The notes under the pieces were generated by a model, which ran no database searches, was not told where the DNA came from, and worked only from the letters and a program-made list of their open reading frames with translations. 64,000 nucleotides of DNA from Phoebastria nigripes (lineage: Eukaryota > Chordata > Aves > Procellariiformes > Diomedeidae): the NCBI GenBank assembly GCA_035582835.1, contig JAYKAV010003091.1:174638-238637 (forward strand). Direction: 5' to 3'. A program made the translations under genes and the position numbers. Of this stretch, positions 1 to 64,000 are shown piece by piece. The first letter of the stretch is position 1. Each line of letters opens with the position of its first letter.

Positions 1-2630
1 CGCGGGACAGGGCCGGGGGCAGGGCGGGTCCCGTGTGGCGGGTCCTCCGTGGGGCTCAGCTGGGGTGGGCTGCCCTGGGACAGGTCCCCCGTGGGGCGGG
101 TCCCACGGGGCGTGGCCTCGTGGGGCACCAGGGCAGGTCCCCACGGGACAGGACACGGCAGGGCAGGCAGGGCAGGCAGGCAGGGCAGGCAGGCCCCCTC
201 CCCGGGAGCAGGCAGCCCCCAGTGCGGGACTGTTGCCGAGTCCGGTCCCGTGGCAGCCATGGGGCAGGCGGGGTGGGCTGTGGGCACCCCCCAGCAGGGT
301 CCCCGGGAAGGTCCGTGGGTGGCCCCGGCACCCCCCTGCCCCACGCCTGCCCCATGCCTCCTGCCCGCCCTGCACGGGGCACGCAGCACCCTGGCAGCCG
401 CTGGGCTCTGGGGCCCTGCCAAGGTGCAGGTAATTAGCTAGTCAGCTAATTGTCCCGCTGGAGAGCTGCCCGCCCTGCCAGGGCTTGGGCTGGCATTGGC
501 ACGGCCACAGCGCCACAAAGTCAGAGGCTCAGGGCTCAGGGCTCTGCCCCACACGGTGAAGCACCCCGGCTCCCTGCCTGCACCCTGGCTCCTGCAGGCA
601 GTACCTGAGCTGCCGCAGCCTTGGCAAAACCCTGTCACNGCCATCGCTCTCCTCTTGCCCAGGCCAGCAGGGACATGCTCAGGTCCCCATGGCAGCGCCG
701 TGCCGGCAGCAGCNCACAGTGCCTCCCTCCTGCTCCCTGCCACCTTCCATCCCCGGGGCATCATGCCTGGGCTGGGCTCACCATGGGCACGTGGGGCATT
801 TCTGGGCCCTGGTCCACCCCTCTGTGCTGCCGGGCTGGGCACGGGCAGCGGGGCCGGGGGCTGCGGCAGCCAGCTGAGCACAGGGGCTGGGGAATTTGGG
901 CAATGCCGGCATGCCGGCCCCCACAAAGCAGGCAGGGCAGGCAGCTAATCTGGGGATTAGCACCGGGGAGGCCACGGGGGGGGTAGAGCCGGGTAGCAGC
1001 AGAGCCCCGGGGGGAGACCAGCGAGCCTGCATTGCACTGGGCACTGCCAGCACCGTGCTGTGCCGCAGCCAGCCGGTCTCACCCTGTGGACTGGGCGGCC
1101 ACGGTACTGAGCGTGTGGTGGGGCCGTGAGGAGGGAGCCGGCTGTGCCCCACACTCCGCAGTCGTTGGGGTGCCTTGAGCGCGAGGCACGGGTGCAGCAG
1201 CCACCTCCACATCCCTGGTGCTGTCAGCGGTTTCCTCCTCTGCCAAATGACTCACTGGCAGATGAAAAGATGAAAAAGCGGCTGCCTGCCTGCCTGCGCA
1301 GCCGGGGACGCCAGGCAGAGGATGCATCCTGCGCTCCCACACCCCCGTGCCCACGGCCGCCTGGGTTTCACTGGCTTTTGGCCACTGTCCTCCCCCTCCT
1401 TCCAGGCTCTCCCCCAAGGAAGCAGGACAAAACCCCAGTTTAGGAGAAAACTGCCCCAATTAAGTGCTCACAAACAGCCTGGAGTCCAGCTTGGCGTTTT
1501 CATGACCACTGCGTGTGTTTTATGGTGCTGTCCTGTGCCCCCCGCAGTCCCCCTTGGCTGTGCTGCCGGGGGGCGCACCCCTGGCATCTTCCCTGGGGAC
1601 CTTCGGTGAAGGATGGGATGAGACCCCACAAACACAGGTGCCGGCAGCCCCACGGTGGCAAAGGCCAGGAGAAACCGCACGCGCAGGGCCCTGCGTGCCT
1701 GGCGGCATGGCTGGCTCTGGCAGGGAGCCAGAGACGGCGAGCTCGGGGGCCGTGCGCGCTGGGAGTACAGGCTGGGAGACAGGACCTGCTTGGCCGGGGT
1801 GCAAGCGCGGTGCCGCGAGAAGGCTGCTGCGTCCCGCAGGAGTGCGGTGGCTCCCAGCTGGGGATGCCAGCCCCGGGCCTGGGGCAGAGCCGGCAGCACA
1901 CACGCACTTTCATTTTTGTCCAACAAGGCTGGGAGAGGAGTTGCCATTGCCACGGCCGTANTGGGACAAATACCCTCAATGGCAGCAAAAGCCCCAGAGG
2001 CGACCCTGAGTGGGAACAGGCGTGGGGCCAGGCCGTGGGGGCCAGGGTGGCACCCTGGGGCTTCACCCCGCTCGCCGGGGGAGGTGGCTGGCACAGGGGG
2101 AAGCACCGCTGGCTGCTGTTGCTGTTACACCTCCTTTCTCTGGGGATTTTGTTTGCAACCCCGCTGTGTGCCGTCGTGTGCGTGCAGTCAGGTCTGTGGG
2201 GGTCCCCAGGGCAGCCCTGCATTGTACCCCACGGCACGGGCACTCCGTCCTCGGGGAGCCGGGGCCTGCTCTGGCTCGGCTCAGGGGCTTGCGGCAGACA
2301 CCTCCAGAGGTCCCTCCAAGCTCAGCCATGTGCTGCCGAGCTCTCTGTGGCGCAGCTGGGGTGAGCGTCCAGGCCGGGGGCTGCGCAGGGGCCTGCGCCT
2401 GTCCCCGCCGACCCCAAAACGCGGGGGGTGGCAAGCCCCAAGGAGCAGGTTTTGTCCAGCAAAGGCCGTGCTGGGGGTGCTGGGGAGGCGGGTACAGGAG
2501 GGCAATGCGGAGTGAACGGTCGCTGCTGCTGGCAGCCGTCACCCAGCCCCTCCGCTGAGCTGGGGGGGTCCCAAGGCTCTGGGGGCTCCCCACATCTGCC
2601 CCCACCGCCTTCTCCTTGCTAACTAACGTC
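1..2630. other. GC-rich stretch without a supported gene
   Basis: This segment is strongly GC-rich, with runs of CCTGC, GGGGC and CAGGCAGG-type words. Several overlapping open frames exist on both strands, but none has recognisable domain content, consistent frame use or a clear exon structure, and some only stay open through N bases. An imperfect CAGGCAGG repeat lies around 160-200. In mammals the neighbours beyond IHO1 are C3orf62 and USP4 (from memory); I see no piece of either here. Confidence 0.5.
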
Positions 2631-2833
2631 ACCGAACCAATGTTAAACTGGAAGGGCGGAGGTTTCCTTCTTTAAACATCAGAGAGGAGCTGAAAAAACG
2701 AATCCTCCCAGTTCCACAATCCAGNGGAGTTAAACAGCTAGAGAGCAGCCGCCTGCTCACCCGCTGAAACAGGATCTTGCCTTTCCCGAAAAACCAATAC
2801 AAAGACATTGGACTTTTGTGAAGACACAATGAG

Positions 2834-2839
2834 TTTATT
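2834..2839 (-). terminator. IHO1: Candidate IHO1 polyadenylation signal
   Basis: The plus strand reads TTTATT, which is a canonical AATAAA on the minus strand. It is the only one I find between the IHO1 stop codon at 3962 and the GC-rich border near 2630. It would give IHO1 a 3' UTR of about 1.15 kb. The GC content drops sharply on entering this UTR from the left. Confidence 0.5.
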
Positions 2840-3961
2840 AAAGCCTCCCCTCAGGAGGACAAACTGGACCGGTTGGATTCATGGCAATCGACCTGCTTCG
2901 TCAACACCGAAATGCTTCTTTTGCTAGTAACATCTCAGATCAAAAATCAAACGTGATAAAAATATTTGAAGCAGTGGAAGCTGATAGTCACAGCTGGGTA
3001 CCCCAGAATGAGTTGCTCTGTGGGAACTGGGGCTGCCCAACAATCTCGCTGCTGTATGCACCAGATTGGGTGAGCAGGCTGGTCTTGTCTGACTTGAAAA
3101 TTTTGGAGCAACTCCTCACTAGAGAGGTGCAGGTTTCTAAAGGATGAGAACTATCCATCAGTGACTTCATCTGCTGAATTTGAACGTTGCATCTTTTGGC
3201 TTCGGTTTGAGAACCACTGCCCTTGAAAAGTGTATGTTGGAGAATTGCTTGATTAGCTAAGAGACAAATAAAGTAGAAATGAAATCATTTCCTGAATTTT
3301 CTGAAACCGAGAAATTTCAGCCTAAAAGGAGAAGAAATGCAATAGTCGAACCTGAGATGTTAGGATTTGGTCTTCCTCAGCTAAACTTGTCCCTGTCCAA
3401 AGCTCACAAACAACTCCTGGGACAAATCTGAACCTTATCGAAATCAACCAGAACAACACTACTACTGCCTAGGGAGCTAAAAAGCTGAACAGAGATACAA
3501 ACCAACACAGAGACTACAAGTGAGAAACAGAGTAAAGCCTCTGGCCACAGAGATATTATTACATCTATNATCTAGTTGAAAAGTTTCAAGTAGATCTCAA
3601 TGCTAAATCTAATTGAGCGGCGCGTCTGTGCTCTGCCAGCCCTCTTCTCCCCGGTGAACGTCTCGGCAGACTCCGCAGGTACTTCTCTGCTGCGTAAATA
3701 CGACGGTAATTGGAGCCCATGGCATCTCTGCTGGGAGCGGGGAGGTAAAGTAATACAGATCCCATCAGCTTTCCAAGCTATGGGAGGGCTTCCCCTCAGG
3801 CCCCACATAGTCCCTTACAATATATCGAAGTGGGCAATAACACTTTCAAGCATCCAGGCACAAGCCTTGTCTCTGACTAAGCAGGTAACACCCGAGAGGA
3901 ATAAACTACGACTGAGATGGCCAAGCCTGCACTGAGGACTCCGAACATGAAACAAAACCCT

Positions 3962-6900
3962 TCAATCGGAATAATCGCTATCAAAAACCAAAGAGCAACA
4001 GGCCGTATTCTGCTGAGCCAGCGTATTGACAGGACGTGGTTTCTTGGAGCCTGCAGGGCTTTGGAGGCTGAAGCAGCTCATCTGTTTTTCACCTGTTGTG
4101 CTGTACAGGGAAAATGTATTCTCCTGGGGAGAGGAATCCCAGAGATTCCTTTTTACACTGGAAACATTTGTTCTTTTTTTCATTTCCAAACTTCTCTTTC
4201 TTCTGTCTGCAAGTTGTTGCAGGCTTTTATGGGAGCATGGCACTGGTGGGAAATTCTTTGTAAGCCTTGGCTGAGCACTGCTGAGGATCTGCTCATTGGG
4301 AGCTGCAGAAACCGGGTTAGAGCTTCCTAAATTGAGAGCAACCGTGTATTGGGGAAAGCAATTTTTTCTGGAGCTTTCCAACTCAATAATCCTGTTTGCC
4401 TTCCTTTGCTTCAGCCCACCGTCAGCACATCGAGAGAGCTCGCCTTTTCTCATAGCGGGGCAAGTTTTCTTCCTCCCCGTTGCTTTATTCCAGGGGATCC
4501 TTCCTGGCCTCTGTTTTGCTTTATTCCCTACAGCTGCATTCTCCACCTCACGGTCTGTGGACGCGTGATTGTCTCTTTGCCCAGGCATATCTTTTCTTAC
4601 AGAAAGGTGGCAAACTTGAGGCTGCCTCTGTTGTGACAGTGTCACAGGTTCAAGTTGTCTGGTGGCTCTCCTGACTGCCTTCCTCAGTGGAGTTGGTAGA
4701 GGCACCTCCTGTGGTACAGGACAGTGTTTCTTCTGACTACCCCCCAAAAAGTGACTGTTGGCGCAGCACACACAAGAATGGTCAGCACAGCTCTGTGTTT
4801 CCAAACCATATTTCACCTCCTGCAAAGAGGTGCAGGAGGTACCTGCACCTGTGCCACACACCACTGTAGCAATGGGGCTGACTTTCCCTCCTGAAGCTGT
4901 GTCTAGGTCACCCTGAGGTGTGCCATCCCCCGTGACCTGGTTCCTCACAGGGGAGTCTCCGTGCTGCTCCCCCACTGCCATGCAGGGGGGCTGAGACCGA
5001 CCCGAGGAGCTATAAACGCCCCTGCCTTGGCAACATGGCCAGCGTGTGTTCTCCTCACCCAGAGCACAGTCCTGGCATGGGCCAGGGGAGGTCTGGGAAG
5101 AGTTATCTGCCATGTGAGGGGGGAGTCTGGCACTGGAAATGAATGTGTGCAGCTCAGCTAAGGCATTAGGGAGCTTCCGGAAGCCTAGTTCTTCACACAG
5201 CTTCAGGTGCTGATCACTCAGCTGAGCTGGCAGCGACTCCAGACCCTCCTTCAGCAGCTGAACACTGGATTTCACATCCAAGATCTCCACATCTTTCTGG
5301 GGAGACAGCGAGCAGAGCAGAAGCAGTAAGCAACACATTAAAAGGTGCAATAATAGTATTCNAACAAGAAACTTATAGGTACTGTGTGTCAGTTAGACCC
5401 CTTAATTTGGGTATTGACCCAAAGATTAGCAATTCCTATCTCCCTGTGTAATACATATTCTCAAAATGTCCCACAAAAGTGAGAGATTTGGGATTGGGGC
5501 ATACCCCTATCCCACTGTGTGCCCCCTCTCCCAGGAGTGCTGCCTTCTCAAATGCTGGCGTGACACATCCTTGCCGAAAGCAATTCTTGCAGCAGGGTCT
5601 CTGGAGAAACCAGACCTGTCCAGGAGGTCTCTGACAGTTCATTCTTTTGTCTCTGACACCCACTTGTTCTTTTTTGACCTCTTTTTTCCTCTCCCTGGGA
5701 AACCATCCAGCCGAAGGGACAAAGCACTGCACTTCTGTGAGATGCTCTCCCCTCGCAGGCACACACTGCACCACCTCCTCCAGCGAAGGCATGTGCCAGC
5801 GTGAGGAAGCGGTGCTCCATCGTGGCCTGCCACGACAGGGCACTGTTGGGCTCCCCTCTCACTGACCAGGGTTTCATCAGAGCTTACAGCACTGTTAACC
5901 AGCGCTTGGGTAAGCACCAGTCAGTATCTGGCCTAGAATTAGCATTTTAATATGTCTTTCCTCCTTCGTTGTAACAGGAGCAGTCTACTTTATAATCCAC
6001 CACTCGAAGGCAATTTAATATTCAGTTAATATTTTGAAAAAGTGGGAGAAATTCAGAATGAGGATTCAGAATAAAAGATTAATTTCTGCACTTACGGCTG
6101 CAAGTCTCCTCTCCATCTCCAGCAGTGCCTGCTCTGTTTGGCTTTTATCTGTCAGAGCTTTCAGCACTGAGCCACAGTGACTTTGAAGAGCGTCTTGCAC
6201 TAAACAGGGAAATCAATAAAAAACACATTTGGTCTTTCATTTATAAATGTGAATAAAGTACTATCAATACTATTGCAACTTCCTCCACGGCTTGGCATGA
6301 AATACTTTGCTGTGCTGTGCAACCATAGTGATTTGCCCGCTGAGATCTCCCCGAGCCCCAAGCGATGAACAATAGGGTAGATGTTTAATGCAAAGCACTT
6401 GGAATTTGTAAGATGCCGAGTATAGGCCAAACCTCATTTACTGTGCTCTATTAATATGGCAGCTGGAGATGAAAGGCTATGCGAAGCTGCAAAACTTGGT
6501 TGGCTCAATGCAAGGAAGGCTGAGGCTCAGTTGTCTGCCAACTTCACAACAGGCATGGCCAGGGGAGGGGGACCCCAATATATCTGACCCACCCCAGTGT
6601 AACTGACCCTCTTCTGTAACCAGCTGATGGTAAACAGGAGCTTGAACGTGTGGTGGGAAGAATAGCATTGCTGATAACAGGAAGGAGATGCAAGAGGTTC
6701 ATGGCTAAGAAGTGCAACCAGAGACTACATGACAGAAATGCACAGGAGGCTGGTAACCGAAGGAAAGCTGCCTGAAGGGATAGTGGGAAATTATGAAGGA
6801 GTGTGCAAAAAATTGGGATTTCCAGTTGCTGGACACAGGAAGAGATGGGGCCAGAAAACTTCTGAACCAGGCAGCTGTGCCCAGTGCTTGGGCAGCTGCA

Positions 6901-9900
6901 GCTGGAATGCGGGAAGGCAGCGGGGGCCCCGGCAGTGTCCTGTAGGGGCACAGGCCCCCTGGAAGGGTTTTAAATTGGACCAAGATGCTCTTGGCTTCAG
7001 TCAGTCTTGTTGAAACAGTGATAAAAAATAGGAATTTTTGTTATATGATTGGACAATAATATAACTCCCCCATGCAGCTGCAATTATTCTTATAGGAACC
7101 ACTGCTGTGCTAAATACACTACAGCATGGGAACGCAGTTTGCAGCATATGTGGAGATGAAAAGTCCTTAGCAATCTTATGGAAGTCTTCCTTTAAAATCG
7201 TAAATTAGGATGGAGAGAAAGAGCTGTTCGCTAAACATGTCTGGTCTTTCCTGTGAACAGCACAGGAAGGTGTGTACAGATGGTGTGGCTGGGGTGGAGC
7301 ATTGGCTGGTCGGAACAAAACAGGATGCAAAGCACTCCTGCTAAAACAAAGCATTGCCAAGCCAACGGGCCGGGATAACTGAAACTCTGGAGTCCTGGAC
7401 TAGCACTGGCTGCCCAAGAAAAATCAGAATAAAGCCTACATTCCAACAAGTAGCTACAAGAGCTCTGCAATTAATTAATCCTCTTTTGCTACAGATCCAA
7501 CGCGTTTGATTGACTTTGGTGTCGCTGGAGCTGAGAGCCCGGCTGAAGCTATTCCTGCACGCCGAGTATCTCAGCTCTTCAGTGCAGCACCTCTCGCCCC
7601 AGAGGTGTGCTCACAGGCTGCAGAGCCCTCGGCATCTCTCCTCCTCCTGCCCAGCAGTTTTCATGAAGCTTGCAGGGACTTAATTATCTCTGTGAGCCGT
7701 GCCCTGCTGTCAAACTCTAGATGGAATTGGTCAAAGAGTTAAAAACTATTAGGGAGAGGCAGGCAGAAAGCGATTGTACAGGCTTTGTTTCTGTAAAAAC
7801 CAGGGACATTTTAAAAAGGTACATTTGGGAAGGAAGAAAGGAAAGAGATCCGAGCAATTATGGGCTTACTCTTTTGTTCTCGTATTGTGCAAGGCTTTAG
7901 AATAGACCTTAAGGGAAAGTGTACTCAAAGACATGGAGGGAAATGGAATAAAATAGAGCAAGATTTTATAAAAGGCGTATTGTGCCTGACTAATATAATA
8001 CGCTAGGATAAGATAGGTGACTTCTTAGACAAAGGCAACGCAGTGGCTTTTCTGTAGATTCAAACAAAGCTTTTCAGTGGAAGTTGTCATGTAATATGAA
8101 AAAAGCTGAGAAAAATTAAGTGGATAAGCCTCAATTAAAGGGAAAACATCAGCTCTTGAGAGGGGTGGCATGAGGGGACAAGGCGGCTCTGGAAGGTGCT
8201 CCTCAAGATCTGCTTAAAATCTGCCGTAGTCACCTGGGTGCAAAAGCCAGTGGGCATTTAGGTAATTAGCAGGTGACACAAAGACGCAAATGCCAGCACC
8301 AGGGGCAACAGGTGAGATAGGGCAGTGTGGCGTGCGGTGGTGCGCAGGCTCTGGCTGACGGGAACTGCTGTGCACCCCGGGTGGCTGGAAGCCCGTGCGC
8401 AGTCCTAGCCGCCTACGTGCAAGGAAAAAAAGAGATTGAACTGGGACACGTGCAGAGAAAAGCTACAGGACAATTAAGTGCTTAGGTGATAATCTCCTCT
8501 TATGAAAGGAGATTGAAAGCATTTGGCTTATTCAGCCACGCAAACCAGAGGTGTCTGGTGGCACGGGGCTCTAATGAGGCTGCCGCTCGAGGGACGGGGT
8601 GCTTGCCGAGAGCTGCCTCCCGGCAGCAGGGAACCCCTGTGCCAGGCTGTATTTTTATCTTAATTTGCTTTCCTCTGAAGGAGCGATGCTTGGGCACAGT
8701 GCACACTGTTGTCATTTGGGAGAAGGAACCCTGCAGTTGCCTCGTCCATGCGTCTTCCTCACACGCATCGAGTTAAACCGCCTCCCAGACCTAGGCTCGG
8801 GGGGAATTTCTCCACTTTTTCAGGATGTCCATCACCACAGGGCTTTGCCTTGTTCTCCGTAGGAGCGTGGCTGATCTTTGAGGATTATCTGCACATATCT
8901 CAACTAATAAGCTCTCTGCTGTTGCAGGCAATTTGGTTGTCCCTGCTCTCTCACTGCCGTTTTTAAGCTTTTAGTCTAGCTCTGACAGATCTAGACTTTT
9001 TTACAAATCACTGGGGGAGAGCTGTGGCTTGCAGAATGGGTTTGTAATGGTGGAGTGAATGTTTGAGTGGGCCTTTTAGACTTTGCATCTCCCTGGTTAG
9101 ACCTAAGGGCTACCTGCAATCCAAGAGCAGGTGTTGGGGAGCCTGCCAGCCCCCTCCTGGCCTGCAAGCCTATAAAGAGGAGGAAAGCAGCAGTGACTGA
9201 AGGAGGAAACTCCTTTCATGGCACTTCATCACCTTCCATCTCTACATAGTGAGGACATAGGAAGGCCTGCATCAGCAAGCTTACCTCAGCTTGCTGCTCT
9301 TCCCCATATGCTTAATTTTAGTTCAGAATTATTTTTAAAACCTTCTGATTCCCCTAGTCTGTCTGTTCTTCTACAACATGGTATCCTCAGTCTAAAAATA
9401 GCACTGCATCCACTGGGCTTGTGATCTGCACATACATTTGACTCAGCACAGTGTGCTGCAGGCAAGCAACCAACAGCCAGTCTTTTGAATGCATTTCATT
9501 TGTACGTGTAGGAGTATTCTGCAGAAAAAAAACCCTCGGTACAGAGGAGGGGCACTCTCCTTCCCTCTCTGGCTTCCATACCAGAGGAGTGTTCAGACTT
9601 GCCAAACACTATTAAACAAAATAAAAATGAGCATTAATTTAGACTTAAAAAAATAGGCATTGAGATGGCCAAACTAGATCAGATCAAGGACCCTGTTAGT
9701 CAAGTCTCTTGTCTTTGAAAATGATCAAGAACGGCTGCTTCAGAGAAAGTTTTCTTCAAATAAACCCCGCAGCAGATAGTTATTGAATAACTTGATCATA
9801 GAGGGAAAATCTTTACTCGGTTAATGGATGGCTTATGCACAGACTTGTGCCTTTCTTAAGGTATTTTACTCTAAACAAAACAGTTTTTTACAACCTGGAA

Positions 9901-12900
9901 CATCACTGTGTTTTGATTTGCTGTACCATTGTCTTTGGATGCTACTGGTTTACATTAATAACATATGGAATGTGAAATCTGGCATGAGATAAAAGGTTGT
10001 AGGACCTCAGGGTAGGTCTGCCACCCTGTGCTGCAGAGGGTTCCCCGCAAATCAGCCTGCACTCGGGTGCAGCTGCACTCCCAACAGCTGAAAACTACAG
10101 TCTGAGCAGCCAAGGAAGGGAGCGTCAGCCTCCCAGCCTAGGAATATTAAACAGCAACTGCGTCTGATGCTTATCTATCATCGCCTATGCAACTCGTCCT
10201 GAGATTGGCACTGACAGCGCAAAGGCTTTAAATAACACTTTGGAGCGAGGTTGGTTCCCCCCACACCCAGGTTCAGTAGGGGAAATAGAAGGTGGTATAA
10301 ACCTGGTGAGACACGAGCAGGGAAGACAGCTATGATGTTCAGCAGAGCACTGTGTTTTCTCCCTGGGCAGTAACTGAGCTGTGCCAGCGGGTGAGACATT
10401 TGGGCTGTCATGGCTGCATCCTGCATGGACATACCCCGAGTAGTCAGCTGGCAGGTTTGTGCCTGCTTAGCCTGGGCCCCCTTCCACAGCACAGCAGAAG
10501 ACATCTGCATCAGGGGACTGTGGGATGAGTTGCCCCCGATCTCAGCCCGCTCTAAGGCAGATAGTGGCCAAAGCCCTGAAGTGCGATGTTGAGGGGTTTC
10601 AGTATTCACCATGACAACCACACATCCTCTCGCCATCCATGCTGAGGTGTTCTGGAGTCTGGTTAAATCCCTCATCTCAACAACTTTCATTGCCAGTCAC
10701 TGCATGGCTAGTTAGCGGCTGCATGGGAAAGGTGTTTCTTTTATCAGTTTTAAACTTTTTGACTTTTCAATCTCTACAAATGCAGAACAAAAGAGGACTG
10801 CCTGGGTGTCCCAGTCCAGACCATACTGTTCACAGTAAACAAGATCACATCACACCATTATAAACACAGTGAATTCCTCTAGAAAGCTTGCCAGCAACTA
10901 GGCCTGGGGAGTCTTAAAGCAAGTCATGTTTTCAAACTGCCCACCAGGCACTGGATTTTGTCAGAGAATTGCATCAGCTCGTACCTCTGTAAGGGACAAA
11001 TTGCATGTTATTTTGTCACCCTTGCTGGCAGGAGGGTCAGAGGATTGCCTGTGGTATGCTGGCTGCGAACATGCTTCTCATTTGCAATGAAGTCAAGGTG
11101 GTGCGGAGGATATGGCTGTTATGAGTTGTCACAGCCGGAACTACCAGATACCAGAAAAGCAAAGCAGTTCAGAGAGGGCTGAGCTGTGAAAATCAGGATT
11201 TGTATAAAAAAATAGAAAGTTTTGATAGAAGTGTGGCTATATAAATGAAAATGAGAAAAATATAAAAAGAAATGAGTTACAAGAGCTGAAACCAGAAGGA
11301 AAGAGCAAACGATGTGCAGGCAAGTCAACTAGAAAAACTCTGTATAAGGTGAAAGAACTGAGGACATAGGGTCTGCTTGCCTCTTTACATCTCTGTGCAC
11401 AGCACACCGAGATGTGAGCAAGGAATAGAGCAGCTGTGCCTCTGTGGAAGCCGCTCAGGCAAATGTTGTCTCATCTCCAGTGCCAGACACAGCTCTATCC
11501 ACTGTGTGCAAGCACATANGGACAAACACTCAAAAGAGAACATTTTTTTTATCTTACTGCATAGAGCATGCCAGCCCAACAGCATTTGGAAATGCTTTGG
11601 AAATATATTTTGAAAAATATTTTCTGTTTTGTTCTCTCCCAGTGGCTACGCAGACTGTGCCAAATGTGCTTGCTACCCACTGCTATAAATGAAGCCTGTG
11701 ATACTCCTTATATGCTTTTAATGAAGACAGACTTGATTTCAAGTTCCACCTTTCTTTGCTTTTCAGAGCTGTTTGAATGTCCTGGTGTACTACTTCTCTC
11801 TTTGAAGAAAGCCTCTTCATCTTCTGCATTCCTCTCCTACATGTGAAAGCCTCCACTGCCAATGTTTTAACATGTCTCTACCATGTCACCCACATCCCAA
11901 GGTACTGCATCATCAGCCACTGGCATTCAGTGCTTTATCAGCTCTGAGTTTAGCTCTTTATCACATGAGTTTAGGAATTTTATACCAGTTTTTCAAGGAA
12001 ATTGCCTCAGTTGGGATCTTTTCAAGGCACTAGTGCAGGTATTTATTTAGTGGGAACTTAATTATCCATCACTGTGATACCAGTCAAATGTCAGTGTTTA
12101 TCAGCAATTAACCAGTGACAGATGAACCTCCCAGAAATATAAAAAGAACAACNTTGTGGAGCGTGCAATGATTTTCATTATATATTCAACATTCTGCAGC
12201 ATGATACATTACAGAAAGTGCCAATTTTTCTTTTCAATTGCTTTGAAAACCTAGCAGCAGGCACCTCTGGGAGGTTTCTCATTCCATTCAAGGCATATTT
12301 ATTTAAAATGGGTATGGAGAAGAAACAGGACAGCTGAGCAAATGGTATGGAATGAAGAGGGGGAATCATGAACAATAGATTTGATTTTCAGTGCCATGAC
12401 AACAATTTCTGTGCAAGAGGTATACGAAATTAGGCAAAGTCCTGCTGCAGAGTGGACAAGTTGAGGCATTGAAGTAATTAGGAGATGGGCAAATGTGTAA
12501 TAGGAAGCTTGTTGTGCTGGCCAAAGCAGACAGATTCTTGCTTACATTAAGGTCCCACCAAGCACAGCAAGGGAGTGTTCTTAGTATAACAAGATTGGTA
12601 TTTCAAACATACAGGCTATCACGGCCTCATGCAGAATGCACCAGACTCCGCTCCTTTTGCCTGAGAGGGCTGTGTTGACTTAAAGGGTATCTGTCAAAGC
12701 TGTGCTTCATGGAAGCCTCATTTTACCGCACAGTAAATATTATAGTGCTTTTGTGAAGGTCTGCTACCTTGAACTCACAAGGTATAACTCACTTCACATT
12801 TCTTGCATGTATTGAAGCTGGCCTCTTGTTCTTGCACAGAGCAGGTCAAGCACAGACCAGAGTCCTGACAGGGTGTTGATGAACAATAATGCCAGCATTA

Positions 12901-15900
12901 AAAATTAATGCAGTCTCAAAGGCTCAGATCTAAGCCAAATTAGAAACAATTTTTCTGAAGTACTTTCCCTCAGTAAAGACTGCTGTGACTAGCCACTTCA
13001 GAGATGGAGCTGTTCAAAAGCATTTTACATTATTGGCTTTTTTGGCAGGTCACCTGTTTATCATGGCAATAGTGTGCTTCGCTACGTGCTGCTTACTTAA
13101 GAAATGAGCAGTAGTAGTTTTGCTTATATCTAAAATATAATCACTTCAAGCATAGAGGAGAGATGGAAGACTTCAAACTAACACATGAAAATCTGAGAAA
13201 GCCCTAAAAACTGAAACTGGATACTCAGGATATAAATATCTAAGTTATTTTTACTGTGTATTCCATTAGTGCTCCAGATAGTCTAAAAATGATCATACTC
13301 CAGGCAGAACACAAAAACATAGAGGTGCATTTATCTATGTTGTGTGCATGGCGTCTAACCATGCAACACCTAAGGTCTTTGACACAGTACAAGAGAGCAG
13401 AGAAAAGGAGAATATAACAGAGTAAGAATGGAAAAATAGAAAAGTCCATACCATGGATAAGTCTTATTTGCTCTTCTCCCTTATGAAGAGCAGCTGTGAG
13501 TGGCATGACTTGCCTAGTTCACCCCAGCTTGGAGACAACATGCTGACATTCAGCAGTTTGACTGTGCCCTCTGCTGTTAACAGAAATACAGAAAGGACTT
13601 ACGTGTCTTGGAAATGGTTTCTAGGTGAACCAAAATGGATTTGTTTCTCAAATCGAACATTTCTCCAAACTTGTCCAAGCATGCTTGCAGCTGCAAAAAC
13701 AAAGGTAAATGAGAAAATTGATACATTGCCCTTTTTTTGTTTGCAAAAACACAACCCCAAATGCCACAGAACGATGACTGCAACTCATGGAATGGAACAG
13801 CCTGAAAATGGTTATTTATCTGTCGCTTGAAACAATTTGTCCAGCTGTTGCTTGCAACCCCAAAGGAGATCTGGAATGGCTCAAAAGGCTCATGAAATGT
13901 TGCAGACATCTTAACAGATTTCAAAATAGAGATACTAATCTGTAACAAAAGCATTAATAACAACATTAATCAAATTAATTACAAAAGTGTTGGGGGACAG
14001 ACCTTCACCTTCAGCCAGTAAGACCACATTGACTTATTCCCGAGAGTGGACTACTTTCTTCAGGCAGAAGGAAAAAAGAATTGATATTTGCAGACAGTCA
14101 TTACAGCCTGTTCTTGCTCCCGAGACCCAGAGAAATTCCACTGCTGACTCTGAGACAAGGCCCTAAAGACCTTGACCCTAAAGACGGGCCACAAAGACAA
14201 TGGTATANGCAAAAAAATTGTCAATTGTTGGTTTAAAGTATTTAAGTGCTCAAGATAAAAAGTGTAATAATTCAAATATCAACACAGTAAATGAGAGAAG
14301 GCGAATGTTCTGTAGCATTTCTAACTCTTCATAATTCTGCACTCTGAATTTGAATTAACTTACCCCTTGAAGCCTGTCTTTGATACTGGAAATAAAGGTG
14401 CTTAAAACCTCACTAAAATGAAAAAAACAACAAGTATAAACCAGACATGTAAGTTACTGAAATAGACAGAAATCGAAAAGATCACAGTAAACATGAGACA
14501 TGAAACACTGGAAGGCATAGTGTAGTGCCTAATGTAAGCACAGAAACATGCTTACTTCAGGGGGCGCAACCCTTTGAAGTCACCATACTTGTTTTAGGAA
14601 AGTACGGATTTTGCTATGTAGAGTAAGAAAAAAAAAAATACACATGCACATATATATCATATACATGAATTTTATTTTTTTTTAACTCTCCCATTTTTGG
14701 CCTAGCATTTGTGCCTCTCNCGAAAGTTTTGGTTGGCATTTACACAACTGTCCCTTAGCTGCTGGGGTATTACCACCGCGCTGTCTGCTCCGGAAGGACC
14801 TAGCCTTGGCGGAGGTGATGTGCCAGTTGCTGGGATATGTGGATATTGTATTTGGACTAAAATAACTGTGGGAAAAATATGGGAAAAGCTTCAGCATCAA
14901 CAAAGCCCAAGCCAGGAAGAACAAATACTGCAAATCCTTTTCTCCTGAGATTACGCCTGCGGTTTCTGTAATCCATCCTTTTAAGTTGAGCGAGCCTATC
15001 AGGAACCAGGCTATATTCATGATTAACCTATCAAACCAAAATGCAAGGATGGTTGCTAAGCAAAGTGATAACCTTTTTCCTCTCTGAAGATTCGGGTCAT
15101 TTTAAATTAATCATTTAATGAGCCAAATTGCAACAACCGAAAAGGTGGAGGCCAGGTAGAGTCTAGTTATGAGAATTAGGCANGGCTTCTGAAATCTTTC
15201 TAGCCTTATGGAAAGGAAGATATTAATTTTATTAGTCAAACTTGTGGGGGATACAAACTGATAAATTATACGTTATCTTTGTAAAGATAATAAAGCTATT
15301 TCTATAAACAGGCTTCTAATCTGGGAGTGAGTCTGGCGTGTAGGAAGGAGCATAATTCATTTAAAGAAGAAATAAAGGATAATTAAGAGTTCTGCCTAAA
15401 CATTTAAAACTATTTGTTCATTTGTCATAATTCACTTACAAAAATCCTCCTCTAATAGGCACTAGAGCATCAAATTTTGCCTTATCAGAAGCATAGTGCC
15501 CATTGCAAAAGAGAAAGAGATACACAGCCTTTTAACAAAAATGCGTTTCACTTCAGATGTACATTACAAAGTGTACAGCGCAAAGAATTATTTATAGGTG
15601 CACTGGGGAGTTTGCCATCTTTCATTTTTGAGCTTGAAATGGTTAGCTTGTTCCTTAAAGTCCTTTAAGACCTACCCATACATTTAATTCTTAACATCAG
15701 ACAAAGAGTAGATGCAAATTACATTAGCAAATTACACTTGTCTGTTACCAAAACCACAAGATATAAAAATGTTGTATACAAGTAAAATTCTATAGATACG
15801 TGCAGATTTATAAAGGTTTAATTATTGCATCTTCCACTGCACACAAGTATGATTGGCAATCTCCTCATCTGGCCTAAATGTGAAGGCCATCCTCAGAGTC

Positions 15901-18900
15901 CCTTTGATCAGTCCCAACACAGTCTATAAAATTTTGAGAAATAGGGGCTTTCGCAGAGAATCAATACAGAAAAAAACCTGCTGATTAAATAAAGAAGGAC
16001 AAAGGTAAATTCAGGTTAGAGTTTTGTTGTTCCTTGTGGCTTATGGTGGAGTGTGTTACATAAATCACATTGCAAATAAACCCTATTCTCTTATCCTGTG
16101 ACTTTTTCCAATCAGAGATTATCTAAAACCTGAAAACATACTTTTCTTGGAGAAATATTCAGCCTTGTCATGTATGATTTTTAAGAGGGGAAGAAGGAGC
16201 TGCAGGGAGTGATAACCACCAGCACAGAAAGAATTTCCAATGGATGTCTACATACCGATCATATTTGTCCTTTATTTTGTTCTTATTCACTTCAAAATTT
16301 TCCAAGACACTTTTCACTCTTCCTGCACCAAAATTAAGTGAACCTTTTTCTTTTGCATCTTCATCAAATAACTGTGGTTTTGACTGGTATTTGGTAAAAA
16401 TACTGGGCTCACTCTGTTGCACAAAAGAAAGAAAAATGTTGAAGTATAAAAATAATCAGAACATTAATTGGCAAAAAACATTTGTGTACCAAGTACTTTG
16501 CAGACAGAGATCACAATGATTGGACATGACAGATTAGATTGGATGACAAGATTAAGAATTTNATGAGATTATGGCTCACTTAGTGTGCCTAGTTAGATCG
16601 ACTCCCTGTGGAACTGAGACCCAGCCCGAATTCCTCCAGACTCAGGCTTTTCTCTCATCTTGAGGATTTTCAGTTGGTTGCGATCATCAGGTGTGCAATT
16701 TTTTTTCCTGTATGCTCAACACAGAGACTATAAATTAATTCCAGTGTTCTTGGAATTATGGAAAAGTTAAATACACCAGTGGGAGCTCCCTGTACACCAC
16801 TCTAAAGAAAATCCTATTGAAGTTCCTGGTGGATGACATCTTTTTGCTGCCAGCTAGCAACATCACCAGACTGCAGTTGAGTTTTTCACATGCTTCAATG
16901 TATGTTTCAGAACAAGAAATTTAATATTAATATGAAACCTGTAAAGACCTTCTTCATTCTACAAACTTTCCAGACACTGTGTGACCAAAATGGAAATGCC
17001 TTTTCCTTAAAACATAAGAAAATGCAAATTCCATTAAATTGTCTTTTGTCGTGAAGAGTGAATTTCCTTTTTTATGTCTGACAAAAAGCTACTGCAGTTA
17101 ATGGACAAGATCTCCAGCAAAATGCGGAGGACAGCAGATAGATAGGATCTGGAACTGAAGGACAGCCTAGGGCCACTGAGCTGGCACCACTGCTCTTTCC
17201 TAATCTTTGCTCTCGGGTGTCTTTATTTGGATCTGGTGCTCTCTGTCAGCGATGCAGGAACTATTTTAGTGAGGCTGGTAACATCAGAAACCATGTGTTG
17301 TAGGAGAAAGATTTTGAGCGTAGAAGCTCTTAATCCAAAATCATTCAAGCATCTGCCATAACAACGATACAGCAAGGTAATTTTAGTCAATGAAAGTAAA
17401 TACTGAATACCTCAGTCATTCTTGCAGAAAGCTAATGAAGAGAAGCACAGTATTGTTCAAAGAAGGAATAGAGGGAATATTCTGCCTTAGCTAAGGACAT
17501 TAGCTTGAGAATAGTTTCATATTATTTTAGTAATTAAAAAATGTGATTAAAGAAAATAATACCTATCCCAATAATAATTGTTAGTAATCTGTTATAAATA
17601 CTAGGTTTTCAGCTGACCAGGCTGCTATTTTGTCCAGTCACAGCAAATATTTATCTGTATCAAGAAGATAACTTGATTTCAGCAGTTACTAACATTTGCA
17701 AATGTTACCACCTGATTTCAGTATTTTCCATTAATTTTGAACGGCGGCTGTGTGCCTGCACAGGGCTGAACGAGAGCGAGACTCACGTCCTGGGAGTTGT
17801 GCTGTCCCAGCTGCGTGGCCAGCTCCAGCGGCGCCACTGCCGACTGCACGTTCTCCGGGCAGAACTGGGAGCCGAAGAGCAGCTGAGAATCACTCAAACT
17901 CGAGTAGTCGCTAGGAGCGCTGCTCCGGATGGAAAACTTATTAGGCCTGAAATAGGGCAGAGTGGGTTGTGAATGAATCTCGAGCAATTAAAAAGCCAAA
18001 CAGAATTCCCTACACGACCTGCTGGAACCATTCAAGCATGGCCCACCCCAACATGTTCATTTCACTCTCCACTCGGAGGGCACCGTCCCTATAACTGGAT
18101 AACGCTTAACAGCGTGTGTTTTTGCTACGCAAAGCCAACTGGCTTATCTTAAATTGCTGCATCCATACCAANGCAATGCGGTAGCTCTACATTCACCTTG
18201 CAGGGGTGAAGGTGTTTCTCCAGCACATCCTGCAGACAGAAGACAAAAACGAGGACTGGCCAGCTAACTCAGTTCATCCTACCTGCCTCGTTGGTCAGTC
18301 CTAGTTTAAGGGACACCTTGGGGTTTGCTCCTAGCAAGTGCCGGGTCTCTCCCTTTTCACTACTCTGGATCATAATTTCTGTTGTAACTCAGATGCTGCT
18401 CGGCTTATTTGGAAGGCAGTTCCAACAGAGTAAACCTTTCTGACTAATAGTTGACATTTCTTGGGCATTTATTCTCCAGATGCCTGAAGTCTGACACACT
18501 GGAACAACAAATAAATAGGTAGCATATGGCTGGACAAATTGATCTGAATTATTAGAAGTACTTCAAACATAATAACATGCTACTCAAAAGTTCTCTTCTT
18601 TCCCCTGAGCGTCGTCCAAATAAAGCTTTTCCAGCCAGCCTTGACTTTGTGCTACGTTGCTCTGTTTCTGCTCCTCTTCAGAGACATGGCTTCTACTGCT
18701 TTATGGACTAGGATTGTGGCACGGTACCAGCTTCCCTCAGACAAGGGTTTCCCCACACAGCTGCACTGCTTCTCATTGTGTCGGAGGCTGACTTCAATTT
18801 TTTGCTAGCAAAGATACAGACTTTTTTCATTTTTCACATGATCCCTATCCCATTGCTCCACATCCACGAAGTCTGATGGAGTGCTTTAGGCTAGGTCCAA

Positions 18901-21900
18901 ACACAAGAAAAGCCGGGCCATGTTTATATTCTCAGTTCTTGCTGGTTTTTGAGCTACCAAAATGGAGAGATGTGTTGCTGCCTTTGGAACTGGGAATTAC
19001 AAATCAAAATTAATGAAAGAGACTCTTGAGCAATGTTTTCCTTCCATATCAAATCATGGAAGTAAAGGAGAAAGAACAGGAGACTAATTCATGTATATAA
19101 CAAAAGATGATCACCCCAACATTTATTAGCAGTGACGTGTACAGTTAATCCCCAGTTTTGGAAGGAGCCCAAACATCATACACACAACAGGGAAGGGATT
19201 TAGTAGCAGTACTTGAACTGCTCAGTCTGCCTCTTCATTATATAGTGGTGTCAGTGACAATATTGTATTAATACTTTTGGCTTTAAGCTCACCGAGCACA
19301 CTGAGCCGCAGGCAAAAATAGATGAGGTATGGGTTTCTGGATTCTCAAAAAGCCTGATAAATCTGTCTGAATTCAAAACTTCTCCCTTGATCTGTCTGTG
19401 GGCCCCAAATCTACTAAGAAAGAAATCTGAATACAACTTTCACTAGCACAGCTTCTTGTTTCCATCTCAGCTAAGCTTTGTTAAAAAAAAATAAATTTTC
19501 TTAATCTACAGCCAGCATGTCAGGCAGAGATGCAGTCACATGGGCTGCCAAGACTGCACACAGGCAGGACCCCTGCTTGCAATGCGAGTATCACATCTTC
19601 TGCACCAGTTATCTAAATCCTCCTGTCTTCTAGCCAAAAAAGCCCCCTCTTAATTTAAGGAAGGGTTTTTATAATCCCTAAGTGCTTTACCNTCCTGACA
19701 ACCCCCCTTTGAAAGTGTCTGGTACAACTGGTGAATATCACATCCCACAACCTGCTCAGTTTCTCAGTCCCTTCACATTACTTAATGCCTGAAGTACAAG
19801 ATTCCTATAACAAATTGTTTTATGACCAGTATTGTGAGGAGTATTGAGCTGAGAGGACTTTATGAGCCAAATGACTTTCCGGGCTCACTCTGCACTGACA
19901 CTATGACCAAAGGTGGCTGTCGGCTGCTCTGGAACCTAATTTTCCTGTCTTAAGTCCACTACCTCAGTGCTTGGTTTAGGAACGATGACACTTCTGCACA
20001 TTATGAGGGGAGACGAAACAGATGTCTCTTTTGAGTACACTCATTCCCCTGAGCAATGGATTTCTTTCCCCCTTGCTTAACACTGCCAGNAATTAATTTA
20101 CTAACAAGACCATCTGGGCAAGACATCAGCCTGGCCACACTTGGCCCAGGCCTATCCCTGATGGTGAGATCAGACAACCACGGCTCTTCTAACCACCTGA
20201 CCATTCCCTTCAGGATGCCTGTGCTGCTGGGAAGCATGCTCCGTCCTAAATATAAACCCTTCCTTATAAACAGCGGGGAAACATCCTAGATATTTAATCC
20301 GAGTTAGAAGTCCCTCCTAGGTGATGCAATAGTTTATCTCAGGAGAACTTTTAGCTTTCTGCTAACACGAGCCATTCCCCGAGTCGTTCATGCATTTGTG
20401 CCCATAATGTTCCTCTGGTATTTGCATCAGCATGTGCGTCCAAAGCAAAACCAGCTTTAGATATGTAAGACAAGTGCCATTGTAAGTTCTTGTCAGCTCC
20501 AAAAAATGCTAAATCATCCTCTGCTGACCGATGGAATGGTTTCTTTTCCCACCTAACTTTATGCAAGGTATTGCAATATTGGCAACTCCAACCCTTTCTG
20601 TAATATGAGCGTGATCTAAAAAATTTGCAGCCCTCTGCATATCTGGGGAGTCAGCTAGTTCTTCTCAGTTTCCCTGTTGTCAGTGGGAATTCCCCCTCCA
20701 CAAGAGAAGTTAGATGTTTTGGGAGCTTCTTTCATTTTTCTAAGTTCTGATTTCCACTTCCAAATATTTTAGCACAACCATATGCAAACATTCACCTTTC
20801 ATTCAAAGGTTCTGCCTTGCCCACAAACAGCTGTCAGATACAACACATCAAGAGAAACACAGCATGCGATAAATACCCTCTTCTTGTGTTTCCTAGATGT
20901 TTCTAGGGGCATTGACAAGCTAAAAATTCATAACTATAAATTGTCATAGGCCTTATCGGTCTGTTTTATAATCGGTAATTTTTACTCTGTTGTTTGGATC
21001 CATCCTTACACACCAACACCAAGGTTTAAGAGTCAGTTGGAAAAGCAAACTGAGTCTTCTACAATTTGCAAAATAACATTTATCCGTGGTGCTGCTGTAA
21101 GTGACTTTATTTGGTTCTGTCATTCCCACTGAAGCTGTGCCAACATCCCTCTTCTTCCCAAGCACCGTGGGTGAAGCTCACTTACGCCTTCCTGACACAT
21201 TTCTTCAAAGTGCAGTAAAGCCTCTTTCCCAAAGAAGAGATCTTTTTCTCTTGGTAGTAATCTTGAGTAGGATCAGTGCCATAAAGTTCCTCTTCTCCTG
21301 ATTCCCCCCCCTCCTGAAAATCTCCCAGCCCTGTCTGCTCCTCCTCATTTAGTGGCCAGGGCTGCATCACAACAAGTCCAATTGAAATTCCGGGAGCTCC
21401 TGTTCACCTGCTCTTCCTCCTGGCTTTAGTCTGTATCTATAGGAACTGTCTCTAGCTCTGCTATGCTGCTCTCGTTGTCACTATTTGCTGCCTGCCAATG
21501 TGTTCAGCAAATGAGCAAGGATCAGCGTTGGCTTTGGGTGCAGAGGAACTTCAGCATCCAGCGGCCTGGAGGAGTTTAAATCAAGGAGTTTTTGCTGCTG
21601 TTGCAGCTTCCAGCCATTTACCATCTCTTCGCTGGGAATGGCCACAGCATAAAATTATTCTTCTGCTTTCTGTCCTCTGGAACAGCATGACCTGCTTGCT
21701 GCAAATCATTTCCACCATATCCTAAAAGGAATTTCTACAAACAGATTTTGGCACTGGCCCTAATGCATTAACCACAACAAAATCCCTCTTGGTTATTCAG
21801 CTCAAACACTGCCTCCAGTTTCCAGATTTCAGGCTCAGAGTCCTTCTGGTCTTGTTTTAATTCCTCAAGGTAATTTTTACTTTCTATGAGGCACTCCATT

Positions 21901-24900
21901 ATTTATTCGGCTGTGATTCAATACTGCCCAGACGTTCCTCACCTTGGAAACCGTGTTAGCCCTTGTCCTGAGCCAGTCGCAGGGGCTCGCAGGGCCTTTT
22001 CCTTAGGAGGAGACTGGGAAGGGGTGCTAAGAGATTTCCACAGAGCAGCCCTGTTTACTCACCCAAAACGTATGCCTGACCATATTAAGAATTAGACATC
22101 TGGTGATAGGGGTTTTTGCCCCCCCAGTCTGAAGCCATCTTCCAGCCTGCACTTACAGCCCCAGTTTCTCATTCCTCCAAGGCTTGGGATTTTTATGGCT
22201 GCTCTCTTGGTCTTTGTCCTGGCGGTCTCCTTCATTTTCTGCTTATTCTGGGACCTTAAGGTGACTTCAAAATATGCGCCCTTGCTATGTGGGATGGAAT
22301 TTCATGGGATAATGGACTGAGTGAGGTTGTTAAATTTGGAAGTTTTTTCTCAACAGCAGAAATAAGCCATAGAGAGTAATGGCCCAAGTAGGCCTTCACT
22401 TACAACATCCTTTTTGAATGCTTCTTTAATATTTTCATCATATATTGGCCTTACGTACTCTCTGGCAGGCTTTCTGCTTCTGATGTCTTTGGAATTAGGT
22501 ATATTAGTAGCTTTTATGCCTTTAGCAAGTTACTGCTTTTCTCATGGAACAAGAAAATTCTCATAACTTCAATTTAAAATCATAATATATTGGTTTCTAT
22601 TTTTCTATTTTTGATTGTCTTTCATTTCTTGAAGGATGCCTTCTCATTTTCAGTAGTCGTCTTTACCATGCCAGTCCGGTACTGGTCCTTCTCGCATCTG
22701 ATCTGATAGCTGGTACGCATTTGTTCTGAGCTTCAACATGAGGTCTAAATAATCTCTGTGCCTCAGGCAAGCATTTAACCCTTTTGGCCATCCAGTTTAA
22801 TTTCTTTTTAATGAGCTTCCTTATTACTACATCAGTGTCTTTTTTGAAATTAAACAGTAGTGGATTTTTTGGCTTCTGTTGCTCCTGCAGAGATGTTGAC
22901 TCCAGTTCACTACTGTCACTCTTAGGGTAGCACTACAAAAGTAATCCCGAACGTGGATCTTGTGCTCAGCTCAGGGCCAAGGCAAGACGCGTCTCTTCCC
23001 CCGGGAGATCCGCGGCCGAGGCGAGTGTTTATGGTGCCTGAAAATGTACTTTCAGCATCACGCCCCAGTGACGCTTATCCAGTCGATAGAAGGCTGATTG
23101 AAGCATCACTGGTTTTGCGGCTGCTGTTCTGCGATCTTTCTTCGCCTGCCCTTCTAGCTGGGCAGGTAGCAGCGCTGCTCTAATGAAGCACTTTCCCTAA
23201 TTAGGTCTGGCATTTCAGTCCACAAAAATTGTGTCGTTTGTCGATACACTTGAATTGAGACTAAGTTTTCTCCACCGTATAGCTGTCATTCTATCCACGT
23301 GACACCCTCTCACCTTCTTAAATAATTGGCACCCTGATATTACAGTGTCCAACTAGATAATCTGCCTTCTCCTGCATTTCTAGAATCTCTATTATGTCAA
23401 TATTCATACATAAAAACAGGTAAAACAGGGACATTGGTTCCCCCACCCTACTTCTCAGGCTGCTAGTGGTTACAGAGACGAACATGTGTGTCTGACAAAT
23501 AGATAAGGAATAAACCCCAGAGCAATCTTGGGGTTCTGCAGAACTGCTGCCATGAGGGTATTGTGTCACTGGAGCTCTGCATTTCTTAGAGACCTGGTGG
23601 CAGCTGCTCTCAGAAGTAACACCCTGACTCAAACTTGCAAAGAACTCACAGCGTGAGTCATACCCTGCCTAGATTATACGCTGATTTTATGTTTCATTTT
23701 TAAAGCTCCCTGAAAGACAGTATTCTGGGGATTATACAGCATACCCTGCTGTGGTGAGAAAGGTTTCTAGTAACAGAAGTGAGCCAGGAAAAAGTAATCA
23801 ACACCTTTCCCCCTATTTCAAATACACACACACATGCACATGCTCCTATGAGTAACTTTTTTTTCCTTTAGAAAAAGTTAATTCACCTCCTGAGAACCTT
23901 CTCCCCCTTCTTAACTCCCCTGAAAACCAGCTGCATTTTTCAGTAACATTTTATGCCCTATTTGACCCTTTTGAACTCACTTGCAAAAAATGTGGCATGC
24001 TGAGGAGTGGGTGTTAAAATCTTGTCTGTATTTGCTTCCTGCATTAATAAATGAGTTAAAAGGGAAGACTTTGTAGCTGACAGGATACTTTGGAAGAGGA
24101 AGGAATTCAAATGATCCCTTTCCAAACAGGCACCTGTACTTCTTCCACTTACTTCCTTTCCTATTGCACGACTCCACAGAATGATTTATATGTATATAAA
24201 AAAATTATATATATTTTATATATATTCTCTAAATTACCCCTGCTCAGTCTCTGACCAGAATGAAAGTCACAGATTTTCAAACTACTTAGAAGTAACTTCC
24301 TGAAAACAAAATTAAAAAAAAAGAAATCTGCAGGTACCAAGAAGAAATAGAATTATGCAATGCATATTTATAAAGACAAAACCATGACAGATGTAAACAT
24401 GGTTTTCCCTGAATTGGCTCCCTTTCAACCCCTGCATCTGTGCAAAATTCAATTAATTCATATATATATGACAAACATTTTTATAATGGGCAAGGAAACT
24501 ACTATTATGTTTTAATTATCATCCATCATTGTGGTAACATCAGGCCAAAGAGACAGTATGACTAAAACTGTGAATTTGAACAACAGTTAGTTGTAAGTGG
24601 GTTATTTAACTAACAGAGGCTCAGAGGACTGAATTCATCAATTAGCTCCTCCAGAGTCAAACAAGGGATTAATCTTGCTCTGTTTTTTAGCCACATGATG
24701 CAAAAGGTGATGCTCTGCTGTAAAAAATGCAGCCAGTCTTACGTATTTGCTCTCCAGATGTTTACATCCAAATAATATTTGCTGTTTCCCTATATATTGT
24801 AGATGGGGAGTTCTAGCTGCTCTTTGACTTCTGCTGGGAAAAAATTAAGCCATGCCTATAAATGCAGTATATGGAATAATTTTAGAGTTACATAATGTGT

Positions 24901-25337
24901 AACAATATTGCAAATCATGATTCATTTTATCTGCCCTCTGCACAAGGCAAGAGGGAACATTTAATTTATCTAATTAGACATAGACAGGCCACAGGACTTC
25001 CCTGAATAAACCCCGAATAAACCAGAGAACAGCTTTCAGCCGATGCTGGTTTTCAAATTCCCGGCAATGGTGGATCTATTGCAGTGCCTGGCAGGCTGGG
25101 ACCAATGCAGGCACAAACAGGATCATGGAGTAGGCTAATTAACCATCATTAACCAGACCGTAATTAACCATAGAGCAATTCTAGATGTGTTTCACCCCAT
25201 CACTATCAAACACCCAAAGTGTTTAATTTTATAGACAATTTTCTCACGATCCTTCCTCCCCACCCCGCGGCCCGAGCTCACCCAGTGGCTGTCGGTGTGC
25301 TCAACATCTCCTTGATATTCCAGACGTTCAAATTCAT
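3962..25337 (-). CDS. IHO1: IHO1 / CCDC36, interactor of HORMAD1 (meiotic axis protein), complete, 7 coding exons
   Basis: Exons in transcript order are 25337-25282, 17946-17787, 16413-16256, 14412-14364, 13690-13603, 6199-6096 and 5296-3962. All have GT-AG borders and compatible phases, giving 650 codons including the stop (649 aa; the human protein is about 582 aa from memory). Identification rests on exon 1 (MNLNVWNIKEML) and exon 2 (DYSSLSDSQLLFGSQFCPEN), which match the conserved N terminus of vertebrate IHO1, and on SEPSIFTKYQSKPQLF in exon 3. Residues about 110-265 look like a coiled coil. The last exon encodes a long, poorly conserved, basic and serine-rich tail ending in an acidic SDYSD. 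In mammals IHO1 sits on unsynapsed chromosome axes, binds HORMAD1 through its C terminus and recruits REC114-MEI4 to allow SPO11 breaks. The start ATG lies just inside a CpG-rich promoter. Untranslated 5' exons further upstream cannot be excluded. Confidence 0.93.
7850..8560 (+). mobile_element. Degenerate CR1 LINE fragment (reverse transcriptase region)
   Basis: Inside the large IHO1 intron the plus strand carries a chain of words typical of sauropsid CR1 pol, in the right order. These include a segment near 7855 resembling the 'ATTATAGGCCTGTCAG' stretch, a block at 8010-8080 (aGGTGACTTCTTAGACAAAGG then AAAGCTTTTCAGTG), GGTGACACAAAG near 8270, and CTTATGAAAGGAGATTGAAAG followed by GGCTTATTCAGCC at 8498-8535. 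All frames are broken, so it is a dead relic. The borders are approximate and the 3' end is not recognisable. Confidence 0.7.
9655..9870 (+). mobile_element. Ancient interspersed repeat (sauropsid SINE/LINE tail-like)
   Basis: The stretch AAACTAGATCAGATCAAGG, followed by a CCTGTTAGTCAAGT-type segment, a GCTGCTTCAGAGAAAG block and a ATAACTTGATCATAGAGGG block, resembles a widespread old amniote repeat (the 'TGGATCAGACCAATGGTCC... CCAGTATCCTGTC' family) in order and spacing. I recognise the pattern but cannot assign a Repbase name. It lies within an IHO1 intron. Confidence 0.4.
14626..14684. repeat. A-run, CA/TA and T-run simple repeat
   Basis: An A-run is followed by alternating CA/TA dinucleotides and then a T-run. 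The segment is intronic in IHO1 and of low complexity, with no other signal. Confidence 0.8.
20351..22900 (-). other. Broken protein-like segments, possible retroelement relic
   Basis: Reading the minus strand of IHO1 intron 1 from 22.9 to 20.3 kb gives a series of separated stretches with protein-like composition. They are a basic, Lys-rich one at about 22.84-22.68 kb, an acidic helical one at about 21.91-21.78 kb, an acidic GEEELYG-containing one at 21370-21182, and one with a CxxC pair at about 20.59-20.35 kb. Stops and frameshifts separate them and there are no splice sites that would join them into IHO1. The order (basic, helical, acidic Tyr-rich) is loosely reminiscent of a retroviral gag, but I cannot place it in a family and see no LTRs, primer site or active-site motif. 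It is non-functional as it stands. Confidence 0.25.
23823..23842. repeat. Short CA microsatellite
   Basis: An imperfect (CA)n tract with ATG interruptions, in IHO1 intron 1. Confidence 0.8.
24184..24232. repeat. TA-rich microsatellite
   Basis: Alternating TA tracts (TATATA and TTATATATAT types) with a short A-run, in IHO1 intron 1. Confidence 0.8.
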
Positions 25338-25339
25338 GT

Positions 25340-26030
25340 TTTTTTCACAGCTGGCACCCTCGCTGGGAGCTCCTGGCCCTCACCACGGCCCCAGCGCTCA
25401 CGGCCTCTCCTACCCTGTGGCGGCCATGCCGCCACACTCCCCTGCAGGGAGGAGGGAAATGGAGAGAGACGGATAAGCCCCGCTCAGGGGGGAGCGTCCC
25501 CCTGTGCCCCCTCGCTGTGGGGAGAGCCTGGGGGGGCATGGCCCTGCAGGCCGAGGGCAGGCCCAGCCGACATGGCCGCACCAGGGCTGGGCCCAGCGGC
25601 TCCCCACGGGCCCGGGGTGCAGCTGCCCGCCGGGCCTGCCTGCCCCCCGGGGCCTCGCGGGAGCCTGTGGGTCCCGGCCTCACAGCCCGGGGCTGGGGGT
25701 CTCTGGGGTCAGCTCGGGGCTGGGCGTCCCTGGATCTCACCCTGGGACTGGGGGTGCCTGGATCTCACCCGGGGCCACAGCCCCCAGGATCAGCCCCAGC
25801 TCCAGGCTCTCCCCAGGCCACCCACGGCAGGCGCCCGGCCGGACCCTGCCTGCCCACCCCTCCGCCTGGGAGCAGACCCTCAGGCGCATGGGGGCCATCA
25901 CGGGGCAGGGGGAGGAAGAGGAGGCTCAGAGCCTGGTGTGCCGAGGGCTGGTCCCACCCGAGCGCAGCAGCTATGGCGCCCATTTGCTTCATGTCCGGAG
26001 GCTGTGTGGTCTCTCGTGTAAATACCTCTC
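25340..26030 (-). promoter_or_regulatory. IHO1: CpG-rich IHO1 promoter region
   Basis: Base composition jumps from AT-rich intron to GC-rich sequence with many CpG, CCGGGC and GGGGCC words exactly upstream of the IHO1 start codon at 25337. It returns to AT-rich near 26040. No TATA box is apparent at a suitable distance. Imperfect repeats of 'GGGGCTGGG(C/G)GT' and 'CTGGATCTCACCC' occur at about 25690-25775. The placement fits a CpG-island promoter firing leftwards. Confidence 0.5.
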
Positions 26031-26039
26031 TCAGAAATG

Positions 26040-29000
26040 AAGAACGATTTAATTTCACCCATTAGAAGTATGACAAAAATAACCCATCATCTAAACACTC
26101 CCCAGAGAAAGATTCTCAAATATGGTTTTACTGGAATTTTTTCCTTGTGCTTCTGTATCCTCTGTCTTCAGGAATGGAAAATGGGCACGCTTACTTGCCT
26201 ATTTTTTTCTCCTTTAATTCAAAACAATTTCAATACTGGTTAAAATGTTTGGTTGCTGGTTCTGAAGATACTCTGTAAGCACTAAACCACTGTAGAAATA
26301 AGGTTGATATAAGCTGATGGATAGATTAGGGGAACTACTCACATTCCCCTTTATGCTCTTTTGGCTTTAGTATTAAAGGCAGCCTGGAGCTCAGTGGTGT
26401 CAAAATAATGGCTTTCTTGATGTATGTATCTGGTTTCCTAATCAAATCCTGCAGAAATAAAGCTTTCACTTAAAAAAAAAAAAATTAATTCTGGACTTTT
26501 ACCGATAAAAAACTTCTTGGAGTGACTTTGCTGCATTGTTTTTGCTTGTCACTACAGCGCTAGGGCTGGTATAAATAGCTCGGATTTATCATGGTGGCTT
26601 GTTAACTCTCAGCTGCACGATGTGCCTCTAACAGGTTGATTTTCTAGGACCAGAGCGGGGAATCGCAGCCTGGATCGTGTTCCTGCTTCAGGGATGGGAT
26701 AATGGCCGGACTGTCCAAGGCAGCCGTGGGCTGGAAGGCAAACCTTACTCCAGAGAGCCGTGCTGACGGGAACATTAACGTTTATTGCACTTGTTGAGCA
26801 AATAAAAGCCTTGTTCTGCTCCTGAACTGCCTACAGCTCCGTTGTACAGCCCAATGCATGGCACTGCTGCCAAGAGCCTTGCTGTGTGTCCAGGTCCTAT
26901 ATGGCCCTGCATCATAAATGGTGATTTTCCATCATTTTATTGCTCATAATTGAAAGTTGGCCCAGAACTCCCTTCAGAAGAGACTGTAGAGCCCTGTACC
27001 CTTTCACAGCACTTCCACTGCCCTTAGGAAAGGATTTGCCAGTGCTTTGCACAATGGCGATAAGGCTCAGCACGTTATTTTAGGTAATTACACAGAGCTA
27101 TTCCTATTTCTGGTGTGGCTGGAGCTTTCTGGTTTGAGCGTCTGCCGAGTTTGTGGAATATGATAAATGAGATTTTTGTATTTCCATCTCTCCTGACAAC
27201 GGAAAGAAATTTCTATAAGGAAACACATTTTCTTAATTATAGGTCTGACAGCTACCTCCAGTTCCAGTCTCCCCCATCTATAACACGCTCTGGGGAGATT
27301 AGCCACGTTGCCAGGAGCTGGCTCGTAGCTCTCCTTATATCTGAAGTAACAGACTGTGCTTCTAGCGTTAGGGAGTGTGGCCAGATGCTTGTGGCCTTTC
27401 ATTTAGTAAAGATTAGCAGAAGCTGCCAGGAGATAAGACAGCAATATATTTGGTATTTTTTTTCTTCGTGGCGCATTTCATTAGAAACTCACGGGAGCTC
27501 TTCAGTTAATAATGTGTCGGTCTTCAAGGGCGGTCAGGACCATCATCCCTTTGCCTAAAGATCTCTCCATCTGCCCCAAGATGTCCTTGGCCATCATCCT
27601 GGCTGCTCTCCTCCCCTCATTCGGATGGGATCCTGGTCCTGTGCCCAAAAGCGGAGATAGAAAAGAATGAGAAATCCACACTTTTAGGAGAGGTCATGGA
27701 TTTCTGTTCACCTTGGGTGGAACAGCCAAGACGAATGGTGCTGCGGTGGGTTGATGTGCCAGGCAATTGCATGCATGAGGCAAGGTGCTGCCGAGAAAGG
27801 GGCAAACCCCTTGCGGGACAGGGACCACCGGCCACGTTGGGCTGGGCACCGGCGCTGCCGGAAACACCGCCGCAGCGGGGACACGCAACAGCGAGAGGCT
27901 CCTGAGCCGCGGCTTCCCCCTCCGGCATCTCCCGGCTCTCACCTTTAATTTGGGAAAAGCAGCACCGGGTGCCCCATCGGCAGCAGGGAAAGTTGCACGC
28001 AGGGATGTCAACTTGCCGGTGACTCAGCATCCAATTTATTCTGTCCGTGCGATGCTCCTGCAGGAAAAGCTTATTAATCAGGTCTGCGTTTCCAATGCAG
28101 TTCTGTGATTTAGGGTCCCCTGTGACTAAAGTTTTGGTGAGAGTGAAGTTATTATGTACCTTGGTGTCTTCTGGAAAGGGCTGGCAGGCTGGGGACAGGT
28201 ACCCCAGCCCGTGACAGCACCAAGGGGTCTGTCACCTCCCAGGACCCTGGGAAGGAAAAGCCCACCGGGGCTGAGCGCAGGTCAGGGAGCGCTATGAAAA
28301 TGGGGCACTGCTGCAATATTCATAGGAGAAGGCTGGAGCCACATTGTGCTCAGAGGAGGGGGTCCCTCTGTCCAGCCCCCCTGGCACAGCCCCCCCCACA
28401 TCGCTGCTGACCTTCTCTGGCTGCTGGCGCATCCCCCTGGCTGCCGAGGTATGGCTCAATCACTAATTCGNGGCTCCCTGTTGATGCTGGCTCTGGCACA
28501 GCGGTGGTTTCTATGGCAACTCCAGAGGCGGATGCAGGGATGGCTTCAGCCGAGGTACCGCCAGCCCAGGTATCCCAGGATATTCCTCCCGAAACGCAGG
28601 CAAACGGCCACACAGCACGTCAGGACGGACCCCGCGGTCACTGCGCCGAGTGGGCAGCNGAGGCAATGGAGCAACGACACTGAAAACATCTTGCGAATGC
28701 TCTTCTCTAAATCATTTTCAACTTTCCCCCCACCGCAACGCCCCCAGCAGACAGCACAGCCTGCCCCAGTGGTGTGCCGGATGCTGCCTTGCTCTGCCGG
28801 GATTTGGCCTCCCATCTCTCTGGCCCTGTTACCCATCCGAGGATCGCGCCGGCTGTCTTCTCTGAAAGGTCAGGCATCCGCACTTGGTATTTACCTGGAC
28901 CTGCGAGATTTTTCTAATGTCACATCAGTGAAAGATCGAATCCCTTGCCTGCGTCTGCGACCGCCGCTCTGTGCTTTGCGGCGCGTGACTCTACATGGAG

Positions 29001-29630
29001 CCAAGACCAACGAGGCTCAGGAGAGCCCACGGCATGGGCAACTGGGGGGTCACCCCGCCACTGGTACAGAGCTTTCCTTCCCTTCCCAGTACTGGTAAGC
29101 NGGAGATGTGGTGTTCCTGCCCGGGAGAGCTGGAGACAGCTAGATCCAGCTCTCCCAGGCATCAGACCACGCTCCATCCTTTGAGACAGGGCTGTGGTGC
29201 TGGATGGGGCCCTGGAGCCCCGGCATCATTAGGCATCTCATCTTACNTCTCAGCATCCTGGCAGCCCTCACCATTCCCTGCCCTCTCTCGCACCCCAGCT
29301 CTCGCCAAAAAAGCCCCTCTCCTGCTGCTGCCTTCACCCCCCACAGCCCCTTTGCCCACAGGAGAGGCCGAGCAGGAGCAAGGCTGTGCTGAGGCAGGGC
29401 AGCTGCNGCTTGGCTCTCCTCTCCAAAAGGAGAGCCGGATCCCTGTATCACATTGCTCTGCTAGCCCTGGCAGTGGGGAAAGGAGCAAGAGCCATCCCTG
29501 CCCCACGGCACGGGGCCCTACTGGGGAAGAGCTGGCCAGTCTCTCCCTTGGGAGGGGTTTTTCCCAACAGGCTGCGGCACTCCCTACCCGGAGCAGGATA
29601 ACCAAGGATGACACAACTCCAGCGGGGTAA
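26040..29630. other. Intergenic DNA between IHO1 and KLHDC8B
   Basis: The left half (26.04-27.6 kb) is AT-rich and the right half is GC-rich. It holds an A-run at 26472, a TATAAATAG word at 26570 and facing TTTATT (26781) and AATAAA (26801) words, none tied to a gene. The 250-codon plus-strand frame at 28346-29098 runs through N bases, has no recognisable domain and is not called. Confidence 0.5.
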
Positions 29631-29644
29631 AATTCCACGTTTCA

Positions 29645-29650
29645 TTTATT
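29645..29650 (-). terminator. KLHDC8B: KLHDC8B polyadenylation signal
   Basis: The plus-strand TTTATT reads AATAAA on the minus strand, about 400 bases past the KLHDC8B stop codon. That distance suits a single 3' UTR within the last exon. Confidence 0.6.
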
Positions 29651-30052
29651 CAAGGTGCTACGTCACCTCCTAGGCACTGAGCTACAGGGCACCTCTGTGC
29701 TACATGAGACATCGACTGGGTCTACGACGACACAGCACTCACTGCTACACACATGGCACGGACACGCCGCGGCATGGACGGGGCCGGATGGGCAGTGCAG
29801 CCAGTGACAGTCCTGCAGCCGCTGCTCCCTCTGCACCGCTGGCCGCATCCCTCCCGCCAGGCAGGATTTTGCCCCGGGCTCCATTGCCACAGCGGTGCAG
29901 GAGCCAAGAAGGGTTTCCAAAGCATGGCGAGAAACCGCGGCTGCTCCGGCAGCACCCCAGAGCCAGGTCACCCGCATGCACAGGTGCTTACAGACCCTGT
30001 TCCCGTCTTCAGGCACTTGGTGCTCAGCCGGGTCCGGTCCCTGGGGCCCTGC

Positions 30053-33000
30053 TCAGGGAGCCTCGCGCAGGCATAGAGCCTCGACGGCGCCGCTGGGGCC
30101 CTGGGCCACCCCNCCGATGACAAACAGCAGGCTGGGCGCCGGGCAGCTGGAGCAGGAGCAGCGGCCAGTGGGCATGGGGGGCAGCGGCTCCCACTTCTTC
30201 CGTGAGAGGCTGAACCCTTCCACCGAGTCCAGCGGGCAAGACTGGTTCCCTGCAGGAGATGCGATGGCATCAGCCCCCCCGCAGCCCTCCCAGCACCCCA
30301 GGGTCTGNCCTTCCCCCTTCACACGCCTTTGATGCCCCAGCTGGAGTCCCCAGTGGTGGCTGGTCCCCAAGCCCTGGGCTGCGGGGGCTCTGCGATCCCA
30401 GAGGCAATTAGCAGGGGCACAAAAGGATTAGCGGCATCCCCACAGGGAGGCCTGCTGGCACCGATGCCACACTGTGGGCTCTGTCCCCGCACTGGCACCC
30501 CGCAGCCATCACCAGGGAATAAGGGAGGGCAGCTCCAGCCCCAGCAGGGCTCAGAAGCAATGCCACGCCACAGGGATCCGGCCAGCACCACTTGCCTTCC
30601 CCAGCACCTCCTCCTGCCCTGCGGCATTGCCCCAGGCAAGTTCGGAGGGATCTGGCAGCCCTCGCTGCAGGGCTGGGGGTGTTGCGGCTGGCGCCGGGCT
30701 CCCCGAGCAGCCCTCCCCGCTGCATCCCCACTGCTGAGTGACAGCGCTAACCTTTCTCCAGCTCTCTCAGGAGAGGGATGTGGCGCTGCAGCCCTGTGCA
30801 GTGGGGCTTAGCCAGCGTGGGCTGTGCGAGCCCGGCACGCTGCACACCAAGCTGGGAAAGCCTGGCTGGGGGGCNAAAGGGGCAAGTGGCTTAGTGGGGG
30901 CAGCCCGTGGGGCAGGGCGGTAGGGTCCCCCCAGCACTCAGGGGGCACAGGAGCAACACGGTGGGCAGAGCTAAGGCCGCACAGCTGCGGAGGGTGTTGC
31001 AGTACTACCATGGTTTTGCACAGCCGACCTCCCTGCCGCCACACAGGTCACTGATGTGCCACAAAGGACGGGAATGGGAACACGGCCACATGCCTCCCCC
31101 AGACTTACCAAGGCCGCCCACGGCCACCACTCTTCCTCCTAGGCAGCCNGCCACGAAGTCGGCTCTCTTCTCCCTCATGCGGACAGCGCGGCTTGGCTTG
31201 CTCCATGCACCTGGGGGTGAGAGCGTGTGAGCATCGCCCGCCGGGCCTCCTCTCCGTGGGGCAGGCGTCTGCGCACTGAGGCCAGGAGACACCCGGGCTA
31301 ATGGCACCCCAGGAACGCAGGGCAGGACCTGGCATGGGTGTAAGGGGCTGATGCCCAGAGCCCGGATGAACCGTGTCCCTCAGGCACGGACACCCCTCAC
31401 CAAGACCCAGGGAGGCATCTTAGACCTGCTGGGAATGCTCCCATCCCACCCAGGGNCACGGAGCTCACCCTGCGTGGGATCGAACATCTCCACGGTGTTG
31501 ACGAAGTGGGGACGGGAATAGAAGTTGTGGGGCCCTGGCTGCTGCAGCCCCCCCAGGCTGAAGACGATGCCGTCGGCCACGGCACAGGCGGCGAAGGCGC
31601 GGCGGCTGGGCACGCTGGGGTAGCGCGTCCAGCTCCTCGTCTCCAGGTCAAAGGCCTCGAAGGCGGTGACAGGCAGCTTGCCCTGCCGGCCCCCTGTGCA
31701 TAGAGGAGATGCTGCAGCTGCCAGTGCCCCGAGCCGGCACCGTTGGTGAGCTCAGCAAGCAGGGTGGGGCCTGCCGGCTGCAGTGATGGGGTAGGAGGGC
31801 AGCACAGAGCCACCCTGGGGTGCACCAGGTCCCTCGGTCCGGGGAGGCAGTGGAAGGAGAGGGCAGGGGCAGGGGGGGATGCTCAGCTCGCCCCAGCAGC
31901 ACCTACCCAGGACAAAGATCTTGTTGCCCTGTAGGAAGGCGGAGGCTCCGTAGCAGGGGGTGGGCATGGAGGGCAGGGGCTGCCAGTGGTCCTTCGCCGG
32001 CTCGTAGACGCGGACCAGTGCCTGGGGAGAGGTGTCTGCACCCATTCCCCCCAGCGCGTAGACGGCTCCATCTGCAAAAGAGGCGGCGGTGAGGCAGGGA
32101 CAGCCATGGGCAGCGCCGTGGGGCTGGGAGCCCCCCCATGCCCTCCGGGGCAGGCAGCGCGAGTGCTCCCGAGTCCCACAGCCAGCTGCCGCTCTGGGGT
32201 GGCCGGGGGACGCTGAACATGGCCAGGCCTGAGGCTGGCAGTGCCCTGACCCCACTGGGACCCCCTTGCCCCCCTCTCCGCCCCATCCATCAGGCGCAGA
32301 GTGGAGCACAAGGCCATCGGCTCTAATTATTCTCGGCAGTACCATCTCCCTGGAGACACCATGGCAACACAGCCATGCTGCCAAATCCTGCTCCTGTTCC
32401 CGGTGCGGCTGGCACCCCTGCCCGCTCCCACCGCTGCCCTGCTGGCCCCTGTGCCCTGCCCACCCCGCTGCAGCCCAGGGCCATGCCACAGCATCCCCAG
32501 CCAGGGAGCAGANGTGGGCACCACGTATGGCACTGACCCCGGCCCCCAGCACACGGGCTGCCAAGGCTTGGAGGCTGTTCAGCAAAGTTTGGGCAGGAAT
32601 CACAATGTGCTTGGCGCACAGCACGCTGAGCTGGGCTGGAGCAGGGCACTTGGCCGCCCTGGCACAGCTCCTGGCCAGGGCAGCTGGGGAAGGCTCCCAT
32701 GCCCGGAGGGGCTCTGCATTGCCCAGCCCTGGGCTGCAACAGGGCTGCTGGGGCAGGAGCATGACCCTGCCATTAAACAGCAAGTCCGGCTGCTGGGCGA
32801 AAGCCTCGTGCTGCATCCCAAGCAGCAGTAGGATTCAAATCCCACCTGAGCATCCCTGACACCTGCATCCCCACTTCTCTGGACAGTAGAGGTACTTGCT
32901 GCTGAGCCCCATCCCCAGCTCTCACCTCTCTGCACAGCTGAGATGCCCATGGAGGGCTGAGCCAGCGCCGCCTTCTTCTCCCACTTGCCCTCATCCACGT

Positions 33001-33298
33001 GGTAGACCTCGACAGACGCGAGGGGGCTCTGCGCTGCGTCCACGCCGCCCACCACCAGGATCTGCTTGCCCAGGGCGAGGGCAGCGGCGCCGGCCCGTGG
33101 TGTGGGCAGCGGCGGGAGTGTGGTCCAGCGCTGGGACGGGAGGTCGAGCACCTCGGCAGCGCCCAGGGCTCGCCCACCGCCCCCACAGCCGCCCAGCACA
33201 AAGAGCTGCCCGTCACGGTGCGCGGCGCTGCAGTACACGCGCCGCGTGGGCATGGCGGGGAAGGCAGCCCATGCGAAGGCGCCCGCGCCCGCCGCCAT
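30053..33298 (-). CDS. KLHDC8B: KLHDC8B, kelch domain-containing protein 8B, complete, 5 coding exons
   Basis: Exons in transcript order are 33298-32926, 32071-31907, 31693-31469, 31210-31109 and 30249-30053. All are GT-AG, and every intron is in phase 1. They give 354 codons including the stop, so 353 aa against 354 in human (from memory). Kelch blades show as Gly-Gly pairs after a hydrophobic strand: VLGGCG, VVGGVD, ALGGMG, VLGGRQ, SLGGLQQ, AVGGLG and VIGGVA. The long signature QPGPHNFYSRPHFVNTVEMF in exon 3 identifies KLHDC8B. The N at 31149 falls in GCN (Ala) and that at 30113 in GGN (Gly), so neither affects the protein. The family is an all-kelch beta-propeller; human KLHDC8B locates to the midbody and is linked to cytokinesis and familial Hodgkin lymphoma. 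The start ATG has G at +4 and the first kelch strand follows it directly. Confidence 0.96.
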
Positions 33299-33395
33299 GG
33301 GCCGGCTCAGCCGCCCCGGGGGTCTCCGGGCCCTGGCCCCACCGTGCCGCCCATCCGGCCCGGCTTGGTGCTGGCCCGGCTCTGCCCACCGCCTC

Positions 33396-34139
33396 CTGNG
33401 GGGAGAGCACCTGAGTCAGCGCCCAGGCACCCACCGCTGCCCCTGGCCCCAGCGAGCCGACTCCCCTCGGTGGTGCGACAGCCCCCCACTCCCCAGGGCT
33501 CCCCACCTGCACCCACTGGGGCTCCCATTCCCTGGGGCTCCCATTCCCTGGGGCTCCCAATGCACAGCCCGCACCCACTGGGACTCCCACTCCCCAGGCT
33601 CCCTGCCTGCACCCACCAGGGTTCCTGCTCCCTGGGGCTCCCTGCCTGCACCCACTGGGGCTCCCGCTCCCCAAGGTTCCCGTACCCCGGGCTCCCGCTC
33701 CCTGGGGCTCCTGGTGCACAGCCCACACCCACTCGGACTCCCACTCCCCAGGGCTCTCTGCCTGCACCCACCGGGGCTCCTGCACCCCGAGGCTCCCGGT
33801 GCACAGCCAGCACCCACCGGGNCTCCCGCACCCCAGGGCTCCCGGCTCACAACCCGCGCCCACCGGGCCTCCCGGTCCACGGCCCGCACCCCCACGAGGC
33901 TTCCGCTCCCCGGGGCTCCCGGCGCATAGTCCAGACCCCCCGAGGCTCCTGCTCCCGGCGCGCAGCCCGCAACCACCGGACCGCTGCTCTCCGCGGCTCC
34001 CGCTGCACAGCCCGCATCCCCCGGCGCTCCCCGAGCTCCCGCCCGCAGCCCGCACCCCCCGGACCGTCGCTCTGCCGGGCCCGGGCTCCCCGCGCCGCCC
34101 CGCTGCCGGGAGCGGGGCAGGGACCGCGGCCGCGCTCAC
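33396..34139 (-). other. KLHDC8B: Predicted 5' UTR intron of KLHDC8B
   Basis: A CTCTCCCCNCAG acceptor (AG at 33397-33396) precedes 97 bases of untranslated exon and then the ATG at 33298. A strong AG|GTGAGC donor lies at 34139-34134. Together they define a 744-base intron filled by a minisatellite. A non-coding first exon is expected just right of 34140. Transcript evidence is lacking. Confidence 0.55.
33440..34060. repeat. Degenerate GC-rich minisatellite in KLHDC8B 5' UTR intron
   Basis: Imperfect tandem units of roughly 40 bases are built from GGGGCTCCC, TGCACAGCC, GCACCCAC and CTCCCCAGG words. About a dozen copies can be followed, with divergence increasing to the right. On the KLHDC8B sense strand the array is G-rich. 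Long open frames across it on both strands are by-products of the repeat. Confidence 0.85.
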
Positions 34140-34440
34140 CTCTCCGCCCGCTCCGCCGCTCTCCCCGCCGCTCCGCGCCGCCGCCCGCGCCGGGCCCGCC
34201 CGCTGCTGGTGGGGGCGGCGCCGCGCCCGCCCCGGCCCCCCCGCCGGGCTCCGCTCCCCTCCGCCCGGCCCTCCCGGGGCCCTCGGTGCTGCTGCCGGCT
34301 CGCCGTGCCCCTGCCCCGTTCACCCCGCCGCAGGAAAAGGGGCTGGAGAGACCCCTCGGTGGCAGCCGAGAGCGGGGCCCCCGGCCCTGCGCTCCCCAGC
34401 CGCACGCTGCCGGTGCCACCCCAGCACCGGGCTCACGGGG
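34134..34440 (-). promoter_or_regulatory. KLHDC8B: CpG-rich KLHDC8B promoter and non-coding first exon
   Basis: Dense CpG sequence with GGGGCGG-type GC boxes surrounds the predicted first-exon donor. There is no TATA box. The CpG density falls off near 34450. Confidence 0.45.
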
Positions 34441-34449
34441 CTGAGAAGC

Positions 34450-35154
34450 CACCGTCCTGCCCTGAAGAGGAGCCCCTGCCCAGCACCACTGCGGGGCTGC
34501 CAGGGACAGAGCGTGAGCTTGGCCCCGCTCTGAGCACGGCCACGCTGGGGTCTCTCAGCAGTGTCAGGAAGGTGCCCACAGCTCCAAACCCACTACTGTC
34601 ACCTTCGTCCCCACTTGGCTGAGCCCTGTGACTGAACACGCTGGGAAAGGCGCTTTTTCCCCGCGAGCACAAGCAGAGCCAAGGGCAGGCAGGAAACTCA
34701 CATCAGAAACAAGCTAGAAAGGTTTGCTTTAAAAACAGGCAGAAGTGACACGGCATCGCTAGCTCTGCCGGGGAGAACACCGTGGCGCAAATGGCACTCG
34801 GGCATGCCGCCGGTAACACTGCGCTTACCCAGCACCCGCTCCACACCAGCCACCAGTGCCAGAGCAGGAAGGGAGGTGTGAACACTAGCGTGGCTGCTTG
34901 CGTTGCCCCTGCCTCACCAGCCAGGCAGGCAGCTCCCCACAGCACTAACGAGGAAAGGAAAGCCGTTTCCCCCAGGGATCCCATCACACAGGAAGCTTGT
35001 GCTCAGGCGTGGAGGTTCCTGACAGGACCGAGCAGGCACACCACACATCAGAGAGGGGACAGCTCGAAGCAGAAACCTAGCCTGGGACTTTGCCTGCGCG
35101 CAGCAGGAAGCGGGGGTGTCCCAGTCCAGAGCCCCTCGGCCCTGTGAGGTGGCA
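34450..35154. other. Short intergenic gap between KLHDC8B and the HAD-like gene
   Basis: This includes the 3' UTR of the HAD-like gene. I see no canonical AATAAA on the minus strand here, so the end of that transcript is undetermined. No other gene is apparent. Confidence 0.5.
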
Positions 35155-38100
35155 TCACTGTCCATCCCACCGCTGGCTTGGGGTATCCTTCTCCATGCAG
35201 GCCAAGTAGCGGTCGTAGTTCTCCTCGCACCTCCTCACGCAGCGCAGGAAATAGTCCTCGTCAGCAATGGCCTCCAGCAGGTCGGTCTGCACCAGGCAAA
35301 CGTCGTACAGCTCCGAGGTGGGAGCGTGCCTGGGGCTGCTGCTGCCCTGCTCCAAAAACACCTGCAGGGAACGAGCAGTGCGCAGAAGCACTCGCACCCT
35401 CCACGGGCAGCAGTGCCAGGGCAGTGCCCAGCACGAGCACAGAGCCTGGTAGCAGAGAGCAGAGCCCTCCTCCTCGGCCAGGCGCCTTCACGCTGGCTGT
35501 GGGTCGGTGGCAGAGGGCAGGGGCTCCCATCTCCACTCCAGCGGTAGAAGATGAAGTTTCTCCAGATTTCCCCTCCCTCCCATGAGGCCCCTTTGGCTCA
35601 GAACCAGCTCGTCACATACATGGCTGGGCCTCCCCTGAGGAATGGGCCACACCACGCAGCTGGAAGAAAACGGCTCTGAGGAGCAGCCGACCCCAGGAAA
35701 ACCTCTGCCAGCCACTCTTCCTTTGGCTGCCACAGCACAGGAGGGAACAGGGACTTCACCTTCTGATCTTTACCATGGCTCTGCTTAAGGCCACCTGGCA
35801 ATCTGTTTCCCTCCTAGTGCTGCTCTGTCACTGTCACTGACACGGGGACAGCCCTGCAGAGCTGGTGATGCAAGAGGAGGGGAAGCTGGCATCCAGCCTA
35901 CTGATCCTGGCTGCAGGACAGCAAATTCCCAGCAGCAGGGATGAGCCCTGCTGGCGAGATGCTCGGCAGCCACCAAGACCCCAGCGAGGTCTGCTGCCAC
36001 CATAACTCGATCCTACCTGTCTGATCCGGTGTGGGGGGAGCCCTGGGGCTGGCTGCAGAGCTGCCCTGAGACAAGCTGAGCAGCCTGACTGACCAGCCAT
36101 GCCAGCTACAGATGGCGAAAGGAGGAACTCCGTGATCAGGGAAACAGCCCGAGGCTGACATGCAGCGACTAGAGCTGCACGAGCCACGCTCCGGCTGCTG
36201 CAGACATGCAGGCAGCAGCTGCTGCGCGCAGGAGCCTCGGGCTCTCGGCAGAGCCATCCACATTAATTCACCTGAATCAGGCACAGCACAGACTGAAGCC
36301 TATTCCTGACAGGTCTGCTCTGGGCAGTGACAACTCCTGCCACCAGCTACGGGCTGAGAGAGCTTGTATAAAAGGGAATATACAACGAGCATCTCATCCC
36401 TCGCCACTCCCCGGCTGCCTGGCAAACGCTGTCGACCATTCACCGGCTGCTGCAGGTTTCCCCCTGCTGTGCTGTCTCCTCCTGGATGGAAACGGACAGG
36501 GGTTCAGGCTCGCCCATGGAGCTGCAGCTCTTGTTCGAGCATCGACAGTTGTCCAACTGCCAGGTGCATTTCTGTCTGCATAAACGTTCCCTTTTCCAAG
36601 TGCTCCACCACAAACACTGTCCTTTCAATTCAGTGCCACAGACGAGCTGCGACCGCGCGCCGAGGCTGGCTGGCCTGCTGCCATTGCCACTGACACCAGG
36701 AGCGGGGCTGACTCACCCCTGTGGAGCAGAGGCACTCGGCAGTGAGCGCAGGCAGCCAGCACCTGCTGCGCTCTGCTGTCGGCCAATCTCACCCTCCCCA
36801 CGGGCAGCCCCACGCATTGCCGCCACTGACGCCGGTGGCGCAGGGTGCCGTGACACTGGGGCTACACCTTGATCCCCCTTTGCAGGCTCACACTCGTGCA
36901 AAGGGGACAAAACATGCCTGACCTCGCTGGGGATACCCCCAGCGCAGGCAGCTGGCACCGGAGGGCCCTTCAGCCACCTACCTGGGGATGAACAATGGTG
37001 TCTGCATCATCCAGCCGGATGTTGTCATCGATGAAGATGTGGTGAATGCCAGGATCGTGGGGGTCGATCCACAGGGGCTTCCCACCCTGGGAAGAGAACT
37101 GATTTCTGGCCCACCTGAAACAGCAAGTGGGACAAGGAGCAGTCAGGGGAGGGAGAGGGCAACAGCTCTCGGGTAAAGGCAGACAAGGCTGCACTGTGGG
37201 CTCTGGGCAACCCTGTGAGCCGGGGAAGTGTGACGGAGACCGTCCTGTCTCTCTGCCTGCTGCTGCTGCTTGTGAAAGAGAAGCATTTTGCAGCAAGGTG
37301 ACAAATCAGGGGGTGTTTGGAGAAAAGCAGGAGGTACACCAGGTAATGGAGACCTGGGGAAAGATGTGAGAGCCCCATCAGGCTGCCCATAGGCAAAATG
37401 GGGAGCATGTAAGTAACAAAGACCTCAAAACTAGGAGCTATCCCAGACCGGGAGAAACTCGGAGAATCACACAGGAGAGGAGAAAATGCCCAATCCACTT
37501 CCTCAGTGCCCTGCTTCTCACCAGTCAAAGTGGTCCTGGAAGCCTCCAATTCCCTCAAAGGAGCTGAAGTAGTTGTAAAGCTTTCTTTCATCTTCCCGGG
37601 TGGTCAGTCGCTCTGCTCCCCTTGTCAGCACCACCTCTCGCTTGCTGCAGCGTATCTGGCCAGGGGTGAGGTCCACAGGGAGCTGCAGGACCGCAGAAGG
37701 CAGGAGAGGAAAGGTTTCCAAAGCAGACAGGTTGTTTCGTGCATTGGCAGAGACAACAAGCAGCAGGGTGGAGACTCCCCACCACCATGTGGGAGGACGG
37801 TGCTGGGGAGATGACAAGAATAGGCATGGAACCCCCTCAACCAAAAATCATCCCCTCCCATGGGAAGGAAAGGAATGACCTCCTGGCTGCACGCTGCCTC
37901 CGTTTCAATCTCTGTTCCCTGTCAATGCTCTGAGGAACAACTGAAGCAGCTTCTGAAGCTCATTCCCAGCGTTCCTGCCCGGTGTGCTGCTGGGGGGAGA
38001 GCACGGCTGCCATCGGCTCTGAGCCAGGGAGCCCAGCTCTGCTGCAGCCGCCCCTCTCTGGGAGAAGGGATGCTCTGTCCAAGCCGGGATACCCCGAGAG

Positions 38101-39131
38101 GAGACCTTTCCCACCCAGGATCTGCACACACACGTGCTCCCCCCCGGCTAACAGCTTCTTCCCGAGAAGCTGGCTGTGTTTCCTCTCCGCAGAAGCCGGT
38201 GCTTTTAAAAGCGGGATGGCCAAGTGGCTCGAGAGCAGCCTGACGCGGGGAGCTCCGCGCAGGCCATCCGGCTGCCCTTCTCCAGCGCGCGGGGGTCCCC
38301 CGGGGTGCCACTCACCACCACATCCCGCAGGGCAGGGAACTGGGGGTGCTGCCCGGCCAGGGCGCAGCTGACGGCCCGGAGGGCGCGGGGCAGGTCTGTG
38401 CCGAAGGTCCTGAAGACAACGGCGAACGCCCTCCCCTCCCGGTGCAGGGTGTCCAGGAGGCGGAAGAAGGCAGGCAGGATCAGGTGGTAGCGCTTGCTCG
38501 GTTCCCCCTGCACCGAGAAGACGTCGTGCGGCCGGCCCGGCCACTCCAGCAGCTGCAGGTGGCGGGCGTGGAGGCCGCCGAAGCACCGGCCCGGGCCCGC
38601 CTCGGTGAAGGTGGGGTCCCGGCCGTGGCGGCTGTAGTAGCTGAGGGCGCCGGGGCAGGGGGGGCCCAGGGAGGGGCGGTCGCTCGCCCACTGCCACTCG
38701 CCTGCAAGAGAGGAGGGCGCTCAGCCGCCGCCCCCGCCGCCCGCCCGGCCCCCGCGGGCACGCTGGGAGGGGGCGGCCGCGGGGGGCCCCCCAAAACGCC
38801 GGGGAAGCCCCCGGGGAGGGGGGGGGGGATGCGCGTCCGTCCGTCTGTCNNNNNNNNNNNNNNNNNNNNNNNNNNNNNNNNNNNNNNNNNNNNNNNNNNN
38901 NNNNNNNNNNNNNNNNNNNNNNNNNNNNNNNNNNNNNNNNNNNNNNNNNNNNNNNNNNNNNNNNNNNNNNNNNNNNNNNNNNNNNNNNNNNNNNNNNNNN
39001 NNNNNNNNNNNNNNNNNNNNNNNNNNNNNNNNNNNNNNNNNNNNNNNNNNNNNNNNNNNNNNNNNNNNNNNNNGCCCGGGGCTGCGCCGCGGGGCACCGC
39101 CCGCCACCGGCGCCCTGACCGCCGTTGCCAT
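35155..39131 (-). CDS. Uncharacterised HAD-fold-like protein, partial (first exon runs into assembly gap)
   Basis: Four exons with consensus borders and matching phases are 38701-38316, 37682-37522, 37114-36982 and 35361-35155 (stop). Together they encode about 295 residues. The first exon must lie right of 38702. An ATG at 39131, reading MATAVRAPVAGGAP into the N gap at 39073, is a plausible start, and the phase requires exon 1 to end with one base of a codon. Exon 38701-38316 holds FAVVFRTFGTDLPRAL, a hydrophobic strand ending in Thr like HAD motif II. Exon 37114-36982 holds HHIFIDDN, like HAD motif IV (hydrophobic strand plus DD). Motif I, carrying the nucleophile Asp, would fall in the missing exon. 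The C-terminal exon is helical and charged. I do not recognise a named gene. Phosphatase-like or inactive HAD is an inference from motifs only. It sits head-to-head with CCDC71. Confidence 0.75.
38850..39073. other. Assembly gap (224 N)
   Basis: A run of N lies in the most CpG-dense part of the window, next to a homopurine/homopyrimidine G-run at 38815-38829. It removes part of exon 1 or intron 1 of the HAD-like gene. Extreme GC is the likely reason the sequence failed here. Confidence 0.95.
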
Positions 39132-39189
39132 GGACACCGCGAACGCGGCGGGGGCGCAGGTCGGGGTCAGGGGGCGTGGCCGGGGCGCC

Positions 39190-39310
39190 GCGGGTGGGGG
39201 GCGTGGCCGAACCCGCTCCGTTTTGTGGGCGTGGCCCCGGTCCGCGGAAGGGGGCCGGAAGCGGAAGTGGGCGGTGCTTCCGGCGCTCCGCGGGCGGCCA
39301 TGTTGGAGCG
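39190..39310. promoter_or_regulatory. Bidirectional CpG promoter with ETS cluster and YY1-like site
   Basis: Between the HAD-like gene start (39131, leftwards) and the predicted CCDC71 first exon (rightwards) there are GGGCGTGG boxes near 39200 and 39228. Several ETS/GABPA-type GGAA motifs follow: GCGGAAG at 39244, CCGGAAGC at 39255, CGGAAGTG at 39262 and the inverted CTTCCGG at 39277. A YY1-like GGCCATGTTGG lies at 39296. This is the usual make-up of a TATA-less, housekeeping, two-way promoter. Confidence 0.6.
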
Positions 39311-39352
39311 GCGGTCGCAGCGCAACGGCGGGTGCGGGTCTGGCGGCGGCCG
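39284..39352 (+). other. CCDC71: Predicted non-coding first exon of CCDC71
   Basis: A CCG|GTAGGT donor at 39353 follows the ETS/YY1 cluster. The matching acceptor is TTTTTCCAG ending at 41957, 39 bases before the CCDC71 start codon. The left border is a guess at the transcription start. Confidence 0.4.
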
Positions 39353-41996
39353 GTAGGTTGGGGCCGGCGGTGCCCGGGCCCCGCGCTCCCGGGCGAGGGC
39401 GCTGCCGAGCCGCCCGGCGGGGCGGCCTCCGGGCGCTGGAGGCGGAGCCGCGGCGCTGAGGGCCCCGCCCCGGCCCCCGCCCCCCCGGGCCCGGGAGCCG
39501 GCGCGGGGCCGAGCGGGGGGGCCGCACCCGCTGTCTGCACCAATCACCTCCCCGCAGCCCCGTAGGGAGGGCACCGGCCCCGGGCGGCTCTCCCCGCCCT
39601 GGGGCCCCTCCGGCCGGCGGGCCGAGGGTGCCCGGCCAGGGCTCCCGCCGGCCCCTCCTTACCGGGCCGAGCCTGCGGAGGGGTGTGCGAGGGGAGCGAG
39701 GGACCCGCGCTCGGGAAGGGGCGTCTCATCCACCGAGGGGTGGGCCAGGAGGAGAGGCTGAGCCGGGGGCTGCCCGCCCCGGCGGCCTCCACCGATCCCT
39801 CCTTGGGTCTCCACGCCAGCCTCCATCTCCCCAGGCTGCCCCAGGCCCGCGTCTTGGCCCTGCCAGCAGGCAGCTTGCCCCTCCGGTGCACCCGGAGAAG
39901 CACCGCAGAGCCCTTTCCTCAAGCACTGCGCCTGGACAGCTGGGCCTGGCGTCGCTCGAGCATTGAGTGAGGGTCCTGCCAGCGCTTTGCATCCGTGCCA
40001 GGAGCGCTGCGGGCCTGTGGCCCCGTGGCACTTTAGCCAGGGCACGTCCCCCGCTAGCGTGTCAAGTGAACAAACTTGCTGTTGGGTGGACAGGCTGTCT
40101 GGGGGTGTGCCTGCTTGTGGCCGGCTTTCGTTCCTACTACAACTTGCACTGCACAAAATGAGACTGGGCGGATTGATGTTGAGATGTCCTGTCTCCGCTG
40201 AGATGTCACAGCCTCTCCGTTCAACATCAGAATATCCCTTAAGGTGTCCCAGCTGTTCCTGGGCTTGCTGCAGCCTGAAGTTCTCGGCAGAAGATGATCC
40301 ATTTAGCAGCCTCTTGAACGTGCGTTCTTAGTTGTATTTCTCCCTCTCTACCAGCTCGGGATTAAGCTTTATATCCTTGCTGACTTCGCTGTGCCTGTTA
40401 CCACTTGTTTACTTTGGAGGTGGCAAATCTCACTGCTGGCCGATGGCGCTGGCCGCGGCTCTGTTGGAGCACTTCCCTGCCTGCCTCCCTCCCCTCCTCC
40501 GTGGGAGATCCCCCGTGTGTCGCAGAGCAACTGCATTATCCTCCTCCAAATCCCTCTTCTGCCGTGACGTCTGCAGAACACTTGACTGAGATTAGTCTGT
40601 CATGCGGATGCTCTTACCCCCCCGCTGACCTGTGCTTCTCCTTCTGCGGCTGCTTTCGGCTTGTGTCCCTTCCCTGCTTGTGCAGCCGGCGGTGGCANGG
40701 GGCACTGGTCTGGGGCCAGCACTCCCAGGCTCCGGGGTTGCGGTGAAACCGGAGTCCTGGGAGGGACATCGAACACGAGTAGTTCCTTGCTCTGTCTGCT
40801 CAGGTGCTAACTTTTCCATCACAGCTTTCTTGCTTGTGCACTGCCCTCTCCAACAGTGTCTCCAACACCTTCCACATTTCCCTGAAAAGGATTTTTCACT
40901 GAATCCTCCTTATTATTTTGAGAGATATCAGTGAAGCTAAAGATTTTATAACTTCTCAGTGCAGCGTCCAGCTGCGGAGCTGGCGAGGTCGCCAGCTCAG
41001 TGCAAGAGGATCGGAGTTCTCCGGGGTACATCACAAAGTCCTGCCTGGACTGCTCTTCGGTGCCTATTTTTTTATTTAAAGCAATAATTAGTGCTTTTGT
41101 CCCGGGCAGACAGCTGTGTAGTGCCCTGAGCATGATCCGAGTGTTGTCCCTCAGGCCATTGTACACTTGGCCCCAGTGATGTGTGTTTCCTTCATGCCGC
41201 CCTGCTTGAATTTCCTGCTTCCTCCTCACTTGGCAGCGAGTGCCCTTGGATCAACACCAGTTTGCTGTGACAGCAAGTTGCAGACCGTTGTTCAAACAAG
41301 GGAACAGCAAGGAGCGGTGTTGCCTTGCCACAGCGTTCGGCATCAGTGAAGCACAACTGAAATAGCCTCCAGCTCTGCTGTCAGGTCTTCGGGAGGATGC
41401 TGCAACTTTGGCAGGGACTCAGAATCAATTTTTGAGCAGAATCAATTAGGAAGCTGGAAAATTGAACATGACACTGGGATAGATTTGAGGTGCTCAGGCT
41501 GCTTAGCGTTGAGATGGCTCGATCGTGGTGTTCTCGGTGCGTGTGCAGGGAGAGGGTTCAATGAAGGGCTGCTTTACCAAGGGAAAATGAGATCTGGTTA
41601 CCCAAAGCTGGGGCCTGTCAAACTCAAACTGGAAACGAGCTGCAGATTTCACTGAGTTAACCATTGGAACCCTTCATCTTGGGATGGGTTGGATGGGATT
41701 GTCTGAAATCTTTGTTTAGGTTTGAGGATATTTCTGCGAGAAATGTTTTAGTCTGACTGCAGAGATAAATCAGTGGCAGGATTGTCTTGATGATGCTTCT
41801 AACGTGGGTTATGCCCAGAATCTGACCCAATGTTTGTGAGTAGCCATGCCTGGGCATAATGGTTTCAGGTCCCCACTTAAAAATGCAAGATGATTTCAGT
41901 TGCTGTGAGCTAACTGTCTTCTCTCTCCTTTTGAGGTATCAAGGGTTGTTTTTCCAGTAATTTGGACCTTTTTGAAGTGCCCGCTTGCCTAATGCC

Positions 41997-43190
41997 ATGA
42001 ATATTGCAGTGAACAATGTGGAAGAAAAAGCTGTCCATTCCTGGTCGAGAATTTCCTCTGCAGGACAGAAAGTGCTGGAGGAAGCCCTCCGAGTCTTCAA
42101 CCCGATGTCCAAGGACCTTTCGGACACAGAGACCCAGCTGGTGGCCTTCATTCAGGGCCTGAAGGAGGAGGGCTACCAGCCCACAATTCTGAGGAGTAAG
42201 GATGTGTACGGGTACAGCTCGTGCACAGCAGACACACCTAGCCAAACAAAAGAGAGCACCCCGCACAACTGCACTGCTGCTGCTGAGTCCGCTAAGAGTC
42301 CGGCTCGAAACACCGCAGCCGTGGCAAAGGTGTCTGCTTCGCCCACCAGCGTTTCGGTGAACTCTTCGAAAGTCTCCGCTCAGCCCGTCTCTAAGGGGGA
42401 TTCCACAAATCTCCTCTTGAGCTCCTTGAAGCAGACAAGATCCGGCACGTCCAAGGCCACAGCAGTGGGCTTCCCTACAAGCATGTATCCTGACGTGTAT
42501 CCAGCCATGAGACTGTCGGTGGTTCTGGAAGCTCTGGTGCCACTGAAAACTACCGCGTCCTGTTTGGAGTCCAAGTACACTCAAGGGCGTCTTGGGATCT
42601 CGCCCTCGGACCTTAAACTCCTCAAGGCTTCAAGTCCGCCAAGGCAGTTTTCTTCAGGCAAGACCACTAAAATAACAGAAGGTAAGGGGTACAAGCGTTT
42701 GATAAAGAAAGCACCGGATTCTGCCACCCTTGCTTTAAATCTTCTGAAGGGACCAAAGGGTGGAGTGCTGCAGGAGAGCAATGCTTGCAAAGCCTCGGGA
42801 GTCCTCAATGGGAGAGTCACAGGCAGCTCGTCCCAGGGCTGCACCACAGCACAGCAGTCCAAGACCTTGAAAATCAAAAATAAGGAACCTCTGGTGGGAA
42901 AAACAGAGTGGAAGGACAGCAGCACTTACCGGGAGAGCGTTGGGCAGAAGAGGAGAAGAGCTACAGAGGCAAGAGAAGCACCACAGAGGAAGAAAGCAAA
43001 TACCATTCCTGTCCGAAATAAATCTCGACGGGCTCAGAGCACTTTGAACCTGCTGAAATTCCGGGCCATCAAGGTGGGCAACTCTTCTTCTGATGATGAA
43101 GTGAGGAGGAGAGCACAGAAGATTCTTAGGGTCAACCTGTCCCCTGTGATCCGAATTCAGCCCTTGTCCCACTCTCACAGTGTTCCCTGA
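41997..43190 (+). CDS. CCDC71: CCDC71, coiled-coil domain-containing protein 71, complete single coding exon
   Basis: The 397-residue protein is uninterrupted in one exon, as I recall for human CCDC71. The start is the ATG at 41997 (GCC before it); an in-frame upstream TTG extends the frame but is not a likely start. The N terminus carries the family's most conserved segment, EEKAVHSWSRISSAGQKVLE followed by FNPMSKDLS, QLVAFIQGL and QPTILRSKDVYGYSSCTA. A second conserved block, TNLLLSSLKQ through VGFPTSMYP and YPAMRLSVVLEALVPLK, lies at about residues 132-190. The C-terminal block has LLKFRAIKV, SSDDEVRRRAQKILRVNLSP and VIRIQP. The middle is basic, Ser/Lys-rich and probably disordered; KRRRATEAREAPQRKK could be a nuclear localisation signal. 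Its function is unknown. The Ala/Lys repeat region that I recall from mammals is absent, making this copy shorter. Confidence 0.96.
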   Translation: MNIAVNNVEEKAVHSWSRISSAGQKVLEEALRVFNPMSKDLSDTETQLVAFIQGLKEEGYQPTILRSKDVYGYSSCTADTPSQTKESTPHNCTAAAESAKSPARNTAAVAKVSASPTSVSVNSSKVSAQPVSKGDSTNLLLSSLKQTRSGTSKATAVGFPTSMYPDVYPAMRLSVVLEALVPLKTTASCLESKYTQGRLGISPSDLKLLKASSPPRQFSSGKTTKITEGKGYKRLIKKAPDSATLALNLLKGPKGGVLQESNACKASGVLNGRVTGSSSQGCTTAQQSKTLKIKNKEPLVGKTEWKDSSTYRESVGQKRRRATEAREAPQRKKANTIPVRNKSRRAQSTLNLLKFRAIKVGNSSSDDEVRRRAQKILRVNLSPVIRIQPLSHSHSVP

Positions 43191-43604
43191 GTTTCTTCAC
43201 TTTGTCACTTTTTTTTGTAAGTAAGTAAATACAAGCCTGGCACCAGAGCATGGAGAAGTTTAAGAGCGACTCTGGATCTCTGGTGCCTGGTGACGATATG
43301 TCGACTAACCTGCAGACAGAGCAGCCTGCTCTTGCGCTGTTTCTGCCTGTCTACCACTGCTATGCAGAAATGACTGCAGAAATACAAAACCCTGTTGGGG
43401 AATGCGGGACGGTGACTCTCGCCCGCGGCGAGCCGAGCAGGTCAGAGGGTTCGCTTCCCGCAGGCGCTCTTCTGAACGTGGCAGGCTGCGCTCTCGTGCA
43501 GGGGGAGGACACGGGACTTTCTCATGACATTGATGCACTGTGATATTGCTCTTTTTCAAGCTGTACATTTACTGGTTTTATTTTGATCAAATTTTATAAC
43601 TTTA

Positions 43605-43640
43605 TTATCTATATATCTATATATCCATATATGTGCATAT
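43605..43640. repeat. TATC/TA microsatellite in CCDC71 3' region
   Basis: An imperfect ATCTATAT tract in the presumed CCDC71 3' UTR. Confidence 0.8.
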
Positions 43641-44299
43641 GGCCCAGGAACTGTGGGAAGATGCACTTCCTCCATCCCTCTGGGATTGGGTTCGATAGCT
43701 TTTGTTCCCGCTCCCCTTCAGCCAGTTTTGTTGAAAGGTGCCAGGATTTCTTTGTGATTCAGTGTTGTGACAGTCTGTTCTGGGCTCCCTTGATCAGCTC
43801 AGAGGCAGGCAGAGTTATAGCCACTTGTTTGTCTCCAGAAATGCCAAGCAATTTGGAGAATTACCAGCTGGATAGTTGACTATAGTTTTAATCATATTTT
43901 CGGTATTACCTCTGCATAAGAGTGGGGGAGTGTTACGGGCTGTTGCCTGCAAGTCTGCCTGACGTCTCTAGGTGCCTCCTCCGTTTGTTGGTAGCAGAAG
44001 CTCTGAACTCATGGTAGGGGTTTGCCTCCAAAGAGTGATTCCTCCTCAGCACCCAGTGTTGCTCCGCTCTCCTGTACCCCAGGTGCAAACGTAGAACATG
44101 AACTGTGACTGTTAGAGCCGAAGGGCTGAAGTTGTTAATAAGAATTGCATAAAGTGTCCTGCCCACCACATAACTGGTTTGCTGTTGCTGGGTGTTTCAG
44201 GAGCAGGTTCTAGGTGCCGGTAGAGGAGACACAGGCTGTGTTTGAATGTTTTTGATACATCTTGCCGGTCCCAGAGCTCAGTGGGGTATCTGAGCCTGA

Positions 44300-44305
44300 A
44301 TTAAA
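44300..44305 (+). terminator. CCDC71: Candidate CCDC71 polyadenylation signal (ATTAAA)
   Basis: This is the first good ATTAAA after the CCDC71 stop codon and would give a 3' UTR of about 1.1 kb. No canonical AATAAA is nearer. Downstream GT-rich sequence is only weak. Confidence 0.4.
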
Positions 44306-46534
44306 GCAGAAAAGCAGAAGGTTGAGAGGATATATGCCAGCACTTAAACACAGAGTTTCTTTCTGTCAGTTTGTGGGGGTGAAGCAGTAGGAGGGGAGAT
44401 TGGCACCATGTTGCGATGGGCGACAGCTTTGCTGTGCCGACTGGGATGTTGCGAGAAGGTGTGTGGCAGGTGTGAAAGCTCCCGGAGCGCAGGCTCTGCC
44501 CGTCCCCAGGAGGCACTGCGGAACCACTGCAGACGGGCTGCGTTAGCCTTCCTGTGCCGGAGGCACGCTGTCAGATGTGAACACAGACCGCGTGCATGGG
44601 TCTGCTCTCCGCAGGGAAGGATCTGCAAGCTCCAGGAGAAACACCGCGTTGGAGCGGTCGGTGCTGCAGCTGTCACCTGGGAGGGACGGCCTCCGATGAT
44701 CTCCGTTGGGATACTGCAAAAGCAGAACCTAGCGGCTTGGGGAGAGGGAGCAGTGTCCGGCCAGGCACGGGCCCGGCTCTACACCGCCATACGTTCAGAT
44801 CTCTGCAGCAGTGGGCCGGTAATCCACTCATTCTTTCACCAGCTCAAAATACCAGTTGTCTGACCTCGTAATCTCTGTGGACATTGGATGAAGGGATGAG
44901 CTCCCCTGGGAAGCCCCAGCCCCAACTCGTTACATTTCAGCCCCTCCCTAGCACCTGGCTGGATTTCAGTGCTTTGTAAAAGGGGTCAGCATCTGATCCC
45001 CAGCTCAGCGTGGAAAACGGCAGCACAGAGAGGAGAGAGGAGGTTCATGAGGGGGTGAGAGGGCAGTGAAGCTGGGTGTCCCGAGACACAGCCGGGGTTC
45101 TCCCCCCTTGCCCAGGTAGGGCAGGGTGGAGGTTGTCCCTCGGGGGATGATTGCAGGCTTTGAATCGCACAATCGTGTTCTGTGTGGTTTTACTGTTCAT
45201 ATCTGAGCTGCTGTCAGAGATCATAACTTGCAGTGTTTGAGACTGACCTGTGAATGCCGCTGGTTGGCTGCAGAGGAGGAGGAAATATTTTCTTCTGCTT
45301 CTGTGTTTTAAAATGCCCTGGCAGAGAGTTCCCTGTTCTGACATGATGCTGGATGAACAGGGACCCTCCATCACTGTTAACCAGCCAAAAATTGCTTTGT
45401 CCCTTTTGTTCCCATCCTTCAGACCTTTCTCATTCCCACGGTCTGAAATGCCAGGTCTTGAAGTCTTGCACTGGAGTTTCTCTTTTTGGCTGTTTCCCGA
45501 GGAGGGCTCTGAATTCCTGCCTGCGGTATCGCTGTCTGACAGGCTGTTCAGTGGCTTCCCCTGTTCCCAGCCCCATATAAGGGCACTGAGAGCTGTCTCC
45601 GGAGCCTCTTCGTGTGGCGCAGACGTCCCAGCTGAGCGCCTGGCCTCCGGTGGGAAAAACAACTGTGCATCAACAAGGCTGAATTCGGGTCGAGTTTGCT
45701 TTTCCTCCAGCCTGAGCAGGAAGCTGAGCACCTGAGGCCAGCTTATCGGCCCACATCCCTCCTCTTCGCAGTGTTTCTTCCCCCAGCTGCACTGCTGCCT
45801 GCCTCCCCACTCTTCTCTGTCACCTCTTGTCTTTCACAGCTTGGGTCTTTGCCAGTAAAGGACTTGGCTTGTACTGTTGCTTAACACATCCAGCAGAACA
45901 TACTGCCTTAGTGCTGCGATGCCTTTCTAGGCACTGAGCTGAGTTCTGTGAATCATTGGTGGCAACAGCTCGCCTGGTGTCCTTCCCAGGCCACCGGCAA
46001 GAGGTCTTCTGCTCCGCAGGGAGAGGCAAGCGTTAGGAACACTTCTGTGTCACTGAGGTTCCTGCCAGGGAAGCGAGCACCCCGTAGCTCTGTGCTCAGG
46101 GACTTGCCCGTCATCAGTCCAGTCTCTGTCAGCTCTTCTTCACATCTCTAACAGACTGCAGGCCCCCTGCGCTACTGGGCAGTGCTGGAGCTCGGTTCTC
46201 TGCCCTCCTGATGTCTCCTCTTCCCCCTCGCAGATGATTTGGGAACTCGACTGGAAGGATTGCAGCTTGTTATTCACAGAGGGGTTTACAGCGCCTGGTG
46301 CCAATGTCGGCAACTGCTGCCTGTCGGCTATTCCCAGGGAATCCAGTGCTGGCAGATGGGGTGCCTGCAGCCTGTTGGTGGTTGGCTCTGCTGTCCTTCA
46401 TCTCGTGGCCGGGTGCGGGTGCTCCTGGTGTCCCCGGCCTTCGACGCTGATGTGCAGGAGGCTGCAGAAGGGACTGTGCTGTGGACGCTGCTGTCTGGTG
46501 TTTAGGGAAGATGAAGGGTTTGATCAAACCAGAC

Positions 46535-46602
46535 CTGCCTAAGACCTGATCTAACCAGAGGTCTCCCTCCAGAGGTCCCTTCCACCTTGTTATTCTGTGA
46601 CA
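46535..46602 (+). mobile_element. CR1 LINE 3'-end remnant
   Basis: CCAGAGGTC, then CCAGAGGTCCCTTCCACCTT and TATTCTGTGA match the conserved 3' end of avian CR1 elements (AGGTCCCTTCCAACCT... ATTCTGTGA). Only the tail is present, as in most 5'-truncated CR1 copies. Confidence 0.7.
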
Positions 46603-49600
46603 GCAGAGTAACACTTGCCTTCCAGGGACCTGCGCAGCAGTAACTGGCAGGGCACATAGAAGCGCTTTGCCTGGAGTGCTGTGGTCTCTGCTGAGCGTGC
46701 TGTATGCAGGTTGTTCAGACCTGTTTCTTTATTAGTCACTTTGAATTCATCCAAGTGCCTAACCTGGCCTATGCTGTTCCTGGGCACCGTGACAACTGAG
46801 AGCTTTGGAAGCTCTCTTAGGAATGCTTTTACCGCATGGATTTGTGCTGCTGTCGCTTCGAGAAATGATTCAGCCAGCGGTCAAAGGGCTGTTCTTCCTA
46901 CTGAGTTTGTGGAAATCATTTCTCCTTTTATTCAGCTGCCAAGAAGCGAGAGTTTATGCTTCGCCTCCACCAGACAAGGTCCTTGGGCTTCCTGCGTGCT
47001 TCAGATGTCCGTCAGCGAAGTCCATGGGGAGAGCAGCTTGCCCAGCAGGCAGCTGAAGGGGAAGCTGACATCAGATACCAGTTGAAGTCACATTGTTAAT
47101 TGGTAGAATGTTTTGAAGCTCACGTCCCCTGGGATCAGATTTCACCTTCTGCCACTACTTTCAGCTGGAGAAGTTTCTCCTTGGCCTCTTCCCTGCAAGC
47201 CATGTAGCGTGGTGCTGCTGCTTCCAAACTGTTTGTGTCCCCCCAAGAGCCAGCTGCCATAGCGATCCTTGTACAGAATTTCTTAAGCACTTTTCTGCAA
47301 AATAAGAAGGGATTATTTTGTTAGTCCTGTTTTGTAGCCCACTAGTGGTATTTCAGTGCAAGGAGGAGGCATGCTCTGTGGAGTGTTGTGAACACTCACC
47401 TAGCTGGATACTTCTCAGACAGGGCATCACCCGCCCAGCCTGTAGCACTCACACTCACAAGGCCAGGGGGGCAGTGGGCTGAGACCCCCCGTTGCCTGGT
47501 GTTTCCTTGCACAGAGCTCAGCCAGTCGCCAGCTAAGAGCATCGCAGGGAAGTAGGGAGCAGAACAGCACGGGTGGGTGATGCTGCGCACCCGGCTGCGT
47601 GGCCCTGTTCTGCAGCTGCCCCTGTTCTGCTGTGTGTACTGCAGGCCCCCCTCGCACACCAGCAGCACTTCTCCACCGGTGGAGCTGGTGGAAGTCCCCT
47701 GGCTCCAGCTGTGGCAGGAGGGGCTGGGGGGCTTTGGGTTTTGGGCTTGAGCACAGAATTTGGGCCCTTTCAGTTGTGACTTGTACTGTGTTTGTGGCCA
47801 GACCCTGTGAGCATGTTGCGGGGTGCTGCCACTCCAGTGCTCTCCCCCTTGGGTCCAAGTTCCCTGCCCTGTCTGGGAGCTGGGCCTTTGGCCACAGCAC
47901 AAGGGACACGTGGGGACGGAGAGCAGGTTTGTCTCTCAGCTGCAGCTGGCCAGTGTGATGTGAGCTGGGCAGCTTACCAGGCAGGAGGGCAGGTTTAGGT
48001 GGGAGGATCCTTGTTTCGGCCGTGGTTGGCAGGGTTGGTGCCGAGCTGTGTGGAGCACCTGCCGCTCAAGCAGCTTGGTTGGTTTGTGTGGAAGTGACAG
48101 TTTCTGTTTCAGTCTTCAAAATGGCACTGGCCTGTTTGCTCCTGTGGTCAGACGGGGGTGGCTTTCCGGGAGCTGAGGTGGCCTGAGGAGACAACAGCTG
48201 TTCTGGGGCACCTCACACGCTCTCGATGGTGCTGCAGCCCTTGGCTTTGTGAGCTGGGTGGGCTGGCACCATCCATGGAGAGGGGCAGTAGGGCAGGTTG
48301 CTCCCAGGCCCTTGCGTTCAGGCATCTGTGCTAGAAAGCACCATGCTTGGGTTTCCCTCTCCTTGCAGCCTGCTCCTGACTGGAGCTGTGTGCTATTAGG
48401 AAGGTGCCAGGTGCCTCGCTGGCTGGTGGAGCAGAGACCTTGTTCCAGAAGGCAGGAGAGCCAGCCCTGAGTGTTGAGTGAACGCTGTCTGTAGATGTGA
48501 CTGTGCTAGCACTCGCAGCTTGGCCAGCTGCTGCCTCCAAAGCTGTGGTGCTGAGGCCAGACCCCTCCTTTGCTTAGGAAGACTGAGGAGGTCTGGTGAA
48601 AAAGTGAGAAGCTGGGATTAGGGGAAACCAAAGATGCCAGCAGCACCTGGCTGGCCAGCTTCTGCTTCTGCTGCAGGAGGAGATCTGCAAACAGAGGAGC
48701 CAGGTCTGTGGCGTACCGGTAGCACTTCCTCCACTCTGTCCCTGCCNGGCTGACGGAGCCTGTCCTGCTCTGTCTGGCAGCACTACGCAGGCACTGGTGC
48801 TGCAGGCTCTGGGGTGCCCTTTTGGAGCAGGTGCCCCTCCTAATCCTTGGTTTCTGTCCTTCATCNGTTGCACAAACTGGCCCTGCTCGGGTGGCCGCAG
48901 GGAAGGTAAACCGCTCCCCAGCTTGCAGAGACCCCCCCTGTGCGTGCTGACTTGTACCCTCTGGACGCCCTCGCAGCGGGGGTAGCACTTCCTCCGGGGA
49001 GCATCCGAAATACCTTCCCCTGCGGGGACGATTAGGCCTTGCCCCGGGGAGTCCCTTAAAGGCCTTATTATCGTCTGGGACTCTCTCCTTGTTGTCTTAA
49101 TTAGCCCTTTCCGTTCCTGTTGCTACAGGCAGTCCCTGTGAGAGTCTGGTGATTCCCACAGGCACAGTCAGGCACGCGGTGCTGTTGTAAAAGAGAAGGT
49201 GCTGCAAAGCTACCCCCAGAAATACCTCCCCTCCTGCCCCTGCTCCACCACTCTGCCCAGGCCTGGGACGGGACGAAACGAGTGTTGGCGTTTGTGGCGG
49301 GGAAGGCACGGTGTGTGACGCCGTTCCCTCCTCCTGGTTCCCGGTGCAGCACTCCTGAGGAGTAGCGTTTCCTGAGCAGAGGCACAGCAGCCACGCTGAG
49401 GGACGCAGGCACTCTGGGTGGGTGCTGCCCGTCCCCTCGCGCTCGTCTCTGCCAACCATTGTCTCTAAGAGAGCCGTCTCCACACCACAGCATGACCGAC
49501 CTGCTCCGGCTGGGACCGGTGCCACCGGCTCAGCCACGGGCATCCCCCAGTGTTCGGGGGACCTGAGCGACGGCCGGGGAGCAGCGACTGCCGCCCGCGG

Positions 49601-51547
49601 GAGGGCGAGTAACAAACTTTTGTACGGTGAATTTACAACAACTGACCATCTTGTTCTTGAGTGAACTTTTTACTGTTTCATTTGTTTGTGTAGAATGTTT
49701 CTGAAGCTATATTAATATTTAATGTTTAATATGAGGCTGGGCTGCTCCACACTCAGTGTTGTATATTTTGGAATGGCATTGTTTAGTGAAAAGACAGCNT
49801 TAGTATTATTCCACTCTTCAGAGGGAATGGGACAAAAACCAGACTGTCTTTTTTCTTAAATGAAGTGAACTTTTTGTTATGAAGTCCTAGCAGGTGTCCA
49901 GCCCTTCAGTAAAATGGTGCTCAGAACCACCCAGCGTGTCCAGCTTTTCTTTCGGCCCCGCCAGACTGCTCCTCCCAGCCCCGTGTGAGCTCTGTGGAAC
50001 AGCATCTCCCATGTGCCCGGCCACTGTGTGGGGCACACGCAGCTGGAGACCACCACCACCACCTCTTCCTCNCCCGCAGTGAGGTTTGGGGTTATCCAAG
50101 CCCCATTAAAGAATGCCTGGCTTGAGATGGGAAACGCTCCAGACTAGTGCCACTGGTACGGAACTGGTGTAAACTGGCATAAATCAGCGTTCCAGGCTAG
50201 TTCCTAGAAACGCACTGGGTCGGCGCTGCGCTGGCAGGTGCTCTGCCAGCTCCTGCCTGCCTGCCCACCCTTTGACTTCTCTCTGGATCTGCCCGTTCTG
50301 CAGCCGGGACCCTGCAGCCGGCTAATTCAACAGAAATGCTGTTGTTTACCCGTGTGTGATCCAGATCTGGTTTGTGCTGCGGGGCCATCAGTGCACTGAC
50401 CCAGCACTAACGGTGGTGGGACCATAGCCCCAGGCAGACGCCAGCTCCAGTGCTGGAGCTTATTCCTCGGGAAGCGAAGTGGTTAAGCGGTTCTCCCGCT
50501 TGCTGAGGATGTTCAGGGAAGTGTTGGCCGCCCGCTGAGCACACTGAAGTNGGTCCAAGCAGGGCTGGCCAGGCATGAGAGGCTGCCCCAGGAGCTTGGA
50601 GGCTCTGCTGAGCCTCGGGGGGGCCCCTCTTCTGCGTGCCCCAAAGCAGTGAGNGCTGCAGGTTCCCACTGCAGCCCCTCCGAGCTGTTTGGTTTGCTGA
50701 CGACGGCGAAAGTGCTCTAATCACCGCTGAAAGGTGCTGGTGGAGCAGAGGCCATGGGTGCCTGAGGGAGTGGGGGATGCTCGGCAGCTTTGAAACGCTG
50801 GTGACGGGAGGGCTGCGGCAGCGCTGCTGGCAGATCTCTGGTCAGCGGAGCTGCCGCTGGCCGTGTCATCTCCCCGGGCAGACATGGGCCACCCCCCCGT
50901 GTTTGGCTGTGGGGCGGCTGAGGGGGTTGCAGCTCGGGGTGGGAAGTCAGAGCAGCCTTCAGGGGAGCCAGGAGGTGCCTGGACGTGGGCTGGGACACCT
51001 CACTTGTCCTTTAGATCCTGCTGAGGATCCCTCCCTCCTGCTTTTACCTTGCTTTTCAAGGCTGGAGATCCTGTTACAGTCACCTTTATCAGGCCACTTT
51101 GGATCTCCTCAGAGCAGATAAGGTTTGCTTGGCAAAACCCCTGCGATACAGACTCGCTGGCCAGTGCTAATGGCTCTTTGTCAGTTCATCTCCTGCCAGC
51201 TCTCCTAGCCGAGGAGGTGGTGGTGCCCAGCCACCACCCTGCGCTGCCNGAGCCTTGCCAGGCACAGCCCTGCCCTTCCTCTGGGTTTCCCAGCGCCTGC
51301 TGAGAGCACAGCCATGGGGAGCTGGCAGGGCTCTGCCCACAGCATCCCTTGCCCCACCGAGACGCGTGGGACTGGCCTGTGCTGTGTCGGGGTGTCCCTG
51401 GAGGGGCATGGGCTTTGGCACCCCCATGGCCAGCAGCCTGGAGAGCTGCTGCTGTGTCTGCCCGCGACCTTGCTCACCGGGGGGCGGCGAGAGTGCAGCC
51501 TTGNTGTGGAGAGCACGTGGCTCCTCTTCCTTCCTTCGGCCTCGGCT

Positions 51548-51553
51548 AATAAA
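51548..51553 (+). terminator. Isolated AATAAA with GT-rich downstream element
   Basis: GCTAATAAAAGG is followed about 45 bases on by GTGTGTGACTGTG, the arrangement of a working polyadenylation site. It lies 8.3 kb past the CCDC71 stop. It could end a very long CCDC71 3' UTR or an unseen plus-strand transcript. Confidence 0.35.
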
Positions 51554-52979
51554 AGGCACCATCCCTGCGTGACAGCGAGGTCTCTGTCGAGCCCGGCCCC
51601 GGTGTGTGACTGTGCTCCCCGCGGGGCTCCAGGGCTGCCGGCTCAGCGCCCGGCCCAGCTGGTCCAAAGGATCCCAGGCAGCACTGACCGGCACGGGGTG
51701 AGTGGGGCCCCGGCTCAGGGCATGGTGGTGCCCACGGTGCCAGCATGGGAGGGGAGAAGGATCCATCTGGCACNGGTGCTGGGGGGAGCGTGGCTGGCTG
51801 ACGTGCTGCCCTGGGGCTCCTGGTACTGCTGCTGGAGACATGNCCTGAATAGGCACAGGCGAGCCCGCGCGGTGCAGGGCGAGTCCCAGCCGGGCTNCCT
51901 GTCTTGGCGGCCCCACGTGCCGCACGACCGGGCACAGCAGCCCTGCGGGGATNCTGTGTGCCAGCTCCCAGCCAGTCTGGTCACGGGGCACCACTGTGCC
52001 ACGCGTGGGCCACCGCCGGCTTGTACCTGGCCTCTGCCTCACCTTGGCTAAAGCTCCGTGCGGGCAGGTCCCTCCCCTCGCCTGGCACGGCTGCCGGAGG
52101 AGGAGACAGGCACCGGCCGCCCTCCTCCAGGAACAGCAGCCGAGCCCAGCCTGAGCCCAGCAGGGCTGAGCTGGCCGACTCCGCAGCCCACCCAGGCCAC
52201 CACCACCTGCCCGGCACACCGGGCCCCACGGGCACAGGTAGGAGCTGGCATGCAGGCGGGGAGCCCCGGGCACGGCACAGCCCCAGGGCACGGCACAGCC
52301 CTTGGCATGCGGCACAGCCCTTGGCACAGGCCAGGCGCCGACAGCCGGCACGAGGCGGCACACAAGGAAGGGGCCGTAGGGTCCCTTGGGAGAGACAGGC
52401 TGGGTCCCCCCGCGCCCGCAGTGCACTTCCCGGGGCTGGTGCGTGCTGGACTTTGCCCAGGGAGCCGTGGTGGTGGGGAGGGCAGGGTCCCTCGGGAAGA
52501 ACGTGCCCAGCCAGCAGCATAATGGCTGTGCCCAGGCGAGCTTCTGGTGGGGCAGACGCCCAGCGCGGCTCCACCCTGTAGCTGAGAGGTGCTGGTGCCC
52601 CTGCCATGGGGCATCCCCAGCTGGGGCAAAAAGTGGTGCTGTGGCCCCCCGCGCAGCCGTGCCGGTGTTGGGTGCCCATCCCGCTGTGCCGCCCCGCGTG
52701 CCCCACTGCAAGCGGTGGTAGGCGCATTCCTGCCGCGCCGTGCCGGGAGCCCAGGGAACGCGGCGCCGNTGGCTCACCGGCCCACGAGGCGCCCTTTTGT
52801 TTGCTGGCGGGGCCCGCCGTGCTGCCCGGGAGCCGGGGCGTGCCCGGGCTGCCGACGCCTGGCTGGCCTGGCCTCCGCGGGCGGGCGGGTGGCGGGGGCC
52901 TCCAGGCAGAAGGAATCGGCAGTGACATTCCCGTAGCCTGGAGACCGCCGTCCCTTTCAGCGGGCAGCCCATTTGAATA

Positions 52980-53132
52980 AGAATCGTGCGCAGGGAAGGG
53001 GGGCCGCCGGCCGCCGCCATCCCATCGCTGCCCTCGCCCCGGCTCATTTCTGCGCGCCCAGCCCGGGGGGCAGCAGGTCCCACGCCGCCCTCGCCCCCGG
53101 GCTCGGTCCCGCCAGACGCTGCAGGACTCCAG
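52980..53132 (+). other. LAMB2: Possible non-coding first exon of LAMB2
   Basis: A GGACTCCAG|GTACCAG donor at 53133 lies in CpG-rich sequence. The first LAMB2 coding exon has its own acceptor (CCCCCCAG, AG at 53899-53900) with 19 untranslated bases before the ATG, so at least one upstream untranslated exon is required. The left border is arbitrary. Confidence 0.3.
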
Positions 53133-53919
53133 GTACCAGGGGCTTGCGGGGCTTGGGGACCCCTTCACCGGCACGCGGCCCCGCGCTGCCTCGCCCGCTG
53201 CCTTGGCACACCTTCGAGCAGGGCCGGTGGCGGGGCAGACTCGCGGCTCCCCCCGCCACCCCGAGCCCCCCTGTCCCGGGCTGGCTCCCACGCAGGGACA
53301 GGAAAGATGTGTTTGGGCAGCGCCGGGGCCAGGCTTTGATCCAGCGCTTGCAAGGCTGGGAGCAGGCGGTACCGGGAGAGAAGGAAGCACAAAAGGCAGC
53401 TCCAGCCTAAATTTAACAGCGGGACCCCGGCCAGCAGCAGGGATGACCTTGCCCAGCCGGCTCCAACACTCCTGGCTCCCCTCCCTGGCTGGCCCTGGCC
53501 CGGTGCTGGGACCCCCTGGGGACACCACTGACACTTGAAGGGNGGGATCCGCCCTTAGCAGGGCAGGATGGGGCACGGCACAGCTCGTGTGGGGTCTGGG
53601 GGTGCAGGGCACGGCCGTGCGCCCGGGTCTGTGTGCCGCAGCTGCCTGGGGCTGTGCGGGGCTGGGGCACAGCCGTGGGGGTGGGCACTGGGTGCCACCC
53701 CGGGCTACTTTGGGACGCAACTGCCCCACCCAACCCCGCTTCCCAGTGCTGTCCCCTGGGTGCACCGCCATGCCGGAGCTGGGTGGGAGCACCCCAGGGT
53801 GCACTGCTGTGCCGGAGCTGGGAGAGGCCAGGCCCCAGCTGCCCTGCGCCCTATGCTGTACCCTGTGCCCTGCCACAGTGCTGTCTCCATGTCCCCCCAG
53901 GCAGAGCCCACGGCTGCCC

Positions 53920-56900
53920 ATGGACCTCCTGGTGCTCGCTCTCCTCCTGGGTAAGTGCTGGCCTCGGTGGGGCACCGCACGCAGCTGGGCACCCTGTGCA
54001 TCCGCGGTGTCAGGGGCTGCAGTGGCCCCGGGACGCCAGCCCGGGCAGAGGGTGCCAGGCGGTGGAGGTGGTGGCGATGGCGATGCTCCCTGGCCGGCAG
54101 CAGCCAGGGCCTGACCACCACAAATCCCAGCGGGGAATCCGGGCTGTGCTGAGCCCCGGCGGGATTAGCGAGCGCCTGACCTGGTTCCTGGCTCCCCCCG
54201 GCACTGCTCTGCGCCCCGGGGGCTGCCCGGCCCCCCAGGAGCACAGGCAGCCATCCCCTGCCTGGCCTCTCTGGCCCCACGGCCGCTAGGCCCCCGCTCG
54301 CCCCCGCTGCCTGCCTGGCCCCGCTCCCTGCCCCCCAGTCACGAGGCCCCGGTGCTGCTGCCAGCACCTTTCTGGGTCACGGAGCTTCGTGCTGCATCAG
54401 TGGGTCGGGATACGGGGATGGGACAGGATGGGACGGCTGGGGGTGGGGAGGGTGCCGGGCAGGTGTCTGGGGTGCATGGGGGGGCAAGGGGCACCCAGAG
54501 GCCCTGGCACAGCCCTCAGCCCATGCCCTCGCTCCCTGCAGTGGGGGTGCNGGCAGCGGGGGGCTGGCAGGAGCCCGACCTGAGCCATGGCTGCACCCGC
54601 GGTAGCTGCTACCCAGCCACCGGGAACCTGCTGGTGGGGCGAGCCCCCCGCCTGAGTGCCACCTCCACCTGCGGGCTGGACGGGCCCCAGGACTACTGCA
54701 TCGTCAGCCACCTCCAGGTGAGCCCACCCGGCCCTGGCATGGCCCCGGCACAGCCCCGGCACAGCCAGGCACTGGCGCAGCCTCCAGCCACCTGTCCCTG
54801 ATGGTGCCGCTCCCCAGCACAGGACTCGGAGAAATGCTTCACCTGCGACTCACGGGACCCGTCCCTGCCTGAGAGCCACCGCATCGAGAATGTCATCTAC
54901 CTGAGTGGTCCCCACGGCCAGCGGACCTGGTGGCAGTCGGAGAACGGTCAGGCCGGGGCGGCAGTGGGGCTGCCCCTGTGTGCCTGTGCCTTGGGGCTGC
55001 ATGGCCATGGGACCCGGGCCTCGGCCATCACCTCTTTGTCCCCCCCTAGGTGTGGAGCACGTCAGCATCCGCCTGGACCTGGAGGGCGAGTTCCACTTCA
55101 CCCACCTCATCATGAAGTTCAAGGTGGGTCCTGGCACGTGAGTGCCTGGGGTGGGGTGGGATGGGACGGGACGGACCTNTGGGGGCTGTGGGGCTGGGCC
55201 CCCCGTCCCAGCTGAGTGTCCCACAGACCTTCCGCCCCGCGGCCATGCTGGTGGAGCGCTCGGCCGACTTCGGGCGCAGCTGGAATGTCTACCGCTACTT
55301 TGCCTACAACTGCTCCAAGCTCTTCCCCGGCGTCCCTGGCCAGCCCTCGGGACTGGTGGACGAGGTGCTGTGTGACCAGCGCTACTCCGAGATCGAGCCC
55401 TCCAGCCATGGGGAGGTGCGTGGGGCCAGGGTGGCACAGAGCGGGGCTGGGGGCCCGGGAGGTCCAGGGGTCTGGGGGGTCTGGGATCACCCATTCCTTC
55501 CTCCTCCCAGGTCATCTTCAAGGTGCTGGACCCCTCCATCCCCGTGGTGGATCCCTACAGCCCAGATATCCAGGGTGCGTGGCCAGGGGTGCCGGGGCCG
55601 TGGGGCCGGTGGGTGGCGGGGTGGGTGCTGATGGTGCCACACCCCCCCCAGACCTGCTGCGCGTCACCAACCTGCGGGTGAACCTCACCAAGCTGCACAC
55701 GCTGGGGGACAACCTGCTGGACTCACGGCGGGAGGTGCTGCACAAGTACTACTACGCCGTGGACGAGCTGGTGCTGCGCGGGAGCTGCTTCTGCCACGGC
55801 CACGCTGCCCACTGCGCCCCGGCACCCGGTGCCCCGCCATCCTCCGTCCCCGGCATGGTGAGGTGCACGCAACTGCCGGCACGGCATGGTGCCCTGTGGG
55901 ACCCGGCAGCCATGCTGAGCTGGGTGCTCCCCCCCCAGATCCACGGGCGCTGTGTCTGCGAGCACCACACGCAGGGGCTGAACTGCGAGCGCTGCCAGGA
56001 CTTCTACCACGACCTGCCCTGGCGCCCGGCCGAGGGCTCCAGCACCAACGCCTGCCGACGTCAGTGCTTCGTGCTGGCACTGGCACTGTGCTGTGCCTGG
56101 GCGCTTGGGGTGCCACACACCGGGTTGGGGGAATGAGGGTCCTGCCTGTGTTGTGCTTGGGGATTTTGGGGTCCTGCATGTTGTGTGCGGAGAGTTCAGC
56201 ATCCCAGGGGCCATGGCTTGGGGCTGGGGGTTGAGGGTCCCGCGTGCCATTCTTTGGGGTTGGGGGTGCTGCACGTGGGGCTGGGGTTTGGGGGGGTCGG
56301 GGTGCTGCAGGATGCAGTTTGGGGGGGTTGGGGTGCATCCTGCTGGGATGTGGGGCTGGGGGTTCTGCAGGCTGGGGCTTGAGGAGTTGGGATCGAGGAG
56401 CTGCATCCCCGGGTTTGGGGTGGGGGTGCTGCCAGGCGGGGGGTTGGGGTGCTGCATACCATGCCACGGTGCTGTCCCCACAGGGTGCGACTGCAACGAG
56501 CACTCGCAGCGGTGCCACTTCGACATGGCCGTCTTCCTGGCCACGGGGAACGCCAGCGGGGCCGTGTGNGACGGCTGCCAGCACAACACCATGGGTCGCC
56601 GCTGCCACCTCTGCAAGCCCTTCTACTACCGGCACCCCCGCTCCGACATCCGCGCCCCCACTGCCTGCGCCCGTGAGTGCCACAGGACCCCAGCCCCGTG
56701 GCTTGCCCCGGCCCCACAGCTCCTGGTGCCAGCAGGCGCAGCTCCCGCGGTCTCTCTCTCTCGGCAGCGTGCGACTGCGACCCGGCGGGCTCGCTGGACG
56801 GAGGCGCCTGCGACGGGCACACAGATGTGGCAATGGGCATGATTGCGGGGCAGTGCCGCTGCAAGGAGAACGTGGCCGGTCCCCGCTGTGACCGCTGCCG

Positions 56901-59900
56901 GGACGGCGCCTACGGCCTCAGCCATGGCGACCCGCAGGGCTGCCAGCGTGAGCTGGGACCCAGGGATGGGGAGGGGAGGATGTGGTGTGGAGGGATGGGG
57001 TTGGAGGGTGATGGAGGGGTGGGGATGGAGGGATGGAGATAGAGGGATATGGGATGGAGGGATGGTGATGGAGGGATGTGGGATGGAGGGATCGTGATGG
57101 AAGGATGGGGATGGAGGGATGTAGATGGAGGGATGTGAGATGGAGGGAGTGGGATGGAGGGATGGTGATGGAGGGATGTGGGATGGAGGGATGTGGATGG
57201 AGGAATGGGGACAGAGAGATGGGGATGGAGGGGTGAGGGATGGAAGGACATGGGATGGAGGGGGGGGGCCATGAAGCCTGTGGGCTGCGGTGCCACGTGG
57301 CAGCCCCTCACGTGTGGGGGTGCATGCGCCTGTGGGGGCAGCGTGCAGGTGTGACCCGCGGGGCACGGTGGCGGGCAGCTCCCCCTGCGACCCCATCAGC
57401 GGGGACTGCTACTGCAAACGCTTCGTGGCTGGGCGCTCCTGCAGCCAGTGCGTGGTGAGTGCCCCAGCCTGCCCCACCGCCTGCCCCTCGGCCTGCCCCA
57501 CACCATGCTCCGTGGCCCTGACTCTCCCCAGCCCCTCGGCACCCCCCGGGCTGGGCTGGCCCCACACCTGCCCCACGCCCCCCCTCCTCTCGCTGCAGCC
57601 CGAGTTCTGGGGCCTGAGCTACGATGTGGGGGGCTGCCGGCCCTGTGCCTGCGACTTCGGGGGAGCCTACAGCAACCGGTGGGGCCCAGCACCGCCCGGC
57701 AGGGCACAGGGACGGGGGACCGGGGGTGGGGACAGGGCTGGGGGTCAAGCACGGAGGGAGGGAGGGATGGGGACATCGGTGGAGGGATGGGGACAGGTCT
57801 GGAGAGACAGAGGGGGCCGGGATGGAGGGAGGGAGGGATGGAGGGGGGACCTCCATCCCCTGAGATGGAGGGATGGGTGTGGACAGAGCCAGGCAGAAGA
57901 ACAGACAAAAAGACAAGATGGTCACACCCAGGTGCTCCATGGAGGACGGGGCTTGTCCCTGCCGTCCCCACCTCATGGGGCGGCAGTGCGACCAGGTACA
58001 GCCCGGCTTCTTCTGCGCCCACCTCGACTACTACACCTACGAAGCCGAGCGGGCCACCGGCCATGGCCACGGCCACCCCCAGCTCCCGGTGAGTCTCCTG
58101 GGGGGTACCTGCACTCCCAGCCCAGGCTTGTGCATGGCTGTCACCGTGCTCCATGCATGGCTGTCACTGTGCCCTGTGCACGGCTGTCCCCGAGCACGGC
58201 TGTTCCCATGCATGGCGCCCGTCCCCTGACCCCGTCCCCACAGGGTGCCGTCCGGGGGGAGGTGCCCCAGGACTGCCTGGAGTACGACACCGGGGAGCCG
58301 GGGGGGCGGAAGGGGCGCCCGCGGCACCAGCGCAGCCCCCCCCGTGCCCCCCAGCCCCGCACCCCCTCGCGCCGCAGCCGCCAGCAGCCCCCCAAGGTGA
58401 GCCCCGGGGTGGGGTGGGATGGGGCATGGCNGGGAGCTGTGGGGTGGGGGTGTCTGGGGGGCAGAGCCGGAGGGTCCAGGGCCGAGCCATGCCGGTGCCT
58501 TGCCCAGCCGGACGTGGAGGAGGTGGTGCGGGACAGCACCGGGCGCATGGTGACGTGGACAGGCTCGGGGTTTGCCCGGGTGCGCGACGGGGCTGGCCTG
58601 ACCTTCCGCGTGGACGACGTGCCCTACCCCATGGACTACGAGCTGCTGCTGCGCTATGAGCCTGAGGTGAGCACGGCCACGGCCACAGCCATGGCCACAG
58701 CGTGTACGGCATGGCACGGCTCGGCCCTGATGCCGGCTCGCCTGTCACCACAGTCAGCCGAGGACTGGGAGGCCGTGGTCGGTGTCAGCTCCCGGGCGCT
58801 GCCCACCAGCCCTCGCTGTGGGAACCTGCTGCCCTCCGAGCAGATGTACCGCGAGAGCCTGCCCCACAGCCAGAGGTGGGATGGGATGGGATGGGATGGG
58901 ATGGGATGAGGGTGGGGATGTGATAGGATGAGGGTGGGATGAGGATGGGGATGGGATGGGCATGGGATGAGGATGAGGATGGGGATGGGATGGAATGAGG
59001 ATGGGATGAAAATGAGGAGGGGGATGGGGTGGGGATGGGGACAGGGATCAGGACAGAGCAGGGACAAGGACAGCCCTGCCACACTCCCAGAACTGAGGGA
59101 TGGGGATGGGATGGAAACAGGGACAGTCCTGCCACCCAGGTAAGGGATGGGGATGGGGACAGGGACAAGGAAGGTGGCCGGGTGCTGCTGCTGTCCCCTG
59201 GCTGTCCCTGTGGCCCTGGGGTGCCCATGCCCCAACGCCTGCCTCTGCACAGGTATGTGCTGCTGTCCCGGCCCTTCTGCTTCGAGCCCAGCACCCCCTA
59301 CGAGGTGACCATGCGGCTTCAACGGGCCGGCGTCACCCAGCGCCACCCTGGTGCCTTCATCCTCATCGACTCGGTGAGGGGGGGTCCCGCTGCACCCCAC
59401 GCCTGGGGCTCAGCCAGGGGTGGGGTGATGGGCATGGATGGGGGATGACGGGCTGGGGTGGGCATCTACCGGGGGGGGGGTGGGGGTGGGGGTGGGGATG
59501 GGAATGGGAATGGGAATGCAATGGAGATGGGGGTGGGGATGGAGATGGGGATGGAAAAGTGGATGGGGAAAGGGAATGGGGATGGAGATGGGGATGTTGA
59601 TGGAGATGGGGATGGGAAATGGGGTGGGGATGGAGATAGGAATGGGGATGGGGATGTGGATGTGGATGAGGATGGAAATATCAATGGGGCTGGGGATGTT
59701 GATGGAGTTGGGGCTAGTCTTGGAAATGTCAACGGGGATGGGGGTGGGGATAAGGATGCCTGTGGGGATGGCAATTTGGATGGGAATATGAGTGGAGCTG
59801 GGGCTGTTGATGGGGCTGGGGTGGTCGAGCCCCCAGCAGGGCTGGGGGGCAGATGGATCCGGCCCAGCAGCAGGGCCCAGGTCCCACGGTGGGGGGTGGC

Positions 59901-62900
59901 TGTGCCCCCCCAGCCCCATCTCCTCTCCCCCTCCCGCTGCTCGGCGCAGCTGGTGCTCCTGCCGCGAGTGTCAGAGCTGCCGGGCTTCCACGGGGCGGAG
60001 GCGGCGGCAGCGACGCGCCGGGAGGAGCTGGAGCGGTACCGGTGCCTGGAGGCATTTCGCATGGCCCCCCCGCCCCCCCTGGCCCAGGCCTGCGCCCGCC
60101 TGGTCTGCAGCGTCTCGGCCCTGCTGCACGGCGGGGCGCTGCGTGAGTGGGGGGCACCCTGCCGGCGGCAGGGGACGTGCCCGTGGCAGCGGGCGAGGGT
60201 GGAAGCCGTGCCCAGTGCGGTGGGTTGGGATGGGGCCGTGCCCACGGCAGGGTGGGGAGGGGTACCTGTGCCAGTGGCCAGGTAGGGGAGGGTAGGGGAG
60301 CGGTGGCAGGGTGTGGGCAGGGTGCGGGCAGGGCAGCCCTGGCCCCACGCTGGCCCTGCTGCCCGCAGCCTGCCAGTGCGACCCGCAGGGCTCCCGCAGC
60401 AGCGAGTGCCAGGCGCAGGGAGGGCAGTGCGAGTGCAAGCCCCACGTCCTCGGCCGGCGCTGCGACCGCTGCGCCCCGGGCAGCTACGGCTTCGGGCCCC
60501 TGGGCTGCAGCCGTGAGTAGCGGGATCTGTGCCTGCCGGGCATCCCTGTCCCTCCCGTCTGTCTGTCCGTCCAGCTGTCAGAGCCCCGTTTGCTGCCCAT
60601 CTGCCTGTTCGCTTGTCTGTCTGTCCATGCATGTGTCCATCTCAGCCCTGCTGTCCTGCAGCCTGTGGGTTGGGTCCCAGTTCCCTCTCTGTCCATCTGT
60701 CCATCCATCCATCCATCCGAGCCCTGTGCTCCTGCCTGGGGTGGACGCTGCCCTGCCTTGCACTCACTCATCTGTCCGTCCACCCATCCATTTGCCCTCC
60801 TGTGCCGTAGCCCGTGGGTTGGGCATCCCTGGGTGCTGGTCCCCTGTCTGTTTGTCTGTCTGTCCATCCCTCTGTTCCTGCACCCATGTCCCTGACCCGA
60901 GCTGTGCCGTCCCGCAGCCTGCGCCTGCTCCCTGGAGGGCTCGGTGTCACAGCTATGCGACGCGGTGAGCGGTCAGTGCCGGTGCCAGGCTGGTGCCGTG
61001 GGCCGGCAGTGTGACCAGTGCCAGCCCGGCCACTGGGGCTTCCCCGCCTGCCGGCCCTGCCAGTGCAACGGGCACACCGAGGAGTGCGACCCCCGGACAG
61101 GCAGCTGCCTGCGCTGCCGCGACCACACCGCCGGCCGGCACTGCGAGAGGTGAGCCTGATCGGAAGGGAAGGGATGGGACAGCGTGGCGTGGGATGGCGT
61201 GGGATGGGATGGGATGGGATGGGTTATGATGGGATGGATGAGATGGGATGGATGAGATGGGATGGGATGGGGTAGGATCGATATGATGGTATGGGATATG
61301 ATGGGATGGGATGGTGGGATGGGGTATGATGAGATGGGATGGACCCCCAGGGCACTCACCTCTCATTCTCACAGGTGCCAGGATGGTTACTACGGGGACC
61401 CGGTGCTGGGCTCGGGGCAGCAGTGCCGGCCCTGCCCCTGCCCCGGCTACCCCGGCACGCGGCACTACCATGGGAGTGCCTGCCACGCCGACGAGGAGAC
61501 CCACCACATTGTCTGCCTCTGTGCGCCCGGATACGCCGGTGAGGGGCAGGGTGGGCGCTGTGCAGCGGGCACCCCCCAGCACCAGGGCTGCGGGACCCCC
61601 AGCACCCACNGCCCCCCCCTCCCCGCAGGGCCTCGCTGCGACCGCTGCTCCCCCGGCTACTTCGGGGCGCCGGAGACAGAGGGGGGTGTGTGCCGGCCCT
61701 GCCAGTGCAACAACAACATCGACGCCAGCGATGCGGGGGCCTGCGACCCCCGCACGGGGCACTGCCTGCGCTGCCTGTACCACACCACCGGGCCCCGCTG
61801 CGCCCACTGCCAGCCCGGCTACTACGGCAATGCCCTGCAGCGCAGCTGCCGGCGTGAGCGGAGCGGGGGTCCGCGCTGGGGCGGGGGTCCAGCTGTGCCG
61901 GGACTGGGGCCATGCAAGGGTTTGGGGATGTGCAGGGAGTTTTGGGGTGATGCAAGGGGTCGGGGTGGGGGTGAGGATTGGGGCTGCATTGGGGTGTGGG
62001 GGGATTGGGGTTGTGTGTGTGTGGGGGGTGGGTTGGTCAGGTTTTGGGGGTGTCTGGGGGTTTGGGGCTGGGTGGGGTCAGGGCTAGGTGGGGTTTGGGG
62101 CTGTCGGGGGGGTTTAGGGCTCTGCCCGGGGTCGGGGCTGGGCAGGGGACATGGATCGGGGTCAGCGGGGGGGTGTTGGGATCAGGGGGGTTGGGGCTGT
62201 GCATGGGTTCGGGGCCAGGCAGGGGATTTGGGGTGCTGGGGCCAGGTGCCAGCAGGGCATTGCCTGAGCGGGGGGTATGGGCTGAGCCCCACGCGGTCAC
62301 CCACCCGCCCGCAGGCTGCAGCTGCGACCCGCAGGGAACCCTGGCCTCCCACTGCACCACTGGGACCTGCACCTGCGACCGAGGCACGGGTGCCTGTGCC
62401 TGCCGGCCCAACGTGGTGGGCAAGAGCTGTGACCGCTGCGCACCCCACTTCTGGAGCCTGGGGGGGCCAGGGGGCTGTGAGCCCTGCGGCTGCCACCCCA
62501 CGCGTGCCCTGCACCCTGCCTGCGACATGGTGAGACCCCTGGCACCTTGGCACCCCGGCACCCCGGCACGGCTCTGCTGCCCTCCCGGCACTGGGCGAGC
62601 CACCCGGCTGAGCACACTGCTCTCGCTGCAGGTGACGGGGCAGTGCCAGTGCCGGCCCGGCTTCGGGGGCCGCGTCTGCTCCCAGTGCCAGGAGCATCAC
62701 TGGGGAGACCCTGAGCGGGAATGCCGAGGTGGGGGCACATCCCAGGGACCAGGGTTGCAGGGACTCTGGGGATGTGGAGTATCTGAGGACATGGGGGCTC
62801 CAGGGAATGGGGGGTCTTGGGGAAACAGGGGGTCACGGAGGGACCCTGGGTGCATGGTGGGACTCTAGGGACATGGGAGGCCCTGGGGACATGATGGGAC

Positions 62901-63965
62901 TCTCAACATGGGGGCTCTGGGGAGACACTGGGGACACAGGGGACTCTGGGGACTCAGGAGATCCTGGGGACATGGTGAGATCATGGGGACGTGATGAGAC
63001 CTCTCGGGCATGGGGGACCCTGGACCCATAGCAGGATGCTGGGGACATGATGGGACCCTGGGGACATGGGNGACCCTGGAGACGCAGTGGGATGCTGGGG
63101 CATGGAAGACCCTGGGGACATGGTGGGTCTCTGGGGTGACGGGGGACTCAGGGGACCCTGAGTACCTGGTGGGATTGTGGAGATATAGGAGGCCCTGGGT
63201 ACATGGTGGGACCCTGAAGATGCAGGGAGACACATTGGGATGCTGCGGACACGGTGGCATTCTGGGGACACAGGGGTCCCTGGGGAGGCTGGGACACGCC
63301 ACCACCTGTCTCTGCAGCCTGCGAGTGCGAGCCCCTGGGCACTGAGAGCCCACAGTGCGAGCAGACCAGTGGGCAGTGCCAGTGCCGGCCGGGCTTCGGG
63401 GGGCTGCGCTGTGACCGCTGCCAGCGGGGCTACCAGGAGGCCTTCCCCCGCTGCTCACCCTGCCACCCCTGCTTCGGGCGCTGGGACCCGGCCCTGGGCA
63501 GCCTGCGGGACCGGCTGCGGCGCCTGGGGGCGCAGGTGCAGGCGCTGCGGGAGGGGGGGTCCATGCCCCTGCTCAGCCCCCGCCGCCTGCGGGCGCTGGA
63601 GGAGGTGCTGGGGCGCGTGGAGCGGCTGCTGGGCGAGGGGGGCAGCCCCGGCGGCCCACTCCTTGACGGGCTGCCTGGGCGACTGGACGGCACCAGGCAA
63701 GTGTGTGCAGTGGGCTGCGGAGGGGGGGCCCCCCTTTTGTCACCCAAAAAGCCTTGAGACCCCTCTCCCTGCCCCCAAAGGATGGAGCTGGATGACTTCT
63801 GGAAGCAGCTCCAAGAGCTGGAGCAACATCTGGATCAGCTGGCGCAGGCAGGTGTGCGGCACCACAACCGACTAGCCGGGCTGAGCCATGAGCTAGGGGG
63901 TCTCAACCGAACTGCCTCCCACCTCCAAATCCTCCTCGGCACCGTGGCGGCAGCCGGATTNGGCG
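53920..63965 (+). CDS. LAMB2: LAMB2, laminin subunit beta-2, 5' part (26 coding exons; gene continues past the window)
   Basis: Coding exons: 53920-53950, 54542-54717, 54823-54946, 55050-55123, 55227-55415, 55511-55574, 55652-55857, 55939-56059, 56484-56672, 56768-56947, 57342-57454, 57599-57678, 57932-58088, 58244-58396, 58508-58666, 58754-58875, 59253-59373, 59950-60142, 60369-60512, 60918-61149, 61375-61538, 61629-61853, 62315-62529, 62632-62728, 63318-63696 and 63781-63965. Phases agree throughout (about 1,364 of roughly 1,800 residues). Order: signal peptide ([10 protein letters not shown]), LN domain to about residue 263 ([44 protein letters not shown]), LEa cysteine repeats to about 530, LF domain about 531-765, LEb repeats from about 818, then the coiled coil from about 1225 ([10 protein letters not shown]), cut off by the window end. 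It is a secreted basement-membrane laminin chain, important in mammals at neuromuscular synapses and the kidney filter. The N at 56569 hits a conserved Cys codon (TGN). Beta-2 rather than beta-1 is judged from the CCDC71/KLHDC8B neighbourhood and LN wording. Confidence 0.95.
56105..56475. repeat. G-rich degenerate repeat, LAMB2 intron after LEa1
   Basis: Recurring GGGGTTGGGGTGCTGCA and GGGGCTGGGG words are spaced about 30-45 bases apart, nearly filling the intron 56060-56483. All runs of G lie on the sense strand. Confidence 0.7.
56975..57262. repeat. GGGATGGA minisatellite, LAMB2 intron
   Basis: Tandem GATGGAGGGAT(G) units with GTGATGGAG and GTGGGATGGAG variants form an array of about 290 bases, ending in a G-run at 57258. 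The stop-free frames it creates on the minus strand (Ser/His/Pro repeats) are not genes. Confidence 0.9.
57715..57880. repeat. GGGA/GGAGGGAGGGATGG minisatellite, LAMB2 intron
   Basis: Imperfect purine-rich units of the same GGATGG/GGGACAGG type fill most of the intron between coding exons 57599-57678 and 57932-58088. Confidence 0.8.
58876..59160. repeat. GGGAT pentamer-type array abutting a splice donor
   Basis: The intron starts GTGGGATGGGATGGGATGGG, so the array begins in the donor site itself. It continues as GATGAGGGTGGGATGAGGATGG-type units for almost 300 bases. Confidence 0.9.
59405..59845. repeat. GGGGATG minisatellite, LAMB2 intron
   Basis: Units GGGGATGGGGATGGAGATG and GGGAATGGGAATGG run for over 400 bases, preceded by an almost pure G-run at 59469-59486. 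This is the longest array in the gene and is strongly G-rich on the sense strand. Confidence 0.9.
60530..60890. repeat. CTGTCTGTCCATCC repeat, LAMB2 intron
   Basis: Irregular CTGTCTGTCCATC and CCATCCATCCATCC tracts alternate with a longer duplicated segment (CCGTAGCCCGTGGGTTGGG / CTGCAGCCTGTGGGTTGGG near 60655 and 60805). It is pyrimidine-rich on the sense strand, unlike the other arrays. Confidence 0.8.
61155..61345. repeat. GGGATGGGAT array, LAMB2 intron
   Basis: Near-perfect (GGGAT)n/(GGGATGGAT)n starts soon after the donor of exon 60918-61149 and fills the intron to about 61345. Confidence 0.9.
61865..62290. repeat. G-run rich intron sequence
   Basis: Dense GGGGTTTGGGG, GGGGCTGGGTGGGG and GGGGGTG words fill the intron 61854-62314, with a loose 20-30 base periodicity. 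Many runs of three or more G occur on the sense strand. Confidence 0.7.
62735..63290. repeat. GGGGACA(TG)-type minisatellite, LAMB2 intron
   Basis: Units near 25-30 bases of the form GGGACATGGTGGGACYCTGGGGACA recur more than fifteen times with much variation across the intron 62729-63317. Confidence 0.85.
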
Positions 63966-64000
63966 GTAAGAGCATCCAGCGAGGATTGGGGGGTTCAGTG

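Follow-up and report, generated by a model that had tools for sequence, protein, structure and literature searches.

A gene with a predicted HAD fold between KLHDC8B and CCDC71 in Phoebastria nigripes has relatives with Asn at the usual acid/base position and is apparently absent from placental mammals

The window, i.e., the whole 64,000-nucleotide stretch of Phoebastria nigripes DNA that was analyzed, displays the order IHO1 - KLHDC8B - HAD gene - CCDC71 - laminin, in which the central gene is named for its predicted membership in the haloacid dehalogenase (HAD) superfamily. Pfam matches to the neighbors bear out its placement between KLHDC8B and CCDC71 in the original prediction, an earlier reading of this DNA. 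The features are as follows, in window coordinates:

3965-5392, minus strand: ORF matching IHO1 (PF15771, E 1.8e-14)
31383-33415, minus strand: KLHDC8B kelch exons, downstream of the HAD gene and on the same strand (Pfam Kelch_1, E 9.7e-22, 5.3e-7 and 2.3e-9 in three ORFs)
35155-35361, minus strand: last coding exon of the HAD gene, with the C-terminal helix and TGA stop (splicing; E 3.8e-35)
36982-37114, minus strand: fourth coding exon, with the GGKP lysine and the motif IV strand HIFIDDN (splice sites; E 3.8e-22)
37522-37682, minus strand: third coding exon, with a beta-hairpin insert followed by GGFQDHFDW (splice sites; E 4.9e-27)
38316-38701, minus strand: second coding exon, with the C1-position insert and the motif II strand FRTFGTDL (splice sites and translation; E 7.4e-84)
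38850-39073, minus strand: N run, most likely coding exon 1 with the start codon and motif I (P0001 residues 1-49 unmatched; bird proteins)
41997-43187, plus strand: CCDC71 coding exon, head-to-head with the HAD gene (Pfam PF15374, CCDC71L, E 3.9e-171, residues 8-390 of 397)
55 to 62.5 kb, plus strand: laminin domains in ORFs (Pfam)

Outside the window, the neighborhood was seen only through a hoatzin record (P0202), which is named 'kelch domain-containing protein 8B' and includes HAD-gene sequence; this joined record fits the adjacency of KLHDC8B and the HAD gene in another bird. The stretch on the CCDC71 side of the HAD gene (38705-39250) is 83% GC with 50 CpG and is broken by the N run. Since the two genes are head-to-head across this GC- and CpG-rich stretch, a shared bidirectional promoter is plausible here. 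A promoter/terminator scan of 38600-39600 gave none, its models being of bacterial type and uninformative for a bird, and Rfam had no match anywhere in the window. GC-rich minisatellite-like arrays with periods of 12 to 77 were observed at 33516-34203, just upstream of the KLHDC8B exons.

Four minus-strand exons (38701-38316, 37682-37522, 37114-36982 and 35361-35155) all have an AG acceptor, and the first three end in GT donors (GTGAGT, GTGAGA and GTAGGT). When joined, they encode 295 amino acids with continuous phases, no internal stops and a terminal TGA, and the product is 93.9% identical over 294 columns to P0001, from Accipiter, which gave the best protein match. A search of the whole genome with P0001 returned five matches, the four exons and one stray (E 0.16), and no second gene copy was seen. 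The identity to Accipiter, together with the four exon matches, places the gene far beyond chance; splice signals, open frame and genome matches confirmed the four exons of perfect phase continuity proposed earlier. One of the genome matches (L004) crosses an in-frame TGA; it spans window 37506-37712 and thus overruns the exon (37522-37682) on both sides, and the exon itself is stop-free.

Residues 1-49 of P0001, which include motif I, were unmatched in the whole-genome search, and a 224-base N run lies at 38850-39073, where exon 1 is expected; coding exon 1 therefore most likely sits inside this run. Full-length bird proteins read MSG...LVLHVDLNNT in the region of the missing exon. The window's own motif I falls within the N run, and motif I as described below is that of relatives. 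Just beyond the run, the translation of the window resembles, by eye, what precedes MSGG in P0124, a gene model from Porphyrio. Hence translation probably begins downstream of the ATG near 39131, where the coding start had been placed, and that ATG is probably not coding.

A search with the window protein identified 303 proteins at E <= 0.001, and the best 120 of these came from birds, a crocodilian, turtles, lizards, snakes, amphibians, ray-finned fishes, the coelacanth, sharks/rays and marsupials. Many of the fish and shark orthologs are labelled si:dkey-32e6.3 and 'uncharacterized', in direct agreement with the proposal that the gene is uncharacterized, and the gene is already known to databases in that form. 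By sequence the window gene is orthologous to the si:dkey-32e6.3 group, as judged from these labelled records, the zebrafish record being absent among the matches listed. Neither si:dkey-32e6.3 nor LOC416055 was found in any paper of the literature searched, which is not proof that there is none. The P. nigripes protein is 57-58% identical to that of a shark or opossum. A phylogeny of 36 proteins chosen from 266 collected, plus the window gene, placed the latter beside Accipiter (100/99), united monotremes with marsupials (100/98) and kept all vertebrates in one clade (99/99). It grouped the coelacanth with sharks (96/92), contrary to the accepted species tree; several forks were open, and the distant rows sat on long branches. 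The gene is real and intact, and vertical inheritance through jawed vertebrates, with a loss in placentals, is the simplest account of its distribution.

The AlphaFold2 model of the protein is confident (pLDDT 93.5). In the VIA comparison, the model of a vertebrate protein matched HAD proteins in 50 of the 50 matches listed, and a distant family member did so in 49 of 50; rows were called HAD by title or by their usual classification. MDP-1, Fcp1/SCP and CTDNEP1-type HAD phosphatases were among the best-ranked fold matches. When alignment range starts were compared, using the residue numbers of HAD nucleophiles, the family Asp was in register with several HAD proteins, those of 1u7p, Fcp1 and SCP1 among them; 2wm8 did not fit. 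A HAD fold is thus supported by prediction, in keeping with the original prediction. It is highly improbable that the protein has some other Rossmann-like fold whose likeness to the HAD motifs arose by chance, given that 99 of the 100 VIA matches listed are HAD, that the nucleophile is in register in several, and that the motifs occur in order in vertebrates and distant relatives alike.

Other searches with the family gave little. Foldseek of the model against the PDB returned nothing at E <= 0.001, and Pfam/NCBIfam gave scattered noise and no family model was found: DUF5735 appeared in one of 14 members (E 0.023) and the nucleotidase model TIGR02254 in one of 24 (E 0.022), both dismissed as noise. 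Nephrocystin-1 (E 0.75) and RGS16 (E 0.3), found in the PDB by profile, were regarded as chance matches. So was FAP129, a cilium inner-microtubule protein that was the sole PDB match by sequence (E 1.1) and disappeared when the profile was used; PMC10973386 describes it as a repeat protein with Mn and PYG motifs, unrelated to this family.

The predicted structure of the protein, which is about 345 amino acids long, displayed the following features (P0001 numbering): (i) Asp17, as seen in relatives, ends the strand 11-17 at the nucleophile position of motif I and is followed by a large insert at the C1-cap position; (ii) Thr151 ends the strand 145-151 as motif II; (iii) Lys247, between motifs II and IV, is likely motif III, as judged from its invariance; and (iv) Asp264 ends the strand 258-264 and, with the following Asp265, makes up motif IV. 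In the 24-row alignment A4, L138, R150, F152, G153, D155, D231, W236, G246 and K247 are invariant, and conservation reaches 90% or more at T151, D264, D265 and N266; across 14 vertebrate rows, H15 and D26 do not vary. The predicted strand ends and the conservation in A4 support the motif II Thr and motif IV Asp-Asp that had been read from the DNA, and the upstream motif foreseen as DxD or DxN is DxN in relatives.

A profile of cut pieces extended the family, with 184 matches at E <= 0.1. Among the best 120 of these were environmental proteins and many vertebrate fragments and isoforms, as well as single proteins from EukProt (E 1.4e-22) and from the oomycete Peronospora belbahrii (E 5e-15). 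The Peronospora row is without the DDN stretch, as expected of a truncated model. Vertebrate and distant profiles matched each other with 99.9% probability (E 5.9e-31), and their motif regions were aligned. Some environmental relatives combine signal-peptide-like N-termini with D-[IV]-N-K-T-[IL]-I. Members with such N-termini are P0217, P0239, P0241, P0247, P0249, P0258, P0259 and others, one of them on a 931 kb contig. A bacterial origin for them was dropped, since no relative was confirmed when the species genomes of bacteria and archaea were scanned with two alignments; none was confirmed in viral contigs with three alignments either. By fold alone, the viral library, searched through its BFVD models, gave three matches at E <= 0.001, one each to Fadolivirus, Clandestinovirus and Orpheovirus (one query: E 2.0e-14, 4.4e-8 and 7.6e-5; a second query: 2.9e-13, 1.9e-12 and 6.3e-8). 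These giant-virus proteins are uncharacterized, shorter (236-293 aa) and 13-20% identical to the family.

Of the 266 proteins collected, 178 show motif I, and every one of them has Asn two positions after the nucleophile. A loose pattern placed before motif II matched 179 of the 266; 176 of these have Asn at +2, two more have the true motif I with its Asn further on, and the last has no motif I. The residue after this Asn is Asn or Lys in 170 proteins and Ser, Asp or Gly in eight, and no DxDxT-like string occurs in the 266. The 87 proteins without a motif I match are, to judge by eye from their lengths and names, largely fragments, truncated isoforms or models with odd N-termini. In HAD phosphatases, the Asp at +2 serves as the general acid/base. 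Having Asn there in 178 of 178 cases, the protein is not filed as a canonical DxD HAD phosphatase/phosphotransferase, which carries Asp at +2. The expectation of an enzyme-like protein therefore stands in part: the predicted fold and motifs agree with it, and the Asn at the usual acid/base position does not. We put the probability that the gene, the HAD fold and the disabled acid/base hold together at about 0.7.

One of the closest known counterparts is engineered. The D10N variant of beta-phosphoglucomutase shares with the family a HAD core, a cap after motif I, an Asp nucleophile and Asn at +2, but differs in its cap and in having a known sugar-phosphate substrate; the Lactococcus (L. lactis) beta-phosphoglucomutase rows are 9-15% identical to the family proteins. 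As set out in PMC11283535, the same Asp-to-Asn change in this enzyme mimics the protonated acid and makes proton donation impossible, and by this analogy substrate binding with slow or blocked turnover would be expected of the bird protein. Mg2+ and the loops would hold a phosphorylated ligand under the cap, with the metal and phosphate binding and the role of the cap presumed from the fold, and Asp17 would take the phosphate from the ligand. With no acid/base at +2, leaving-group protonation and hydrolysis would be slow, and the outcome would be a slow phosphotransferase or an aspartyl-phosphate switch, not a normal phosphatase. This chemistry is the leading reading of the mechanism, but taken by itself we hold it only tentatively, at less than even odds.

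About as likely, and also short of even, is an active HAD phosphatase/phosphotransferase in which the part of the +2 acid/base is taken by another residue, for example Asp231 or, close to motif I, His15 or Asp26. In A4, Asp231 is fixed in each of the 24 rows, along with R150, D155, W236, G246 and K247, and H15 and D26 do not vary among the vertebrates; moreover, two HAD groups, the P-type ATPases and the dehalogenases, have a residue other than Asp at +2. These replacements are candidates by conservation. Nearly as likely is a pseudoenzyme, in which the HAD core would perform no chemistry and would serve to bind a partner or a phosphorylated ligand. Degenerate HADs such as TIM50 are believed to work in this manner, but the nucleophile Asp, the Thr, the Lys and the Asp-Asp pair are all retained in the family, which is unexpected in a dead enzyme.

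The distribution among mammals was evaluated with the opossum protein, which identified 241 proteins, the best 120 reaching down to E about 1e-105. Those 120 held nine marsupial rows from seven species and two monotreme rows (platypus and echidna), followed by reptiles, birds, amphibians and fishes; in this search of proteins only, no named placental row was among them. The original prediction had the gene absent from mammals, with CCDC71 directly followed by KLHDC8B at human 3p21.31. Absence failed for monotremes and marsupials, which keep the gene, and held for placentals among the best 120 of 241, so that the claim narrows to a gene not found in placentals. That it was instead moved, strongly diverged or unannotated in placentals is improbable. 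Such a reading draws on the scope of the search, which covered proteins alone, with matches listed for the best 120 of 241 and 11 of them without an organism name. However, these 11 are 48-52% identical to the query, like fish and frogs, and six other marsupial rows scored 583-875 bits, platypus 448 bits and two partial rows from koala 452 and 408 bits, as compared with 407 bits for the top shark and 393 bits for the top ray-finned fish with a name among the matches listed. With marsupials and platypus scoring this high relative to shark and fish, a placental ortholog of ordinary divergence should be listed. A loss on the placental branch is thus what the protein record apparently points to, the event itself being inferred. 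The portion consulted of the main text of a report on genes lost in placentals (PMC10416458) names neither the gene nor its neighbors; a literature search linking KLHDC8B/CCDC71 to placental loss gave nothing relevant by title, and one on haloacid dehalogenase loss in eutherians versus marsupials found no paper.

The present analysis adds the assignment to a fold, the DxN form of motif I throughout the family, the distant relatives and an absence that is apparently confined to placentals. The gene is strongly constrained in jawed vertebrates and has no name, found family model or known function; it is easily overlooked because human and mouse apparently have no ortholog. Its motif I is a natural copy of the laboratory mutation used to trap HAD complexes, and this offers a testable case for the role of a HAD without the acid/base. 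Since marsupials and monotremes carry it and no placental was found to do so, the gene is a candidate for studies of lineage-specific loss. A broader view, which we consider unlikely as a whole, would be a natural HAD family with Asn fixed at the acid/base position across vertebrates, other eukaryotes, giant viruses and secreted proteins, which would sense a phospho-ligand or act as a switch through a long-lived aspartyl-phosphate and was then lost entirely in placentals.

Gene models within the family vary in quality. The platypus and echidna models P0123 and P0125 (both isoform X2) do not have the usual C-terminal sequence after motif IV, and are probably alternative isoforms or products of annotation. 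Bird models (P0003, P0004 and P0202) are often mis-annotated, with fusions to myotubularin-related protein 14 (Gymnogyps) or to KLHDC8B (hoatzin), and the Mycteria gene model seems to read through an intron.
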